NCBI RefSeq assembly: GCF_000178855.1
Contig: NZ_ADVG01000001.1
Location: forward strand, 744,001-808,000
Reading direction: 5' to 3'
Origin: Ktedonobacter racemifer DSM 44963
Lineage (GTDB): Bacteria; Chloroflexota; Ktedonobacteria; Ktedonobacterales; Ktedonobacteraceae
DNA length: 64,000 nucleotides
Shown: piece by piece, positions 1 to 64,000 of the stretch
Numbering within the stretch: position 1 is the stretch's first letter
Layout of the letters: each line of letters starts with the position of its first letter
Translations under genes and position numbers: made by a program
Notes under the pieces: model-generated
What the model was told of the DNA's origin: nothing
The model's input: only the letters and a program-made list of their open reading frames with translations
The model's database searches: none

Positions 1-867
1 GCCTCTCCCCAGATGAGAGAGCCGCGTACAAATACGCCGCTGAGTCCGCCACCATTCTCGCCTATGCCCCAGCCCTCACCTCAGCCTGGACCACAGGGTC
101 CTCACGCGCGTCGCCAGCCACTGGCAGTCGTGCTTGGAGGAGCGCTCCTGGTGCTTTTGATCATCATCGGCTCGGTCGTCTCCTATCAGCATTTTGCGGG
201 CGGCCAGACAGCCTCAAAGGCTCCAACGGCTCAGCCCACGCATGATGTGACGTTGACAAACAAGTCGACGCCTACTGCGACCGCGACCCCCAGGCCACTT
301 TCGTTACCAGGGCCAAAGGTCTCCGCTGGAAACCGTGTCTATGGGACCGATCTACCAGGAAAATCATGCGATAAACGTGGAGGCACCTGGAACGAAATCA
401 ATCTCAACGTGACCTGTCATGACACGAACGTTGAACTCCGCAGCAATGGTAGCACAGGCGTCCTCGTCCTAAAAGGTCTACCACAAGGTCAGACCTTCCC
501 GAGCAATTATATTATCCAGGTTCAGATCGAGAGCGCCAGCGGTGACTACGGCATTCTCTACCGCAACCTGCCCGATACCAAAACGTCAAATGTCTTTATT
601 CTCTCGACAGGCAACTGGCATAGCGACAACTATGATTCTTCCTGGAACAACCAGGGACAACTAGCCTCGGGTACAACGCAGGGCGACACCACAAAGTCGC
701 ATACCGTGGATGTCCAGGTGCTGGGGACGAGCTATACCTATACCGTGGACGGAACGTATTGGGGGAATGCCAACAACGGAACTAGTACGAATGCCGCGAT
801 TGGCATTCTTGTCACCCCCGGCTCGCATGTCACGCTGAAAAACTTGCAGGTCTTCGCAGCCCAATAA
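1..867 (+). CDS. Membrane-anchored protein with C-terminal extracellular domain (5' end outside window)
   Basis: The frame is open to the left edge, so the ATG at 13 is probably internal. Visible order: a proline/glutamine-rich cytoplasmic linker, one membrane segment (PLAVVLGGALLVLLIIIGS), a Thr/Ala/Pro-rich spacer, then about 190 residues of a beta-rich extracellular domain that resembles the concanavalin-like/DUF1080 type seen at the end of Ktedonobacterial Ser/Thr kinases. The domain has two Cys (GKSCDKRGG and VTCHD) that could form a disulfide. Inference: this is the C-terminal part of a sensor kinase or a similar anchored protein. No kinase motif is present in the visible part, so the kinase idea is only context. 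It ends at a long convergent hairpin at 877-945. Confidence 0.7.
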   Translation, partial: ASPQMREPRTNTPLSPPPFSPMPQPSPQPGPQGPHARRQPLAVVLGGALLVLLIIIGSVVSYQHFAGGQTASKAPTAQPTHDVTLTNKSTPTATATPRPLSLPGPKVSAGNRVYGTDLPGKSCDKRGGTWNEINLNVTCHDTNVELRSNGSTGVLVLKGLPQGQTFPSNYIIQVQIESASGDYGILYRNLPDTKTSNVFILSTGNWHSDNYDSSWNNQGQLASGTTQGDTTKSHTVDVQVLGTSYTYTVDGTYWGNANNGTSTNAAIGILVTPGSHVTLKNLQVFAAQ

Positions 868-876
868 GAGGAAGCA

Positions 877-945
877 CTACTGACGTGCGCACCTACACTG
901 TGGTGTGAATACCTGCCCCGAACGTGTAGGCGCGTACGTCAGTAG
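877..945. terminator. Long convergent hairpin between two facing genes
   Basis: Arms 877-898 and 924-945 pair over 22 bp with only two G-U type differences. There is no clear T-run. It sits between the 3' ends of a plus and a minus gene, so it can serve both. Confidence 0.75.
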
Positions 946-970
946 GCTCCCTCGCTTCTATGATTTAGGC

Positions 971-1324
971 CTAGCGCGACTCCATGGCATCAATGATGCT
1001 CTCTTCGTCGTCGCGCTGCACGGAGTCAGGGAACCAGTTACGAACTCGCTGCTCCGGCAAGATCGCTTTCACCTGGCGCAGCAAGGTTGACTTCTCCCTC
1101 TCGGTCGCGCGCTCCTCGCTCTTTTCGGGAGGGCATTTTTGCAGTTCGCGCGAAATGTTATTTAAAGCAGCCTGAAGGCTTCGGAGTGTATTGCGCGACT
1201 CTGCTGAGGTGCTGATGCCCTCCTGCTGCGCCCTCTGAAGACTCTCACGCATATTTTTTACTTCATTGGTCAGGTGATCGTGAAGCGTACGGAGCCGGCT
1301 ACAGCGATCAGTTGTATGATTCAT
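971..1324 (-). CDS. Hypothetical coiled-coil protein
   Basis: A 117-residue, highly charged protein without membrane segments or a signal peptide. The central 70 residues (LRTLHDHLTNEVKNMRES through LQKCPPEKSEERATERE) have heptad-like hydrophobic spacing and read as one long helix or coiled coil, followed by a short C-terminal region with a WFPDSVQRDDEE stretch. Not recognised as any named family. It faces the upstream gene across a long hairpin terminator, which supports a real transcription unit. Function unknown. Confidence 0.6.
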   Translation of the reverse strand: MNHTTDRCSRLRTLHDHLTNEVKNMRESLQRAQQEGISTSAESRNTLRSLQAALNNISRELQKCPPEKSEERATEREKSTLLRQVKAILPEQRVRNWFPDSVQRDDEESIIDAMESR

Positions 1325-1497
1325 AAAAGTTGCCTCGCAATCGCTTAAAAATCATCGCCTGGTTGGTCAGATAGCCCAAGAAAAAGGCTATCCTACCGCC
1401 TTTATACACCATAAAGCATCTAGTATGCAATGTGCGTATGTGTTAAACGGTCCTTTTATCTCACTAGCTCCTAGCCCGAAACGTAGGTTTTTCATAT

Positions 1498-1538
1498 AAA
1501 CATGCTCCCTCTCATCGTTAATGAGAGGGAGCATGTTT
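1498..1538 (-). terminator. Terminator hairpin after ribY
   Basis: Arms 1498-1515 and 1521-1538 form a perfect 18-bp stem with a 5-nt loop, 34 bases beyond the ribY stop codon. It ends the riboswitch-ribX-ribY unit. Confidence 0.75.
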
Positions 1539-1571
1539 GCGTCATAAAACGGCTTGCTAACTACAACTAGC

Positions 1572-2591
1572 TTAGGCAACCGTTTTATTGGTGTATACAG
1601 ATGTGAGATTATCAACGGGCGCGATCAATTTCTCTGCGACCATGAATTGTTCCATAGACTGCCAGGTGACATCATCATTATTGCCCAGTTTGCCATCCCC
1701 CTGGTAGATAGGAATCGTGGCCTTTAACACCGCGCGCGCCTGCGTGGTATTCATGCCGGGAATATAACTCTGGCTCACCTGCAAAGCCTCGTCGGGGTTA
1801 GCAATCACGTCGCGCAGCCCCTTGAGCGTAGCCTGCACAAAGCTGCGCACCATTGCTGGCTGCTGCTGATACGTCCCCTCGGGTACGATAATGCCGTTTG
1901 AGACAATGGGCTGGTAGTCGGAGATCGGGAAGGTACGCACCTTGAGACCATGCTGCTCCAGTTGCAACGGCTCGTTGTTCGAGTAGCCCATCACGGCATC
2001 TACACGATGCGCCAGGAGCGCGGGCACCTGGGTAAAACCAATCGATTGGATCTTGACATCCGAGGTTGAGAGATGCGCCTTGTAGAGGAAAGCCAGCAGC
2101 GCCGTGTAGGTCGAGCCATAGGCTCCAGGAACGCCGATGGTATGCCCCTTCAGATCGCTCAGGCTCTTAATCGAGGAGTCCGCGGGTACGATCAAGCTTA
2201 CTGGATATTTCTGGAAAATCGTGGCGACATCTAGTGCTTTGATCTGCTTATTGCTATTACGCGCGGTCAAAAGCTCATCGCCACCGGCGAAGACAAATGT
2301 ATTTTTCCCGGCGACCATTGAGCCGATCAGGTCAGGCACAATCCCATGGTGGAAGGTGACATCCAGCCCCGCCTGGCTATAATAGCCCTTTGACTTTGCC
2401 ACATAAAACGGCGCGAACTGAATATCAGGGACATAACCCAGGCCAATCGAGACCGCCTGTTTTCCCTGTGAGGATGAATTAGAACTTGTATTTGTAGTGG
2501 ACGTTCCTCCGCATGCCGTTATCAACAGCATAAATAGCAGCGAAAGAATACCGAACGTTGCCACAGTTGAAGAACGATGACGTGCAGACAT
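1572..2591 (-). CDS. ribY: Riboflavin-uptake ABC transporter substrate-binding lipoprotein
   Basis: A 339-residue NMT1/THI5-like (SsuA/ThiY superfamily) periplasmic-type binding protein. The N-terminus is a lipoprotein signal: charged start, hydrophobic core and lipobox LITAC with the acylated Cys at residue 27, followed by a Ser/Thr/Asn-rich tether. The body has the family's typical stretches (VPDIQFAPFYVAKSKGYY near residue 55 and LKGHTIGVPG near 150). Its family alone would suggest thiamine precursor (HMP) uptake, but the operon begins with an FMN riboswitch, which points to riboflavin, as known for RibXY of Chloroflexus. It follows ribX by 68 bases; no ATPase gene is adjacent, so a shared ATPase must power the system. 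Confidence 0.85.
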   Translation of the reverse strand: MSARHRSSTVATFGILSLLFMLLITACGGTSTTNTSSNSSSQGKQAVSIGLGYVPDIQFAPFYVAKSKGYYSQAGLDVTFHHGIVPDLIGSMVAGKNTFVFAGGDELLTARNSNKQIKALDVATIFQKYPVSLIVPADSSIKSLSDLKGHTIGVPGAYGSTYTALLAFLYKAHLSTSDVKIQSIGFTQVPALLAHRVDAVMGYSNNEPLQLEQHGLKVRTFPISDYQPIVSNGIIVPEGTYQQQPAMVRSFVQATLKGLRDVIANPDEALQVSQSYIPGMNTTQARAVLKATIPIYQGDGKLGNNDDVTWQSMEQFMVAEKLIAPVDNLTSVYTNKTVA

Positions 2592-2613
2592 CGTGGGCTA
2601 CTCCATTCTCCCT

Positions 2614-2643
2614 AAAAAGCTTTTGTAGAAAAAGCTTTTGTAG
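2614..2643. repeat. 15-bp perfect tandem duplication
   Basis: Two identical 15-base copies, 2614-2628 and 2629-2643, each containing the palindrome AAAAAGCTTTT, lie in the ribX-ribY gap just upstream of the ribY ribosome-binding region. Probably a recent slippage product. Confidence 0.85.
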
Positions 2644-2659
2644 TCTGGTTACAGCTAGC

Positions 2660-3535
2660 CTAGTAAACCACCTGAGCCAGCTTACCAATCAACCAGGTAC
2701 TACTATAGAACAAGACCGCCAGAGCAGCCAGTACCACAAGCGTGGCAAACATCAGCGGTGTATTATATTGATTCTTTGCCACCAGGAGCAGCGATCCCAA
2801 ACCCTGGTCGCCTCCCTGGACAAATTCACCCACGAGCGCCCCCATGACGGAGAGAGTCAATCCCGTACGCACGCCCGCGATAATCGAGGGCAGCGCCAGG
2901 GGAAACTCGATATGCGCAAACATTGCCCAGCCAGCAGCTCCCTCCACACGCGCCGCATCTGTCAGCGCGCGATCTATCGTCTGCACCCCTAGCATGGTAT
3001 TTACCACCATGGGAAAGACAACCACGAGCGCGCAAACATACATGTTGGGAACCCAGCCATAGCCCAGCCATAAGACCAGCAACGGCGCGATCACGACCAC
3101 TGGAATGGCCTGGCCCGCCGCCAGGTAAGGATGGATGGCCGCGGCAAGCACACGCGACTTGGTCAGGACATACCCTAGCGGCAAAGCAAGCGCCAGCGCC
3201 AGAAGAAAACCTACCAGGCTCTCCTGTACTGTAACCCAAAGATTGCTGAGATATATTCCCGAGCTAAAGCCGCTGCTCAAGCTATCCAAGACATCGGCTG
3301 GCGCAGGCAAGAACAGGGTGTTGACATATCCATAGGCGCTGCTCACAAACCAGCCAATTAGTAGGGCCACGGCCAGGATCAGGGGGGGAACAACCGATAG
3401 CATCCAGGTAAAATTGCGCCTGGGCGCCTGGGAGGCGCGGCTAGCACTTCGTCGCGCTTGCGCCTCACTCCGCACAGCCGCTGCCTCGTACTCAGGCAAC
3501 ACCGCGCGCTGGTGTGTAGGAGTTGTCATGCTCAT
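2660..3535 (-). CDS. ribX: Riboflavin-uptake ABC transporter permease
   Basis: A 291-residue BPD-type (SsuC/ThiX-like) permease. About 40 charged, Ala/Arg-rich residues precede six or so membrane segments beginning at FTWMLSVVPPLILAVALLIGW. The cytoplasmic EAA-type loop that contacts the ATPase is visible in VEGAAGWAMFAHIEFPLALP near residue 200. First gene after the FMN riboswitch, with a leader of about 275 bases between aptamer and start codon. Another ATG two codons downstream is an equally possible start. Assigned to riboflavin rather than thiamine or sulfonate because of the riboswitch. Confidence 0.85.
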   Translation of the reverse strand: MSMTTPTHQRAVLPEYEAAAVRSEAQARRSASRASQAPRRNFTWMLSVVPPLILAVALLIGWFVSSAYGYVNTLFLPAPADVLDSLSSGFSSGIYLSNLWVTVQESLVGFLLALALALPLGYVLTKSRVLAAAIHPYLAAGQAIPVVVIAPLLVLWLGYGWVPNMYVCALVVVFPMVVNTMLGVQTIDRALTDAARVEGAAGWAMFAHIEFPLALPSIIAGVRTGLTLSVMGALVGEFVQGGDQGLGSLLLVAKNQYNTPLMFATLVVLAALAVLFYSSTWLIGKLAQVVY

Positions 3536-3809
3536 AACATCCCTCGATAGCTCTACTGACAGGCCTCAGCCAGAACAAGGCATAGAGATCCGTCAATTCA
3601 ACTGATTCGGGGAGGCATTGGGGGGAGAGCAGTAACGACCATACAGAACATAGCCCGCATGCATCACAGATATGCGTAACTACGCCACTCACCAACCCTT
3701 AATAATTCTTATTCCGAAAACCAACGTCGCTCACGCGACTAGCGCTCCGCGCTCAGGATTTCGGATCAGTAGATATTGGTTGGATAAGTAGAAACTGGTC
3801 CTTATAGAA

Positions 3810-3968
3810 ACCTTCTCCCATCCGGACTATACCGTCGGCTTCGGATTTGCACCGAATCAATCACGCCAGGCATTTCCATGCCTGAGGACTCGCGGGCTCT
3901 GCCACTGGTTCCTTGCGAACCACATTGGCAATACCGCCGGTCGGGAATTACACCCTGCCCCGAAGGTC
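3810..3968 (-). promoter_or_regulatory. FMN riboswitch (RFN element)
   Basis: Read on the minus strand the segment has the conserved RFN blocks in order: GGGGCAGGGTGTAATTCCC, GACCGGCGGTA, a GTGG...CCAGTGGC arm, AGAGCCCGCGAG, a GATTCGGTGCAAATCCGA arm, GCCGACGGTATAGTCCGGAT and GGGAGAAGG. The outer P1 stem is ACCTTC (3962-3967) against GAAGGT (3810-3815). It senses FMN and normally turns off downstream genes when FMN is plentiful. Downstream, 3690-3790 holds GC-rich hairpins that could be the expression platform; the mechanism cannot be settled by eye. Confidence 0.95.
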
Positions 3969-3980
3969 TTACTTTTCCTT

Positions 3981-4009
3981 AGTATGCCACAGACGCCACC
4001 AATACGCAA
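3981..4009 (-). promoter_or_regulatory. Probable sigma-70-type promoter of the rib operon
   Basis: Minus strand: TTGCGT (4004-4009), 17-base spacer, CATACT (3981-3986). The -10 box ends about 12 bases before the first pairing base of the FMN riboswitch, which is the expected start-site position. Confidence 0.6.
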
Positions 4010-4018
4010 GGGGAATTT

Positions 4019-4084
4019 TATAAGCAGCAAAAAAGCGGCCTGGGCGAACATACATTCGCCCAGGCCGCTTTTTTGCTGCTTATA
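4019..4084 (-). terminator. 30-bp perfect hairpin ending the peroxiredoxin gene
   Basis: Arms 4019-4048 and 4055-4084 are perfectly complementary over 30 bp with a 6-nt loop. The peroxiredoxin stop codon (4080-4082) lies inside the arm. It insulates the rib promoter just downstream. Confidence 0.85.
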
Positions 4085-4565
4085 GTTTGCGCAACGCCTC
4101 AAAGAGGTCTTCGTTGTCGGGCATCTCACCCGGCGCATGCTGGATCTCAATATAACGGATGATGCCTTCTTTGTCGACGACAAAGAGGGCGCGCTCGGAC
4201 ATACCCGCGGGATGCCGTATCCCATACAGGTCTACAACCTTCCCCTGGGGATAGAAGTCTGAGAGATGGTGGAAAGATGTCTGCATGGACTTCTGCCAGG
4301 CCTCAAGGGCAAAGGGGCTATCCATGCTGATACTAACTACCTCAGTGTCATAATCCTTGAAACGCTCCAGGTCGGCCTCGTATGAGGGCAACTGGGCGGA
4401 GCAGACACTGCTGAACGCGAAAGGCACAAAAGCGAGAACGACGTTCTTTTTACCGCGAAAATCGCTGAGGCGCCAATCTTCTTTCCCTTCAGTCTTCAAT
4501 GTAAAATCGGGGGCGACGTCGCCCACCTTTAAAGTCTTTGTCTCGGTGCGATTTCTAGTATCCAT
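4080..4565 (-). CDS. Peroxiredoxin, AhpE type
   Basis: A 161-residue thioredoxin-fold peroxidase that reduces hydrogen peroxide or organic peroxides in the cytoplasm. The peroxidatic cysteine is Cys55 in [16 protein letters not shown], which matches the PFAFTxxCxxE pattern of AhpE-like peroxiredoxins. No second conserved resolving Cys is visible, which suggests a 1-Cys mechanism with an external thiol donor. The N-terminal [14 protein letters not shown] is the standard family opening, and the length is normal. Single-gene unit with its own long terminator; the divergent neighbour is unrelated. Confidence 0.9.
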
Positions 4566-4991
4566 TGGCTTTGTGTTAACCTTCCCTCTTCTAACACAAA
4601 TAGAGTGGGTGATATCTTCAGACTGATACTATCCACTATACTCTCCCAGGCAACGAATAGCGAGATCGTGTCCGCGTTCTGGTTACCTGACATACACATG
4701 GCTCGTCTTGTATGGTGCGCGAAACCATGTTGAAGTATACCACCATTCAAAGCCTGTGTGCTGGTGTACGTCAGGGCGTATCCTGCTCGTGACTCATAAT
4801 CGGCTGCCTGCCAGAACTCAAAACACCCTTTATGCAGTCCTATACACCAGATACACCGAAGTACAACAAGTAAGTTCGCATACATCAACAAACATGGTTA
4901 AGGCAGACTTTTATACTAACTTATAGACTGACTATGCATGTTTCTACTTGCCAATACATAGTGCATCATTGACGGAGAGGGGCTGGTTATC
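4566..4991. other. Divergent intergenic region
   Basis: This carries the promoters for the peroxiredoxin (minus) and the glycosyltransferase (plus). GGAGAGG at 4974-4980 precedes the GTG at 4992. No gene, repeat or clear operator was seen. Confidence 0.4.
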
Positions 4992-6389
4992 GTGTCACAG
5001 AAAGAGCTACATCTCGACTATACCCACAAACAGCGTGGTGTCTTCTCATCTTTGCTTGCGTATATGCACAATCCACGCGATCTCGTTTCCTACACCCCGA
5101 TTATCTTTGTTACCATTGCCATGTTTGTGGGCACATCCTGGCAACTCTTTCTCCCCAAAAGCGATCCCGCGCGCTATCAGTGCTATGCCCTGTCGTTCTG
5201 GTTCGGTGGCGATGCGCTCAAACGCCTGCCAGTTGAGCAGTGCGCCTTTCTACAAGGGAGCATCCTGCAGGCGCCTTTTCATATGCTGCCCCTTGAATAT
5301 CCGCCGCTTACCCTCATCCCCTTCTCGCTGGCACTCCTGGCTCCCCTCTCCTACTATCAATTTGTCTTCGCCTTCTTGATGTCGCTCGTAGCCTTCCTTA
5401 TCTACTGGCTCCTGCTACGCTATGGACCCCGCAATTCCGCGCTTACCTGCGCTTTCTATCTACTCATTGGAGCTATCGCGACGACTCAAGTGCGCTTCGA
5501 CATCCTGCCCGCGGCGCTTACCCTGGTGGCCTTGATCGCCGCTGAGCGCAAACATTGGACTATGGCCTACCTTGCCCTGGTCATCGGGACGCTCCTAAAG
5601 CTCTATCCCCTGCTCTTGCTGCCAGCCTTCTTTATCGCGGAACAACGCACCCTGGGACGCTTCCACCAACCTCCAACTGGTCTCAAGCCACGTGATATCC
5701 CGCGCCAGCTCTGGCTGACCCTACGCGAATTTCGCCGCTGGTCATGGCGCAACTGCTTGCTCTTCCTGGCTTGCCTGGTCGTTCTCACCGGCGGCTTTGC
5801 GCTGTTAAATTTTGATGGGGCCGTTCTCAGCCAGCTCAGCTACTTCTTCAAGCGCCCTCTCCAGGTAGAGGCAAGCGGCAGTTCTCTCCTCTGGCTTGCC
5901 AGCCGCTTTGGCGTTTCGTTCAGGGTTGTCTATGACTTTGGTTCGCTCAATATGGATAGCGCGCTGGGTGACATCGTCTCCAAGTTAAGTACGCTGGGCC
6001 TGGTCCTTGGCTACGCATATACGCTCTACTTGCAGTGGCGCGGCAAACTCAGCCTGGGACAAACGCTGATCGCGCTCCACCTGGTCTTTATCACGACTGG
6101 AAAGGTATTCAGCCCCCAGTACTTGATCTGGCTCCTGCCACTGCTGGCCTATGTCTACTCTGCGGAGGGGCTCTGGCTCTTCTGCTGGGGTACCATTTCA
6201 GCTCTGACGACCTTCATTTATGCCTACCTCTATTCTCGCTCGCCTGATATCATGCAAGTGCCGGGCTTTTTTGAGTGGGTCGCGCTACGCAATCTGCTCT
6301 TCGTCCTGTTAACCCTGGTCTACCTTGCCAACTGGTTCAGGATACGCGAGACGCAGCACGTAACGGAGGCCCAGGTCATGCGCTCATAG
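4992..6389 (+). CDS. Polytopic GT87/DUF2029-type glycosyltransferase
   Basis: A 465-residue membrane protein with about ten hydrophobic segments. The pattern (PLEYPPLTLIPFSLALLAPL around residue 100, VRFDILPAALTLVALIAAE around 165, KLYPLLLLPAFF around 205) fits DUF2029/GT87 polyprenyl-phosphate-mannose-dependent transferases, which add sugars to lipid or glycan acceptors outside the membrane. GTG start chosen because a GGAGAGG motif lies 11 bases upstream and the sequence is hydrophobic only from residue 35. Its 3' end overlaps the convergent epimerase gene by six bases. Acceptor and donor cannot be read from sequence. Confidence 0.75.
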   Translation: MSQKELHLDYTHKQRGVFSSLLAYMHNPRDLVSYTPIIFVTIAMFVGTSWQLFLPKSDPARYQCYALSFWFGGDALKRLPVEQCAFLQGSILQAPFHMLPLEYPPLTLIPFSLALLAPLSYYQFVFAFLMSLVAFLIYWLLLRYGPRNSALTCAFYLLIGAIATTQVRFDILPAALTLVALIAAERKHWTMAYLALVIGTLLKLYPLLLLPAFFIAEQRTLGRFHQPPTGLKPRDIPRQLWLTLREFRRWSWRNCLLFLACLVVLTGGFALLNFDGAVLSQLSYFFKRPLQVEASGSSLLWLASRFGVSFRVVYDFGSLNMDSALGDIVSKLSTLGLVLGYAYTLYLQWRGKLSLGQTLIALHLVFITTGKVFSPQYLIWLLPLLAYVYSAEGLWLFCWGTISALTTFIYAYLYSRSPDIMQVPGFFEWVALRNLLFVLLTLVYLANWFRIRETQHVTEAQVMRS

Positions 6390-7409
6390 CTCGCGCATGC
6401 CCTGGCTTAATTTCTGCTCCCGCAAGTACCAGCGCACACTCTCCTCGATCCCGCGGGTAATGTCATACGCAGGCACAAAATCCAGTTGCGCGCGGGCCTT
6501 CTCCAGCGCAAAATACTGATCACGTCCAAAAAGCGTGACGCCATAGGTCGTCAAGGGCGGCGGCCCCACACGACCCGGTCCAGGCAGGCCCCAGAGCTTT
6601 TCCGCCGCCCACGCCGCGCCATATGTTGGCCAGTAGGGAAGATGCCAGCGAATAGGCCTTGCTCCCAGGTAGCTGGCGATCAACTGAAAAACCTCCTCTT
6701 GCGTGACGCGCCGATCATCAACCAGGGTATAGGCCTCCCCAAGCACCTGCGTCCCGGCTTCGACAGCCTGGATCATACCCTGGGCCACGTCGCGTACATA
6801 TATCGCGGGCAGAATGTTCTGTCCTGTTCCGAAGATAACGCCCCGTCCCGTCTGGATCAGTCCTGCCAGGCGACCAAAGCTGGCCTGGTCGCGTGGACCA
6901 TAGATCCAGCCAGGGCGCACAATCACAATCGGTGCCTTCCGCTCCCCTGCCAATCGCAACAAGGCCAACTCTGCGGCAACCTTGCTGCGACTATAGAAGT
7001 TATTCTCCGCGTGCAAGGGATGCTCCTCGCTGACCTTCCCAAACAGGTGATGCCCATAGACTGTAATCGAGCTCGTATGGACAATGCACCTGACCCCAGC
7101 CCCCAGTGCGGCTTTCACCAGGTTGATCGTTCCCTGTACATTGACCTCATAATACTCTTTCTCAATGCCCCAGGGCCCCGTCCGCGCCGCTGTGTGATAG
7201 ACATAGCGCACGCCATGTACGGCGCGTCTCAACGAGAGGGGATCGCAGATATCACCAGAGCATATTTCCACCTGCTTGAGGGAGTTGAGGTGAGTGCGAT
7301 CCTCGGCTGGCCGTACCAGGGCGCGCACCTCGTTCCCGCGCTCCAGCAGCATCTCCACCAGGTGTCCTCCCAGAAATCCAGCTCCGCCAGTTACCAGTAC
7401 TTTAACCAT
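6384..7409 (-). CDS. NAD-dependent epimerase/dehydratase family protein
   Basis: A 341-residue extended short-chain dehydrogenase. The Rossmann motif TGGAGFLGG starts at residue 7, the active-site pair is Tyr139 and Lys143 (YSRSK), and the HTSSITVYG strand supplies the conserved Ser. This set is typical of nucleotide-sugar epimerases and the 3-beta-HSD branch. The neighbouring convergent glycosyltransferase makes a role in sugar or glycolipid modification plausible, but the substrate is not determinable. The IscB element ends only about 30 bases upstream of its start codon, so insertion has probably replaced its native promoter. Confidence 0.85.
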   Translation of the reverse strand: MVKVLVTGGAGFLGGHLVEMLLERGNEVRALVRPAEDRTHLNSLKQVEICSGDICDPLSLRRAVHGVRYVYHTAARTGPWGIEKEYYEVNVQGTINLVKAALGAGVRCIVHTSSITVYGHHLFGKVSEEHPLHAENNFYSRSKVAAELALLRLAGERKAPIVIVRPGWIYGPRDQASFGRLAGLIQTGRGVIFGTGQNILPAIYVRDVAQGMIQAVEAGTQVLGEAYTLVDDRRVTQEEVFQLIASYLGARPIRWHLPYWPTYGAAWAAEKLWGLPGPGRVGPPPLTTYGVTLFGRDQYFALEKARAQLDFVPAYDITRGIEESVRWYLREQKLSQGMREL

Positions 7410-7460
7410 TACGCTCCCTTTCCACCACCAGAAAATAGCGCCATGCGGGTGCCCTTGTCT

Positions 7461-8750
7461 TTAGACATGGGGAGGAGCATGGCGCACCCCTTTCTGTTTA
7501 TACTCATAGCCATCAGCTCTTTGCACACATCGTATATATTTGGGGTGGATGTCGACGTTCCCAAGCCGGAACGAAGGACGATGGCGAATGGCAATTCGTC
7601 CTTCAAACCTTCCTTTGGGGCTGATGGCTTTGATCAGATCACCCGTTTGATAGCCAAGAAACTTCTTTTTGCGCTCTTTGTGTTGCTTCGGGAATCCATA
7701 TTTATCAGTCGTGCACATTTGTCTTTTCCCTTGGCCTGTCGCAAGAATATGCAATGGCACGATTCCTTTCTGGGAAAGTCCAGCAGGGGTACTCTTGCCC
7801 ACACAAGCGGCATCGAGCCAATGCGTTTTTGCTAGCCTTCTTGTGGTGCGATTGTACTTTGTTAAGCCGCCACTTCCGCACTCGACAGTCAATCCAAACC
7901 TCTTGAGCCGTTCCAATAAAGCCAATCGCGTGGTATTGACGGCACTGGCATCCCTCAGTGGCTTTTTGACCTGCGCCAAAATCCGCTTGAGCACCTCAGG
8001 CTTTTTTGCAAGGAACACGCGAATATCCTGCGTGCCTTTGGCAGTATTGCACGGTTCACAGGCCAGGGTAAGATTGCTTATTCTCTTTGTGCCACCGTTG
8101 GCACGAGGATGAATATGCTCAATCTGCAAAGGAACGTTTTGCGCACCACAATACGCACAAGCCCGTCCCCATTTTTCGAGCAAGTATTCCCTGATTTCAT
8201 AGCCTTGCAGCGTGCCTTGTTGGTATTCCACGCCTGCGATATTGGGATTCTCTATCAATTGCATATCAAACTTCACAAGCTCCTGACTGAGAGCTGCAAT
8301 AGGAGCATAGCGACACAAGCGAGCTACCCACGTGAGGATATTGGCAAGGCGACTTTCCAATGAGGGTGGCAACCACCCTTTCTTCCTCCGTCGATTCTGA
8401 AATCGTGGTTTACGATAGCGTGTGTTGCGGTTGCGTCGGCTACGACGAACCGTACGACGACGCTCTAAGCTATCTTTGACAGCGTGCCCTCGATGCTCAA
8501 GTTCAGCCGCGAAGATTACCTTCCCGTTGGCATCATTGACCAGGGCAATCCCTGTGGTTTTGCTTCCAGGATCAAGCTTGAGCCGCAAAGGTTGGACCTC
8601 TGGCTGCTCAACCACACGCTTAAGCACAATCGTAAAGGGGTATCTGCGATACACAGCAGCTTTGCCTTGCGTGAGTAAGCGCCGCGCCTGCGCTGGATGT
8701 ACCGGATTAAGTGGTTTGTAATCACTATCAATCACAAACGCGTTGCTCAA
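7461..8750 (-). CDS. iscB: IscB RNA-guided nuclease (Cas9-ancestor family)
   Basis: A 429-residue protein with the complete IscB architecture: N-terminal PLMP domain (PLNP at 13-16), RuvC-I (LDPGSKTTGIAL, Asp60), an Arg-rich bridge helix (about 97-124), RuvC-II (LSQELVKFD, Glu157), an HNH domain with CAYC and CEPC zinc knuckles and catalytic His212 (IEHIHPRANGG), RuvC-III (HWLDAAC, His310/Asp313), and a basic C-terminal region of TAM-interacting type. All catalytic residues look intact. The TTG at 8748-8750 is chosen because AGGAGG lies six bases upstream and the protein then begins as the family does; the longer frame to 8825 reads into the RNA region. Known for the family: cleaves double-stranded DNA guided by omega RNA. 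Confidence 0.93.
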   Translation of the reverse strand: MSNAFVIDSDYKPLNPVHPAQARRLLTQGKAAVYRRYPFTIVLKRVVEQPEVQPLRLKLDPGSKTTGIALVNDANGKVIFAAELEHRGHAVKDSLERRRTVRRSRRNRNTRYRKPRFQNRRRKKGWLPPSLESRLANILTWVARLCRYAPIAALSQELVKFDMQLIENPNIAGVEYQQGTLQGYEIREYLLEKWGRACAYCGAQNVPLQIEHIHPRANGGTKRISNLTLACEPCNTAKGTQDIRVFLAKKPEVLKRILAQVKKPLRDASAVNTTRLALLERLKRFGLTVECGSGGLTKYNRTTRRLAKTHWLDAACVGKSTPAGLSQKGIVPLHILATGQGKRQMCTTDKYGFPKQHKERKKKFLGYQTGDLIKAISPKGRFEGRIAIRHRPSFRLGNVDIHPKYIRCVQRADGYEYKQKGVRHAPPHV

Positions 8751-8756
8751 GTTGAG

Positions 8757-9022
8757 CCTCCTATTGCTAGGGTAATGGTTGCCTCGACAAGGATAGAGGG
8801 CGGTACTTTTCCCTGAGCACTGCATAAAACCCCGTTTTGCCGTTTAACCCAGGAATTCTAGAGCTACAGGCTGGCACGCACCCGTAGGTAGGAACTTGAA
8901 CACTTTACCTCTATCGTAGCCCGATAGCTTTGATGATTGTATCCATCAGCTCTGGCTGAGTCTGGTCAGGTCCAGACTCGCTTTCACAAGCCCCTGCCTT
9001 TAGACATGGGGTACCTGACTTA
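8757..9022 (-). ncRNA. Candidate omega RNA of IscB
   Basis: IscB omega RNAs are encoded just upstream of iscB with the guide at the 5' end. This non-coding stretch is dense in hairpins on the minus strand: a CCCC...GGGG stem near the 5' end, a perfect 8-bp stem GAGTCTGG/CCAGACTC (8958-8979), CTATCG/CGATAG (8914-8930) and several smaller ones, ending at the iscB ribosome-binding site. The guide should lie just beyond about 9022, in flanking DNA. Exact ends and guide are inferred. Confidence 0.65.
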
Positions 9023-9241
9023 CATATTCCTCTATACACATCTAACGTACAACTCAGGCTTTTTTATCACCCTCTGCCCGCTACACAATACAGTAGTAAA
9101 AACCTTACTTAAACTACCAAAGGTAGATATAGGACAAATGACACTTGCAAGAGCCAAAAGTGATACTCATACTTTTCTCAAAGACTCTACAAAAAGTCGT
9201 GATGTGCATTGGCAGTCATAGACTATCAGAAAGGACAAAGG

Positions 9242-9772
9242 ATGATGTCACGCCTATATTCTCTCCGCCTTGCCAGCTTGATCGGACTCTTGGGCTCTGG
9301 ACTTGTAATCATTGGATTCTTCTTGCCGGCTCGCTTTGTTACAGTGATATTCCACCTACAGCCGCCATTATATTCAACAGATTCGTTTTGGAGCATGCTC
9401 GTTAATACAGTAACTGGTGGTACCATACATGATTTGTCTTCGGAAATGGCAATCGGATCATTTTTGCTCTCTATTCTCGTTCCGCTATTGACCTTTCTTA
9501 CCGGGCTTTTCGGTAAAAGGAAGCGTGCCATTTTCATCCTCAGCTTGATATTTGCCACCCTGGGGCTCCTAGAATTTCTAGCCTCTTCGCTACTTCTCCT
9601 ATCCTTCTCGTTCCCTCATACCGGGACCGAGATCCATACTTCTGGTCCTGGCTTCTGGCTGATGCTTATCGGCTTTCCTATATGTATTGGGAGTAGCATC
9701 GCCCACATTGTGCTCTTCACGCCACATGGAGCGAACTTTCAGTCTAACGCTGGTCTACCTGGCCCTGTATGA
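9242..9772 (+). CDS. Hypothetical four-helix membrane protein
   Basis: About 176 residues with four clear membrane segments (LASLIGLLGSGLVIIGFFLP; a segment from FLLSILVPLLTFLTGLF; FILSLIFATLGLLEFLASSLLLL; FWLMLIGFPICIGSSIAHIVLF). No conserved catalytic motif was seen. The ATG at 9242 is preferred because AAAGGACAAAGG lies directly upstream. The gene is alone and is followed by two hairpins. Not recognised as a named family. Confidence 0.6.
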   Translation: MMSRLYSLRLASLIGLLGSGLVIIGFFLPARFVTVIFHLQPPLYSTDSFWSMLVNTVTGGTIHDLSSEMAIGSFLLSILVPLLTFLTGLFGKRKRAIFILSLIFATLGLLEFLASSLLLLSFSFPHTGTEIHTSGPGFWLMLIGFPICIGSSIAHIVLFTPHGANFQSNAGLPGPV

Positions 9773-9780
9773 GATAGGTG

Positions 9781-9853
9781 GGGGCACTCGCTCTTTCTCC
9801 AACGTGCCCCCTCTTCACACTAGTCTGGAGGAAACGCCTATGATTTCCTCCAG
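9781..9853 (+). terminator. Two tandem hairpins
   Basis: GGGGCAC (9781-9787) pairs with GTGCCCC, followed by CTGGAGGAAA (9825-9834) with TTTCCTCCAG (9844-9853). They lie directly after the membrane-protein gene and before the aldehyde dehydrogenase promoter region. Confidence 0.6.
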
Positions 9854-9973
9854 GCTGGTCGTTGATCTATGACGTGGCATATAATAAAAGATCTCTATTC
9901 AGAAAATCCAGTAATCACACTTAGATATACGCAGTCGTATGTGCTTCGCACAGAAGAGAAGGAGGGGACACTC

Positions 9974-11719
9974 ATGTCCACACTCACACCGGCTGGTTCG
10001 CCACAATTTCCCACCATCGCCGACAAGGTCTCAACCCATGAGGAGATGGATCAGGCCATCCACGCACTACAGGAGCACAAGGACACCTGGGTCGCGACTA
10101 CGCTCCAGCAGCGTGTCTCCCTCCTCACAGAATTAATTCAGAACATTGCCGCTCTCGCGCCACGCTGGGTTGAGGCCTGTAGTCAGGCCAAGCATCTCTC
10201 GCCTCAGTTGACCGGCGAGGAGTGGAGCATGGGCCCCTGGCCCATTCTGCGCAACCTGCGCCTACTACGCCAATCCCTGTTAGATATCGAGGCCTTTGGT
10301 CGCCCACGCATCCCCGGTCCCGTCACAACTCGCGATAACGGACAGGTGGTGGCCCAGGTCTTCCCCACAAATAATTATGATCGCATCTTCTTTACAAACA
10401 TGACCGCCGAGATCTGGATGGAGCCAGGCGTGAGCGCCGAAACCCTCCCACAGACACAGGCCCTTATTTATCAGGAAGGCCAAGCCCAGCAGTCAGGCAT
10501 GGTAGCTCTTGTGCTGGGCGCGGGCAATGTCTCCTCTATCGCGCCTACAGATGTGCTCTATAAGCTTTTGGTGGAGAACCAGGTTGTCCTGCTCAAGATG
10601 AATCCGGTCAACGCCTATCTGGGACCCCTGATTGAAGAGAGCTTTCAGCCACTTGTCAAGCGAGGCTTTCTGCGTGTGACCTATGGCGGAGCCGAGGAGG
10701 GTTCATATCTCTGCGATCATCCCGGCATTGAAGAAATTCACGTCACCGGTTCCGATAAGACCTTTGATGCCATCGTCTTTGGCCCTGGCAGCGAGGGAGC
10801 GCGGCGCAAGGCGGAGAAGCAGCCCTTACGCACAAAACGTGTCACAGGCGAGCTAGGCAATGTCAGTCCCGTCATCGTCGTCCCTGGTCCCTGGAGCGAG
10901 GCTGATCTGCGCTACCAGGCCGAGCATATTTTCTCGATGCTCACTACCAATGCTGGCTTCAACTGCAATGCAACACGTGTGATTATTACGCATAAAGGAT
11001 GGGGCCAGCGCGAGGCTCTTTTAAACAAGCTGCGCGAGCTGATGGCGGCCCAACCTGCACGCCAGGCCTACTATCCAGGCGCGCAGCAGCGTATGCAGGG
11101 CTTTGTTGAGGCCCATCCTCAGGCCGAGCGCTTTGGGGCGACGGACAACGGCAATCTTCCCTGGACGTTGATTGCCGATGTCGATCCTACGGCTGAAAAT
11201 GATATCTGCTTTACCACGGAGGCCTTCTGTAGCCTCTTCGCGGAGACGGCCCTGGAGGCCGACGGTGTGGTTGACTACATCCAGAAGGCCGTCAATTTCG
11301 CCAATGAGGATCTCTGGGGGACACTCAACGTCACGCTGCTTGCCCATCCCAAATCGCTCAAAGATCCCGCCGTCTCCACGGCTGTGGAGCAAGCCATCGC
11401 CGATCTGCGCTATGGAACGGTCAGCCTGAACTACTGGGCTGGCACCAGCTTTACGCTGGGCAGCACGACCTGGGGCGCATATCCCGGCCACACCATCGAT
11501 GATATCCAGTCTGGCGTTGGCGTTGTACATAACACATACATGTTCTCGCACCCACAGAAAAGCGTGGTACGCGCTCCCTTCAAAAGCACGCCCACGCCTC
11601 CCTGGTTCGCGACCAGGGGCCAGGTCCTTACCAAAACCTTTCCACTACTCGCAGACTTTGAGGCCCAGCCCTCTCCCTGGAAGGTTCCCTCCATCGTGCT
11701 CGCGGCGCTTGGCCGCTAG
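9974..11719 (+). CDS. Aldehyde dehydrogenase superfamily protein
   Basis: A 581-residue NAD(P)-dependent aldehyde dehydrogenase-like enzyme. The general base Glu293 lies in GELGNVSP and the nucleophile Cys331 in TTNAGFNCNATRV, replacing the usual GQxC context; the cofactor segment around VVLLKMNPVNA is also recognisable. It is longer than the usual 480-500 residues because of about 80 extra N-terminal residues. The ATG at 9974 is chosen because AAGGAGGGG precedes it; upstream residues look non-coding. It overlaps the convergent HdeD-like gene by four bases. Substrate unknown. Confidence 0.85.
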   Translation: MSTLTPAGSPQFPTIADKVSTHEEMDQAIHALQEHKDTWVATTLQQRVSLLTELIQNIAALAPRWVEACSQAKHLSPQLTGEEWSMGPWPILRNLRLLRQSLLDIEAFGRPRIPGPVTTRDNGQVVAQVFPTNNYDRIFFTNMTAEIWMEPGVSAETLPQTQALIYQEGQAQQSGMVALVLGAGNVSSIAPTDVLYKLLVENQVVLLKMNPVNAYLGPLIEESFQPLVKRGFLRVTYGGAEEGSYLCDHPGIEEIHVTGSDKTFDAIVFGPGSEGARRKAEKQPLRTKRVTGELGNVSPVIVVPGPWSEADLRYQAEHIFSMLTTNAGFNCNATRVIITHKGWGQREALLNKLRELMAAQPARQAYYPGAQQRMQGFVEAHPQAERFGATDNGNLPWTLIADVDPTAENDICFTTEAFCSLFAETALEADGVVDYIQKAVNFANEDLWGTLNVTLLAHPKSLKDPAVSTAVEQAIADLRYGTVSLNYWAGTSFTLGSTTWGAYPGHTIDDIQSGVGVVHNTYMFSHPQKSVVRAPFKSTPTPPWFATRGQVLTKTFPLLADFEAQPSPWKVPSIVLAALGR

Positions 11720-12309
11720 TCATAGCCATGGCGTGGTGGTGCCTCCTGAGGCACCGCCTCGCGTGTCCTCGCTGGCTGCAAGGCCTGGAAAAACGTCAAG
11801 ATGCCATACACAATGGCGTAGAGACCAATAAAGCGCACATCTGTAACCACATTTGGCGAACTCTTCAGCAGCAGATAGCCGCCTATGATCAAGGAAAACA
11901 CCGCCGGGAGCAGCGAAAGCCAGTCAGTACGGAGACTACGCGTACGGAAGAAGGCGAGCATTTGCGTGACACCGACGATAATAGCCCAGATGGCAAAGGC
12001 ATAGATGAGCGTTATCTTGGTGAGTCCAGGCGCAAAGATGATCAGGCCCGCGATAACCAGGCCCGCGACACCACTCAAGGCGATCAGCCACCAGCGAGGA
12101 TTCTGCCTTCTCTTACTGATGCCAATTGCCAGTGCGGCGATCCCATCGATGATGCCCAGCGTGGCAAAGGCGGCAAGAAACAGGAAGAAGGAGATTCGTG
12201 GCATAAGAGCGAGCACAATGCCAAAGACGACAATCATGATCCCACGGAACACCAGCCATAAACGCCTCTGCCAGGTCATGGGTTCAGCGTGTGCCCTTCC
12301 TGGACGCAT
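11716..12309 (-). CDS. HdeD-like (DUF308) membrane protein
   Basis: A 197-residue protein with six hydrophobic helices in three repeating pairs, typical of DUF308/HdeD. The pattern RGIMIVVFGIVLALMP followed by short polar loops such as ISKRRQNPRW is characteristic. Family members are linked to acid or general stress, but the molecular role is unknown. An alternative start is Met11 (12279), as the first ATG lacks a clear ribosome-binding site. The C-terminal 20 residues are polar and charged. Confidence 0.8.
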   Translation of the reverse strand: MRPGRAHAEPMTWQRRLWLVFRGIMIVVFGIVLALMPRISFFLFLAAFATLGIIDGIAALAIGISKRRQNPRWWLIALSGVAGLVIAGLIIFAPGLTKITLIYAFAIWAIIVGVTQMLAFFRTRSLRTDWLSLLPAVFSLIIGGYLLLKSSPNVVTDVRFIGLYAIVYGILTFFQALQPARTREAVPQEAPPRHGYD

Positions 12310-12445
12310 AATAGTTGATCAAAGCATAACCATCTATTGCAATGATTATCCTTCTCACTTTAACCTACGCCTGTTTACCAAACAGCGGACTAGGCGGGAG
12401 GATGCACTACGAGCATCCTATGCACCTCTCTCTACTGAGAGATGT

Positions 12446-13915
12446 TCACTCGTGAGATGATTCCAGGAACATCTCTGGGGGATCCCAGAAGCTCAACTGG
12501 ACGGGAGGCCCGGCATCCTGGATCCTCTGCTGATTCTGCTGTTTCCACGCTTCATGCCGCGTCATGAGGAGCGCCTTGACCTCCGAGGTCGAGCGACATG
12601 CCGCCAGTTTCCGATCCCCCCAGCGTCCCGCGAGCGTCTGTGCGGCTTTGCGGTCGGCCTGGTCTGCGTAACCACAGACCAGGCACTTGAAGGTTTTCTG
12701 GTTCGGCCGATTAGCGCGATCGACATAATGGCAGCGGGGGCATTCCTGAGAGGAATAGGCGGCTCGGACCGTGTGGGCTGCCATGCCCTGTTTGGCGGCG
12801 GCCCAGGCCAGCTGCTCTGGGATATGCCCCAGGTGAGAAGCATACAGATAACTGTTCATCACCCTTGCTTTGAAGCGCATCGAGGCCACATTGAGGTCCT
12901 CATAAATGAGTCTGGCATCTCGATGATCTTTGACCAACGCATTGACCGCCCGGTTGATCTCTTGCTTGACGTGACGGCTCAAGCGTTGCGACGTTTCAGA
13001 ACTTGTCGAAGGAAGCTTGCCCTTTGGGACGCCTTTCTTTTCCAGACAGGCTCGCAGTTTCGCCTTGCGGCGACGCTTTTCCCGATCGTGCTTGTGCTGT
13101 CGGGCCATCTTGCCATGAAAACTGCCATACGCTTTATTGGTGGAGGTCGTGAGGAAATGGGCAATGCCCACATCGACGCCTACTGTAGGGGCGTCAGGCT
13201 TGGTTTGAAGAGGAACGTCCTCGTCAAAGGAGAGCGTCAGCCACCAGACTCCATTGCGCTTGTGAAGTGTTGTGGATGCATTGAGCGTGCGGCCTTCGAG
13301 TGCTCGTTTGTGATAGGAGGCGAGTTTGACTGGGACTCGAAGCGGATTCCCGACATCTAAGGTGGACACGCGCAGCCAGTAGTCGAACGTGGAGTCCTCC
13401 GACTTCTCGAGCACCACCACGTTGACATTGGCTTGGATGACTGGCACACGCAGCACAGGGAGATCCCATTCGGTCCAGGTCGGTTCGCGGCGTTTGAAGG
13501 CGGACATCCGGCCTTCCGCCTGAGCCTTGGCCTTAGCCTGAGCGTAATCAGCCACATCTTCCAGGTATGCCTGATAGGCGTTCGCTCGATTCGTGCGAAC
13601 GCTTTTGGCAATGCCTGCGGCTTGCTGTATTGCCACTCGATGCAAGCGGTCGGAAAGATCGGTTTTGAAGACGGTTTCTTGGTACTTGTCCGGGCTTGTC
13701 TCGGCCTCGCAAAACAGGGTGGTGTACTGTTGGCACAGCGGCAAGTAAACCGCCACAAGCTGATCGAGCGCCTCAAGTTTGCCAGGATTGGCCTCAATGA
13801 GACGGATATGGGTCACCGCTCGAGTGATGGTCTGCTTCGTCTTCTTTTTGCGCTTGCGCTTTTTTTTCTCATCAAGCGAGGCTTTTTGGGGCTTCTTGCT
13901 CACGAGCGGGTCCAT
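12446..13915 (-). CDS. tnpB: IS607 TnpB, RNA-guided nuclease
   Basis: A 489-residue TnpB, close relative of Cas12 ancestors. The very basic start (KKKRKRKKKTKQTITR) is followed by the Wed/Rec region, then RuvC-I with Asp248 (VGVDVGIAHFL), RuvC-II with Glu339 (LIYEDLN), a zinc finger of CPRC (392-395) and CLVC (411-414), and RuvC-III Asp421 (ADQADRKAA). The catalytic triad is complete, with Arg-Lys-Ala-Ala in place of the common Asn-Ala-Ala. It overlaps tnpA by 44 bases. The guide RNA (reRNA) is expected from the 3' end of this gene outward, around 12310-12600. Known role: cuts the donor joint so the element is retained. Confidence 0.92.
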   Translation of the reverse strand: MDPLVSKKPQKASLDEKKKRKRKKKTKQTITRAVTHIRLIEANPGKLEALDQLVAVYLPLCQQYTTLFCEAETSPDKYQETVFKTDLSDRLHRVAIQQAAGIAKSVRTNRANAYQAYLEDVADYAQAKAKAQAEGRMSAFKRREPTWTEWDLPVLRVPVIQANVNVVVLEKSEDSTFDYWLRVSTLDVGNPLRVPVKLASYHKRALEGRTLNASTTLHKRNGVWWLTLSFDEDVPLQTKPDAPTVGVDVGIAHFLTTSTNKAYGSFHGKMARQHKHDREKRRRKAKLRACLEKKGVPKGKLPSTSSETSQRLSRHVKQEINRAVNALVKDHRDARLIYEDLNVASMRFKARVMNSYLYASHLGHIPEQLAWAAAKQGMAAHTVRAAYSSQECPRCHYVDRANRPNQKTFKCLVCGYADQADRKAAQTLAGRWGDRKLAACRSTSEVKALLMTRHEAWKQQNQQRIQDAGPPVQLSFWDPPEMFLESSHE

Positions 13916-14480
13916 TCTGCTGCAAAGCCGCTAGCACTTGTTCCGTCTTGCGTTTGGCTTGTCTGCGACCATAAAGACGAGCGCAAAACGAGGGAATGAT
14001 GCTGATAAAATCGCCCATGAGATCATCTTCGGCGGTATCAGCGGTGTTGACGATGACCAGTTTCCGTCCTTGCATAGCCAACAAGGTCTGAATATAGGCC
14101 ACGCCAAAGCGAGAAGCGCGATCTTTGTGTTCAACCACGATCTGCCCGATTTTGGGATCTGCCAGCAGCGCCAGAAACTTGGGCCGCTGATCGTTGATGC
14201 CACTGCCGCACTCTTTGACGACTTTGCTGACCGACCAGCCTTGGGCATTGCACCAGGTCACCAGCCGCTCGGCTTGCCTTTCCAGATTGTCTTTGTTTTC
14301 GCTGCTTGAAACACGAGCATACACAGCGACGGCGTGGACCGGAACCGAGCGAAGCTCTGGCGGATCAATGATCACGGTGCCGGTGGGCAATTGATAGCCG
14401 GGAATCTGGCCGCGTTTCCACATACGCCAGGCGCTGTTATAACTGATCCCAATCTTCTTGGCATAACTCGATAACTTCAT
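13872..14480 (-). CDS. tnpA: IS607 TnpA serine recombinase
   Basis: A 202-residue transposase with an N-terminal MerR-like helix-turn-helix (LSSYAKKIGISYNSAWRMWKR) and a small serine-recombinase catalytic domain. The nucleophile is Ser58 in VYARVSSSENK; DRASRFG carries conserved arginines. This domain order, DNA-binding part first, is diagnostic of IS607. Complete length. Its 3' end overlaps tnpB. Confidence 0.92.
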   Translation of the reverse strand: MKLSSYAKKIGISYNSAWRMWKRGQIPGYQLPTGTVIIDPPELRSVPVHAVAVYARVSSSENKDNLERQAERLVTWCNAQGWSVSKVVKECGSGINDQRPKFLALLADPKIGQIVVEHKDRASRFGVAYIQTLLAMQGRKLVIVNTADTAEDDLMGDFISIIPSFCARLYGRRQAKRKTEQVLAALQQNGPAREQEAPKSLA

Positions 14481-14625
14481 ACATCCAAGTATACTCTATC
14501 TGCTTGAGATATGCAAGAGATGATGATACTTTGTGATGGTTGCTTATACGAAATGGATACTTCGCCGTAACATGCTTACCTCCGTTTACTACGCAAAAAC
14601 TCCGGCCTCTTGCTTTCCTCCATCA

Positions 14626-15594
14626 TCAACTATCCTTGCGCTGCTCTGATGTTTCATCAGGTTTGATCAGCAAGACGGGGAGAGGCGTTTTTTGCAGAAT
14701 ATGTTCCGCGACGCTGCCCATAATAAAACGCCGCTTCCCTCCGCGCCCCGAAGTCGTCATCGCGATCAGGTTATGTGGGGCCGCGGCTCCGTCGCCTGAC
14801 GCGGCGATATGGACCAGGGTTGGTGCGACCTGCTCATCACTGTATACTGAGAATTTGATCTCAAGCTGGAAGGTTGATGCCAGGCCACCTCGTAAACGTC
14901 CAGCCAGGTCTTGCAGATACCGCTCTGCCTCCTCGCGTGCTTGCCCATGCTGCTCGTCTGTATGGTGGGCTGATGGCTTTATGATTTGGACCAGGTGGAG
15001 TGAACCGACGCCCGCACCGCTGAGCGCTGCTACAAGCAAGCCCACGGGGACTATAGCCTCCTCGGCCTGCGGTGAACCATCCAACGGCACCAGGGCATGA
15101 ATCGGTGTCGCCAATTCTGAGACCTGTTCGTCCTGTTCCGGCTTCTGCACACGGTGGACCAGGACTGGTATCGGAGAATTCCAGGCAATCTTCTGCGCCA
15201 CGCTCCCCAGGACCAGGCGCGCCAGGCCGCCTCGCCCATGACTTCCCATCACGACAATTTCCATATGGTGACTGGTGATAAAATTCAGGATGGCGTCTGG
15301 AATCGCCAGTTCGGCCCGCACCTCTTTCACCACATTGAGACCTGCCAGGAGAGGAGAGCTCGCGATTTTGTCCAGATAGGCATGATCCCCCTTCATCTCC
15401 AGATCCGTCATTTCCGCCAGGTCGGCGGGTACGAAAACGCCCGCGACAGAGGTCGACGCATATGTATATTCCTGGTTGGCTATACGCAAAAGGTAGAGTG
15501 TTCCATCCACAGCCCGGGCGAGCCTGGCCGCCAGCACCAACGCCTGCTCAGAACACGCTGAGCCATCCAGTGGCACAAGAATCTGCTGAAACAT
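14626..15594 (-). CDS. Tandem-domain universal stress protein
   Basis: About 322 residues with two UspA domains in tandem. Each opens with a LVPLDGS strand (residues about 6 and 170) and ends with the ATP-binding loop G-x2-G-x9-G-S: GSHGRGGLARLVLGS in the first half and SGRGGKRRFIMGS in the second. Both copies therefore look able to bind ATP. Cytoplasmic stress role inferred from family. The ATG at 15594 is preferred over 15621 because GGAGGGAG precedes it with good spacing and the protein then starts with the first beta strand. Confidence 0.9.
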   Translation of the reverse strand: MFQQILVPLDGSACSEQALVLAARLARAVDGTLYLLRIANQEYTYASTSVAGVFVPADLAEMTDLEMKGDHAYLDKIASSPLLAGLNVVKEVRAELAIPDAILNFITSHHMEIVVMGSHGRGGLARLVLGSVAQKIAWNSPIPVLVHRVQKPEQDEQVSELATPIHALVPLDGSPQAEEAIVPVGLLVAALSGAGVGSLHLVQIIKPSAHHTDEQHGQAREEAERYLQDLAGRLRGGLASTFQLEIKFSVYSDEQVAPTLVHIAASGDGAAAPHNLIAMTTSGRGGKRRFIMGSVAEHILQKTPLPVLLIKPDETSEQRKDS

Positions 15595-15654
15595 GCACTT
15601 ACACTCCCTCCTCATATTCATAGATACGCTACCTAATCAGCATACTCTTATAGG

Positions 15655-15714
15655 GTAAGGGCGATGGGGGTGCGGCATGGACAATTGTCCATGCCGCACC
15701 CCCATCGCCCTTAC
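15655..15714 (-). terminator. 60-bp perfect palindrome after the PQQ-propeller gene
   Basis: Arms 15655-15684 and 15685-15714 are perfectly complementary with no unpaired spacer (a few bases must form the loop). It terminates the minus-strand gene ending at 15763 and lies just upstream of the universal stress gene. Confidence 0.85.
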
Positions 15715-15762
15715 CTTTTATTCTGCGTTCTAATTTAAAAAAACACTTGTCAAAACTCAAAC

Positions 15763-16971
15763 TCACGCCACCACGACGATGGCGGTATACTGCGCGCCTC
15801 CACGCGAACGCGCACTCAGGAGGAGCTTCCCCTGCGTATCAAGCACATCAATGCCGTTCTCGCGATCTACATATATCTTGCCGTGCTGTACGCTTACTGA
15901 GTCTATCGCGACCCTGGTCTGGGGTGTGTACACCCAGTTGATGCGTCCAGTCTCTGTAGCGAGAGAGAACACGCTGTGCGCTCGCGGTGTTCCTGTTTCG
16001 TCAGACGCAACATTACCGGTGACATACACCTGCACGCCCTCTACCCGGGGTGCCTTCCCTGTGAAACCTATATCCACGCTCTGCCAGAGCAGTTTCCCAT
16101 CACTTGCGGCGTAGGCCGTGATCCCTTTGCCCGTCGCGCCAGCATAGATAACACCACCAGCCAGACTGACATCGCGCACCTCGCCCGCCTGCCCTACTTC
16201 CCACTCAACCCTTCCCGTACTGGCATCAAACGCGTAGAGCGTGCTCGCCTCTTTGCCAGGAGAAACACTGAAGAGCATATCTCCTGCTCGGTGAGACTGG
16301 GTCAAAGGCTGCGCTCTCTGGACCTGCACCTGCCAGCGTAGGGCACCCGAAGGCAAACTATAGGCCGCGAGCGTTCCACTACCAGCGATATATAACATAT
16401 CTCCATCAAGGGTAAACTCGCGGATACCTCGGGTCCCGATAGTCCGTGTCAGGTTCCCATCGCTGAGGCGCAAGACATAGATGGAGTTCTCTCCCGCTAC
16501 ATACAGTTCGTTGCCTCGAGTCTCCGCTCTGCTAGTGCGTGTGATATCCAGTTGCCCGGCGACATTACTCTGCCAGCGCAACGCGCCCGTGCTTGCTTCC
16601 AGGGCATAGACGCCTCCCACACGAGTCTCGACAAAGACCGTGTTACGGCTGACGCTGACAATACTATCTGCCTGCGTGAGTTGTGTGTCAGGTTGCTTCA
16701 TCAGGTCAAGCTGATAAAGCCAGCGCACCCGACCCGTAGTCGGATCTATGCGCATGACCAGCCCGCCATTCTCCAGGTAGATTCCGGGAGGTGTTGGCTG
16801 CTCAAGGGTGGCTGGGCTGGCATGAGAGGCTTGAAAAAAGGCCTCGGGATCTTGTTGTACCCTGAGCAGAACCACCAGCGCGAGCACGCTCAATATAAGC
16901 GTGCCCACAATTAAGCAGGTGGCAAGCAACGCAAAGAGCGTCCGCGCACGCTCCGATCTGAACCTGGGCAT
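15763..16971 (-). CDS. Membrane-anchored PQQ-like beta-propeller protein
   Basis: About 402 residues. One N-terminal membrane segment (LFALLATCLIVGTLILSVLALVVLLRV) is followed by a repetitive beta-propeller in which blades repeat patterns such as VYALEASTGALRWQSNV, LYAFDASTGRVEWEVG and AYAASDGKLLWQSV, as in BamB/PQQ-dehydrogenase-like repeats. No PQQ ligand cluster was evident, so a scaffold or binding role is more likely than catalysis. It is translated from the ATG at 16971 (GGGAG upstream), only 15 bases after the DUF2298 gene, so the two form an operon. Confidence 0.8.
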   Translation of the reverse strand: MPRFRSERARTLFALLATCLIVGTLILSVLALVVLLRVQQDPEAFFQASHASPATLEQPTPPGIYLENGGLVMRIDPTTGRVRWLYQLDLMKQPDTQLTQADSIVSVSRNTVFVETRVGGVYALEASTGALRWQSNVAGQLDITRTSRAETRGNELYVAGENSIYVLRLSDGNLTRTIGTRGIREFTLDGDMLYIAGSGTLAAYSLPSGALRWQVQVQRAQPLTQSHRAGDMLFSVSPGKEASTLYAFDASTGRVEWEVGQAGEVRDVSLAGGVIYAGATGKGITAYAASDGKLLWQSVDIGFTGKAPRVEGVQVYVTGNVASDETGTPRAHSVFSLATETGRINWVYTPQTRVAIDSVSVQHGKIYVDRENGIDVLDTQGKLLLSARSRGGAQYTAIVVVA

Positions 16972-16986
16972 GACAGTCACCACTCC

Positions 16987-19368
16987 CTACCGGACCTTGT
17001 AGATGGTGACGCCATCGGCCTGGTAGGCGATATCCATGAAGCTGCTAAAGCGCTGGAGGTCGCTGGGGGCATAGGTCTCGCGCTCCATCTCACCCACATA
17101 GAGATAGGTGACCTGGTAGTGCTTGAGCAGTGCCTGCACCTGGGCATTATCGCTGCTGGTGTAGATAGTCTTAATATCTGTCTGCCGCTGCTGGAAGTCC
17201 TCCGCGTTCACCGGATTACGCAGCCAGTTGACGCGCCACTGGTACTCGTGTCCAACCCAGCCCATCAGGGTGGGCAAACCTGTCAGCGCGGAAACACGGG
17301 CAAATTTAGAGTAGTCATCGCCCAGCGCCTCGACGATGACTGGCGTGCCGCTCACATGCGCGTTAAGCCAGTGAATAGCCTCATAATCCCCTTTATCGCC
17401 TGGGGAGGAGGTTTTTAGGTACTCCATGCCGTCCAGGTTCAGGGTATGTTGCAGGTACAGTTCGCCCGTGAGGGGTTTGCTCTGGACATAGCGCGCGTAT
17501 GGAGCAACAAGCGGATAGGCCATGGCCATCACCACCAGTACCACTAGTCCAAGATACCAGACTCCCTGCGCGCTACTCTTGAGCCAGGCTGGCTGCCGCA
17601 CATGCTTAGACCAATACGCCAGCGTCTCGCGGATATAAAAGAGGCCCGCGCCCGAAGCCAGCGCCAGCAAGCCCCAGGACTGAAAGTAGAACTTGAAAAC
17701 ACTGTTCATACGTGGATAGGAGTCCGCGAATACATCACGTAAGAAGAACACTTCGCACCCGGCGATCAGCAACAGAGCCAGCGCCCCCAGCCAGAGCGCA
17801 AACATATGCCCCAGGTCATCACTCACTTTGAAGGCCAGGTAGATCGCAAGCGCCGTCAGCCCCAGGGAGATCAAAAATGTCCGCCACTCCGGCGTGATGA
17901 TCGCGACAATGATCCCCAGTACAACGACCGCACCCAACACGATCCAGGCGGGATTCCAATCCGCTGCCGCGACGCCCTCTGCCCTGGCCTCGCGCGCTGC
18001 ACGCAGGCGTGCGCCAATCAACCGGTAGTAGCCACAGATGAGCAATGAGAGAAAGACAAAGGCCTGCAAGCCAAAGATAAGCACTTCGTCCCACAGTGGC
18101 GAGCGTTGTCCAGGTGGCACAATGCCAATCCCTTGCGAGGGCGAGATAAAGCCCATGTAAAAAGGCAGGAAGAGCAAGAAGGAGAGCGCGACCAGCGTGC
18201 CCGCAGCGGCGAAGATGTCCAGGAGCAGCAGCCACTGCCAGCGATGCTCATAGACCCGCCACTGCTGCCAGGCGATACAGACAATGACCAGGCCCATATA
18301 GGTCGGATAATCCCAGCCATTCATGACAAACAGGCTGCCCACTACCAGCGCAGTCACGCCAATGGTCGCGATACGCGCGAGGCCTTGCCCAAAGAGATCC
18401 AGGCCCTTCCCTGCTGGTGCGAGCAAGAGCGAGAACGCCAGGCCAATGGCCATAAAAGTGAATGAGTACGTGAGGACGTGGGCATGGAAATCATCGAGTA
18501 GATAGCTAAAGGCGGGAAACTCGTTGATGGTCTTGCCAATGACGCGCGAGGGCGAGAACCAGTCATAGACGCGCCCAGCATGCGAGTCAAACCACCACTG
18601 CACAAAGGCCGCCAGGTTGCCCAGGACCAGGCCCGACGCAACGCTTGCTCCGCCATAGAGGATAGCCTGGCTCAAAGGATAGACTTGCTCGCTCTGCTCT
18701 CCGCCGTCCGCGACCAGGGCCGCGTCTCTCCTGGCACGCAATCCCTTTGACCAGGCGACAATATTACTGGCAACGCCAAAGAGGTTCGCGGCACAGATGC
18801 CAAATAAGAGGCAGAAACCCGTATTAAAGGCGACCGCTGGAACCTGTCCCAGCAGTTTGGCCAGCGTGGCGACCATAAAATGCCCATAGTAATAGTAGTT
18901 GATGCTTGAACCCGAGTACCACATATCGCTCGGCGGCAGGTGCTCGCTGCGCATAATCGATGCCAGGAAGCCCCCATCCATAAACATCTCATATGAACGG
19001 ATATCCGGCCCATAGCCACGAATCCACCCCAGCCCCAGGACCATACCGATAAAAACGACCTCGCTCGCCACGACATACGGCCACTGCGTCTTCACAAATC
19101 GACCAATCTCGCCCCGCATTTTAAGTAGTCCCGGGATACTGCATATCGCCAGTATCAACACTTCGACTATAAGAAACACCTGAGTATAAGGGAGAGCGCG
19201 CACGACCATGAGGGGGAACCAGGCACAGAACGTCAGGAGGGCGATGGCCAGGCCCTTGCTAAAGGCCCAGCCACGATCTGGGAGATGGCGAAATACGCTG
19301 AACGTGAGGGGTAGGCAGAACAGGCCCAGCACCTCCGCCAGCACGATCATTGCAAGCAGGTCTATCAT
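16987..19368 (-). CDS. DUF2298 / Chlor_Arch_YYY membrane protein
   Basis: A 793-residue polytopic protein with roughly 14-16 membrane segments. The signature that named the family, a run of tyrosines, is seen in SSINYYYYGHF near residue 155, next to GYGPDIRSYEMFMDGGF. The family occurs mainly in Chloroflexota and archaea and resembles GT-C membrane glycosyltransferases, so transfer of sugars from a lipid carrier is a reasonable inference. The C-terminal ~170 residues form a soluble domain. Operon partner: the downstream propeller protein. Confidence 0.85.
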   Translation of the reverse strand: MIDLLAMIVLAEVLGLFCLPLTFSVFRHLPDRGWAFSKGLAIALLTFCAWFPLMVVRALPYTQVFLIVEVLILAICSIPGLLKMRGEIGRFVKTQWPYVVASEVVFIGMVLGLGWIRGYGPDIRSYEMFMDGGFLASIMRSEHLPPSDMWYSGSSINYYYYGHFMVATLAKLLGQVPAVAFNTGFCLLFGICAANLFGVASNIVAWSKGLRARRDAALVADGGEQSEQVYPLSQAILYGGASVASGLVLGNLAAFVQWWFDSHAGRVYDWFSPSRVIGKTINEFPAFSYLLDDFHAHVLTYSFTFMAIGLAFSLLLAPAGKGLDLFGQGLARIATIGVTALVVGSLFVMNGWDYPTYMGLVIVCIAWQQWRVYEHRWQWLLLLDIFAAAGTLVALSFLLFLPFYMGFISPSQGIGIVPPGQRSPLWDEVLIFGLQAFVFLSLLICGYYRLIGARLRAAREARAEGVAAADWNPAWIVLGAVVVLGIIVAIITPEWRTFLISLGLTALAIYLAFKVSDDLGHMFALWLGALALLLIAGCEVFFLRDVFADSYPRMNSVFKFYFQSWGLLALASGAGLFYIRETLAYWSKHVRQPAWLKSSAQGVWYLGLVVLVVMAMAYPLVAPYARYVQSKPLTGELYLQHTLNLDGMEYLKTSSPGDKGDYEAIHWLNAHVSGTPVIVEALGDDYSKFARVSALTGLPTLMGWVGHEYQWRVNWLRNPVNAEDFQQRQTDIKTIYTSSDNAQVQALLKHYQVTYLYVGEMERETYAPSDLQRFSSFMDIAYQADGVTIYKVR

Positions 19369-19399
19369 ATTTTCTCTTTCGCGTGCTTACTTCTAGCTA

Positions 19400-21841
19400 T
19401 TACTTGCTCTTCTCAAAGCGCAATAAGCGCATGCTGTATGCAATGACGAGCAGCGCGGCCCCGGTGTCGGCAAAGATGGCGAGCCAGAGATTGGTTACCC
19501 CTAACAGGGTTAAAAGCAGGAAAAGCGCCTTGATGAAGAGAGAGAATGCAATATTGGTCTGGATGGTTCGTAACGCCGCGCGACTGAGCCTGATCACAAA
19601 CGGGAGCTGCGCCAGGTCATCTTTCATCAGCGCAACGTCCGCCGTCTCGATCGCGGTATCGCTGCCTGCGGCACCCATGGCGATACCCACACTCGAAAGC
19701 GCGATAGCTGGAGCATCGTTTATTCCATCTCCAAGCATAGCCACTGACGTATGCGCCGTCAAGAGTTTTTTGACCTCGCTTACTTTTTGGTCAGGAAGCA
19801 AGCCAGCATACACCTGGTCAACACCTGTATGCTGCGCCACGGCCTTTGCCGTCTGCTCATTATCCCCGGTCAGCATAACTATCTGCTCAACACCTGCTTG
19901 CTTAAGTTGAGCGATAGTCTGCGCAGCCTCGGGGCGCACCTGATCCGCGACGGCAATAAGGCCTAGTGGCTCCTCATTGCGTCCCACAATTAAAATCGTT
20001 TTCCCTGCTCGCTGAAGGGTCTCGATGCTCTTGCGGGTATGTGCGTCGCACGCGGGGAAGAGCTTCGTGCTCCCCACTAACACTATGTCCGCGCCTATTG
20101 TGGCCTGCGCGCCCCGGCCCGGCAAGGCCAGGAAGCTCTCTGGCTCGTTCCACGCTAGCTGACGCCGCTCGCCCTCCCGGAGAATAGCTCGCGCCAGAGG
20201 ATGCTCCGAACGACTCTCCACCGTCACCGCCAGGCTCAATAGTTCATCTTCCGTGAGCGTTCCCAGCGGCAAGACATCCGTGACAACAGGCTGCCCCTGG
20301 GTGAGGGTTCCCGTCTTGTCAAAAGCCAGCACCTTGACGCGCGCCAGCGCCTCCAGGTAGGCTCCGCCCTTGATTAAGACACCACTACGTGAGGCACGCC
20401 CAATCGCGGCTACAATCGAGACCGGTGTTGAGATTACCAGCGCACATGGGCAGGCAATGACGAGCAGCACCAGCGCCTTGTAGATCCACGTCGTCCACGC
20501 TCCATGGAACGCCAGCGGCGGGACGATGGCGACCAGCAAGGCTAAGACCATGATCGCGGGCGTATAGATCTGGGCGAAGCGGTCGACAAAACGCTGTACG
20601 GGAGCGCGTGATCCCTGCGCCTCTTGCACCAGGGCAATGATCTTCGCCAGCATAGAATCCTGGGCACGCTTGCTGGCCTGCACTTCGATAAAGCCATGCT
20701 CATTGAGCGTTCCAGCAAAGACTTCGTCGCCGACCTGCTTCTCAACCGGGATGCTCTCACCAGTGATGGGTGCCTGGTTGACAGTTGTGGCACCGCTCAA
20801 GATCTTGCCATCGGCGGCGATACGCTCACCGGGGCGCACCAGGACGACATCTCCGGCGCGTAGCGCGTCTACGAGAACCTGGCGCTCTTCGCCTTCTACC
20901 TTGATGCGCGCGCTCTTGGGTGAGAGATCCACCAGGCTGCGCAGTGAGTCGCGCACCCGTTCCATGGTAAAGCCTTCCAGGAACTCGCCCAGGGCGAAGA
21001 GAACAACTACCGCGGCCCCCTCTGACCACTGACCCAGCGCGACCGCGCCCACAACGGCAATCGTCATCAGGAGATTAATACCTAGCGTACGCCCACGCAC
21101 CAGGGCGAAAAAGCCACTCAAGGCCACGCGATACCCACCAACACAGATGGCGAGCGCATAAAACAGGGTCGACAGCCAGCCCACGCCAGGAATATGGCTC
21201 AACAGAAAGGCTATGCTCCATAGGAGCGCCGCCACCAGGGTTGGCAGCCAGGCCCGAGCGCTCTGCCAGTACTGCTGGAGCGCATTTTCCCTGATGACAG
21301 GGACCTCTTCTGCATGCGCATACTCATCCGCGTGTTCGTCACCACACGAACCACAGCCACAGCTCGCGCCAGCCTCCTGCTTTTCGGCAACCTGTTTATT
21401 CAACACTGATACTTGCAAAGGGGAAACGACGCTATAGCCCAGTTCCCGCACACGCTTTACCAGCCTGGCATGGCTCACACCTGTCGCTTCATAGCCAACC
21501 GCCATCTTTGAGGTCGCGAAGTTAACGCTGACGTGTACCAACCCCTGCATCCTACGCAGCCCCTTCTCCAGGGTGGCCGCGCAATCGGCGCAATCGAGTC
21601 CGCTCAGGATAAGCGTTTCATGGCGCAGCCTCTGCTCCAACGACGTTTGCGTCTGTGCGATCAGGCGCTCGACATCGAAGGCTGGATCAGGTAGATCCTC
21701 ATAGGTCACTACAAGCAAGTTACCCTTCCCCTCATCCACCGCCTTGATGCCCTCGGCCTTGAGCAACTCCTGCTGCAAACAGGACCCACACGCATTCCCA
21801 TTATCGGGAGCGAGTTTTAAGGTTGTGGTGTGCAACGCCAT
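19400..21841 (-). CDS. Heavy-metal-exporting P1B-type ATPase
   Basis: An 813-residue ATPase that exports Zn/Cd/Pb-type cations. N-terminus: a Cys pair (ACGSC), an HMA domain with LDCADCA near residue 100, and a Cys/His/Asp-rich patch (SCGCGSCGDEHADEYAHAEE). Then eight membrane helices with the ion motif CPC (IACPCALV), actuator motif TGES, phosphorylation motif DKTGTLT, SEHPLA, and the hinge GDGINDAP. The cation set is inferred from the CPC motif, the extra Cys/His patch and the divergent SmtB/CadC-like repressor. Complete length. Expression is likely induced by the same metals. Confidence 0.93.
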   Translation of the reverse strand: MALHTTTLKLAPDNGNACGSCLQQELLKAEGIKAVDEGKGNLLVVTYEDLPDPAFDVERLIAQTQTSLEQRLRHETLILSGLDCADCAATLEKGLRRMQGLVHVSVNFATSKMAVGYEATGVSHARLVKRVRELGYSVVSPLQVSVLNKQVAEKQEAGASCGCGSCGDEHADEYAHAEEVPVIRENALQQYWQSARAWLPTLVAALLWSIAFLLSHIPGVGWLSTLFYALAICVGGYRVALSGFFALVRGRTLGINLLMTIAVVGAVALGQWSEGAAVVVLFALGEFLEGFTMERVRDSLRSLVDLSPKSARIKVEGEERQVLVDALRAGDVVLVRPGERIAADGKILSGATTVNQAPITGESIPVEKQVGDEVFAGTLNEHGFIEVQASKRAQDSMLAKIIALVQEAQGSRAPVQRFVDRFAQIYTPAIMVLALLVAIVPPLAFHGAWTTWIYKALVLLVIACPCALVISTPVSIVAAIGRASRSGVLIKGGAYLEALARVKVLAFDKTGTLTQGQPVVTDVLPLGTLTEDELLSLAVTVESRSEHPLARAILREGERRQLAWNEPESFLALPGRGAQATIGADIVLVGSTKLFPACDAHTRKSIETLQRAGKTILIVGRNEEPLGLIAVADQVRPEAAQTIAQLKQAGVEQIVMLTGDNEQTAKAVAQHTGVDQVYAGLLPDQKVSEVKKLLTAHTSVAMLGDGINDAPAIALSSVGIAMGAAGSDTAIETADVALMKDDLAQLPFVIRLSRAALRTIQTNIAFSLFIKALFLLLTLLGVTNLWLAIFADTGAALLVIAYSMRLLRFEKSK

Positions 21842-21950
21842 ACGTCTTCCCCTTTTTCTTACGGTTCACAAAACATGCTTTATGCGCTCAACAAGGTCGC
21901 AGCCCTCTTATCTCACACCCTCCCCTGCACGCGACTCTCTGTCAATTAAA

Positions 21951-21972
21951 CAATTTAGCATTTACTAAATTG
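21951..21972. promoter_or_regulatory. Candidate ArsR/SmtB operator
   Basis: The inverted repeat CAATTTAG-6-CTAAATTG lies 110 bases upstream of the ATPase start, in the divergent region with the repressor gene. AT-rich repeats of this kind are normal SmtB/CadC targets. Which promoter it covers is not resolved. Confidence 0.5.
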
Positions 21973-22117
21973 TACTCAAAAATATACCTCTTCGCAAGCA
22001 CCTTCCAGCTCTCTCCTCCACTTGTGGGAGCCAAAAAGTAACGCTATAATGCGTAGAGGAACTCCAATTAAAATACCCATTACGACACATCAGGTTCTTT
22101 ATCCGGGGAGGAAAGTC

Positions 22118-22570
22118 ATGCAGTCCCGTTTGACAAAGCAGAAATCAGGCGACGAGCGCTGCCAGATTCCAGGCGCTAACCGTGAGCGGGTAGAAAGTGG
22201 GCGCGCCAACCTCTTCTCCGATGATACCGCTATTGAGGTGGCTGAGATCTTTCGCGCACTTGGCGACTCCAGCCGCATCAAGATTGTCTATAGCCTGCTC
22301 AAACAGGAGCTATGCACCTGCGATCTCGCCGCCATTATCGGTAGCTCAGAGTCCTCCGTCTCCCAACATCTACGCATCCTGCGTCAGCTCCGCCTGGTCA
22401 AAAGCCAGCGCCGGGGCAAACAGGTCTTCTATAGTCTCGACGACGCCCATATCCGCACCCTTTTGGTCGTCTGCTTAAGCCATGTGCATGACGCAGATCA
22501 ACATCAAGAGGAATTGGGCAGAATGCTCGAACTTTTCACGATTGAGCAAGATACGCCGACAAAACTCTAG
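22118..22570 (+). CDS. ArsR/SmtB-family metal-responsive repressor
   Basis: A 150-residue winged-helix repressor. The alpha-3N metal site motif ELCTCDLA is intact, followed by the recognition helix (SESSVSQHLRILRQLRLVKSQ) and wing (RRGKQVFYSL). The C-terminal alpha-5 helix carries DDAHIRTLL...HVHDADQH, the other class of zinc ligands, so it may bear both sites as CadC does. The ATG at 22118 is selected because GGGGAGGAAAG precedes it. Divergent from the metal ATPase and expected to repress it until Zn/Cd/Pb binds. Confidence 0.9.
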   Translation: MQSRLTKQKSGDERCQIPGANRERVESGRANLFSDDTAIEVAEIFRALGDSSRIKIVYSLLKQELCTCDLAAIIGSSESSVSQHLRILRQLRLVKSQRRGKQVFYSLDDAHIRTLLVVCLSHVHDADQHQEELGRMLELFTIEQDTPTKL

Positions 22571-22970
22571 TATAAGTCTATTCACCCCCAAAAAAGTACT
22601 GAATTTTCTCACCGCCCAGCATGCAGGCTAGCAACCACTATTCAAGTATGTTACGCTCTCGTCGATGGTAAACAACAACGAGGTAACAACACAAAGACAC
22701 GTTCCTGATTCCACATCAAACATTCTATCTGAGGCATAACCAACTTTTATCTTAGCGCTTATCTACGGTAGATAGCCTCCTCTTGGTGGTTCCAGAATCG
22801 ATAATGCCACCAGTCACAGGCAGATAGAATTCAACAAGTCGTAGCCCTGAGCATTGACGTCTTCGCGGGATACATAAATACTACGACCACAATTTATTCA
22901 AAAGCACGTCGTTAAAAGAAGAAAACTTTCGTCCCAATTGAAATTGTAACTGAAGGATTTTGTTACGCAT
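22571..22970. other. Intergenic region before the MFS gene
   Basis: No gene was found. A short perfect palindrome TCTACGGTAGA lies near 22758-22768 and could be an operator for the transporter. The region is AT-richer than its neighbours. Confidence 0.35.
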
Positions 22971-24275
22971 ATGTCACTTGGAACCATACGCCACAATCCA
23001 ACCGTTCTTTTTGCCATTTGTTGTCTGGCCTATATCGCCAATGGTCTGCTGGGCGTGCTTCCCAGTGCAGGACTGACTCTGCTAGCCCAACATACCCATG
23101 TCGCGCTTGGTACCGCCGGACTGGCCTTTACCGGTAGCGCCTTTGGCTCCATTATCGCGGTTCTACTCAGTAGTCTCTTTATCAAAAAAATTGGCGCCAA
23201 GCCCGTGATTATGCTTGGCCTGGCTGGTCTGACCATCGCCAGCCTGATTATTCCTACGACGCCTATCTTCACATTCTGGCTGACTGCTCAGGTTCTCCAG
23301 GGTATGAGTGGTAGCTTTATTAGCATTGGCCTCTCAATTACGATGACGCTGAACTTTCGCCAGAACCTGGGCGAAAAGCTCAACATGCTCTATAGCTTCG
23401 CAGGTGTTGGCTCTCTGCTGGCCCCGCTCCTGCTCTCGTTTACGATGTCGCTCACGGGTAGTCTGCTGGTCTCCTTTGTTATTGTGGCCCTGGTCAGCCT
23501 TACCTGTCTGCTTGCGTTCAATATGCTGCGTTTCGTCTCGAAGGAGGCTCCTGCGACTACAAGCGCTGGCGGCAACGTCCAGGTTTCGGATAAAGCCAGC
23601 ATGGCACGCATCTTTAAGCATACGTTGCTCTGGTTTATGGCGCTGCAAATCTGTCTCTACGTGGGCGCGGAAGCTGGCTTTAGCAACTGGCTGGTGACCT
23701 CAATTAGTCAGAGCGCGAATGTAGCTGTGACGGTGGCGACTCCTGCCGCGACCTTCTTCTGGATCGGTATGACCCTTGGTCGTGTTATCGTCGCGCAGCT
23801 GATTAAGCGTGGGCTGATCTCTGATGTACACCTGCTCTATGCCTGCATTCTCGGTGGTGGCCTGAGTGGCATCCTGGTCACGGCTTTGCTGAACCAGCCC
23901 TACATCTGCTTTATTGGCAGTCTGCTTGAAGGCATCTGTATCGGGCCCATCTTCCCGAGCTTGCAGTCGATGGCGACGCGCCGTTTCTCGCACTCGCCAA
24001 CGCTTGTTTCGAGCATGGTTCTGATGAGCACTGGCCTGGCGGGTATGGCGGTTCCGCTCTCAATCGGGATGCTGATCCCCTTCCTGGGTACACGTGGTGG
24101 AATGATTATCCCGGCTCTGCTCTGCCTCTGTGTAGCGGTTCCTTTTAGCCTGGCTAATCGCAGCGAGCGCCAGGTAGTGGTCCATCGTCGCGGCAACGTG
24201 CAGGTGGAACCCGTCTCGACGCCCCTGCATGAGGTGGCCACACGCGAGCTACCAGCCATTCCGGCCTTCGCGTAA
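22971..24275 (+). CDS. Major facilitator superfamily transporter
   Basis: A 434-residue secondary transporter with 12 predicted membrane segments in two halves, separated by a polar loop near residue 200 (SKEAPATTSAGGNVQVSDKAS). A shortened version of the MFS loop 2-3 signature is visible in FIKKIGAKPVIMLG around residue 75. The FQNLGEKLNMLYSFAGVGS-like stretch near residue 130 resembles FucP/sugar or drug transporters, but no substrate can be assigned. Monocistronic; ends in a 23-bp hairpin shared with the convergent PhyH gene. Confidence 0.85.
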   Translation: MSLGTIRHNPTVLFAICCLAYIANGLLGVLPSAGLTLLAQHTHVALGTAGLAFTGSAFGSIIAVLLSSLFIKKIGAKPVIMLGLAGLTIASLIIPTTPIFTFWLTAQVLQGMSGSFISIGLSITMTLNFRQNLGEKLNMLYSFAGVGSLLAPLLLSFTMSLTGSLLVSFVIVALVSLTCLLAFNMLRFVSKEAPATTSAGGNVQVSDKASMARIFKHTLLWFMALQICLYVGAEAGFSNWLVTSISQSANVAVTVATPAATFFWIGMTLGRVIVAQLIKRGLISDVHLLYACILGGGLSGILVTALLNQPYICFIGSLLEGICIGPIFPSLQSMATRRFSHSPTLVSSMVLMSTGLAGMAVPLSIGMLIPFLGTRGGMIIPALLCLCVAVPFSLANRSERQVVVHRRGNVQVEPVSTPLHEVATRELPAIPAFA

Positions 24276-24281
24276 TAAACA

Positions 24282-24329
24282 TAACAAAAAGGAGCACGGT
24301 CCTGTCCAGGACCGTGCTCCTTTTTGTTA
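24282..24329. terminator. Bidirectional terminator between MFS and PhyH genes
   Basis: A perfect 23-bp stem (24282-24304/24307-24329) with a 2-nt spacer. It starts with A-tract and ends with T-tract, so it serves both converging genes. Confidence 0.85.
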
Positions 24330-24332
24330 CAA

Positions 24333-25349
24333 TTAATCCTCATGCACCTCTTCGCCATGCTCGCTCATGCCCATCGTCCCGTCCATATTTCCCATCATGG
24401 ACATGGCCTTGCCCGCGACGCGATAGCGCTGCGCCAGGTCAGGAGTGTTGGCTGCGCAGGGCGTGCCAAACTTTGGCTGCGCATATGGCAGGTGCGTCGT
24501 TCCGCGCGCCAGGATATGCTTGTCGTTGGCGGCCTCGCCCTCATATGACTCACCATGATTCCAGGGCACCCAGGAGCGCGCGTTACAGTAATGGCCGACG
24601 AATGCCCTCCGCTTGCGGTCCTGTGAATGATTGCTATGCGAGCGATGCAGAATATGCCCACCAAAGAAGACGACATCCCCCGGGTCGACCTCGGCCTTGA
24701 CCTCGCGCCCGACATACTTGCGCGCAATCTTCGTCAGACCATTTTTATTCTCATCGGTATGACTGGCATTGAGGATAGACCCGATATCCCCAAGCTCGCG
24801 CTGCCCATAATTGTGCCCATCGGGATCAGGATAGACCGGCTCGTTCTGCGAGCCAGCCGTCATCCAGAGGCAGCCGTTCTCCTCGTCGGCCCGGTCCAGC
24901 GCGACCCACGCGCCACAGAGCGAATCGGGGAAGGTGGGAATATAATAGGAATCCTGGTGATACCCCTGCCCCGGCTGACCCGGCAGTTTAAAGAAGGTCA
25001 TGCTCTGCAAGGCCAGTACATCCGGTCCAATCAGGGCCTCCAACACATCCAGGACGCGGGGATGCAAGAGGAAGCGCTCGTGCAACGGCAATAACCGGTG
25101 CAACATATGTACACGCTGCCAGTACTGCACCTGCTCATCAGCGTTAAGCCTGAACGAGGGACGTTCAATACCCGGAATCTGTTCGCGACCCGCCAGCAAA
25201 TTATCCAGATGCTCCAGCATCTCCTGCACATCCTCCTGGGGAACTAACCCCTTCACCACCAGAAAGCCCTGCTCGCGAAATGTGACATACTCCTGCACGC
25301 TGACCCGGTATGTCTCATACTGCTTCCCTGCCGCAGCCATCATTGCCAT
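24333..25349 (-). CDS. Phytanoyl-CoA dioxygenase (PhyH) family protein
   Basis: A 338-residue Fe(II)/2-oxoglutarate-dependent oxygenase. The metal triad is recognisable as HQD (in QPGQGYHQDSYYIP, near residue 145) and a distal His in FFGGHILHRSHSN (near residue 225); the Arg that binds 2-oxoglutarate is probably in DRKRRAFVGHY. The last 25 residues are Met/Gly/Glu-rich (SMMGNMDGTMGMSEHGEE) and look like an unstructured tail. The substrate is unknown; bacterial relatives hydroxylate small molecules. It diverges from an AraC regulator 125 bases away, which is its likely controller. Confidence 0.88.
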   Translation of the reverse strand: MAMMAAAGKQYETYRVSVQEYVTFREQGFLVVKGLVPQEDVQEMLEHLDNLLAGREQIPGIERPSFRLNADEQVQYWQRVHMLHRLLPLHERFLLHPRVLDVLEALIGPDVLALQSMTFFKLPGQPGQGYHQDSYYIPTFPDSLCGAWVALDRADEENGCLWMTAGSQNEPVYPDPDGHNYGQRELGDIGSILNASHTDENKNGLTKIARKYVGREVKAEVDPGDVVFFGGHILHRSHSNHSQDRKRRAFVGHYCNARSWVPWNHGESYEGEAANDKHILARGTTHLPYAQPKFGTPCAANTPDLAQRYRVAGKAMSMMGNMDGTMGMSEHGEEVHED

Positions 25350-25474
25350 TGCATGCTCCTTACCAATACAAGATTGACATTCATCACTCTTGACAGTTTA
25401 CCCACTTCCACGCAAAATAAAGAGATCTAGAATTGACCAGAAGGTGTCTGTAATACGCATCATCCAGGATATCT

Positions 25475-26281
25475 ATGACTATGGAACACCCTCTCCTCTG
25501 GCCCACCAAGGCTAATGTGGGCACCATTCACTACCCATCTGGTAGCCACTTCGGCCCCCGCTATCAGCCGTGTCTACAACTCGTTTTTCTCCATACCGGC
25601 CGTATGACCGTCTGGATCGATAATGTCGCGCACCAGGCGGAGGCCAATACCGTTTTCCTGCTCTTCCCCGGACATCAGGAGCGCTTTGCCTTTGCCGAAA
25701 GCGAGGAGACGCATCACTCCTGGCTCCACCTGGATGTTCCCGAACTCTCCCCTGAGCTACACACCCGCCTGCTGGCCCTCCCACGCCCATTGCCGTTAAC
25801 GCCCCTAATGCAACAGCTTATTCATACCGCGCTCACGCTTCAGCCTACGCGCCTCTCCACAACAAGCGAACTCCTGCAATCCCTGGGCACACAGATGCTC
25901 TGGCTCTACGTCGGTGAGGGAGAACTCCACATGCAGCACAAGGTGGCTCCTACATACGCAACAATCGAACAAGCTCGCGCCTATATCCAAGATCACCTGC
26001 ATGAACCACTGACATTGGAACAGATTGCCCAGGCGGTCTCAATCAGCCCCTCATACCTTATCCGCCTCTTCCAGGCCCAACTTCACACAACCCCTATGGC
26101 CTACCTCTGGCAGTTCCGCGTGATACACGGCATCTCGCTGCTCCAACAAACCGGCCTCTCCGTCCAGGCCATCGCCGACCAATGTGGCTTCCAGACCCGC
26201 CACCACTTCTCGCGCCGTGTGCGCCAGGAACTCGGTTACGGCCCCCAGGAGGTCCGCCACCGCTCCTGGCTACGCTCATAA
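25475..26281 (+). CDS. AraC-family transcriptional regulator
   Basis: A 268-residue regulator. The N-terminal cupin-like sensor domain (about 1-110, with FLHTGRMTVWIDNVAHQAEANTV) is followed by a linker and the C-terminal double helix-turn-helix: LTLEQIAQAVSISPSYLIRLF and LSVQAIADQCGFQTRHHFSRRVRQ, with the terminal YGPQEVR of the family. The divergent layout with the PhyH gene suggests that it activates that gene in response to a small ligand. Confidence 0.9.
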   Translation: MTMEHPLLWPTKANVGTIHYPSGSHFGPRYQPCLQLVFLHTGRMTVWIDNVAHQAEANTVFLLFPGHQERFAFAESEETHHSWLHLDVPELSPELHTRLLALPRPLPLTPLMQQLIHTALTLQPTRLSTTSELLQSLGTQMLWLYVGEGELHMQHKVAPTYATIEQARAYIQDHLHEPLTLEQIAQAVSISPSYLIRLFQAQLHTTPMAYLWQFRVIHGISLLQQTGLSVQAIADQCGFQTRHHFSRRVRQELGYGPQEVRHRSWLRS

Positions 26282-26376
26282 AAAAGAGAGGGTCTGGCTA
26301 AAAATTGCAACATAGGGAGACAAACTGAGATCCCCCTACGTTCAGCAATTCTCCTCTCCAAGAATATGATAGAAGA

Positions 26377-27282
26377 TCAAAGGTCGATTAGAGCTTGGTA
26401 AAAAGCTTTCGTATCAGCTCTTGCAGGCAGTCCCGCGACCTGACCATCACCAAGTTCAACGATATTCCATGCGCCATCTCTCTTTTTTGCAACATCCATA
26501 GTAAAAAATCGACTTTGAATCTTCTGCACAACATGGTCAAACAGGTCAATCGGGGGGAACTCATACTTGTCATTGCCATAGTTCCCCTCCTCCCAATACG
26601 GGGTTGAGGAGATGATCTGCCCATCAAGAACGAACAGCCGGAACTCCTTAATGAGAGGCATCCCACTCTTAGAATGTGTTGTTAATGGTTCAAACTCGAC
26701 AAACTCACGGAAGACCAGGCCTTCATTCAAATCTGCGCCTTGTAGTTGTAAGAAGCGTGTGACCACTCGTTCAACGCTTTGTCTGTCAGAGGCTGAAGGA
26801 ATGTAGCATGCTTCACCCCACTCATGTTTTCTCGACTTGACAAAATCCTTGACGATTACAGGCCTCCCAGCAAACTGATGCAGCGCCGCCATCACTGCAT
26901 CTATGGAGATATCAGGTCCTGTCTTGAGCCAGATCGATCTAGGTGTGAACCCTTCAATCAGGTGATAAGATCCTGGCAAATAATGGCAATGGGTATAGGC
27001 CGCAGGAGTATTGACCAGCCAAAGGCCTTTTTCTGCAAGAGTTGTATACAGACGCTCATATACATGGGGCTTGAGCATCCACCCGCGATAAATAGCCAGT
27101 TCGCCTGTCGGCGCAGGTTCTACCTTACGTACTGCACGTGCGGCGTTCTCTTGCTCGACCAAGGCTTCAATATTAATTAGCGAATAGTTAAGGTGTAAAC
27201 TCTCTACAATGCTCGACTCAGCCTCATAGGCACTGTCGGGAGAAAGTGGATTCCAGTAATTAGAACAGAAAATGATGCGCAT
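26377..27282 (-). CDS. ATP-grasp domain protein
   Basis: About 302 residues. The N-terminal RIIFCSNYWNPLSPDSAYEAE is typical of small ATP-grasp enzymes of the DUF4343/R2K type. Nucleotide-binding and metal elements are visible as VIVKDFVKSRKHEWGEACYIP, LVFREFVEFE, EFRLFVLDG and WNIVELGDGQVAGLP. Reaction unknown; such enzymes ligate acid and amine or modify peptides. The ATG at 27282 is chosen (AAGGGGG upstream), since the first 36 residues of the longer frame overlap a terminator. Before insertion of the recombinase element it lay directly downstream of rtcB. Confidence 0.7.
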   Translation of the reverse strand: MRIIFCSNYWNPLSPDSAYEAESSIVESLHLNYSLINIEALVEQENAARAVRKVEPAPTGELAIYRGWMLKPHVYERLYTTLAEKGLWLVNTPAAYTHCHYLPGSYHLIEGFTPRSIWLKTGPDISIDAVMAALHQFAGRPVIVKDFVKSRKHEWGEACYIPSASDRQSVERVVTRFLQLQGADLNEGLVFREFVEFEPLTTHSKSGMPLIKEFRLFVLDGQIISSTPYWEEGNYGNDKYEFPPIDLFDHVVQKIQSRFFTMDVAKKRDGAWNIVELGDGQVAGLPARADTKAFYQALIDL

Positions 27283-27352
27283 CCATACCCCCTTTTCCTT
27301 TTTGCTCCTGTTAGCCAATACTTCTCTACTACCGTAATAAAAGAAGTAGCAA

Positions 27353-27376
27353 GAGAGGGCATTGTGCTGCCCTCTC
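27353..27376 (-). terminator. Original rtcB terminator
   Basis: GAGAGGGCA (27353-27361) pairs with TGCCCTCTC (27368-27376), followed on the minus strand by a T-rich stretch. It lies just after the stop codon of the displaced rtcB 3' end. Confidence 0.65.
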
Positions 27377-27397
27377 TGTCTCCTTAACAAAGAGTTT

Positions 27398-27480
27398 TTA
27401 CCCTTTTACGACGATGATGGGCTTCAAGCGCACGACCAGCTTCGCAAAACCGGCGTTGTGGACGACGTTGACGACTTGCT
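27398..27480 (-). pseudogene. Displaced native 3' end of rtcB (element junction)
   Basis: In the frame not used by the recombinase this segment encodes VVNVVHNAGFAKLVVRLKPI and then IVVKG-stop, which matches the last 25 residues of the intact rtcB (VVNTVHNAGLARLVVRLKPI...) with a few changes. It is the original rtcB end left behind when the element integrated. It is more GC-rich in codon choice than the end now attached to rtcB, consistent with being the host copy. Confidence 0.88.
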
Positions 27481-29562
27481 GGCGTCTTTGGATGTTTGAA
27501 CACCTGTGCCAACAAAAAGCGGTGAATAGGTGATTTTAATCCGATCCGAGACATCTTCCACGAGTGATCGTAACTTGATTGGCGACTCCTGTAGAAAACG
27601 ATTTAACTCGTCTCGGTGGATGTAGGTGCGCATTATGTCTTTTGTGCTGAACTCAACTTCGCCCTGCGAGATGGCTTCATTAAGTATACGCCAGGTCGTT
27701 ACCCTCAAGACTGCTACCAGTCTGTGCATCGTAAACCATTCATCCTCATACTGGCTCAGATCAACCACTTTCTGTTTCTTCTCTTTGAGGTAGCGCGTAA
27801 TCTCATCCCGATGGAAGATGAAGTGGGATGTAGCCATTTTCTGAGATTTAAGGTCACCGTTATGTACATGTAACATGAGTGAGTTCCTGTGTATGCCTGT
27901 GAGTTCCGACGCTTCGGAGATGGACAACCATTCCTGATCGGTCTCAACAGGGGGCAATGGTGGAGTCCCCTTTACATCGGGATGGACGTGTACTTTAACG
28001 CCCAACACATTGAGTACGTTGCGTTTCTCTTGGAAGGTCGCTTCGTGATATCTGCCACGCATGACATTGACGAATTCGATAAACTCCAACACGCGCTGCT
28101 GGTAGGTCGCAGTCAGGGCGGCGATACCGTTTGCCGCTTTGCATTCCGCTTCAAAGCGCTCTAATTGCTCAAGTTTTGCCTGAATGTCTTGGGCGATAAG
28201 CGAGCGCAGATACTCATTCTGTTGCTTGGCATGTTCCTGACTGGCGTGTTCGATAGCAAGTTTTAGCGCAGCAATCTGCTCCCTGCCAGTAGTATCCTCC
28301 AACAAATTGTTGATAGAGTTTTTAATCTCTGCTTCAATTGTGGCCTGTATAGGTTCGAGGCGCTCGAATAGGTGGCAGCAATCCTGCCAGACAGCAGGGT
28401 CAAGCAGTGACGTCCTGATGCGTTGGATATGCGGCTCGCATTGGTGTGGATTGGCATCGTAGATGCTGATATGCTTGGTGCAGCGATAGACTGGCAGTTT
28501 TTTATCCCATGCGGGCCTCATGCGGTAGCCGCAGATGGCACAGTAGACATGTCCGACAAGTAAGAAACTTTCTGGGTCGCGTGGCCGTTGGCTCTTTGTC
28601 TCGCGGTTAGTTGCCAGCTTGCGCTGCGCCCGCTCGAATAGTTCAGGTGAGACAATAGCGGGCATTGCGCCGGGAATAACTTTCTGGTCGGGATGCACAA
28701 TGTGCTTTGTCTTGCCGTTTTCCAGCAACACTCTCTTTTGTTTGCAGATGACGAGCGTGCCGAGGTTAGCTACATCTCTGAGGTATTGAGAGATGGTTCC
28801 GGTTGTCCAGGGGATCAACTTCGGCTTCCCATTCTCAAGCGCGGCCAGCTTTTTATCCCCGTTCAGCGGCTCTTTACGGGCTTCACGCGGCGTGCGGATG
28901 CCGTCAATCGTCAGCTTGTGGCCAATCTGTCGGATACTCATATCCAATTCTACAAACATCTCGAAGAGCGAGCGGCGCACGGCTGCTTCCTCGATGTTTA
29001 ACCCATAAAAGGTCTTGGTCTTATCTCCCCATTGCCAGCCATACGGAGGTGTTGATGTCGCCATCGGCAGCTCCAGCTCGTGACGCTTCTGCCAGTGGCG
29101 GTTGGCATACTCGTTGATCTTCTCGCGCTCGGACTCCGCACACCAGGCGAGCACGGAGCGGATCAATTTGCCAGTCAGTGAGTTGTCGATATTTTCGCTG
29201 ACACTTATAACTTCGCCGCCATATGACTCGATCTCCTGAAAGATCATAGCCGAGTGGACAAAATTGCGGCTGAAACGGCGCAAGTCCCAGACGATAATCA
29301 TATCAGCAACATGGTCGCGTATCATCTGACGGGCGAGGGTCAGCTTCCCGCGGTACGAATAATGGATATATCCGCTCTTTGCTTCAGCAAGGACGACAAT
29401 AACTTGTATATTATTCGCCTCAGCCCATTGGCGGCATCTTTCTTCCTGGTACTCCAGGCTCTCACCGTCCTGTTTCTGTCTTTCCGAGTTAACACGGCAG
29501 TAGATGATAGCGCGTTTGCGTTTGACAAATTCCTGTATAGCTTGTTGATCTTGCACTGACAT
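27424..29562 (-). CDS. Large serine recombinase (integrase), catalytic Ser apparently substituted
   Basis: A 712-residue recombinase: resolvase domain (1-150), recombinase domain (about 165-290), zinc ribbon (CAIC...C near 340), coiled-coil (about 400-460), then an unusual C-terminal part with two helix-turn-helix-like segments (WLSISEASELTGIHRNSLML and WFTMHRLVAVLRVTTWRIL), resembling excisionase-type HTH modules. In the family motif Y-x-R-V-S-S the nucleophile position holds Asn25 (YCRVNSERQ), with Ser26 next. The last 20 or so residues (from about SKDASK) are encoded by host rtcB sequence read in another frame, so the gene crosses the attachment site. Confidence 0.9.
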   Translation of the reverse strand: MSVQDQQAIQEFVKRKRAIIYCRVNSERQKQDGESLEYQEERCRQWAEANNIQVIVVLAEAKSGYIHYSYRGKLTLARQMIRDHVADMIIVWDLRRFSRNFVHSAMIFQEIESYGGEVISVSENIDNSLTGKLIRSVLAWCAESEREKINEYANRHWQKRHELELPMATSTPPYGWQWGDKTKTFYGLNIEEAAVRRSLFEMFVELDMSIRQIGHKLTIDGIRTPREARKEPLNGDKKLAALENGKPKLIPWTTGTISQYLRDVANLGTLVICKQKRVLLENGKTKHIVHPDQKVIPGAMPAIVSPELFERAQRKLATNRETKSQRPRDPESFLLVGHVYCAICGYRMRPAWDKKLPVYRCTKHISIYDANPHQCEPHIQRIRTSLLDPAVWQDCCHLFERLEPIQATIEAEIKNSINNLLEDTTGREQIAALKLAIEHASQEHAKQQNEYLRSLIAQDIQAKLEQLERFEAECKAANGIAALTATYQQRVLEFIEFVNVMRGRYHEATFQEKRNVLNVLGVKVHVHPDVKGTPPLPPVETDQEWLSISEASELTGIHRNSLMLHVHNGDLKSQKMATSHFIFHRDEITRYLKEKKQKVVDLSQYEDEWFTMHRLVAVLRVTTWRILNEAISQGEVEFSTKDIMRTYIHRDELNRFLQESPIKLRSLVEDVSDRIKITYSPLFVGTGVQTSKDASKSSTSSTTPVLRSWSCA

Positions 29563-29606
29563 AAATTTCTACCTCTTAATAAGGGGCAGCTCCATATCGC
29601 TAATAG

Positions 29607-31350
29607 TACTACAGCCCCACTTAAGGAAAAAATGTGGTAGGATCTCTCGGGGAGGAGAAGCCCATGACCACATCAGCTAGGATCGAGCAGGAACATCTAC
29701 AAGAAGAGGAGGCCCTACGCCGCATCACTGGTGCAGCCCAGGTGCTGGAAGAGCTTACCGCACGCTTGGGCAAGCACGTTCGCCGCGCGGAAGTCCGCTC
29801 ACGCCTGGAACGCTATCTCCGGGGTTTGTTGGCCCCCGTTGGGCGCAAGAATGGCTGGCAGATGGCCGAGGCTCTTGGGGAAGCCAATGCGCATGGGGTG
29901 CAGCGGCTCCTGCAAGAAGCGGAGTGGGATGAGCAGGCCCTACGCGATGAGCTGTGCAGGTACGTCATCGAGCACCTAGCAGGCGAACAAGGTGTACTGG
30001 TCGTCGATGAAACAGGCTTTCTCAAGAAGGGAAAGAAGTCCGCAGGGGTCGCCTCACAGTACAGCGGTGCGGCGGGGGGAACAGCCAACTGCCAGATTGG
30101 TGTCTTCCTGCTCTATGCGAGCTCCAAAGGCCAGGCATTCATTGATCGAGAGCTCTACCTGCCCCAGGAGTGGACCCAAGATCGGGTGCGCTGTCGAGAG
30201 GCGGGTATCCCCGAGGAGGTCGCTTTCGCCACTAAAGGCCAGTTAGCACAGCAGATGTTGGCGCGCGCCTTTGCTGCAGGGGTACCAGCACAATGGGTGG
30301 TTGGCGATACGATCTATGGCTCTGACGAACTGCGGTTGTGGCTGGAGGCACAGCACAAGCACGCTCTCCTGGCAGTCCCAGAAACACATCTGGTATGGGT
30401 CGCTGGTCGCCAACAACCTGTGGGCTTGCTCGCGGCGCTTTTACCCGCGTCAGCCTGGGTTGTGCTCTCCGCCGGCGAAGGCAGCAAGGGCGCGCGACGC
30501 TATGAATGGGCCTGGCTCCAATTGCCAGAGCGCGCGCGAGCAGGCCGCTGCCCAGGGCCGCTGGGTGCTGATCCGGCGCTCGCTCTCCGACCCGAGCGAG
30601 CGGGCCTACTATCGTGCGTCTGGGCCAGCAGAAACAACCTTAGCGGAACTGATAGCCGTGGCAGGGAGTCGCTGGCAAATTGAAGAGGGCTTTGAACAGG
30701 CCAAGGGCGAGGTTGGACTCGACGAGTATGAGGTGCGAACCTGGCGGGCTTGGCACCGCTACGTGACCCTGGCTCTGCTCGCCCATGCCGCTCTCGTCGT
30801 GATGCGCCGTAGCATCCAGGAGCAGGAAAAAAAAGCGGAGCCTGCGGCGAGCGCATCGAAGTGAGTGTACCAGAAGTGCGTCGCTTGCTGGCTGCGTTGG
30901 GCGCCTCGTCAGAAGAACAGCGCTTGCGCTTGCACTGGTCCACCTTTCGGCGGCGACACCAGGCAACGTCCAAGCGTTTGCATGCGCTGCGTCGTGCTCG
31001 TCAGGCTCCCTGCCCGCCTGCTCAGCTTCCAGCTCCGGTCCCTCTCTGTGGGCTGCCTCCCCTCACCGAGGCGGACTGGCAACGCATCACGCCGTTGTTA
31101 CCACCCCAGACCCCGCAGCGAGGCCGCAGAGCAGCGGATTATCACCGGATGGTGGAGGGTATGCTTTGGATTGTGCATACTGGCTCATCGTGGCGCGAAC
31201 TGCCAGAGCGATTCGGCCCCTGGGAGACGGTGGCCTATCACTTCTACCGCTGGGGCAAAGTAGGTCTCTGGCAGCGCATCCGAGAGGTCTTACTCCAGGA
31301 GGGGGCGCTGCCAGGTCCTGCTCTCTGATCATGTATGTGGGACTGTAGTA
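29607..31350 (+). mobile_element. IS701-like insertion sequence with 4-bp target duplication
   Basis: Terminal inverted repeats begin TACTACAG(C/T)CCCAC at both ends (29607 onward and 31350 backward), flanked by the direct repeat ATAG (29603-29606 and 31351-31354). It is nested inside the integrative element, next to its recombinase gene. The transposase is broken, so the copy is dead unless helped in trans. Confidence 0.85.
29664..31328 (+). pseudogene. IS701-like transposase, two frameshifts, fused to an IS5-type DUF4096 tail
   Basis: DDE transposase. The first Asp lies in VLVVDETGFLKKGKKSAGV, and later parts ([36 protein letters not shown] with the catalytic Glu) are typical of IS701. One frameshift falls in a GC-dinucleotide run near 30530-30540 and another in an A-run near 30825-30831. 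The last frame (30861-31328) first gives the normal IS701 end (VPEVRRLLAAL...WSTFRRRHQA) and then continues in frame into a full DUF4096 segment (LTEADWQRITPLLPP...WRELPERFGPWETV), which usually starts IS5-group transposases. Start ATG chosen after GGGGAGGAG. Confidence 0.85.
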
Positions 31351-31759
31351 ATAGGCCACGTTTTGCAATAGAGCGATCTTGATCAGCTTTTACGCCTAGT
31401 TAAAAGGAAGTTCTAAAGCCGTCATTATTTGCTCTCCGTGGGTTCTTGTTAAATGAGTTATCCTTCATACCATACAGCGTCACTCTAATGGAGCAGCCCC
31501 TCGTACCTACTACCACATGGGAATACCATTCTTAAGTAGAACACTTCTTACATTTCAATTCTCCTGTGCTGACAGGAGAATTGAAATGTATTACCCCAAT
31601 CCAAGAACATCGAGCATCAAAAAGCATGAACTTCAACAATTTTACACAGTCAAAGGCAGCAATGTCAATATTTATCATGCCAAACACCATTTTAACCTAT
31701 ATTTGACATAAAATCAAAAGATACACTATAATAAGCAACAAAAATAAGGTGGCGCAACC
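31351..31759. other. Non-coding interior of the integrative element with a perfect hairpin
   Basis: No gene was seen. A perfect 18-bp stem with GCTG loop occupies 31550-31589. It is AT-rich compared with the host genes and ends at the excisionase-like gene's promoter region. It may belong to the element's regulatory region. Confidence 0.5.
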
Positions 31760-31945
31760 TTGGAAGAATTTTATACTCTGCAAGAGATAGCAGACATGCT
31801 CAAAATACACATAGAGACAGTCCGAGAACTCGTACGAAAGAAGGAGTTGCCCGCGATTAAGGCCAGTCGGCGAGACTACCGTGTGCGCAGATCCGCCTTT
31901 GAAGAGTTTCTGCGCAAGCGGAGCACTACTGGAGATGATAACTGA
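31760..31945 (+). CDS. Excisionase-like helix-turn-helix protein
   Basis: A 61-residue MerR/Xis-type DNA-binding protein: YTLQEIADMLKIHIETVRELVRKKELPAIKAS is the winged helix-turn-helix and YRVRRSAFEEFLRKR the C-terminal helix. TTG start with AAGGTGG eight bases upstream. Lying at the opposite end of the element from the serine recombinase, it could act as the directionality factor that favours excision, although similar proteins also serve as simple regulators. Confidence 0.8.
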   Translation: MEEFYTLQEIADMLKIHIETVRELVRKKELPAIKASRRDYRVRRSAFEEFLRKRSTTGDDN

Positions 31946-32036
31946 TCAGGTTTTATTTATACGAGGCGCTGAAAAACAGCACTCTAACAATGGCAGTTTA
32001 TTTTCACTTATTTATACGAGATTGCAAGATATGAAC

Positions 32037-32080
32037 AAGTCCTCACCGATGGCATATAAGAGTCCGGTGAGGACTTTTTA
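32037..32080 (+). terminator. Terminator after the excisionase-like gene
   Basis: AAGTCCTCACCG pairs with CGGTGAGGACTT (32065-32076), followed by TTTTA. It also lies downstream of rtcB on the other strand and may stop both. Confidence 0.75.
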
Positions 32081-32130
32081 TAGCACAGTCCGATCTCATG
32101 CAACAAATGGATGAGATCAAGCGCTCTGCT

Positions 32131-33588
32131 TTACCCTTTTATAACAATGATAGGTTTCAAGCGCACAACTAGGCGTGCCAGGCCGGCATTGTGGACAGTA
32201 TTAACAACCATCTGGGCGTCTTTATAAGCAGTGGGAGCCTCCTCCGCCAGCAGGTTCTTGCTGTGAACGCGGACGGTGACGCCCTTGGCTTCAAGCTGCG
32301 ACAAGAGATCCTTGCCGGTGATGGACTTTTTGGCCGCGGTACGGCTCTGGCGCCGACCCGCACCATGGCAGCATGAGCCGAAGCTCTGCTCCATCGAGCC
32401 TTGCGCGCCAACCAGGACGAATGAGTAACGCCCCATGTCGCCTGGGATGAGCACCGGCTGCCCCACGGCACGATACTTCTCCGGCATGGCGGGATGCCCC
32501 GGAGGGAAGGCCCGCGTCGCCCCCTTGCGGTGGACGCAAACGCGCTTCTTCTCGCCGTCGATCTCGTACTCTTCCATCTTGGCGATGTTATGGCACACAT
32601 CATAGACCATCGGCATATCCTTGGCCCGCGCCTTGCGCCCAAAGACGCTGGAGAAGGCATCGCGTACACCGTGCATCAACAACTGCCGGTTGGCCCAGGC
32701 GAAGTTCGCCGCGCAGGCCATGGCGCCGAGATAGTCCTGCCCCTCCTTTGAATGAATGGGCATACACGCCAGTTGCCGGTCCGCCAGGTGATAGCCGTAC
32801 GCCTTCTGCTTCGCCTCGGCGATTTTGATATAATCCTCCGCGATCTGGTGGCCAAAACCCCGGCTCCCGCAGTGGATGGTGGTGACAATCTGGCCCAGTT
32901 GCCCGATGCCCAGAGCCTCAGCGGCCTCCTGGTCATAGATATGGTCCACGTACTGCACCTCGGCGAAGTGGTTCCCCGAACCCAGGCTCCCAAGCTGGCC
33001 AACGCCACGCTCCAGGGCCTTACGGCTCACGGCCTCGGGCCTGGCCCCCTTCAGGCAGCCATTCTCTTCGGTGACCTCCAGGTCCTCCTCGACACCATAT
33101 CCCTCTTCAACGGCCCAGGCCGAGCCACGCTTCATGACCTCGAGCATCTCACGCTCAGTCAGGCGCCGCATGCCATAGCCACCCACGCCCGAGGGCAGGG
33201 TATTGAAGAGCGCGTCCGCGAGCCTATCCGCCTTGCCCTTGATCTGGTCGCGCACAAGGTCAGTTGCGAGCAGGCGCACACCACAGTTAATGTCAAAGCC
33301 AATCCCACCCGGGGAGACAACGCCGTGCTCGGCATCGGTCGCGGCAACCCCGCCCACGGGGAAGCCATAGCCCCAGTGAATGTCAGGCATGCCCAGCGAG
33401 TACCCGACGATACCCGGAAGCGTGGCCACGTTCGCCACCTGTGTCAGGGCATTGTCGGACAGTATCTGCTGAATTAGTTCATCGTCGGCATATACAATGC
33501 CCGGCACGTTCATCGCGTCATTATACCGCTTGGGTATCTGCCAACGGTTAGGATCAATCCGTTCCAATGGGATATTCGCATTGCCCAT
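32131..33588 (-). CDS. rtcB: RtcB RNA-splicing ligase
   Basis: A 485-residue GTP/Mn-dependent ligase that joins 2',3'-cyclic-phosphate (or 3'-phosphate) ends to 5'-OH ends. The active-site Cys102 lies in GFDINCGVR, the GSGNHFAEVQ loop binds metal and GTP, HCGSRGFGHQ provides metal His residues, and His408 in HGAGRRQSR takes up GMP. All are intact. The final ~28 codons come from the integrated element and differ from the displaced native end at 27398-27480, yet preserve the conserved VVRLKPIIVIKG terminus. Lies 25 bases after the Rnl5-type ligase gene, in the same operon. Confidence 0.96.
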   Translation of the reverse strand: MGNANIPLERIDPNRWQIPKRYNDAMNVPGIVYADDELIQQILSDNALTQVANVATLPGIVGYSLGMPDIHWGYGFPVGGVAATDAEHGVVSPGGIGFDINCGVRLLATDLVRDQIKGKADRLADALFNTLPSGVGGYGMRRLTEREMLEVMKRGSAWAVEEGYGVEEDLEVTEENGCLKGARPEAVSRKALERGVGQLGSLGSGNHFAEVQYVDHIYDQEAAEALGIGQLGQIVTTIHCGSRGFGHQIAEDYIKIAEAKQKAYGYHLADRQLACMPIHSKEGQDYLGAMACAANFAWANRQLLMHGVRDAFSSVFGRKARAKDMPMVYDVCHNIAKMEEYEIDGEKKRVCVHRKGATRAFPPGHPAMPEKYRAVGQPVLIPGDMGRYSFVLVGAQGSMEQSFGSCCHGAGRRQSRTAAKKSITGKDLLSQLEAKGVTVRVHSKNLLAEEAPTAYKDAQMVVNTVHNAGLARLVVRLKPIIVIKG

Positions 33589-33613
33589 GTCTCTGTTCCC
33601 CTCAATTTATTCG

Positions 33614-34633
33614 TTACTTATCAGTGTAGTCGCTCTTTGGGCCAAAGAGGTATGAGTCGCTGACGTACTTCAGGATGACGCGCCCGGTCTTGGGCGAGGT
33701 ACGCTCTTGTATCGGGCGCACGACGACGCCTTCTCGGATATGCGCGTTCTCAGTCAGCAGAGTTGACCCCTCGCTCAAACGCTTGATCTCGTCCAGGCTA
33801 AACGGTATTCTGGCCATGACGGGCACGGTCTCAATGCCATAGCGCTCACAATACGCCAGGAACTCCGGCCAATCCAGGTAGGCTCCATCCACGAGCAAAT
33901 CAAAGGCGCGAAAGCCGATGCGCCCATTGCTCAAGCCATAGGCAAAGGATTGGATGCGGCTCCCATAGACCTCGCCAAAGAGGATGACCTGCTGGTGCTC
34001 CTGGCCCAGGTCTTCAACCAGCCTCCGCACTGACTCTAGCGTCAGGGGAAACCAGTAGGTGCTCACCGCGAACCTATCGTCATCTGGCCGCTTGCGCCGC
34101 AGGGCCTTGGAGCCAGCCATCAGCTCGCCCTCAACCATGCCCACGCGCGAAGAGGTGCCATGAACCTTCTCGCTGACCAGGACCGTTTCGCCCTCAGTAA
34201 AGATGTCTGGAAAATTCCGCATGTTCTCAATCTCGGTATACTCCCAGAAGAGCGGGTTGTCTACCTCAGCATCTCCGGCGCTGGAACGTAAAGGTGGCTC
34301 ATACTTCTTCACGCTGTAAAAATCAGCAACGTTCTGCCCCGGCTCCCAGGCTGCATCCTCGGGCTTCACGATCAGGCCAAAGGATGGCTCACCACGCAGC
34401 TTCGCGCATCTGATACGCTGCTTGCTAAGGTATTTCGTCACGCCAAAGCGCTCCGATAACTCCAGTGGCAGCACAGTATCCGGTGGGAAGTACACAATTT
34501 TGTCGCCTACCGTGTACTGCCCCTTGGGAACCACAATCTGCCACCCAAGCACCTGCGCCAGTTCCAGCGCGTCAGCATTGCTATGTGGCCCAATCTTATC
34601 AATGGTCGCCACTGGCACAATCAAACTACTCAT
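33614..34633 (-). CDS. Rnl5-type (DraRnl-like) RNA ligase
   Basis: A 339-residue ATP-dependent RNA ligase. An N-terminal OB-like module (residues 1-130, beginning SSLIVPVATIDKIGPHSNAD) precedes the nucleotidyltransferase domain, which is the unusual order of Deinococcus DraRnl. Motif I with the lysine nucleophile is SEKVHGTSS (near residue 155); motif III-like VILFGEVYG, motif IV EGVVVRP and motif V VILKYVSDSY follow. It seals 3'-OH/5'-phosphate nicks, complementary chemistry to RtcB. Upstream of rtcB by 25 bases. Confidence 0.88.
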   Translation of the reverse strand: MSSLIVPVATIDKIGPHSNADALELAQVLGWQIVVPKGQYTVGDKIVYFPPDTVLPLELSERFGVTKYLSKQRIRCAKLRGEPSFGLIVKPEDAAWEPGQNVADFYSVKKYEPPLRSSAGDAEVDNPLFWEYTEIENMRNFPDIFTEGETVLVSEKVHGTSSRVGMVEGELMAGSKALRRKRPDDDRFAVSTYWFPLTLESVRRLVEDLGQEHQQVILFGEVYGSRIQSFAYGLSNGRIGFRAFDLLVDGAYLDWPEFLAYCERYGIETVPVMARIPFSLDEIKRLSEGSTLLTENAHIREGVVVRPIQERTSPKTGRVILKYVSDSYLFGPKSDYTDK

Positions 34634-34772
34634 TGGCTGGCTCCTTCCTAATCAATCCATCTGCACCTGTAGGGTCCAGGCTGGCTTGGACTTACTCCCG
34701 CCCAAGCACAATGCAACCTGTACGCTCAAGTCCATGCCAGCATAGGCCCTACAATTCCATGTTTTGGGGCGC

Positions 34773-34982
34773 TTACTCCGCACGTCCACCCCGCTTCAAC
34801 ATCGAGCGACCAATACGCGTGTAGACATACGTTGGGCGCCTCGTCAGGCGTATTGTCTCGCCAGTCACCGGAGCGGAAACGGTCACGGCGCGGCGGAGCT
34901 GGGGCTGCTCATTACCAATGTCCCACCGCCTGGTCACATACGACCCGGTAGTCCTGGTTCTCGTCTTTACATTCTGCATCAT
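34773..34982 (-). CDS. Small basic protein in the RNA-repair locus
   Basis: A 69-residue Arg/Thr-rich protein (about 13 Arg, few acidic residues), with stretches such as VKTRTRTTGSYVTRRW and RLTRRPTYVYTRIGRSMLKR. The ATG at 34982 has GGAGG nine bases upstream, which is why this small frame is considered real. Not recognised. Its charge and place just upstream of the RNA ligase gene suggest nucleic-acid binding, which is inference only. Confidence 0.55.
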   Translation of the reverse strand: MMQNVKTRTRTTGSYVTRRWDIGNEQPQLRRAVTVSAPVTGETIRLTRRPTYVYTRIGRSMLKRGGRAE

Positions 34983-35514
34983 CTTTGCCGTTCCTCCGGA
35001 ACTGTAACAATACATTAAGCCTTGCATCATCGACTCGTTTACAGAGCCAATTCTGCTTTATCTAGAAGCAAGCGTCTATGAGATTTCTCACACTCGCTCG
35101 CTTGCTAAATCCATATCAATATTCTCCACAAAGCTCAGCTATAAAAAGACAAACAATACAACCTTACAACAGGTTAGGCATAGCACCTGCCATACTGTTC
35201 AAATGCGCTTTTCTGCCCCTAAGCGTCGCCTTTTACAAAGCCACGAAGCTACGAAGCGTTGATTCATTACATGGGAAGCCTTAACTTATCCATCACACTT
35301 GTATATTCCCTGGAACAAAAGCGCTCTAAGCCCTCTCTGGACATGATTCCATAGACGCATGGCGTATTTGAGATTTGCTTCTTGCCACCAGGAGAATCCA
35401 CCCGCGCACCATAACCCTATGGTGCCAACAGCGTGACAGGCAAAGGCATAAAGCCCAAATGCTTACACGACGCGGGAGATGAACTGGAAGATGGGCGAGC
35501 GACTCCGCGAATCC
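34983..35514. other. Intergenic region between archease and the small basic protein
   Basis: About 530 bases without a convincing gene. It probably contains the promoter of the ligase-rtcB operon near its left end. Short frames here lack ribosome-binding sites. Confidence 0.35.
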
Positions 35515-35958
35515 CTAAATGTCGAAGATGATCCTTGCCTGGTAAGAGCCACTGGCCTCATCACGAGTGATGGCGGCCTCGTGCCAGGTGACGGCCTTGA
35601 TCGCGCTTGCCAGTTCATGACGTTGGGCATCATATGCCTCACCCATCACTCGGGCTTGTAAACGCGTCTCGGTCAGATCCAGGATCTCGACATCGCGTAC
35701 GAGGAGAAACTGCGTATCAAACAGGAAGATCAGTTCATCGAGCCAGCCGATCAATAATGAGAGGTGATCATGGGCCTCGACTGTGACTTCCCGCATTGTC
35801 GTTGGCTTTATCTGCTCCAGCGCGATCATCAGACTCTCCATGCCCTGCGCGGCATGAGAAAAGAGTTCTGGTAGATCCCGACCATAGGCATGTAGCCCGA
35901 CATCCGCAGTATGCTCAAACACTTCATAGGGGTGCGCAAAGTTCTTCACGAGCGCCAA
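35515..35958 (-). CDS. Archease (RtcB activator)
   Basis: A 147-residue archease. The N-terminal FEHTADVGLHAYGRDLPELFSHAA and the C-terminal KAVTWHEAAI are the two signature blocks; the conserved Asp/His cluster that coordinates Ca in the family is present in these. Archease speeds RtcB turnover and guanylylation. It lies on the same strand as the RNA ligase and rtcB but about 880 bases upstream of the ligase gene, so it may have its own promoter. Confidence 0.93.
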   Translation of the reverse strand: MALVKNFAHPYEVFEHTADVGLHAYGRDLPELFSHAAQGMESLMIALEQIKPTTMREVTVEAHDHLSLLIGWLDELIFLFDTQFLLVRDVEILDLTETRLQARVMGEAYDAQRHELASAIKAVTWHEAAITRDEASGSYQARIIFDI

Positions 35959-36165
35959 CCTTTCCAGGACAGTCTCAGACAGGGGATATATGCAGAGGTA
36001 AAGCTATTACTGCGATACATATGACTGCCCTCCTTTTCCTATGAAGTATTAGTAGTAGATGCTTTAATAGTACCCACGACATTGTGATTTGTCAATACAT
36101 TTTGCCACCAAATTGAATGGCATCAATAAAATCAGAGCAATAACCCACTAATTATGCACAAGTAA

Positions 36166-36289
36166 GGCTCTGACACAACTTTGGTGAAGGATGAGCTTAT
36201 TGGACGAAAACCATTTTTCCTTTGAGCACGAAACAGAATCTCTACCAATGTATTATTTAAGAGCTTATCACCAAAGCTGTGTCAGAGCC
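36166..36289. repeat. MITE-like unit with 22-bp terminal inverted repeats
   Basis: Terminal repeats GGCTCTGACACAACTTTGGT (36166 onward) and its complement ending at 36289 match in 21 of 22 positions around an 80-base AT-rich centre. The termini look like those of a transposase-less insertion sequence. No target duplication was obvious. Confidence 0.65.
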
Positions 36290-36433
36290 AAAAGGCCAGA
36301 GCCTCGACCTCAGAAGCAATTCAGAGAGACAAACGTCATTGTGCAACGCCTGTCCTTTCAAAAATTAAATGGCGCTCAATTTGAAGAACTCTGTGGCCCA
36401 TATCTGGCCTCTCAGTGCTACTGAATTAATCTC

Positions 36434-36490
36434 CTCCATCGTCACTTCAGCGTGGCAATGTGCGCGAACCACGCTGAAGCGACGATGGAG
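36434..36490 (-). terminator. Hairpin downstream of the esterase gene
   Basis: Arms 36434-36455 and 36469-36490 pair over about 22 bp with one mismatch. It lies some 180 bases past the esterase stop codon and may be its terminator. Confidence 0.55.
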
Positions 36491-36667
36491 ACTCTTCCAA
36501 GCGTGTGGCAACTTTGGGTCCTTTTCACCTGACGAGCGATCCGAACCTGGCTCGATAAACACCTTTTCTGTGAACAATATCCGTGCGCAATGCTTGCATT
36601 ATTCCAAGCTTGGAAGGGCCACGAAGGGGAAACTCGGTTTCACCTCATAGCGAGGACCATTTGTGGA

Positions 36668-38317
36668 TCAGATCGCCAGCGTTCTGACGAAGAAATCGCT
36701 GATCAGGTGGACGAGCGCCTCAGGACCTGGCTGCTGCATGGCTCCTGCTGCAGAGGCAGCGAAGCCGTGTTCACCATGCTGTACCAGGACCAGTTGTGTG
36801 GGAACATTTGCCGCATGCAGCAGTTTGGCCAGTTCCAACGAGTGATGAAGGGCAATGAGTCCATCATCAGTCCCATGGATGATCAAGAAAGGGGGATCGC
36901 CGGGGGCGACGTAGGTCACTGGGCTGTTCGCACGTTGCTGTGCCACCGGCTCTCCTTCTCCAAAGGGATGTACCCAACTGGGTGAACCACTGAAATTCGT
37001 CAAATCGGTGAAGCCCCAGAGATCCCCCACAGCCTGCACCTGATTCGATTGATTGGAGTACTGGTCTCCATCGAAGCTGGGGTTGGTTCCTGTCGTCCCC
37101 AACATGGAGGCGATATAGCCCCCTTCACTATCGCCATACACCCCGATGCGTTGCGGGTTGATGCCGAGCACTGATGCATGAGCACGCAAAAAGCGCACAG
37201 CACATTTGGCATCATTGACCATTTCCTGCCCCGAGGCCAGTGGGATCAGGGGATAATCGATGGATCCGACCACAAAACCGCGCTGGAGAAGCTCATCACG
37301 AAGCTGCATGAAGTACACCCCATCGTAATCCGTTGGCAAGTCGCGGCTGTTGAGGAACCCGGCCCCCCCATGCACGTAGAAGACCACTGGCGCGGGGCGC
37401 AGGGCTTTGGTGGACGGTTCGGAGAGATCCATCGCAAGCGGGTTGCCGCCAGGACTACAATAGGCCAGCGTTGTCGTCTGACCGGCGGGCGCATTGATTA
37501 CCGATGAGACAGGGAACCACCCTCTGATGGCCGCTGTACTGCCACCCTCCCACAGGAGGAGGCTGACCACCAGCAATGCAGGCACCAGAACGAGAATCGT
37601 CCGCCCTGCTCTGGGCATCATGGCTCGGAGGCAAGGAACAAGAGCTCGCAGAAGCAAGACCAGTATGAGCAATCCAACAGCAGGAAGGAAGAGGGAAAGG
37701 AGGCTTTCAGGGAGTCCAGCAGAGGCAAAGAACGTCGCAAAGACTAGTTCAGCCGCGTAGGAGTTGACCGCAAAAAGAACCACCAAAGCCAAAAGGATGA
37801 GCAAAAGGATAAGAACGGGAAGAAAGCCCCATATGGTACGCCATGCACTCGACCTGGTAGTCCAGGTGCGAGCCGCTAGGCTGAGAAAAAAGAGGGCTGT
37901 GACTCCCTCAGTGAAGGGAAGAAAGCCATCTTGAAATCCAAGCGTCTCTGGCCGCCAACTCATCAGGCTGGAAGGTGAACCGATGGGTACACCAATGGTA
38001 CGAACCAGCACCCAAAACAGCAGTGCAGCCCCCTGGATGACAGCAGCGACGATGAGAAGGCGACGCACAGGAGTAGCCACGACCGCGACGGCAAAAGCAG
38101 CCTGGAGAATGGCACAGATCAACAAGAGCGTGGTCAGGAGCGCAAGTTGGGGCGGTTGTTTCAACACGCCAATCACATGAATGGTTGCTGCGCTTGCCGT
38201 GAGCAAGGCCGCCCAAGAGAGGAGCGCTCCGCGTTTGAGGGGATGAGCCGTAAGCCAGCCTGGGGTGGAGTGTGGGTGATGCGCAAAGAGAGGCATCCTT
38301 GTTTCGTGTGTTTTCAT
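36668..38317 (-). CDS. Membrane-anchored alpha/beta-hydrolase (esterase)
   Basis: About 549 residues. The first half has seven or eight membrane helices; the second half is an alpha/beta-hydrolase of the BD-FAE/carboxylesterase group facing outside. Oxyanion motif HGGAGF, nucleophile Ser in GVYGDSEGGYIA, acid in HGTDDGLI and catalytic His in QHGEHGF are all present. Likely deacetylates or hydrolyses ester-linked extracellular material. The start is uncertain: ATG 38317 is used, but a TTG at 38374 is in frame. The nearest same-strand upstream gene encodes a DUF4386-like protein. Confidence 0.8.
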   Translation of the reverse strand: MKTHETRMPLFAHHPHSTPGWLTAHPLKRGALLSWAALLTASAATIHVIGVLKQPPQLALLTTLLLICAILQAAFAVAVVATPVRRLLIVAAVIQGAALLFWVLVRTIGVPIGSPSSLMSWRPETLGFQDGFLPFTEGVTALFFLSLAARTWTTRSSAWRTIWGFLPVLILLLILLALVVLFAVNSYAAELVFATFFASAGLPESLLSLFLPAVGLLILVLLLRALVPCLRAMMPRAGRTILVLVPALLVVSLLLWEGGSTAAIRGWFPVSSVINAPAGQTTTLAYCSPGGNPLAMDLSEPSTKALRPAPVVFYVHGGAGFLNSRDLPTDYDGVYFMQLRDELLQRGFVVGSIDYPLIPLASGQEMVNDAKCAVRFLRAHASVLGINPQRIGVYGDSEGGYIASMLGTTGTNPSFDGDQYSNQSNQVQAVGDLWGFTDLTNFSGSPSWVHPFGEGEPVAQQRANSPVTYVAPGDPPFLIIHGTDDGLIALHHSLELAKLLHAANVPTQLVLVQHGEHGFAASAAGAMQQPGPEALVHLISDFFVRTLAI

Positions 38318-38462
38318 ACCTAAATTCTTTCTATAGCATGTTTCTTGTCTCTTGCACTCTTTAGCCTGATCCAACCGTCTTCTTGGAGGCTATTTCTGTC
38401 GTCGAGAGAGCATCATGTCGGAAAGACCAATTAGTTCTTCATGGGGAATGAATTGGTGTGCT

Positions 38463-38502
38463 ACCCGACAAACATAAGAGATTACGCTTATATTTGTCGG
38501 GT
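38463..38502 (-). terminator. Terminator after the DUF4386-like gene
   Basis: ACCCGACAAACATAAG pairs with CTTATATTTGTCGGGT with one mismatch and an 8-nt loop, directly downstream of the gene's stop codon. Confidence 0.7.
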
Positions 38503-38523
38503 CACGCTCTATTAAGCACGAGG

Positions 38524-39198
38524 TTATGCTGATACCGCTACCCGCTCCCGACCCAAAACCTGGCGCGATTCCATGAGCGCACGGATGATGAGCGTGATCG
38601 CAGCAATTGGGAACCACAACTCCTCAATGGCCTCGATAACCGCCAGCGTAGCGATTCCGTCGACAACAGGAGTGAAGAGGAAGAGACATCCGATGATGGC
38701 GAAGAGAGCACCAATTCCAATCGCTGCATACCCAAGCACTCGCGGCAAGACACGTGATTCCAGAATAACAAACCCTAATGGAATGATGAGTGCCGGGCCA
38801 GCCACGATGGAGTAGAGGTGCTGGACAGCATTAACGAAACTCAGGCTCATCTGGGCTGTGTTCAGGTTGTGCGCGTTCGCCGCTCCAAGATAAAAGGTGA
38901 CCTCGATCAGGTCTACGAGCATGAAGATACCAGCCCCAATGATCGTCGCCAGGCCCGCAAAGCGTGTCGTTGCCTTCGCCAAAATGACGAGTGCGAGCAC
39001 AAACAAGATGATGAGCAGCGGGCTAATAGCCTGCAACCAGGCTCCTATAAGGATAGCGTTGTGGTAATGCTTACCATAGGCAACTAGTTGTGCAGGGTCA
39101 GTTGGCGGAGCAGGATTGAGCGAGAAAGAGACAAAGAGAAAGACGACGCCCAGAATACAACCAAGGGCAGCCAGAATACTGAAGAGTCGCGTAGACAT
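38524..39198 (-). CDS. DUF4386-like membrane protein
   Basis: A 224-residue protein with six membrane helices. The order of helices and the polar stretch YGKHYHNAILIGAWLQAISPLL after the first segment resemble DUF4386 proteins; function unknown. No catalytic motif. Single-gene unit with its own terminator, divergent from the STAND/BTAD regulator 333 bases away. Confidence 0.65.
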   Translation of the reverse strand: MSTRLFSILAALGCILGVVFLFVSFSLNPAPPTDPAQLVAYGKHYHNAILIGAWLQAISPLLIILFVLALVILAKATTRFAGLATIIGAGIFMLVDLIEVTFYLGAANAHNLNTAQMSLSFVNAVQHLYSIVAGPALIIPLGFVILESRVLPRVLGYAAIGIGALFAIIGCLFLFTPVVDGIATLAVIEAIEELWFPIAAITLIIRALMESRQVLGRERVAVSA

Positions 39199-39531
39199 GC
39201 ATGTAGCTCCTTCATATGACTATTATTCGTTCTGAGACGAGCCTCTGCCTGTTGGAAAACCAAGCGAGAGAGCGCTCGCCATAAGTGTGATGCCGTGTCC
39301 CCAAATGGGGCCGGTTTCCATATCAGAAGTATAGAGGGCAAGATTTGAATCGCTCTTCGCACCATCTCTACATATGCTTCGCAGAACACTCGCTTTGACA
39401 GGAAAAACGCTTTTTGTTAATATGTAATTGCCTCTGCAAAAAGAAAAAGTGTACTGCCAGAAATATATATATTTACATTCACGTTGCTATATTTAATTGA
39501 CAAGCCTTTACAGACACAAGGACGAGGCGTA
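39199..39531. other. Divergent intergenic region
   Basis: Contains promoters for the DUF4386-like gene and the STAND/BTAD regulator. The part nearest the regulator (39410-39490) is AT-rich. No operator repeat could be singled out. Confidence 0.35.
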
Positions 39532-42500
39532 ATGCAAGACGCGTATATACTGCGAAAGCTCACCGGCCCACCACTCCCACAGACGCTCCTTCATCGAGAA
39601 GAGATCCTCTCACGCCTGAGTCTGGTGCTCACCGGAAAGACACAACAGCATTCCCAGCCACAGATTCAGGCCGCGTCAAAGCTTATCCTGCTTCTCGCTC
39701 CTGCTGGATATGGGAAAACCACCATCCTGGCAGACTTTGCGAGCCGGGGAAACGCTCGCTATTGCTGGTACATGCTTGACCGTACAGATAGCGATATCAT
39801 CACCTTCCTGCAACGACTCGTGCTCAGTATCCGTCAACAGCTTCCGAATTTTGGTGAAGAACTCGACGATATACTCGTGAGCATCGCCCAAGAACACATA
39901 AGGGAGACTGAAGGCATTTCACACCTCATTCCGTTGCTAGATGCTTTCCTCCAGGCTCTGGAAACGGAGACAAAGCAACAAGTGGTATTGCTCTTCTGCA
40001 ATTATCAGGAAGTGAATGATACACCGATCCTCAACCAGGTGACCAATTATCTGCTACGTGGCCTTCCACCTCATTACGCCCTGGTAATTGAGAGTCGGGC
40101 CATACCCGAGTTGGAATTCGCCCACCTGCTAGCTCACAACCAGGTTTATAGCTTCACACAAGATGATCTGCGCTTTTCCGCGCATGAGGTGGCCAGGCTG
40201 GCGCAGATCCAGGGCATTCCTTCGCTCAGCCCCGGAGAAGCTGAACAGTTGGAGTCGTCATTCGATGGCTGGATTTCAGGCATGCTCCTGGGAACGCGCC
40301 TGAGCAATATTCGTCTCCTTCAAGGAAAACGCATTCCAGGACCACGCGCACTTAACACCTCCATGCATCACCAGCAACTCTTCACGTATGTCGTTGACAG
40401 TGTCTTTCAGCGCTATCCAGATCTGTATACTTTCCTGCAAGAGGCCTGCATCCTGGAAGAGATGCTTCCTTCGCTCTGTGAAGAGGTCTTAGAAATTGAA
40501 CACGCTGAGGAATATCTACAAGAGTTGGAGCGCAATGGCCTCTTTGTGACTCATAGGAATGAAGGCGAGCAACAGGTCTATGTCTGCCACCAGGTACTGC
40601 GTGATCTCTTTCTTGAGGAGCTTGAGCGAAGCAATCCGCAACGTTTTCACGCTTTACATCAGCGGGCTATGCACAAGTTGGGCAAAGAACAACGCTATGA
40701 ACAAGCCATACACCACGCCTTGCAGGCCCAGGAAGATCTCATGGCTGCGCGTTTTATCATCGATATATTTCCAGGTATGTTTGGCCAGCAGCGCCTGACG
40801 ACCCTTATGCGCTGGTGTGATTTGCTCTCTCCTGCATTTCGTGAATATGCGCCCCAAATATTATTGATTCAGGCGCGTGTCTATTTGCGGTTATATAATC
40901 ACACCCAGGCATTGCCGCTGCTAGAGCGTGCAGAACAGGTGATATTCGATAAAAGCTCACTCATTCCGCCCGAACATCCACATTTGCTCTTAACAGAGAT
41001 ACGTATTTACAAAGGGTCAACCCTCTTCAGATATGGAGCCTATCAGCAAGCTGCCGACCAATGCCAGCAGGCCCTGGATGAGTTACCTGCACATGAAAAC
41101 GTACTGCGCGGGGAAGCCTATTCTATCATCGGGTTATCTTTGTGCTTGCGGGGTAACCTGCCGGCTGGCATAGCCGCCGTTCAGAAAACGTTGCAATTCT
41201 ATGGGCGCTCTAGTTCTGGCTATGAAGTAGCGCGTTTACACTCGATACTGGCTAACGCCTATCGCTGGCTTGGCAAACTGGAACTTGCTGAACATCACGT
41301 GATGAGGGCCATGACATGCCGACTGCAAATGCATGATATCTGTGGTCAAATAGAAGACCTCAACCGTCTGGGTCTTCTTAAAAGAAGCCAGGGAGCCATA
41401 CAAGAGGCCGAAGCTCATCTCCTACAAGCACTGGAATTAGCCCGTTCCCCTTTGCATTATGAATCTGGGCAAGCTTATGCCCTCGTCAATCTAGGCAACC
41501 TGTACTTTGATCAGGCAGCTTTTGAGCGGGCATTACGCACTTTAGAAGAGGGACTGGCACTGGCTGAAAAGCTACAGGATCGCTACCTAATAAATCATAC
41601 CTTGTGCATCATGGCGCTGACCTATCTCTCCCTGCAAGATGTGGAAACGGCTCATTTCCTGCTCTCCAATGCCCAGTTCTCGCCTACCCAAAATGAGCAG
41701 CCTGACTATGATCGCTTTCTCCATGATCTTACCTATAGTGCGCTTCTGCTGCATGAGGAGCATTATGACGAGGCACTCTCCTATCTTACAGCACTCCAAG
41801 CATCCCCAAGCACTACGGAAAAGGAATTAATGTTTGTGTTGCAGATACGCCTGGCAGCCTGTTATCTGGGGAAACAACAAAGCGAAGATACGCTGGCCTG
41901 CCTGCGCAAGGTGAAAACGGCTCTGGCTGATTCGAATGGATATGGCCTTTGTGTTTTAGCAGAACTCAGGAACCAGCCACGGCTAAAGCATACTCTCCAG
42001 ACCCACCCGGATCTCGCCCAATTGCGAACTCTTTTGCATCTAGAAGAGGTAGGCGCTCCCCAGCCTCTTGAAGAGCCTGTCTCTATGCCTGTGAGTAGCG
42101 TTGAACAGAAGAAAGGAAGCCGGCTAAGGATCTGCGCCATGGGTGAGCCTGCTGTCTTGATTGATGAGAATCCCGTTACCCGTTGGCGCATGGCACGCTC
42201 AATGGAACTCTTTTTCTTGCTATTGGATCAGGGCCATCCTTTACGCAAAGAGCAAATTATTGATGCGCTCTGGCAAAACTATGATAAGCAGAGTAATCAG
42301 GCCTTCCACTCGACCTTGTTCTACCTGCGTAAAGCTATTGGAGAGGCTTGTATCGTCTCGCAAGGAGGGACATACGTCCTCAACCTGGCGGCCCATTACG
42401 CCTCTATTGAGTATGATGTCGAGCTTTTTCAAGAACACTTTGTCAGAGGCAAACAGCTCCTTGAGCAAGAGGATGAGGAGGGCGCACAACGCGCTTTTGA

Positions 42501-42879
42501 GGCCATGCTTGCGTTGTACCAAGGCGACTATGTGCAGACCTTCTATAACGACTGGTCGAGTAGCCGACGCAATGAACTACGCCAGGAAAGTCTAGATGCT
42601 CACCGAGAGTTAGCATTGATAGCCTGGCATCACGAAAAGATAGCAACAAGCATGAAGCACTGGCAACAGATCCTGGCGAGCGATAACACTCAGGAAGAGG
42701 CACACTATGGCTTGATGCGCTGCTATGTTCGCCAGGGAAAGCGCAGTCTGGCGCTACGCCAGTATCGACAATGTGAGAAGATCTTACAAGAGGAGTTAGG
42801 GGCAAGGCCAGGCCCTACGCTCCAGCAGTTCTACCAACGACTAAACAATGCTACGTCCCAGATCAACAAGGACAAGTGA
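39532..42879 (+). CDS. STAND ATPase transcriptional regulator with C-terminal BTAD domain
   Basis: About 1115 residues, cytoplasmic. MalT-like NTPase: Walker A APAGYGKTT at 56-64 and a Walker B-like VVLLFCN. A winged-helix-like linker region and at least ten TPR-type repeats (about 430-830) follow. The C-terminus has an OmpR-type winged helix (LRICAMGEPAVLIDENPVTRW...RKEQIIDALW...YLRKAIGE) and a BTAD domain (YDVELFQEHF...EEAHYGLMRCYVRQGKRSLALRQYRQCEKIL). The DNA-binding part at the C-terminus, not the N-terminus as in SARP proteins, is a common layout in Ktedonobacteria. ATG 39532 is chosen over the TTG at 39484 because GGACGAGG precedes it. Confidence 0.88.
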   Translation: MQDAYILRKLTGPPLPQTLLHREEILSRLSLVLTGKTQQHSQPQIQAASKLILLLAPAGYGKTTILADFASRGNARYCWYMLDRTDSDIITFLQRLVLSIRQQLPNFGEELDDILVSIAQEHIRETEGISHLIPLLDAFLQALETETKQQVVLLFCNYQEVNDTPILNQVTNYLLRGLPPHYALVIESRAIPELEFAHLLAHNQVYSFTQDDLRFSAHEVARLAQIQGIPSLSPGEAEQLESSFDGWISGMLLGTRLSNIRLLQGKRIPGPRALNTSMHHQQLFTYVVDSVFQRYPDLYTFLQEACILEEMLPSLCEEVLEIEHAEEYLQELERNGLFVTHRNEGEQQVYVCHQVLRDLFLEELERSNPQRFHALHQRAMHKLGKEQRYEQAIHHALQAQEDLMAARFIIDIFPGMFGQQRLTTLMRWCDLLSPAFREYAPQILLIQARVYLRLYNHTQALPLLERAEQVIFDKSSLIPPEHPHLLLTEIRIYKGSTLFRYGAYQQAADQCQQALDELPAHENVLRGEAYSIIGLSLCLRGNLPAGIAAVQKTLQFYGRSSSGYEVARLHSILANAYRWLGKLELAEHHVMRAMTCRLQMHDICGQIEDLNRLGLLKRSQGAIQEAEAHLLQALELARSPLHYESGQAYALVNLGNLYFDQAAFERALRTLEEGLALAEKLQDRYLINHTLCIMALTYLSLQDVETAHFLLSNAQFSPTQNEQPDYDRFLHDLTYSALLLHEEHYDEALSYLTALQASPSTTEKELMFVLQIRLAACYLGKQQSEDTLACLRKVKTALADSNGYGLCVLAELRNQPRLKHTLQTHPDLAQLRTLLHLEEVGAPQPLEEPVSMPVSSVEQKKGSRLRICAMGEPAVLIDENPVTRWRMARSMELFFLLLDQGHPLRKEQIIDALWQNYDKQSNQAFHSTLFYLRKAIGEACIVSQGGTYVLNLAAHYASIEYDVELFQEHFVRGKQLLEQEDEEGAQRAFEAMLALYQGDYVQTFYNDWSSSRRNELRQESLDAHRELALIAWHHEKIATSMKHWQQILASDNTQEEAHYGLMRCYVRQGKRSLALRQYRQCEKILQEELGARPGPTLQQFYQRLNNATSQINKDK

Positions 42880-43028
42880 TAAAGAGTGCGAAGTGAGTGC
42901 GAAGTCGCTTGCAAGTGCCACTTGCTATACTCGCGATAAAAGCAGCGTGTACAGCGTTTGATTGAGCCACTCACTCGCGTCAGAGAGACAGATAGAGGTG
43001 GCTGGGCCTGAAAGGGGCGGAAGGCACT

Positions 43029-43235
43029 ATGTCCTGGCAGATCATCCATCGTATACTGGGCCTGGCTCTCGTCGACACGACATTCTGGCAGGCCCTGCAA
43101 AATGATCCTCGTACCGCTCTACGCGAAGGAGGTTTTCAGTTGACGGACAAAGAGCAAGAAGCCTTTTGCAATCTTCCCCGCAACAATTTAAGCGAGTTTA
43201 GCCAGCAATTACTCGAATCCCTCCCATCAGAGTAA
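43029..43235 (+). CDS. Small protein of the LigA-like/RiPP-leader-like type
   Basis: A 68-residue acidic protein, helical in outlook: ILGLALVDTTFWQALQNDPRTALREGGFQLTDKEQEAFCNLP. The pattern A-x-x-D-x-x-F-x-x-x-L-x-x-D-P-x-x-A-L...G-x-x-L-x-x-x-E resembles the Os_LigA fold and the leader part of Franean1_4349-type RiPP precursors. A single Cys lies at about residue 46. A GGCGGAAGG motif precedes the ATG. It starts 149 bases after the STAND/BTAD regulator gene on the same strand and may be its partner. No modification enzyme is next to it. Confidence 0.65.
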   Translation: MSWQIIHRILGLALVDTTFWQALQNDPRTALREGGFQLTDKEQEAFCNLPRNNLSEFSQQLLESLPSE

Positions 43236-43262
43236 ACAATCCTTCTGCATCAAGTGACGACT

Positions 43263-43284
43263 CCCCACGGCTACAAGCCGGGGG
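43263..43284. repeat. Right-end hairpin of the IS200/IS605-type element
   Basis: CCCC and CGGCT pair with AGCCG and GGGG around an ACA loop. Ends of this type are bound by Y1 transposase and form the 3' portion of the TnpB guide RNA. Confidence 0.7.
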
Positions 43285-44406
43285 CTTCTGGAATGACTCG
43301 GCTGTGTCGTCCCACAGCTTGAAGACCGTCAGATAAGATATTTAGGCTGCCATTGTGGTCGCGGTGGATGACCAGACCGCACTGAGAGCATTCGTAGATC
43401 CGCACAGACAGCGGCATCTGCTGGCGATGACCACAGGCTGAACAAGTCTGACTCGTATAGGCCGGGTTCACTCGCACCACTTGCCGCCCAGCCTCCTCCG
43501 CTTTAGCTTGCAAGCGTGTGAAGAACATCGACCACGACGCATCGGCAATCGACTTCGCCAGTTTCGGATTTTTCACCATATTGCGCACGACCAGGGCTTC
43601 CACCGCAAGCAACCCGAACTGCTTGACGAGGTGGCGGACCTCTTGTTCAATGAAGTTCTTGCGACGGTTCCCTATCCGCTCATGGACGCGTGCCACCACC
43701 TTGCGCTTCTTCGCTCGTTGCTTGCTCCCTTGGGGCGCTTTGGAGAGCTTGCGTCCTGCGCGAGCGAGCGCCGCCTCTTCTGCGCGCAAAAAGCGCGGAT
43801 TGGCAATCTCTTCCCCCAGGACAAATAGGCAAAGGTTTTCAGCCCGACGTCAATGCCGACCGCTTCTTCAGAGACAGGCAGGCGCTTGCTGATGATGTCT
43901 TCGCCCTCCATCTCCACACTGATCGAGACAAACCATTTCCCGGTCGGGGTCCGTTTGACAATGGCCGTCTTTGGCGTCCCCTTGATGGCCCGGTGCATCA
44001 CCATCTTCACATGCCCTAATTTCGCCAGAACGAGGGTTGCCTTATTCTTCTTGCTTGCTGGCAGAATGTTGAAGCTATTGCCATATTGTTTAAAGGTCAG
44101 TGAGTCATAGCGAAAGCGTGACTTAAACCGGGGATAGCCTGGCTTATGCCCTTGCTCAACCCGCCGAAAAAAGTCGTCAAAGGCTCGATCCACCCGCTTG
44201 ACGACATCCTGAAGCACCTGCGATGGCACCTCATTCAATGCCGGGCACACTTGCTTGCAAGCGGGCAACTCTGCACATTGATGCTCATAGGAGAGGGAGA
44301 CGCCGGCCATGCGATAGGCACTTTTGCGTTCATCGAGCGCCGCATTGTAGACCTCACAGCACAAGCCAAGCCACGCTTCTAGCTTCTGTCTTTGCTTGCG
44401 GCTGGG

Positions 44407-44480
44407 ATAAACTAAGCGCATGGGTCGCCCCATCCGCTCGTCTGCAAAACCGAGCATGAAGATTTCTCTTCACTCGGCTC
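44407..44480 (-). ncRNA. Group II intron domains V and VI
   Basis: Domain V is 44447-44480 on the minus strand, exactly 34 nt: GAGCCGAG pairs with CTCGGTTT, then TGAAGA with TCTTCA, capped by a GAAA tetraloop, with the standard 2-nt bulge. Domain VI follows as AGCGGATGGG paired with CCCATGCGCT around a GCGA loop, ending TTAGTTTAT at the splice site. Confidence 0.9.
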
Positions 44481-46217
44481 CTCAGTCATATGGCCCTTGT
44501 TATGGGTACCATGTCTTTGGTCGTGGCAATGTCGGTGGAGAGCACACTTGTTACTCAGTTCCTCTCCTCCTCCCTCACTTTTAGGAGTGATGTGGTCTAT
44601 CTCGATCTGATCTCCTTCACGGAACTGCAAATCGCACCATCTACACTTGCCTTGCTGCTTCAGAAGCAGCATTGCCAGTGTTCCTCTCGTTGTTGGGTGG
44701 TTTTTCAGTCGTTGGCTCCAATACAAGAGATTTCCGTCATAGGGGCTGGCAGCACCTTTTACTTTGACATGTCGTTGGATCTTCGTCGCATCATGCCTTC
44801 TCAGGTCATAGTCTTCGGAGGTTGCAAAGATGCCGTGTTGGCCTTCGCCTCTCTTCCAGTACCTTTGCCTAATCCAATGTCTGTTTTTGTTTGGGTGCCT
44901 GCGAATTGCCCACGACCATAGCTGTTGCTGGAGAATGTAGTCGCATCTACTGTACTCAGCCTTGGAGCAGACTGTTCTGTAGTAATTGGACCATCCCCTG
45001 ATGATGGCAGAAAGCTCCTTAATCAGTTGTCCTTGCGGCGCTGATCTCCGTTTGTCGATTTGCTGCTTCATCTGGGCTATGTGTCGTTTGACGGCTTCTT
45101 TGCTCGGTTTGATGATCGTTTTGAAGCCAAGTGGGGTGCCTTGTGAGTTGGTCCCTGTACGGTTCTTTCCTACCGGATATTGCCGGATGGAAAATCCTAG
45201 AAACTCGAATCCCACATTTCCTTCATAGGGTGTGAGTGTGTGGGTGATTCTCGTTTTACTTGGCTTCAGTTCCAGTCCCATGTCCTTTAACCAGTCATTG
45301 ATTCTTGTTTTCACTTCAAGGATGGTTTCTAACGTTGAATGAAAGACCACCAGATCATCAGCGTATCGTACCATTTGGGGTTTATCCCTTGTGGTCCTCT
45401 TTACGCCTTTGAGAGCCTCTTCCAGTCCGTGCAACGCTATATTCATGAGTAAAGGGGAGACCACGCCACCCTGCGGGGTTCCGCTGGGTGTGGGTGTGAA
45501 TTCTCCCTCTGTCATGACTCCCGATTTGAGCCAGGCCTGGACGGTCTGTCTCAGACGTGGATAGGTCTGAAGTTTTTTCAAGAGTGCTGCCTGGTCAATG
45601 TTATCGAAACAACCCCAGATGTCGGCGTCAAAGACATATTTTGCCTTTTTTCCGATATCAGAAAAGATTGCTGCGATAGCATCATGACAAGATCGTCCGG
45701 GGCGAAAACCATAGCTGTTCACTTCAAAGCGAGCTTCCCATTCTGGTTCGAGCGCGAATTTTACAAGACATTGTCGTCCACGCTCATACATCGTAGGAAT
45801 CCCTAAAGGCCGTTGTTCGTTTTTTCCAGGCTTGGGGATAAATACCCTTCGGACTGGTTTTACTTTCTGCGGCCATTGTTTGGGATGAATGAGCGATGCC
45901 ACCTGTCGCCTCTGTTGAGGTTTCAAGTTCTTCACTCCATCAACCCCCGCTGTTTTCTTGCCCTGATTATCCTGTGAGACGCGGCGTACAGCAAGAAGCC
46001 TTGCTGCTTCCGATTTCATCAAGAGCTTTTGAAGTTTTTGGACTGCGCGTTGATTGCCACGTTGACTGGCTCGGTAGATTCTCTTTTGGATGCGGTAGAC
46101 ATGCTGCTCAAACTTGCGCCAGGGCAGCTTGTTCCAAGCCTCACTCTCAGGGTCAAGTTTCTTCTTGACCCTGGGTGCTTTCCTATTTGCCATCGTACTT
46201 GATTTTCTACTTTCCAT
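44412..46217 (-). CDS. ltrA: Group II intron-encoded reverse transcriptase/maturase with HNH endonuclease
   Basis: A 601-residue intron-encoded protein. RT blocks: VRRVFIPKPGKNEQRPLGIP, SYGFRPGRSCHDAI, FDADIWGCFDNID, GTPQGGVVSPLL and the catalytic YADD in MVRYADDLVV (near residue 285). The maturase (X) domain includes LIKELSAIIRGWSNYYRTVCSK. The C-terminal HNH endonuclease has CRWC...IDHITPKSEGG...LHRHCHDQRHG. All look intact. The frame runs through domain V and VI before stopping. Start 46217 or Met9 at 46193. Confidence 0.93.
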   Translation of the reverse strand: MESRKSSTMANRKAPRVKKKLDPESEAWNKLPWRKFEQHVYRIQKRIYRASQRGNQRAVQKLQKLLMKSEAARLLAVRRVSQDNQGKKTAGVDGVKNLKPQQRRQVASLIHPKQWPQKVKPVRRVFIPKPGKNEQRPLGIPTMYERGRQCLVKFALEPEWEARFEVNSYGFRPGRSCHDAIAAIFSDIGKKAKYVFDADIWGCFDNIDQAALLKKLQTYPRLRQTVQAWLKSGVMTEGEFTPTPSGTPQGGVVSPLLMNIALHGLEEALKGVKRTTRDKPQMVRYADDLVVFHSTLETILEVKTRINDWLKDMGLELKPSKTRITHTLTPYEGNVGFEFLGFSIRQYPVGKNRTGTNSQGTPLGFKTIIKPSKEAVKRHIAQMKQQIDKRRSAPQGQLIKELSAIIRGWSNYYRTVCSKAEYSRCDYILQQQLWSWAIRRHPNKNRHWIRQRYWKRGEGQHGIFATSEDYDLRRHDATKIQRHVKVKGAASPYDGNLLYWSQRLKNHPTTRGTLAMLLLKQQGKCRWCDLQFREGDQIEIDHITPKSEGGGEELSNKCALHRHCHDQRHGTHNKGHMTEEPSEEKSSCSVLQTSGWGDPCA

Positions 46218-46849
46218 ACAACTGTGTCCACGTCAGCCTATCCTCTCGCTTTCCGAGAGGCATTCGCTTCTTGGACAATCCTTCCGTCGTGCTGCTTGCG
46301 GTTGGCACCTGCTCATGGTATCGACCCCCATGAGAGCAAACACGCGGTTACTCCGTTCCGTTGCTCTGTTTTGCGCTACCGTAGGTGTGCATTCTCCACC
46401 GGAGTCCTGACAGATAGGCAATGGAGCTGTACCATCTCCATTGTGTACTCGACTCGTTCCCGTTTTGGGCTGGCTTGTTATCCTGCGTAGGCCAGTTTTT
46501 CGTAACGATGGTTCAGTCATGCATTCGTTTTACCTGCCTTGTTAGACAAGCTTCTCACCGTAGTAGCCAACTAGAAGGTGTCCTCACATCAGGTTTATGA
46601 GGCATCCCCCGTTTCATCCCGCTTCACTGTTTGAGGGCCAGTCGCTACAGTGGGGATGATGCTATCCATTCCTATCGAATGGGAGAGGAATTGCGCCTCT
46701 CGTCAGAGAAACAGTTGTCAGTGTCTTTCAAAAAAAAAAAACACCGCTGCTCGTCCCCCATTTATCATGGTTTGGAGCAAACGGGTCGCACGATAGATGC
46801 GAAAGAGATACGTTTTTCTTGGTTTCTTTTCGGCTGCTTTTGTTTGCAT

Positions 46850-47188
46850 GTTCAGTGAAGCCGTAGCTATACTTTTGTTGCTCAATAGAGTGCTTGATGA
46901 CGCTCAATGGAGCACTGCTAGGCGTCCCGACGAAGTACGAATTGGTCCACCATGTCAGCAATTTCCGTGATATTTGGGACACCAGACCACGTGAGAGTGG
47001 CAACGGTAGAACACGTTCCGATTGCTTTTGTCTGTCTTGCCCATATCATGGAGTATACAGCAGAAAGCTATCTCCTGTCAAGAACATGCGTTCGCGGAAC
47101 GAACTTCCCCTATTCCCCTTCCCCAAAAAGGAACGCGCCTTTCATCCCCATGGCTGAAGCACAGGGGCTTTCAGGCGCGGTGTTTGGG
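46850..47188. other. Left part of the tnpB element, no gene
   Basis: Between the tnpB start and the presumed left-end hairpin (47134-47179) about 300 bases show no credible gene. This is where a Y1 transposase gene would sit in a complete IS605-type element; none is present. Confidence 0.5.
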
Positions 47189-47259
47189 TAATAAATAAAA
47201 ATCAACAGGCAAAGAACCTGAAGTGTTCAGGTTCTTTGCCTGTTGATTTTTATTTATTA
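47189..47259 (-). terminator. 34-bp perfect hairpin ending the CBS gene
   Basis: Arms 47189-47222 and 47226-47259 pair perfectly with a GTG loop. The stop codon of the cystathionine beta-synthase gene (47257-47259) is inside the arm. Confidence 0.85.
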
Positions 47260-48624
47260 TCTAGCGTGGGCCCAGAATTCGAGCAGGTCGCTTTTGGTAA
47301 CGATGCCCTCAAGCAGGCCATTGTGAACGACGGCGACCGCCGAGTGCCCCATGTTGAAGAGCGTATAGGCCTCGCGGGCCTCAGAGACCGCGTCCAGTAC
47401 GGGGAAGGCTGGTCCCTGTAACTGGCCAACCGTGGTCGATTCCAGGGGCTCTCCGCTCGCCAGGCGACGTAGCAGCAGGTCTTCGGTCAGGCTGCCCACC
47501 ATCTTGCCGCCCTCCATGACGGGCGTCTGGCTGATACCATAGCGCCGCAGCAACTCAACGGCATCGGCGACCGAGTCGTTGGGAGTGATGCTGACCACCA
47601 GGGGCATGCTCTGTGAGTGCGAGCGGCGATACGCCAGCACATCCTGCATGACTGGCTGCTCGCTCTCGGCCGGGACCAGCAGGTTGTTCTCGCGCATCCA
47701 GGTGTCGTTAAACTGCTTGGTCAGGTAGCCGCGACCCGTGTCGGGGAGCAACACGACCAGCACATCCTGGGGGGTAAGACGCTTGGCATAGGTCATAGCT
47801 GCCGCCAGGGCCGTGCCCCCCGAGCCACCAACCAGGATACCCTCCTCGCGTGCCAGGCGCCTGGCCCAGTAGAACGAGGTACGGTCATCAACACGAATCA
47901 CGTCGTCGACAACAGCGGTATCATAGTTGCGCGGGAACATGTCCATGCCGATACCCTCGACCTTGTAGGGCTTGGGGGTATCGCCCGAGTAGACCGAGCC
48001 TGGAGGATCCGCGCCAATGATTTTGATCTGTGGATTCTGCTCTTTGAGATAGCGGCTGGTCCCAGAAATAGTTCCACCTGTGCCGATGCCCGCGACGAAG
48101 GCCGTGATCTTGCCCGCAGTATCGCGCCAGATCTCTGGACCCGTGGAGCCATAGTGCGCCGCCGGGTTGGCCGGATTCGAGTACTGGTCGGGGCAGCACG
48201 CGCCCGGAATCTCCTTCGCCAGGCGATAGGCGACGTTTTTATAGTACTCCGGCGAGTCATGGGTAACGCTGCTCGGGCAGATCACAACCTCCGCGCCATA
48301 CGCGCGCAACAGGCTCCTCTTCTCCTCGCTGGCCTTGTCGGTCATGACGAAGATGCAGTGATAGCCTTTGATCGCTGCCGCGATTGCCAGGCCATGCCCG
48401 GTGTTACCGCTCGTTGGCTCGACAATCGTCCCGCCTGGACGCAGCAGGCCTTGCTGCTCGCAGTACTCAATCATCGCCGGACCAATGCGATCCTTCACGC
48501 TCCCACCCGGATTAAAAAACTCCACCTTCGCCAGCACCATCGGCGGCATATCGCTTGCGATGCGCTTCAATTGCACCAGCGGCGTATTCCCGATCCCCTC
48601 TAACAGCGAATCGTAATAACGCAT
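47257..48624 (-). CDS. Cystathionine beta-synthase with C-terminal CBS pair
   Basis: A 455-residue PLP enzyme that condenses serine and homocysteine to cystathionine (transsulfuration). The PLP lysine is in FFNPGGSVKDRIG, followed by EPTSGNTGHGLA and the phosphate-binding GIGTGGTISGTSR; VEGIGMDMFP is also characteristic. Residues from about 325 on form two CBS domains (SVADAVELLRRYGISQTPVMEGG and a second ending GIVTKSDLLEFWA), which may sense S-adenosylmethionine. ATG 48624 is chosen because GGGAGGGGA lies just upstream; a TTG at 48690 lacks a site. A cysteine synthase role is the main alternative. Confidence 0.9.
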   Translation of the reverse strand: MRYYDSLLEGIGNTPLVQLKRIASDMPPMVLAKVEFFNPGGSVKDRIGPAMIEYCEQQGLLRPGGTIVEPTSGNTGHGLAIAAAIKGYHCIFVMTDKASEEKRSLLRAYGAEVVICPSSVTHDSPEYYKNVAYRLAKEIPGACCPDQYSNPANPAAHYGSTGPEIWRDTAGKITAFVAGIGTGGTISGTSRYLKEQNPQIKIIGADPPGSVYSGDTPKPYKVEGIGMDMFPRNYDTAVVDDVIRVDDRTSFYWARRLAREEGILVGGSGGTALAAAMTYAKRLTPQDVLVVLLPDTGRGYLTKQFNDTWMRENNLLVPAESEQPVMQDVLAYRRSHSQSMPLVVSITPNDSVADAVELLRRYGISQTPVMEGGKMVGSLTEDLLLRRLASGEPLESTTVGQLQGPAFPVLDAVSEAREAYTLFNMGHSAVAVVHNGLLEGIVTKSDLLEFWAHAR

Positions 48625-48926
48625 ATTCCCCTCCCGCAAGGGAGCCTTATCCTTATTGGTTTCTATCATTTCGACCTCGTCGATGTACAAATGACGACAC
48701 AGCGAAACGCGGACGACACGAGGACATGGCGGGATAAAGCGCGTGAGATCAACGGCGATTCCACTTCGAGGCCCCGCAGCTTAGCCAACCCTGGCCCTTA
48801 CAATCTCCCTGTGTCAGCGTCAAACAAGCATACAGATGTAATGTCGTCAGAACTGATAAGACATTACAGCATATGTCACGTTTCCACAGTATAACACAAA
48901 CCTTCCCGCGACTACACTACACCCCT
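48625..48926. other. Intergenic region upstream of the CBS gene
   Basis: Promoter region for the CBS gene. No gene or clear signal apart from the ribosome-binding site at 48627-48635. Confidence 0.35.
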
Positions 48927-49304
48927 CTACCCCTGGACCTGCGGCGGCAGTTCCTGTCCTTCTGATACATATGGCTCTACTGGCTGCTGCTCGCGCTCCT
49001 TTGTGCTCTGATCCAGGCCCTGCCCCTGGTATCCATCATCGTAGCCCGCCAGCGGCTGCTCGTCCCAGGCCGACTCCTTCGGCTGGGGCATGTTGGACCC
49101 TCTGCCCGGCCCTTTCTGCAAGTGCTCCAATTCCAACCGCAAGCGTAATTCCTCATTCTTCTTCTCCTGCATCTTCAACTGCTGCTCGAAAGAAGCTTTG
49201 AATATCCCTCGCACGATGCTTGTAATCGACCCGCCGAAAATAAACAAAAAGATCATAATTAGCCAGATATTATCAAAAAACGTTTTTGCTAGTTCGTTTA
49301 ACAT
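48927..49304 (-). CDS. Single-pass membrane protein with coiled-coil and disordered tail
   Basis: A 125-residue protein: one membrane helix (FFDNIWLIMIFLFIFGGSI) near the N-terminus, a charged coiled-coil (ASFEQQLKMQEKKNEELRLRLELEHLQ) and a disordered Pro/Gln/Gly-rich C-terminus. The layout resembles small spore-forming or envelope proteins of unknown function. The neighbouring four-helix membrane gene on the same strand may be a partner, but a strong hairpin separates them. Confidence 0.65.
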   Translation of the reverse strand: MLNELAKTFFDNIWLIMIFLFIFGGSITSIVRGIFKASFEQQLKMQEKKNEELRLRLELEHLQKGPGRGSNMPQPKESAWDEQPLAGYDDGYQGQGLDQSTKEREQQPVEPYVSEGQELPPQVQG

Positions 49305-49383
49305 AGTTCTCTTCCTCTTAGCATGAACATTGCCAGTAAAACTCTCCTATTAGAAGAACGTATGCTCATGCCTCTTTTAAAAC

Positions 49384-49450
49384 ATAGAAAAATGCCAGAA
49401 GCTCCAGGAGATTGCCTGGCAATCCCCTGGAGCTTCTGGCATTTTTCTAT
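49384..49450 (-). terminator. 25-bp perfect hairpin
   Basis: Arms 49384-49408 and 49426-49450 pair perfectly, with a small inner ATTG/CAAT stem. The stop codon of the membrane protein gene at 49447-49449 is in the arm. Confidence 0.85.
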
Positions 49451-49932
49451 TTCACGTGTACAAACATGTGATACCATTGCGCTCCATAGAGGAACTCGAA
49501 TACGATTGCCACCAGACTGGTCATCAGCCCCAGGCCACGCCCACGCGCGCCCTTGTTCCCTATAATGGTGGTTCCAAGCGCCGCCAGGATCCAGATAACA
49601 GCCGTCAAGCCCGCGATCACCAGGAAACCATTGCTCAGCCAGGCCAGGTTCTCGCTGACCAGGGCGTACCAATCCTTGGGGAGCGCTTTCGTCGTATTTG
49701 TGGTATACAAACTGAGCGCGCCTGTCGCCACCGTCGCGAGCACAAAGAAGAGGCCGATCAATAAGCCTTGCCCATAGTCGAGCATGAAGCGTGCCAGTTT
49801 GAACGTGAACGACTTCTCACGCTGCCAGCGATACTTGTTCAGCGGGTCCAGCCTGCTAAATAAGACGGCTCCAAATAAAGCTATAGCATATACAAGAATG
49901 CCAAGCACAATTATGCCCCAGAATTTGACCAT
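49447..49932 (-). CDS. Four-helix membrane protein
   Basis: A 161-residue protein with four membrane segments (IIVLGILVYAIALFGAVLF; GLLIGLFFVLATVATGALSL; FLVIAGLTAVIWILAALGTTI; LGLMTSLVAIVFEFLYGAQW). No recognised family or catalytic residues. The start ATG at 49932 precedes a clear hydrophobic helix. Function unknown. Confidence 0.65.
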   Translation of the reverse strand: MVKFWGIIVLGILVYAIALFGAVLFSRLDPLNKYRWQREKSFTFKLARFMLDYGQGLLIGLFFVLATVATGALSLYTTNTTKALPKDWYALVSENLAWLSNGFLVIAGLTAVIWILAALGTTIIGNKGARGRGLGLMTSLVAIVFEFLYGAQWYHMFVHVK

Positions 49933-50271
49933 TGTTTATCGCTTCCTTTGCACATTTTTATCTGCTTACTCACGCGCATCTACCTGCATATTCAACGCTA
50001 TCTCTCTCCTCAACCGCCACCACTCGCCATTTCTAGCATCAGGGATCATACCGATGCGATTGTATCATAAAATTGATATTTACAGATACAATACCTGACC
50101 ATCGCCCCTTTGTACCTGAGATCGCTCACATTTGTATTGACATTCCACTACACTTCTGCTATCTTAGGAACACAAACATTCTTTAAATCAGGACATATGT
50201 CGCGGGTCATGGGGACGCGTGAGGCCCAAACAGCACACGTTTCCATAAGCTTTATGGGAGGCTAGAATACT
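49933..50271. other. Divergent intergenic region
   Basis: Promoters for the membrane protein (minus) and XRE regulator (plus). TTGACA at about 50136-50141 followed by CTATCT-like sequence near 50158 is a plausible promoter for the regulator. No gene. Confidence 0.4.
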
Positions 50272-50571
50272 TTGACCATCTCGTGCAAACTACGCTTGCT
50301 ATTGGCAAGGGCAAATGTAGAGCGAGCAAAAGAGGGCCTGCCCCCCTTGAGCCTGCGCCGCCTGGCTCAGGAAAGCGGCGTCTCGTTGAGTGTCCTGGCC
50401 GCGCTTCATCGTGGCCAGAGCCGGCGCGTTGACTATACCACCATCGATCAGCTACTCAACTACTTTAACCGCTATTTCGGTGTGACGGTCAATGATCTCC
50501 TCACCTGGGAACACGCCCTTCAAGATGAGGTTCCTCTCACCCTCGATGCGAGCCGAGGACGCGCCACCTGA
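50272..50571 (+). CDS. XRE-family (Cro/C1) helix-turn-helix regulator
   Basis: A 99-residue DNA-binding protein. The lambda-Cro type helix-turn-helix is LSLRRLAQESGVSLSVLAALHRGQSRRVDYTTIDQLLNYF, followed by a short FGVTVNDLL segment that is typical of small XRE regulators. TTG start with GGGAGG nine bases upstream. Targets unknown; the downstream map gene is separated by a strong hairpin. Confidence 0.8.
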   Translation: MTISCKLRLLLARANVERAKEGLPPLSLRRLAQESGVSLSVLAALHRGQSRRVDYTTIDQLLNYFNRYFGVTVNDLLTWEHALQDEVPLTLDASRGRAT

Positions 50572-50657
50572 CAAGGCTTTCCATGCCTTCCCAAGCCTTA
50601 CATACATGGGCATTTACTTTACATGTGTTTACTCAAGACTTCTCGCCACTCCGTGGC

Positions 50658-50728
50658 TCGCCAGGGTTAAGGGATGTGGTAAAAAAATGCCTGCAGCATT
50701 TTTTTACCACATCCCTTAACCCTGGCGA
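50658..50728. terminator. 33-bp perfect hairpin
   Basis: Arms 50658-50690 and 50696-50728 pair perfectly with a 5-nt loop and include an A7/T7 segment near the loop. It lies between the XRE regulator and map. Confidence 0.85.
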
Positions 50729-50809
50729 AGCGTCGCAGACGCTGAGAGGCCTCATCAAGAGAAGCTAAATAGCTACTTTCTGTTCTAGAAGAAACGAGGA
50801 TTACATACG

Positions 50810-51598
50810 ATGGCAGTGATGATGAAATCTCGCCAGGAGATCGCCAAACTACGCGAGGCCGGGCGACTGGTGGCTCAGACCTTTGAGGTTATGCGCCCAT
50901 ATGTTAAATCGGGCGTGACGACTCTTGAGTTGGACCAGATCGCCGAGGACTATATTCGCGGTAAGGGCGCGCTCCCCATCTATAAAGGCTATGGCGCTCG
51001 CCCCGCTTATAACGGGCATCCCGCCGTTCCTGCCTTCCCAGGCACCATCTGTATCTCTATCAATGAGGTGGTCTGCCACGGCATTCCCAGCGCAGAGGTC
51101 AAGCTGAAGGAGGGCGATATCGTCGGCGTAGATATCGGTGTCCTGCTCAATGGCTGGGTCGGCGACTCCTGCGTGACCTACGCCGTTGGCGAGATCGATG
51201 AGGAGGCGCAAAAGCTCATGGAGGTCGCCAAACGCTGCACTGAACTGGGTATCGCCGAGGCTCGCCACAATAAACGTCTCGGCGATGTGGGCGCGGCCAT
51301 CCAGGAATACGCCGAGTCCAATGGCTTCTCCACTGTGCGTGAATTGGGAGGCCATGGTGTTGGACGCTCCCTGCACGAAGATCCCCACGTCTCGCACTTT
51401 GGCAGGCGTGGCACCGGCCTGCGTATTCGCCAGGGCATGGTCTTCACCGTCGAGCCTATGATCAACGTGGGAACCGCCAAGACCCGCGTGCTCGCGGACC
51501 AGTGGACCGTCTGCACCGCCGATGGCAAGCGTTCCGCGCAGTTCGAGCATACGCTGGCTGTGACCGATGGCGCCCCCGAACTTTTGACCATCCTCTAG
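50810..51598 (+). CDS. map: Methionine aminopeptidase, type I
   Basis: A 262-residue metalloprotease that removes the initiator Met from nascent proteins. The five metal ligands are recognisable: Asp in VGVDIGV, Asp in VGDSCVT, His in GGHGVGRSLHE, Glu in FTVEPMI and Glu in AQFEHTLAV. Full length for type Ia, with no N-terminal extension. ATG start, though Met4/Met5 just after are alternatives. Ends with a perfect 29-bp hairpin. Confidence 0.95.
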   Translation: MAVMMKSRQEIAKLREAGRLVAQTFEVMRPYVKSGVTTLELDQIAEDYIRGKGALPIYKGYGARPAYNGHPAVPAFPGTICISINEVVCHGIPSAEVKLKEGDIVGVDIGVLLNGWVGDSCVTYAVGEIDEEAQKLMEVAKRCTELGIAEARHNKRLGDVGAAIQEYAESNGFSTVRELGGHGVGRSLHEDPHVSHFGRRGTGLRIRQGMVFTVEPMINVGTAKTRVLADQWTVCTADGKRSAQFEHTLAVTDGAPELLTIL

Positions 51599-51609
51599 AA
51601 ACACTACGT

Positions 51610-51675
51610 AGCATTGAATGGTGTGTGGCCCGACGTGTGCTTTTGTACACGTCGGGCCACACACCATTCAATGCT
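51610..51675 (+). terminator. 29-bp perfect hairpin after map
   Basis: Arms 51610-51638 and 51647-51675 pair perfectly around an 8-nt loop containing TTTT. Confidence 0.85.
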
Positions 51676-51819
51676 GTTCCTTCCCTTCCATATGTACACA
51701 TGTATAAGTTTATAAGCCTACGTATAATGGCACTGGTAGCCAAACTCTGCAACATACAGAGCTCGCTACATCGCCTTCTCGAGCCATAAGAGAAGACAAA
51801 CAGTTTCCGGAATGTTGTT

Positions 51820-51877
51820 GGTTTATGCCCAAACAAACCCGTTCCTGCACAGGACAAGGGAGTAATTGGCATAAACC
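51820..51877 (+). promoter_or_regulatory. Structured leader upstream of the first Gly-rich gene
   Basis: GGTTTATGCC (51820-51829) pairs with GGCATAAACC (51868-51877); inside, CCC...GGG and TCCTG/CAGGA form nested stems. It ends 21 bases before the ATG. It may be a regulatory RNA structure; no known riboswitch was recognised. Confidence 0.4.
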
Positions 51878-51898
51878 TAAGCAAGGAAAGGAACAAAC

Positions 51899-52366
51899 AT
51901 GTCACTTGCTAAGAAGACCGTTTGTACGGTCATATTTACCGTCGTCTTCGCCCTGATGCTGATGGTAGGCACCACCAGCCACGCCTCGGCCCACTCCTGC
52001 GGCTGTGGTGGAGGCCTTGGCTACGGCTATGGCGCTGGTTATGGTGGTGGCTTCGGTGACTATGGTTATGGCGCTGGTTATGGTGGTGGCTTCGGTGACT
52101 ATGGTTATGGCGCTGGTTATGGTGGTGGCTTCGGTGACTATGGCTTTGGTGGTGGCTTCGGTGGCGGTAAAGGCTTCAAAGGCAACAAAGGCTTTGGCCT
52201 CGGCTACGGTGGTGGCTTCGGTCGTGGCTTCGGCTTCGGTCGTGGCTTTGGTGGTGGCTTCGGTGGCCGTGGCTTTGGCGGTGGCTTCGGTGGCCGTGGC
52301 TTTGGCGGTGGCTTCGGTGGCCGTGGCTTCGGCGGTGGCTTCGGTGGCCGTGGCTTCGGCTTCTAG
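51899..52366 (+). CDS. Secreted Gly/Phe/Arg-repeat protein
   Basis: A 155-residue protein with a Sec signal peptide (AKKTVCTVIFTVVFALMLMVG, cleavage near SHASA). The mature part is nearly all low complexity: three copies of a 14-residue GYGAGYGGGFGDY repeat, a Lys/Asn-rich link (GKGFKGNKGFG), then GGFGGRGFG repeats. Such FG/RGG-like sequences are flexible and self-associating; a surface or spore/mycelium-coat role is conceivable but unproven. It is the first of three related genes. AAGGAAAGGAAC precedes the ATG. Confidence 0.85.
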   Translation: MSLAKKTVCTVIFTVVFALMLMVGTTSHASAHSCGCGGGLGYGYGAGYGGGFGDYGYGAGYGGGFGDYGYGAGYGGGFGDYGFGGGFGGGKGFKGNKGFGLGYGGGFGRGFGFGRGFGGGFGGRGFGGGFGGRGFGGGFGGRGFGGGFGGRGFGF

Positions 52367-52419
52367 TGCGGCTGTAAATAACGCCTAGCCTCTAAACTAT
52401 CGCATCATCCAAACTTTCT

Positions 52420-52449
52420 GAGAACAGGACTCACATAAGTCCTGTTCTC
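52420..52449 (+). terminator. Terminator after the first Gly-rich gene
   Basis: GAGAACAGGACT pairs perfectly with AGTCCTGTTCTC around a 6-nt loop, followed by TATAT. Confidence 0.75.
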
Positions 52450-52886
52450 TATATGTCAGATTAGGCCATGTCAGATTGCAATTCAAAAATTTGCAGTGGC
52501 GACATTCATCCCGCTGGGTCCCCACCCAACGAAAGGAAGAAATGACCTCATTCTCCAATCTCTCCCCGATCCTGTCGCGCCCCCAGTCTCCCTGTAACCT
52601 ACAGCGTATCTTCAAAGTGTACTCATTGAATCAACTAAACATACGCACAGGCACCAGTAGCTGCTACTAGCGTACGCAGCACCACTTAGAAGAACAGTGT
52701 TTCAGTCGCATACTCATCAAAGGCGCGGCACCCTAGCATACATGAGTTTATACATGCCTGTATACTAAAACCAGAAAAAGCAGAAACCTGTAGTGCATCC
52801 CCTGGAAAGCATCACTTGTAGTAGCATCCTCAAACGGTACACATGACAGGAGCAATCTAGGCTCAGGCACTAAGGAGAAAAAAGAC
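52450..52886. other. Intergenic region before the second Gly-rich gene
   Basis: About 440 bases with no credible gene. A ribosome-binding region AAGGAGAAA lies just before 52887. No repeat shared with the other two family members' upstream regions was found by eye. Confidence 0.35.
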
Positions 52887-53369
52887 ATGCAACTTTCCGC
52901 CATACGGAAAACCCTATGTCTGGTTATGCTCAGCGCGATCGTCGCCGTTGCCTTAGTCATGGGAACGACAGCTAACGCCTCCGCAGCAAGCCTTACCCCC
53001 ACAAAAGCACAAACTCATGTAACCACTACATGGGGTGGCCCCGGTTGGGGCGGTGGCTATGGCTACGGACGCGGCTGGGGCGGCTATGGCTGGGGCGGCT
53101 ATGGCTACGGACGCGGCTTTGGCTTCGGTCGCGGCTTCTATGGAGGCGGCTTCTACGGCGGCCGTGGCTTCTATGGACGCGGCTTTGGCTTCGGTCGTGG
53201 CTTCTACGGGGGCGGCTTCGGTCGTGGCTTCTACGGGGGCGGCTTCGGTCGTGGCTTTGGCTTCGGTCGTGGCTTCGGCTTCGGTCGTGGCTTCGGCGGT
53301 GGCTTCGGCGGCCGTGGCTTCGGAGGCCGTGGCTTTGGCGGTGGCTTCGGTGGCCGTGGCTTCCGCTAG
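52887..53369 (+). CDS. Secreted Gly/Phe/Arg/Tyr-repeat protein, second copy
   Basis: A 160-residue paralogue with a signal peptide (IRKTLCLVMLSAIVAVALVMG, cleavage near ANASA) and a conserved 20-residue start of the mature chain, SLTPTKAQTHVTTTWGG, shared with the third gene. The rest is GYGRGWGGYGW and RGFGFGRGFYGGGFGRG-type repeats, with more Tyr and Trp than the first copy. Basic and aromatic-rich, so it may bind polyanions or self-assemble. Function unknown. Confidence 0.85.
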   Translation: MQLSAIRKTLCLVMLSAIVAVALVMGTTANASAASLTPTKAQTHVTTTWGGPGWGGGYGYGRGWGGYGWGGYGYGRGFGFGRGFYGGGFYGGRGFYGRGFGFGRGFYGGGFGRGFYGGGFGRGFGFGRGFGFGRGFGGGFGGRGFGGRGFGGGFGGRGFR

Positions 53370-53575
53370 CCAGCAGAGGTCAGCTCTTAAGACCAGATCA
53401 GACAATTACACATGCAAAACCAATGCTGGCGTGACCCTGGAGGCCACGCCAGATGGTAAGTGAAGCGGTATAAGCGCACCGCTTCCAGCAGTCCGACTCC
53501 AGCCGTTTTCTCAAGGCGTGACTGGAATCGGCACCTGACAAAGCACATTCCCAAGCAGAGGGAAAGGAGTGAACA

Positions 53576-53848
53576 ATGGCACTTTCAACTCTCCGCAAGG
53601 CTGTCTGTCTCGTTATGCTTAGCGGTGTTGTAGCAGTAGCGCTATTGTTTGGAAGCATCCATACCGCTTCCGCGGCCAGCCTGGCCCCCACGAAAGCACA
53701 AACTCATGCCACCGCACAATGGGGTGGCGGCATTGGCAGCAGCATTGGCAGCAGCTATAACGTTAGCTACATCTATAGCGTTAGCTACAGCTATAACGTT
53801 AACCACAGCTTCTATCGCACCTGCTGGTACGGCTGCCACTACTGGTAA
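53576..53848 (+). CDS. Small secreted protein related to the Gly-rich pair
   Basis: A 90-residue protein with the same signal peptide type (LRKAVCLVMLSGVVAVALLFG) and the same mature start (SLAPTKAQTHATAQWGG), but the repeat body is replaced by Ser/Tyr/Asn/Val-rich sequence (SSIGSSYNVSYIYSVSYSYN) and a C-terminal RTCWYGCHYW with two Cys. It shares the leader and spacer of the second copy while carrying an unrelated cargo, as seen in module shuffling. AAAGGAGTGAAC precedes the ATG. Confidence 0.8.
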   Translation: MALSTLRKAVCLVMLSGVVAVALLFGSIHTASAASLAPTKAQTHATAQWGGGIGSSIGSSYNVSYIYSVSYSYNVNHSFYRTCWYGCHYW

Positions 53849-53876
53849 GCACCTGCCAGACCTATAAGCACAACGA

Positions 53877-53911
53877 GGGAGGCGAGCGTCTCAGACGCTC
53901 CCTCCCATTTT
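53877..53911 (+). terminator. Terminator after the third secreted-protein gene
   Basis: GGGAGG-C-GAGCGTCT pairs with AGACGCTC-CCTCCC, followed by ATTTTTAT: a classical intrinsic terminator. Confidence 0.85.
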
Positions 53912-53921
53912 TATGCCCCTT

Positions 53922-55055
53922 TTAAAATTTGGTAGTGACTCCGGAAGGGGGTGATAGAATAGAGAGGAGGAGGTGAACGATGAACAAGCGAGAAGCAGAG
54001 GAGCAGAGCAGTCTGCCAACGTGTCCCAATCCCGCATGCTCAGGGCCGCGCGTTGTGCGCAATGGCAGCCACCGGGGACGGCAACGGTATCTGTGCCGCA
54101 CCTGTAAGACGTACTTTGGAGCAACGCAAGGCACGCCGATGTATGGGTTGAAGACGCCTGCCCCCGAGGTAGCGCAAGCGCTCTTGGTGGTGATGCGGCG
54201 CGGCAGCTTGCGGGCTGCCGAGGAGATCACCGGGCACAAATACGAAACGATCAGTGTCTGGCTCAAGCGAGCAGCAGAGCATGCCGAGGCCCTGACGCAG
54301 GTGATGGCTTGCGATCTGCACGTGAGCCAGGTGGAAATCGATGAGTTCTGGTCGTTTGTCCAGAAAAAAAGGGGACTGAAGGGGCGTCCGACGAAGGAGC
54401 ACGCTGGGCTTGCCTCGTCCAAGATCGAGAGAGCCGCTTCGTGGTTGCCAGTGCCACCGGACCGCTGGGCGAGAACCTGATGACGCGGGCCGTCAGCAGG
54501 ACGGTCCTGCGAACCCATCGCCGCCCGCTCTGCTGGTTTAGTGATGGCTGGCATGGCTATGTGGCCATTCTCCATCGTGCCTATCGCCAACCCCAGTCGC
54601 GTCAGGGCAAAACCGGACGGCGCAAGTTGGTGGTGCCTGACACCGTGTCGTTGACGCAAACAGTCAAACACCGTGATGAGCATGGACGCCTCCTGTCAGT
54701 AGCAATCCGCATGGCGATGGGAGCAAGCCAGGGACCCGCCGGGACCGTGCACGTGGAGCGACTTCATGGAGCGTTGCGTGATCGGTTGAATGCGCTGACC
54801 CGCAAGACGCATGCTTTTGCCAAACGAGACGCGACCTGGGATGCGCTGGTCGGCTTGCAGATCTTCGATCACAATTTCCATCGGGCTCATTACGCTCTAC
54901 GCCTGCCGCTTCAGATTGTCGATGGCGTTCATCGCTATCACCATCGATCTCCAGCAATGGCTCTGGGCGTGACTGATCATCTCTGGTCCTTCCAAGACTT
55001 GTTGACTACTCGACTCCCTATCACCTCTTAGAGGAGTCACTACCTAAAATTTTGT
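53922..55055 (+). mobile_element. IS1-like insertion sequence
   Basis: Terminal inverted repeats AAATTT-GGTAGTGACTCC (left, 53925-53942) and GGAGTCACTACC-TAAAATTT (right, 55033 onward). About 1.13 kb and one transposase expressed across a -1 frame change. The target duplication could not be fixed because both flanks are AT-rich. Confidence 0.8.
53980..55031 (+). CDS. IS1-like transposase produced by -1 frameshift
   Basis: Frame 1 (53980-54480) has the zinc-finger start (CPNPAC...CRTCKTYFG), a helix-turn-helix and VSQVEIDEFWSFVQKK. At A7-GGGG (54364-54374) a -1 slip moves into the frame that reads EGARWACLVQDRESRFVVAS and on to the catalytic end (HVERLHGALRDRLNALTRKT; FDHNFHRAHYALRLP). Both frames are open without stops through the switch. 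IS1 makes InsAB' by exactly such a -1 slip at an A-run, so the element may be functional and not broken. Confidence 0.85.
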
Positions 55056-55068
55056 CATAAAATTTGTC

Positions 55069-55138
55069 ATACAGAGAAAACCAGAGCTACCACGGTGACG
55101 GCACGCCGTCACCGTGGTAGCTCTGGTTTTCTCTGTAT
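55069..55138. terminator. 34-bp perfect hairpin
   Basis: Arms 55069-55102 and 55105-55138 pair perfectly with a 2-nt spacer. It lies immediately outside the IS1-like right end; the gene that it originally served is unclear. Confidence 0.8.
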
Positions 55139-55342
55139 ACTAACGCTTGAGCTTGGTTGACCCTCTATAACAATAGAGAGCAGACATAGCGAAGACTCAT
55201 CTACGGATAACAGCTATGGCTCCTGGGATGGTTTTGTAGAGCGAACCTTGTAGCGTGCATCAGCACATCCGCACCCATCACTATAAGAAAAGCAAATTGT
55301 CATCCTCACCGTCAGAGATGACACAGTGGAAAGGAACAGAGA

Positions 55343-55888
55343 ATGTCGCGTTCGTGCATCCAGAAAAGCACATGCATATTCGCTATCACCAGCCTCTTCC
55401 TCCTCTACATGGCCTTTGGACATACGACATCCGTTCACGCCTCCAGCCTTACACCTGGACGGGCCAATCTGCCTCAGAGCCACCAGGACTATCCTATGGG
55501 CTCTAAAGGGTCACCACGCGCCCTCTCAATCTGCTCCACCTTTATCATTCTCGCCGTCGATGGCAAGAATAGTACCAACATGACCGTCAATGTCAATCGC
55601 GACTTCGAGCTTGAGCTTGAGAAGAATGCCAACTGCATCCTCAAGATCAGTGGTAAAGGCTATCACCACCACCATCATCACGGTATGATGAAGCGTGGTG
55701 GCTGGATGAAGAGCGATCCCTCCGACATGAGCGAGCAGAGCAGCTCGATGTCTGACGCCAGCCAGGCCACCGAAGCCAGTGCTCCTACGGCTCCTAGCGC
55801 GCCCAACACCGCGTCTAACGCGCCCAGCACCACCTACAGCCCGGAGATGAACGCTCCTGCAATCACCAGCGTCACTCCTAATCAATAA
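55343..55888 (+). CDS. Secreted protein with natural hexahistidine run
   Basis: A 181-residue protein with a signal peptide (STCIFAITSLFLLYMAFG, cleavage near TSVHASS) and a mature start (SSLTPGRANLP) reminiscent of the Gly-rich family's SLTPTKA. A beta-rich core (STFIILAVDGKNSTNMTVNV ... CILKISGKGY) leads to HHHHHHGMMKRGGWMK, and the C-terminus is disordered and Ser/Ala/Pro/Thr-rich. The His run and Met pair could bind Cu, Ni or Zn. Family not recognised. Confidence 0.7.
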   Translation: MSRSCIQKSTCIFAITSLFLLYMAFGHTTSVHASSLTPGRANLPQSHQDYPMGSKGSPRALSICSTFIILAVDGKNSTNMTVNVNRDFELELEKNANCILKISGKGYHHHHHHGMMKRGGWMKSDPSDMSEQSSSMSDASQATEASAPTAPSAPNTASNAPSTTYSPEMNAPAITSVTPNQ

Positions 55889-55921
55889 CGCTCACATCCA
55901 CATCTATATACACGCTCACAG

Positions 55922-55952
55922 GACGCGCCTACACTCAATGTGTAGGCGCGTC
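55922..55952 (+). terminator. Terminator hairpin
   Basis: A 13-bp perfect stem GACGCGCCTACAC with its complement and a TCAAT loop, downstream of the His-run protein gene. Confidence 0.7.
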
Positions 55953-56122
55953 TTCGCCTCCTATACCTCGACGATTCGCGTCCAATTTTGTGACGTTATG
56001 CAGCTCTTTTCCACTGTCCCTGCAAATACGTTGCCTTTTTGTCTATTCACATGCAATAATGCTTTTAATCGGGTATACTCCCTCAACATATATACCCATG
56101 GCAAGGAAGCGAGGCATCTATT

Positions 56123-58735
56123 GTGAAATTGTGGCGCTATAACCGCGCATTTGAAACCCTGGGACAGCGCTATGAGCTCCTGGGCTCTCTGGGTAGCGGC
56201 GGCATGGCCGATGTCTGCCTGGCCTGGGATGAGCACGACCAGCGCGAGGTCGCCATCAAGGTCATCAAGCCCGACGAGCTTGATCAGCGCACACTGGATC
56301 GCTTTGTGAAGGAGGCCGCCAAGGTCGCGCAGTGGAAACATCCCAACATCCTACATATCTATAGCGACCTCAAACTTGAGCTGGTTGACCCCACGCGCGG
56401 CTCAATGATTCCTTATATAGTAATGGAATATGCCGCCGGGGGCGACCTGCATAAACGCCTCCGTCCAGGCCAGCCCTACCCGCTCAATAAAATTCTGACC
56501 CTCGCGCCCCAGCTCTGTAGCGCCGTGGCCTATGCCCACGCCCATGGTGTGATTCATCGCGATCTCAAGCCGCTAAACATTCTCTTTCGCGCCCTCCCCG
56601 ATGGCTCAGAGCAGGCCGTGCTGAGCGACTTTGGCCTGGCGGTCGAGGTCAGCGCGACCCATCACACCTTCCCCGGCGGGGGCACACTCCCCTATATGGC
56701 TCCGGAGCAGTTCCGGGGCGGCGCCCTCCCTCAGAGCGATATCTTCGCCCTGGGCGTAATCCTCTACCAGCTCTGCACCGGGCGCCTCCCCTTCCGCCAC
56801 ACCCTCTTCGAGGTTGGACGCGACCTGGCACGCCAGCAACAGCTCACGCCTCCGCCCAGGCCCAGCAGTCTTCAGCCCCTCCTCTCGCCCGACCTGGATG
56901 CCGTCATCCTGCGCGCCCTCGCCCACGATCCCACACAGCGCTACCAGGATGCGGAGGCTCTTTGGGATGATTTTAGAAGTGTGGCACACACGAATAAGGG
57001 ATCAATCCCACCTTCCAGGTCCGACCCTAAAGAGCACATGGTACGCGGTTACTCAATGGGGGCATACCTGGACAGAGAATCGATCACACCTGTCCGCTAT
57101 TTATTTATAGAGGATGTGGAGGAGAGTGATATAGAGAGCAGCGGTGAAAATCTATCCATCACACCTGCTCCCAAATTGCGTCCAAAGCCCCGACCGGTCG
57201 TGCTACCATCCTCCGCCCGCCGCTCGCGTTCCGGCATGGAAAACTCACCGATCACACCTGCTCTCCGACCGACGCTGCTAAAGCACGCGTCTACATATAA
57301 TGGTACGGGGCGTGTCGTGCCCATTCTATTGGCCGCACTCCTGGTTCTCATCCTCGTTACAGGTGTGATCTTTGCCCTTCCCGGCCTGCGCGACGTGTCA
57401 GGCCCCATCGCGACCCTCCTGAACGGCAACCGCGCCACCATCGCCCTGACCACCTCCAGCCACCTTGAGCAACATACCTACCAGGTAACCGGCGTCCCCA
57501 CCAATCCCGACGCCGCCCAGTCCCAGGTCCAGGCCCACCCGCTTACCACCAGCGCCCAATCCACCACCCAGACCATCCAGGGCACCGGCAAAAAACAAAC
57601 AGCAGGAACGAGAGCAACAGGAATACTCACATTCTTTAATGGATCATTCACCACGCCTTTTGTAGTAGCCAGTGGAACACAAGTATCAACGCCAAATGGA
57701 TTAACAGCAATCACCGATGCGCCAATAAGCATTCCTGCCGCTGATCCTAATCGCCAAGTTAATGGTCAAGGTACTATTACAGCTCACATAACACAAACAG
57801 GAACACAAGGAAATATTCCAGCTTTAACAATAAACAAAATATGTTGTAAAACGGATAACAGTGTTTTTGTCAAAAACGCTAATCCTTTCACTGGTGGACA
57901 GGACCCGCAAAACTATACCTTTGTCACGCAACAGGATGTGGATGGTGTGAGCGGAGGGCTTCAGAATAGCGCGCAGGCGCAGGCCCTTCAGCAGCTACAC
58001 GGGATGCTTCAGGGCGGCGAGGAGATGGCGGGCGACCCACAATGCAAAAATACGATCAATTACACTAACCCCATCGGCGATACTGGGGCCAATGTCGCCA
58101 GCACCACCATCAGTGTGACCGTTAGCTGTAACGCCTTCACCTATTCTCGACAGCAGATGCAAGGCCTGGTCGCGCCCCAGCTCCAGGACAAGGCTAACAA
58201 CGATCTAGGTGCTGGCTATAAATTGATTGGGCAGATCCAGACGCGCCCCGTCCAACAGCGCCAGAACGGCGATACCGTCACCTGGGTCATAGAGGCGCAG
58301 GGCACCTGGGCCTACCAGTTCGACGTCACCGCTCAGCAAGCCCTGGCCCGTCTCATCGCCGGCAAGAACCCTGCCGAGGCCCAAACCCTGCTCCAGAACA
58401 CCCATGGCGTCGCCCGCGCCAACATCCAATTCAACGGCGCAACCCTGCCCAACGATCCCAACCAGATCACCTTTACCATCACCAACCAGCCAAAACCAGC
58501 TCCACAAGCGTTTAATCCTATGGGGCAAACCATGTTTATGCCCTATTCGCAACGCACCCATTTCCCTTTCGGGAATCCCATAGGCGCCACGTTTACGGCG
58601 CGCCGATTTATCATCGGCTGCTCTAATCTACCCTTCACGCATCAATGTCCCCTGGGCAAAACGCCCTCTCCGCCATTTTTTGCATGGTGCCAGGGGAACG
58701 AAACGCGTTTCAGGATGTGTATTGCCTTCATGTGA
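56123..58735 (+). CDS. Ser/Thr protein kinase with large extracellular domain
   Basis: 870 residues. The PknB-like kinase domain (about 15-290) has GSGGMADV, the ATP lysine Lys46 (VAIKVIK), HRDLKPLN, DFG and APE. A disordered linker and one membrane helix (about 394-415) lead to an ectodomain of about 390 residues resembling baseplate-J-like folds, closely related to that of the next gene. The DNA of residues 490-600 (about 57595-57900) is strikingly AT-rich. The last ~60 residues (from about 811) are encoded inside a 230-bp palindromic unit and resemble nothing in the paralogue. GTG start with a weak GGAAG..GAGG site. Confidence 0.9.
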   Translation: MKLWRYNRAFETLGQRYELLGSLGSGGMADVCLAWDEHDQREVAIKVIKPDELDQRTLDRFVKEAAKVAQWKHPNILHIYSDLKLELVDPTRGSMIPYIVMEYAAGGDLHKRLRPGQPYPLNKILTLAPQLCSAVAYAHAHGVIHRDLKPLNILFRALPDGSEQAVLSDFGLAVEVSATHHTFPGGGTLPYMAPEQFRGGALPQSDIFALGVILYQLCTGRLPFRHTLFEVGRDLARQQQLTPPPRPSSLQPLLSPDLDAVILRALAHDPTQRYQDAEALWDDFRSVAHTNKGSIPPSRSDPKEHMVRGYSMGAYLDRESITPVRYLFIEDVEESDIESSGENLSITPAPKLRPKPRPVVLPSSARRSRSGMENSPITPALRPTLLKHASTYNGTGRVVPILLAALLVLILVTGVIFALPGLRDVSGPIATLLNGNRATIALTTSSHLEQHTYQVTGVPTNPDAAQSQVQAHPLTTSAQSTTQTIQGTGKKQTAGTRATGILTFFNGSFTTPFVVASGTQVSTPNGLTAITDAPISIPAADPNRQVNGQGTITAHITQTGTQGNIPALTINKICCKTDNSVFVKNANPFTGGQDPQNYTFVTQQDVDGVSGGLQNSAQAQALQQLHGMLQGGEEMAGDPQCKNTINYTNPIGDTGANVASTTISVTVSCNAFTYSRQQMQGLVAPQLQDKANNDLGAGYKLIGQIQTRPVQQRQNGDTVTWVIEAQGTWAYQFDVTAQQALARLIAGKNPAEAQTLLQNTHGVARANIQFNGATLPNDPNQITFTITNQPKPAPQAFNPMGQTMFMPYSQRTHFPFGNPIGATFTARRFIIGCSNLPFTHQCPLGKTPSPPFFAWCQGNETRFRMCIAFM

Positions 58736-58785
58736 TGAATCGGCGCGCCGTAAACGTGGCACCTATGGTTATCGGGAAATTGGGT
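58556..58785. repeat. 230-bp palindromic unit overlapping the kinase 3' end
   Basis: The main arms 58579-58608 and 58738-58767 pair over 30 bp with one G-U difference. Outer arms (CCCATTTCCC/GGGAAATTGGG) and an inner TCCCCTGG/CCAGGGGA stem extend it. Size and nested arms suggest a MITE or similar palindromic mobile unit. Confidence 0.75.
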
Positions 58786-59016
58786 TCGGCCTTGAAGCCC
58801 GGCAAACGGGCGGTGCGTGATACCAACAATGGTTAGTGGACTCATGAGTCTTAATAAAGAAGCACTTATAAGCCAATTTTCATGTACGGGAACATCGCTC
58901 CGCGCGCCCATGCGCGTTGCCTTCGGGTACGTGGGTATGTACGAGAAGAGCTCGATATAGTACAATATCTGCGGAGCGAGAAGAAACCGACTTTGAAGGA
59001 TTCAGAGGTTTGTACA

Positions 59017-61902
59017 ATGAGACAAGGAAATGGCTCGGATGTGTTGGGGCCTAATGATCCCCGCAGCCAGAAGATAGGCATGATCTATGTAACGGCCAAT
59101 GATGAGCATAAAAATGTGCTTACAGCGATCCTTACCCAGGAAAAGGTCGGCCGCGAGAGGATTGCGGTTGTTTTGCCAGCCCAGAATAAAGCTTTTCAGC
59201 GCCCGGCGGACTTTGATGGCCTCAAGTCACTCCGCAAGAAGCTGCATGCCCAGGTTGTATTTGTGGCTCCCAGCGGTTCGCCTCCCGCCAATTTCGCTCG
59301 CCATCGCAACTTCACGGTTTTCTCATCGCTTGAAGGCTTTACGCAATCACTTGAGGAGACGCCAGCCGCCGAGGCAGAACCCAAACCCACTGGCTTCCTG
59401 GGTGGCATCTTTAAGCGCGGCGAGAAGAAGAGCGCCACGCCTGCTAAGAAGAATACTCCTCTGACTACGTCATCCGCAGGCCAAGACGCCAACGAGCCAC
59501 CATCGGGAAGCGGTCGCCGTAAATCGCAAGAGGTCAATCCAGTTGTGCTGGGCGGAGCTGCCGCCGCGGCAGGGGCCACTATGGCCTCGCGTCCTCCACA
59601 GCGGGAGGCGCAGCAACTTCCACGCATCGTCGATGCCGAGCCTGTTAGCCCGAGCAAGGCTGCCCCTACCAGGGCTACAACTATCAATAACGGGCCACTG
59701 GATGATTCCGACTTTGATGAGGTGGCAAACACGCCGAACCTGGACGAGGATGCCGAGCCTATCAGTCCCGTGAAGGGGAGGCCACAGCCACTCGACTTCG
59801 ATCCGGCCTTTGACGATGCGGGTGACCTGCTGGCCCCTCCCACGCCTGAGCAAATGGATGAGCAGTTCGGCGATAAAGGACCTGGCCTCCAGCGCGCTGG
59901 CATGATGCGCGCCGAGGACTATGAGACCGTCGATATGCCATTGGAGGACGACGAGGCAACCCCACGCCCCTTCAGCCTGCGGCGTGAGACCCCACCAGCG
60001 CCACGCCCATCGCGTGAGCTGCAAGAAGCTGGCCCCAGGCGCCGGACCACTGGTAAGACAGACCGCGGCAAGACTGGCCGGGGACGCATCTCGCCGCGTG
60101 ATGAGAACGAAGAAGGCACAGGAAGAGGCGCGGGCCTGGCAGGACTGGGCGCCGCGGCCGTCGTGGGTGGCGCGCTAGGCGCGAAGGCCACGTCCAACTC
60201 CAGATCTGGCGCGCCAGAGCCAGAACCCATCGAACTGACAGTAGCTCCGCGCAGGCGCACCACCGTCAATCTCAAGAGCGCCAATCCCGAGGGTGCGGCA
60301 ACCGCCGCCGCCCTCGCGAGCAAGCGACGCCCCAGCGGCAAAATTGACAAGAAGAATGTGAACGACGATCCGGCAACCCGCACCTCTAAGCGCAATAGCG
60401 GTAAGATAGTCGCGGCTGGCGCGGCTGGGGCCGCCGCTGGCCTTGCAGCGGGCGAGGCCCTTGCCAGCGGTTCTCGCAACACTGGCAAGACCGCCGCCGT
60501 TGGTGCGGGTACTGGAGCGGCAACGCTGCCTAATAACGGTGGAGGCGGTGGACTGCCACCAACGCGTGGCGGTGGCGGCGGTCGTGGCGGTGGCGGCGGA
60601 CGCTTCCAACCCAACCAGCGCCAGAAGCGCCGTGGCCTGCCCTGGGTCATCGTGGCTGTAGTTGTGCTCGTCCTCCTGGCGGCCTGCGGCATGACGGCCT
60701 ACGCCCAGCCCGCCCTGCGTACCCAGGTCCTGCACGCCATCACGGGCCAATCCCCGGCGACGGTAACGATCACACCTGATAGCCAGCTCGTCAAGAATGA
60801 CTACATCGTCAATGGCGTGACGACTAATCCCGACCCGGCCAAGCTGGAGGTCTCGGCCCGCCAGATCTCCGCGACCGTGCAATCCAACACCAGGACCGTC
60901 AACGGCAGCGGTCACAAGCAAACGCCAGGAACGCGCTCTTCTGGTGTGCTTACCTTTGTAAATGGATCATCTAACTCATTCTCACTGGCCGGTGGAACGC
61001 TTATCACTACTAACGGAGGCCATGTTACCGTCGTCACCGATTCGCTAGTCGTTATCCCTCCCGCTAATCAGAGCGCGGGTGTTTTCGGCACAGCCACCGT
61101 CAACGCGCACGCAGCCGATCCGGGTGCCAATGGCAACATCGGCGCCATGACCATCAATAAAAATTGCTGCACTGGCGGGAACTCTATTCTCGTGAAGAAT
61201 ACGGGTGGCTTTAGCGGCGGCCAGGACCCGCAGAACTATACCTTTGTCACAACTGACGAGGCTGGCAAAGTGGCGAATGATCTGCAAACCCAGGCCACGC
61301 AAAGCGCCCTGACCAAGCTACGCGGGCAGATACAGAGCGGCGAGGAGATGGCAAGCAATCCGCAGTGCCAACCAACGGCACCGAAGTATAGCCAACCCAT
61401 CGGCGATACTGGGGCCAATGTACCTTCGACCAGTGTCAGTGTCAGCGTGACCTGTACGGCCCAAGTCTATAACAGGCAACAGCTCCAGAGCCTGGTCGCG
61501 AGCAAGCTCCAGGATAAGGCCAATACCGACCTGGGTAGCGGCTACAAGCTGGTTGGCAAGATCCAGACACGCGCCGTTCAGCAGCGCCAGAATGACAAAG
61601 GCATCTCCTGGGTCATGGAGGCGCGAGGCATCTGGGTCTACCAGATCACGACCAGCATTGAGCAGGAGTTGGCCCGGCATATCGCGGGGAAACACGTCAA
61701 CGAGGCCCAGACCATCCTGAGCAGTACCAAGGGCGTAGGCAAGGTCAATAATATCCAGGTCGACGGCGATACCCTGCCAGGCGATCCCAACCAGATCACC
61801 TTTACCATTCAGAACATCGAGGGTCTGGGCGACGTTCCCCCAGGCCAGGGCACACCCACCGTTACCGCACCAACCCAACCCGCCCAGGGAGGGAAAGGGT
61901 AA
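59017..61902 (+). CDS. Membrane protein with kinase-type ectodomain, no kinase domain
   Basis: About 961 residues. The N-terminus (KIGMIYVTANDEHKNVLTAILTQEKVGRERIAVVLP...) is a compact alpha/beta domain of unknown type. A long disordered part rich in Ala/Pro/Arg/Gly follows, including SGRRKSQEVNPVVLGGAAAAAG and a Gly/Arg run near residue 520. One membrane helix (WVIVAVVVLVLLAACGMTA) leads to an ectodomain very similar to that of the upstream kinase: matching blocks include CCTGGNSILVKN, GGQDPQNYTFVT, GEEMASNPQC, PIGDTGANV and LQDKANTDLGSGYKL. The ATG at 59017 has AGAGG upstream. It probably works with the flanking kinases. Confidence 0.85.
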   Translation: MRQGNGSDVLGPNDPRSQKIGMIYVTANDEHKNVLTAILTQEKVGRERIAVVLPAQNKAFQRPADFDGLKSLRKKLHAQVVFVAPSGSPPANFARHRNFTVFSSLEGFTQSLEETPAAEAEPKPTGFLGGIFKRGEKKSATPAKKNTPLTTSSAGQDANEPPSGSGRRKSQEVNPVVLGGAAAAAGATMASRPPQREAQQLPRIVDAEPVSPSKAAPTRATTINNGPLDDSDFDEVANTPNLDEDAEPISPVKGRPQPLDFDPAFDDAGDLLAPPTPEQMDEQFGDKGPGLQRAGMMRAEDYETVDMPLEDDEATPRPFSLRRETPPAPRPSRELQEAGPRRRTTGKTDRGKTGRGRISPRDENEEGTGRGAGLAGLGAAAVVGGALGAKATSNSRSGAPEPEPIELTVAPRRRTTVNLKSANPEGAATAAALASKRRPSGKIDKKNVNDDPATRTSKRNSGKIVAAGAAGAAAGLAAGEALASGSRNTGKTAAVGAGTGAATLPNNGGGGGLPPTRGGGGGRGGGGGRFQPNQRQKRRGLPWVIVAVVVLVLLAACGMTAYAQPALRTQVLHAITGQSPATVTITPDSQLVKNDYIVNGVTTNPDPAKLEVSARQISATVQSNTRTVNGSGHKQTPGTRSSGVLTFVNGSSNSFSLAGGTLITTNGGHVTVVTDSLVVIPPANQSAGVFGTATVNAHAADPGANGNIGAMTINKNCCTGGNSILVKNTGGFSGGQDPQNYTFVTTDEAGKVANDLQTQATQSALTKLRGQIQSGEEMASNPQCQPTAPKYSQPIGDTGANVPSTSVSVSVTCTAQVYNRQQLQSLVASKLQDKANTDLGSGYKLVGKIQTRAVQQRQNDKGISWVMEARGIWVYQITTSIEQELARHIAGKHVNEAQTILSSTKGVGKVNNIQVDGDTLPGDPNQITFTIQNIEGLGDVPPGQGTPTVTAPTQPAQGGKG

Positions 61903-61962
61903 ATGAATGAATCGATTGTGTTCGAGGCTTTGCCTCGAACACAATCGATTCATTCATTTACC
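61898..61962 (+). terminator. 31-bp perfect hairpin
   Basis: Arms 61898-61928 and 61932-61962 pair perfectly around TTT. The stop codon at 61900-61902 lies inside the arm. Confidence 0.85.
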
Positions 61963-62009
61963 TGACACGGGTAAGGCACCAAATAACTTGGAAAGGAACA
62001 TTGCTGCCA

Positions 62010-64000
62010 ATGCTGTCGTTGGAAGGCAAGCAACTTGGAAATTATGACGTTATACGTCGCATCCGTGTAGGCGGCATGGGGGCCGTCTACGAGGGGCGGC
62101 AACGCAGTGCCTTTGGCAGGCGCGTCGCCATCAAGGTCATCCTGGGCGACTATGCCACTGACCAGGACATGCGCCGCCGTTTCATGCGCGAGGCGCGTAC
62201 AGTCGCTCGTCTGCACCATCCAAACATTCTCCCCTTAATTGAGTTTGGTGAGGAGCGCGGCGTCCTCTTCCTGGTGATGCCCTTTATCGATGGAGGCACC
62301 CTTACCAGCTATCTCAGGCGTAGTCTCCCGGATCTGGCGGAGGTCACCGCGCTTTATCAGCAGATTCTTGATGCCGTCGAGTATGCGCACGACGAGGACC
62401 TGATCCATCGCGACATTAAATCCTCGAACGTTCTGCTAGAGATGCGGCGCGGCAAGGTTCCGCACCTCTACCTGGCTGATTTTGGCCTCGTTCGTCCGAG
62501 TAAAAGCATTGCGGGCCGTGGCAGGCGGCGCGCCGGAGCGAGTTGGCCCGGTGATCCCACGCAGGCTGGGAAGCCCATTCCCCTCAACCAGGTGCCGGGA
62601 ACGCCACACTATATGGCCCCCGAGCAGACACGAGGCATCATCACACCTTTAACCGATATTTACGCGCTCGGCGTCCTGCTTTACCAGGTGCTTACCGGTG
62701 AACTACCTTATGACGATCCCGATGATGTACGCGTCATCGAGATGCAGCTTTATAATCCCATCCCCTCACCATGCGGCCGCGACGCCTCCATTCCCATAGA
62801 ATTAGGCGAGGTTGTGTATAAAGCCATGGCCAAAGATCCAGCCCAGCGCTTCCAGAACGTGGCCGAGCTGCGTGAGGCATTTCTCAAGGCCACCTCTGGC
62901 CCGCGCGTCGAAATCTTTACCGATAGTGATGGGCAACCCGGAGAGCATATAGATCAATTCCTCGCCCCCGATCTCGACGAGGAGAGACGTCAGACCTCCG
63001 CGGACCTCCACGGCCAGGCCACGCTACCCAATACCGGGCGTTCACCTCGTCCCTTCCCACGCGAAGCCGCCGCCAGCCAGGAGCTTAAGCGCGAGGTTGC
63101 CGGGGCACCTCACCAGGGCACGACGCTGGATACCGAGATCGCACAGCCCCAGCCCATTATTATGCAGGAGCGCCGGGCGCGCACAACAGGCGATATTCGC
63201 CCTTCGATGGCCCACACTCAACAGCACCGCGTGACGGAGGAGCCCACCGATTTCAAGGTCATGCGTCCGGGAAAGATCAAACGACGCCGCAAGCAGAGGC
63301 GCGTCGCCCTCCCCTTGATCATCATATCTATGTTCCTTACGGCGCTTGCGCTGCTCTTACTCATCGTGCCGCGTGTCTTCGGCTTTAACCTCTTCGGCGG
63401 CTCATCGGTCGCCACCGTCTATGTAACAGCGGAGAGCAAATCCCTCCAGAATACCTATGTTCTGACGGCCTCGCCCTCGGTGCAGGTCGCCGACCCCACC
63501 ACGCACCGCCTTCCCGCGCGCCAGCTCAAATATACAGTGAAGGGCAATAGCACCGTCAAAGCCACGGGTACCAAGACCAGCAACCCGACCCAGGCCACAG
63601 GCACCCTTATTTTTAGCAATAGCAACATCTTACCCATGAACCTGGGCATCGTTACTCTGACCCGTAATGGCCTGACAATACGCACCACCCAGGCCGTACA
63701 GCTCGAAGGACAGCGTAGCAATAAACCCGCCACCGCCGTTATCCCGGCGCTCGTCACCACGCCAGGGGACGCGGGCAACCTGGGTGCGCATGTCCTGGAT
63801 GGCAACTACAGCGTTCCAGGTGTTAGCGTCGCCAATCCCAGCCCCTTCGCTGGCGGCAGCAACGGCCAGACCATCCACACCGTCCAGCAGAGCGACGTCG
63901 ATAACGTCAAAACCGATCTCGTCCCGCGCCTGCGCCAGCAGCTTGAGCAACAATTCCAAAAGAACCTCTCCTCCGGCGAGGTTCTAGGCGCCCAACCCCA
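62010..64000 (+). CDS. Ser/Thr protein kinase, runs off the window
   Basis: 663 residues are visible and the frame is open at the right edge. The kinase domain (about 10-275) has GGMGAVY, the lysine in VAIKVILGD, HRDIKSSN, DFG and APE, so it looks active. A disordered linker precedes a membrane helix (LPLIIISMFLTALALLLLIVP, about residue 440), followed by the start of an ectodomain (ATVYVTAESKSLQNTYVLTAS...) that resembles those of the two preceding genes. GGAAAGGAAC lies before the ATG. The C-terminus is outside the window. Confidence 0.9.
   Translation, partial: MLSLEGKQLGNYDVIRRIRVGGMGAVYEGRQRSAFGRRVAIKVILGDYATDQDMRRRFMREARTVARLHHPNILPLIEFGEERGVLFLVMPFIDGGTLTSYLRRSLPDLAEVTALYQQILDAVEYAHDEDLIHRDIKSSNVLLEMRRGKVPHLYLADFGLVRPSKSIAGRGRRRAGASWPGDPTQAGKPIPLNQVPGTPHYMAPEQTRGIITPLTDIYALGVLLYQVLTGELPYDDPDDVRVIEMQLYNPIPSPCGRDASIPIELGEVVYKAMAKDPAQRFQNVAELREAFLKATSGPRVEIFTDSDGQPGEHIDQFLAPDLDEERRQTSADLHGQATLPNTGRSPRPFPREAAASQELKREVAGAPHQGTTLDTEIAQPQPIIMQERRARTTGDIRPSMAHTQQHRVTEEPTDFKVMRPGKIKRRRKQRRVALPLIIISMFLTALALLLLIVPRVFGFNLFGGSSVATVYVTAESKSLQNTYVLTASPSVQVADPTTHRLPARQLKYTVKGNSTVKATGTKTSNPTQATGTLIFSNSNILPMNLGIVTLTRNGLTIRTTQAVQLEGQRSNKPATAVIPALVTTPGDAGNLGAHVLDGNYSVPGVSVANPSPFAGGSNGQTIHTVQQSDVDNVKTDLVPRLRQQLEQQFQKNLSSGEVLGAQP

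Follow-up and report, generated by a model that had tools for sequence, protein, structure and literature searches.

An element in the 3' end of rtcB of Ktedonobacter racemifer, likely inserted by a serine recombinase, and a proposed exchange of tails between the recombinase and its target

In the 64,000 nucleotides of Ktedonobacter racemifer DSM 44963 analysed here (contig NZ_ADVG01000001.1, positions 744,001–808,000; hereafter the window), the end of rtcB occurs twice, once on a complete gene and once as a short fragment, and the reading frame of a large serine recombinase homologue runs into the fragment. The locus raises the question of how one gene came to have two ends, and why a recombinase should terminate in one of them. 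The favoured answer, with a probability of roughly four in five, is that an element lies in the 3' end of rtcB, that it was likely inserted by a serine recombinase with its attP in the 3' end of the recombinase gene, and that integration exchanged the tails of the two genes.

The two ends of rtcB and the empty site

The rtcB gene (32131..33588, reverse strand) encodes a product of 485 aa that was matched by the Pfam RtcB profile (582 bits) to the profile's last position. The body of the gene is native, and its last 27 codons, stop included, are element-supplied; this replacement tail (MVVNTVHNAGLARLVVRLKPIIVIKG-stop) occupies 32131..32211 on the reverse strand. The displaced native tail (QVVNVVHNAGFAKLVVRLKPIIVVKG-stop) was found at 27398..27478, also on the reverse strand, so that the original ending is now 4.7 kb from the gene and rtcB ends in element DNA. 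The initial annotation had recognised a short, diverged copy of the rtcB tail at 27398; it is a real 81-nt tail, and a search of the whole genome independently returned it as the second rtcB match (79% identity, E = 8.5e-6), and the match is thus not due to chance.

In the same-genus genome G002, rtcB is uninterrupted and the gene immediately after it is an R2K ATP-grasp gene, which in the window lies at 26377..27390 (reverse strand); these two genes were 97% and 95% identical to those in the window, respectively. At the nucleotide level, G002 rtcB was 94% identical to the body of the window gene and 93% identical to the displaced tail, from which it differed at six codons, one of them non-synonymously (L to F). 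Identity to the supplied tail was only 70%, and this tail was therefore interpreted as having been brought by the element. The displaced and supplied 81-nt tails were themselves 70% identical, with 12 of their 17 differing codons synonymous; the supplied tail kept 21 of 26 residues with 30% of its bases changed. Such recoding would fit the requirement that a serine integrase distinguish the arms of attP from those of attB. Among the residues supplied is Lys484, which aligned with Lys480 of Pyrococcus horikoshii RtcB (alignment to 1uc2/4dwq); according to the accessible text of PMC3973293, replacement of Lys480 by alanine leaves RtcB alone inactive.

The adjacency of an uninterrupted rtcB and the ATP-grasp gene in a relative had been proposed as a check, and was observed in one of three same-genus genomes (G002). 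In G001 and G003 there was no ATP-grasp match in the rtcB flanks examined, and these genomes are silent on adjacency. All three had a single rtcB and none had the second, short copy, so that the observation named beforehand as fatal to an insertion, an element-free relative carrying the short copy, was not made in G001, G002 or G003. The view that rtcB served as attB, with its two ends as attL and attR, is thus supported by the empty site in G002 and by the displaced native tail. It is very improbable that the short copy is instead a relic of duplication, homologous recombination or another element, with the recombinase as a bystander. Old rtcB 3' fragments do occur downstream of rtcB in G024, with no recombinase match; in the window, however, the displaced tail and the ATP-grasp gene closely match the G002 empty site, and the end of the recombinase falls exactly at the junction here, as it does in G013 and in the 16 proteins described below.

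The same core had been reported at both junctions, and this was correct insofar as a shared block is present. However, the block is 12 bp long at attR (CTGGGCGTCTTT on the forward strand, 32212..32223) and 11 bp long at attL (CTGGCGTCTTT on the forward strand, 27479..27489), a difference of one nucleotide, and joining the rtcB body to the native tail at the 9-bp core GGCGTCTTT creates a frameshift. A correct join takes in the additional base found on the side of rtcB, and this base is present at the G002 empty site. A crossover in the CAG beside the tail was considered and dropped, since the shared block gives no way to place the crossover.

The recombinase and the rest of the element

The recombinase homologue (712 aa; 27424..29562, reverse strand) matched Pfam Resolvase, Recombinase, Zn_ribbon_recom and HTH_17. 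The first three domains occurred in that order, all above Pfam cut-offs, and all three were matched in 20 of 20 members of alignment A1 (E up to 0.1). In an alignment to the RVS motif in TP901-1 integrase, the expected catalytic serine falls at codon 25 (29488..29490, reverse strand), which is AAC (Asn). Serine was present at this position in 111 of the 112 proteins that fitted the motif (9 of the 121 collected proteins lay outside the scoring), the window protein being the exception, and its Ser-to-Asn call hangs on one base. Judged from its sequence, the protein is a large serine recombinase by descent and is not classed as an active integrase; its position and homology suggest that a serine recombinase made the strand exchange.

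Two excisionase-like domains follow. The first, HTH_17, spans residues 545–595 (27778..27930, reverse strand); the second, diverged, was placed at residues ~609–659 (27586..27738, reverse strand) from the model of a relative, P0003, which has the same order of strands and helices there, and it had a weak Pfam HTH_17 match (E = 0.052). Beyond these domains, the C-terminus of the window protein enters the displaced rtcB tail out of frame, because of the one-nucleotide difference between attL and attR.

The element is 4.73 kb long, or about 3.0 kb without an IS of 1.75 kb, which is a later arrival (29605..31350, forward strand; in Pfam terms an apparently frame-broken DDE_5 transposase plus a DUF4096 fragment). 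A second copy of the IS, with 100% identity over 1746 bp, occurs at G000:C8:66564-68309. The IS lies upstream of the recombinase, 42 bp from the start codon, and on the far side of the IS a promoter-like TTGACA-18-TAAAAT (31639..31668, reverse strand; 11/12 consensus positions) points toward the recombinase across the IS. A divergent TTGACA-18-TATAAT (31703..31732, forward strand; 12/12) precedes a small Xis-like gene; both sites were identified by consensus match only. The small gene (31760..31945, forward strand) encodes a 61-aa protein with a Pfam HTH_17 match of 58 bits, which scored 49.0 bits against the TIGR01764 'excise' model (curated cut-off 28.8). Homology thus bears out the suggestion of an Xis-like gene on the far side of the element, and this excisionase-family protein is a candidate directionality factor.

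The window copy is predicted to be unable to move by itself any longer, because its catalytic serine codon reads Asn, its RtcB tail is shifted out of frame, and the IS stands between the recombinase gene and a divergent promoter-like site; the element is now probably dead. If so, rtcB would depend permanently on the element-supplied tail and its active-site lysine. A host enzyme of RNA repair can in this way come to have its catalytic end owned by a mobile element, and the host cannot then simply lose that end. The lost serine codon and the later IS had gone unremarked in the initial annotation, as had the in-frame tails of related recombinases.

A serine recombinase within a conserved gene might suggest regulated gene integrity as in skin, where the element would interrupt rtcB until excision turned the gene on. 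The best NCBIfam model for the recombinase was indeed XisF of the fdxN element, although its 77.5 bits fall far short of the cut-off (375), and in G007 a different recombinase splits rtcB. Yet rtcB in the window is a full-length frame of 485 aa, whereas in skin and fdxN the target is broken with the element in place; with rtcB complete while the element is present, excision would repair nothing. Since the window recombinase is also predicted to be dead, this explanation is scarcely credible.

RtcB tails on related recombinases

The recombinase protein set comprised the 120 listed of 267 matches; a search with the C-terminal region returned 20 proteins, one of them new (P0121). Among the matches listed, 16 of the 121 collected recombinase proteins, the window's included in the collection, ended with an in-frame RtcB C-terminus, and the tail search returned no matches in 20 shuffled controls. 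In-frame tails accounted for 16 of 18 (nominal P = 1.7e-6, for rows that are related and not independent); the shifted frame was seen, among the matches listed, in the window recombinase and apparently P0015 only. The earlier statement that the recombinase ends in rtcB out of frame therefore holds for the window, but the window is the exception and 16 relatives are in frame. Likewise, the suggestion to look for other recombinases ending in rtcB was justified by these 16 proteins and by G013, from another genus, where a partial ORF of a recombinase closes with ...QASKDAQKIVDVVHNAGLAQLVARLKPLIVVKG in frame and the contig is cut before the rtcB junction.

The 16 relatives were examined as protein records. 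Their tails reach the last residue of RtcB, including residues important to RtcB alone, and the recombinase gene's own codons ahead of the junction (KDA) agree in frame with the corresponding rtcB codons. Pfam RtcB matched 14 of 20 members of alignment A1 (E up to 0.1); the match in P0003 (21.9 bits over 33 residues) was below the 27-bit whole-protein cut-off. In a tree of 57 proteins (P0001–P0060 with at least 560 residues, P0021 left out), all 14 tail-bearing rows fell in a single 20-row group with support of 100/100; P0006 and P0080 were unlabelled as tail-bearing in the tree, and both are counted among the 16. Other tails were found on P0011, P0014 and P0017 within this group, and on P0021, which was aligned outside the tree; the presence of group members with other tails indicates that the target is not fixed. 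In a wider relative, G030, the recombinase and the 3' part of a different split gene form an in-frame fusion, and the element carries a complete copy of that gene.

Further examples were scarce. Recombinase loci returned from 47 genomes of the class had the rtcB tail in G000 and G013 alone, and a scan of genome contigs gave two loci, both lacking an rtcB tail, one in Thermogemmatispora carboxidivorans and one in Ktedonosporobacter rubrisoli. No added rtcB-tailed recombinase came from 400 genomes of the phylum, a weak negative, as two candidates were scored per genome and G013 was missed. Phage and plasmid records (224 and 162) contained distant recombinases only (<60% identity, none covering 80% of the query), IMG/VR contained no recombinase relatives, and no other rtcB element with both ends was recovered among the genomes searched.

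The in-frame tails on related recombinases make it appear that the attachment site lies inside the recombinase gene. Before integration, attP would have been located within the gene's own 3' end, encoding a spare RtcB C-terminus; strand exchange would then give rtcB and the recombinase gene each the 3' end of the other, both ORFs staying complete, with the 61-aa excisionase-family protein setting the direction. An ordinary gene-restoring island, in which the element brings an rtcB 3' end solely for the survival of its host, the recombinase frame enters the tail by accident of descent and the shared frame has no function, is compatible with this tail exchange; the two differ only as to selection on the shared frame. 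Target restoration is a common strategy according to the accessible text of PMC12884075 and PMC4383910, the tail is out of frame in the window copy and apparently P0015 too, other tails end further members of the group, and the recombinase model (mean pLDDT 61.5) has no confident structure in the tail. Against an accident are the 16 of 121 proteins (among the matches listed) that continue in frame to the final residue, RtcB-only residues included, the KDA codons shared in the same frame, and the in-frame fusion to another target in G030. An accidental frame is tentatively given somewhat under an even chance.

A more elaborate version of the exchange is considered unlikely. Here, a lineage of serine integrases of soil bacteria would carry, as their own last 30 residues, a portable, recoded RtcB C-terminus with its active-site lysine, traded with the rtcB of the host at each move; the RtcB tail and built-in excisionase-like domains might be functional in the recombinase, for example in sensing which tail it carries and thereby its integration state, and sister recombinases would fuse in frame to other targets and repay the whole gene.

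Relation to known systems

Among the papers listed in the literature searches, none was seen to describe rtcB as an attachment site, which is weak evidence of absence, the coverage of subscription papers being thin; in the accessible text of PMC13313380, RtcB is named as a phage-encoded protein only. The tail exchange proposed here would be a natural case of an attachment site superimposed on the reading frames of both integrase and target, such that each integration would swap protein C-termini between the two. As the target gene is conserved, relatives that are still active might be useful for bringing DNA into hosts of the Ktedonobacteria type.

The following comparisons draw on the accessible text of the sources cited. 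In SCCmec and the enterococcal cassette chromosome (CcrAB), the 3' region of rlmH is attB, and attL and attR flank the element (PMC6222049). The present element resembles these in the likely use, by a large serine recombinase, of the 3' region of a conserved gene for an RNA enzyme, but here the target is rtcB rather than rlmH, the recombinase scores far below the Ccr cut-offs (CcrB 50.5 and CcrC 34.6 bits, each against 900), and the attachment site appears to be in the recombinase's own frame. Gene-restoring islands of the TIGER/Islander type have ends marked by a regenerated target and a displaced fragment (PMC4383910); in the same manner, regenerated rtcB and its displaced fragment mark opposite ends of this element, and the target is uninterrupted in the element-free G002. 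The supplied rtcB tail differs from such islands in being recoded, at 70% identity. In phage Sleepyhead, attP beside int matches 91 bp of the 3' end of an acyl-CoA dehydrogenase gene, which it reportedly restores (PMC13313380). In the rtcB-tailed relatives, by contrast, the integrase shares the tail in frame, an arrangement that the accessible text describes neither for Sleepyhead nor for restoring islands.

Integration-dependent immunity in mycobacteriophages likewise has attP within a reading frame, as is proposed here, and integration alters the C-terminus of that protein (PMC9934374). There, attP is in the repressor gene and the repressor loses a degradation tag, whereas here the frame crossing the junction is that of the recombinase, which would gain a complete target tail. 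In skin (SpoIVCA, CD1231), a large serine recombinase gene adjoins the 3' part of its target, sigK (PMC5025042), just as the recombinase gene is immediately beside the 3' part of rtcB; unlike sigK, which is broken until excision, rtcB is intact with the element in place. Restoring islands, and serine recombinases at the 3' ends of genes, are known, and the new feature is the proposed in-frame swap with rtcB.

The rtcB locus and the origin of its 3' end

The window corresponded to G000:C10:744001–808000 in a genome of 13.7 Mb, of Ktedonobacteria type to judge by its nearest named relatives. Archease (Pfam, 141 bits), an RNA ligase (92.8 bits to Pfam RNA_ligase) and rtcB are encoded, in that order, on the minus strand; rtcB is followed by the 4.73-kb element, beyond which lies an R2K ATP-grasp gene. 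Two rtcB 3' ends were present, both on the minus strand: the displaced tail (27398–27478), which codes for the C-terminal 26 residues of RtcB and a stop codon, and the supplied tail (32131–32211), now on the rtcB body, which codes for a diverged form of the same residues plus the stop. Both adjoined a shared block, of 12 bp on the rtcB side and 11 bp on the recombinase side. The initial annotation had placed a 9-bp core here; the shared block was real (11/12 bp), but joining the body to the native tail at a 9-bp core produced a frameshift, and the base missing from that join was present in the empty site of a same-genus genome, G002.

This empty site, which the initial annotation had suggested seeking, consisted of an uninterrupted rtcB and the ATP-grasp gene with nothing between them, respectively 97% and 95% identical to the window at the amino acid level. 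The adjacency was seen in this one genome; no ATP-grasp match occurred in the rtcB flanks compared in two further same-genus genomes, G001 and G003. The last 81 nt of G002 rtcB were 93% identical to the displaced tail and 70% identical to the tail on the window rtcB, the preceding 600 nt of the gene body being 94% identical. G003 gave the same ranking, at 94, 85 and 75% (body, displaced tail and supplied tail). Of the 28 family genomes besides that of the window, 23 offered a readable rtcB 3' end, and in none of these did the supplied tail match at above 75%; the five unusable for this comparison were G013 (rtcB truncated at the edge of a contig), G004 (nothing but fragments) and G005, G017 and G018 (no match). 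These identities indicate that the tail now on rtcB was brought by the element. The two tails differ in 17 codons, 12 of them synonymously; the displaced tail differs from the G002 tail in six codons, one of them non-synonymously. A short rtcB copy in relatives lacking the element, which had been named as contrary evidence, did not come to light, there being no second rtcB copy in G001, G002 or G003.

The penultimate residue of the window RtcB, Lys484, aligned with Lys480 of P. horikoshii RtcB (1uc2/4dwq, 481 aa). In the extracts of PMC3973293, Lys480 is listed among residues interacting with the guanine base, and the K480A mutant is inactive alone and rescued by Archease. With Lys484 lying in the supplied tail, the element takes away and resupplies an active-site residue.

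RtcB tails on related recombinases

Other serine recombinases ending in rtcB, which the initial annotation had also proposed looking for, do exist. The best 120 of 267 proteins from a homologue search were examined, together with one from a second search, and 16 of these 121 (P0002–P0008, P0010, P0012, P0013, P0016, P0018–P0020, P0080 and P0121) carried an in-frame RtcB tail up to its final residue, with 87–97% identity across 29–30 residues; the same scan of 20 shuffles of all proteins returned 0 matches. The Pfam RtcB profile matched 14 of 20 members of a recombinase alignment, A1 (E up to 0.1), the example shown covering its last positions. The window recombinase reads the tail in another frame, as does P0015, judged from its residues (protein sequence only).

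In a tree of 57 proteins, from which tails had been removed beforehand, 14 tail-bearing rows fell within one 20-row group (support 100/100), while the remaining 37 rows were without the tail. The same group contained P0011, P0014 and P0017, with other tails, and P0009, which stops before the tail; P0021, in the alignment and absent from the tree, likewise had another tail. P0011 and P0014 shared a different C-terminus, SxDATTP[VI]R[IM].F.LS, which may come from the end of yet another target gene.

A DNA-level case came from another genus (G013), where a recombinase reading frame, truncated because its contig runs out, reads SKDAQKIVDVVHNAGLAQLVARLKPLIVVKG-stop; the rtcB of this genome stops short at residue 449, where a different contig ends. 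The KDA codons just before the junction agreed between recombinase and rtcB. Together with the in-frame tails, this agreement suggests that attP would sit inside the recombinase gene; strand exchange would then leave two genes, both crossing the site in the same frame, with each other's 3' ends.

Composition and state of the element

The window recombinase comprised Resolvase, Recombinase and zinc-ribbon domains and one HTH_17 (Pfam), the last matching all 20 A1 members (E up to 0.1). Against TIGR01764 'excise' it scored 23.3 bits, under the cut-off of 28.8. The predicted structure of P0003 contained two winged-helix-like units in succession (544–593 and 608–658) in blocks of pLDDT 75–86, the mean over the whole model being only 61.5; the second unit had a weak Pfam match (E = 0.052), and the RtcB tail (683–720) was without confident structure (pLDDT <50). 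The excisionase-like HTH_17 domains lay in the C-terminal part of the recombinase (window 27586–27930) and also occurred in P0022 and P0060, both without an rtcB tail. By domain content, recombinases with HTH_17 would be a natural recombinase-excisionase-type fusion.

At its other end the element encodes a 61-aa excisionase-family protein, behind a sigma-70-like site matching 12/12 consensus positions; a second promoter-like site, divergent to the first, matched 11/12 (both being consensus matches only), and seven promoter-like sites were observed where 3.7 were expected (sd 2.2). A near-perfect inverted repeat, ACATTTCAATTCTCCTGT...ACAGGAGAATTGAAATGT (window 31551–31590), lay just past the leftward promoter-like site. 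Between the divergent site and the recombinase was an IS (29605–31350), of which the genome has a second copy, 100% identical, at another place; without the IS the element measures ~3.0 kb.

The window recombinase reads CRVN where relatives have CRVS and TP901-1 integrase has RVS. The catalytic motif had Ser in 111 of 112 scorable proteins; of nine outside the motif pattern, four were without the N-terminus and five, also with Ser, varied at other motif residues. From CRVN, the IS beside the start codon and the frame-shifted tail, the window copy is predicted to be immobile. Two decayed recombinase relatives were present in the same genome (L062, 7357–9187; L063, 7150–8146), the rtcB tail being absent from both.

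Other events, other targets and known systems

At L055 4719–13145 (G007:C1:4494000–4511000), rtcB is interrupted mid-gene, at the HCGSRGF|GHQ codons, by ~6.9 kb of DNA together with a serine recombinase-like gene unlike that of the window (687 aa; 30.4 bits to Pfam Resolvase). Both halves of rtcB are open, which makes this a candidate skin-like arrangement in which excision would restore the gene. G024 (L051 10389–10553 and 3013–3312; L052 15240–16694) had an intact rtcB and then two decayed 3' fragments ~20 and 28 kb downstream, with biosynthetic-type genes in between; no recombinase match was found in this stretch, and the fragments are possibly scars of earlier events at rtcB. In G004, archease was immediately followed by a frame-broken rtcB piece, residues 411–485 (L054 1413–1861, G004:C115); the genome yielded no complete rtcB. 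The rtcB of G019 (L049) ran across three frames (4–119, 121–245 and 243–485), as frameshifts or sequencing errors would produce.

In Ktedonosporobacter rubrisoli, a recombinase relative ended over an opposite-strand helix-turn-helix regulator gene (Pfam HTH_31; L073 5992–8364), so that the choice of target gene seems to differ among sister recombinase lineages. In an order-level relative (G030), a single 905-aa frame joined a recombinase, with 58% identity to P0016, to a PLP-enzyme. The frame matched Resolvase, Recombinase and zinc-ribbon profiles and Pfam PALP, the latter covered from position 29 through to the last; we take the enzyme to be threonine dehydratase-like. Its missing 5' piece (G030:C21:47999–48145) stood alone 49 kb upstream in the same orientation, and its match to the G031 orthologue extended as far as the codons at which the fused part starts. 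Judged by these sequence positions, the interval G030:C21:47999–98457 (L077, L099–L101, L106, L110) would represent an insertion of ~49 kb into a PALP-type enzyme gene. A complete, 71% identical paralogue lay 81 bp inside the 5'-piece end on the opposite strand, so that the insertion seems to carry a full substitute for the split gene.

Among the open-access literature matches listed, no description was found of rtcB as an attachment site, or of an integrase and its target having a C-terminus in common in the same frame. Extracts of these sources do describe gene-restoring islands (PMC12884075), serine recombinases at rlmH (PMC6222049) or adjoining a split gene (PMC5025042), and attP within a reading frame (PMC9934374); those of a large survey name other favoured target genes (PMC10083194). 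The built-in C-terminal excisionase-like domain recalls, in domain layout, the engineered integrase-RDF fusions (PMC5737554).
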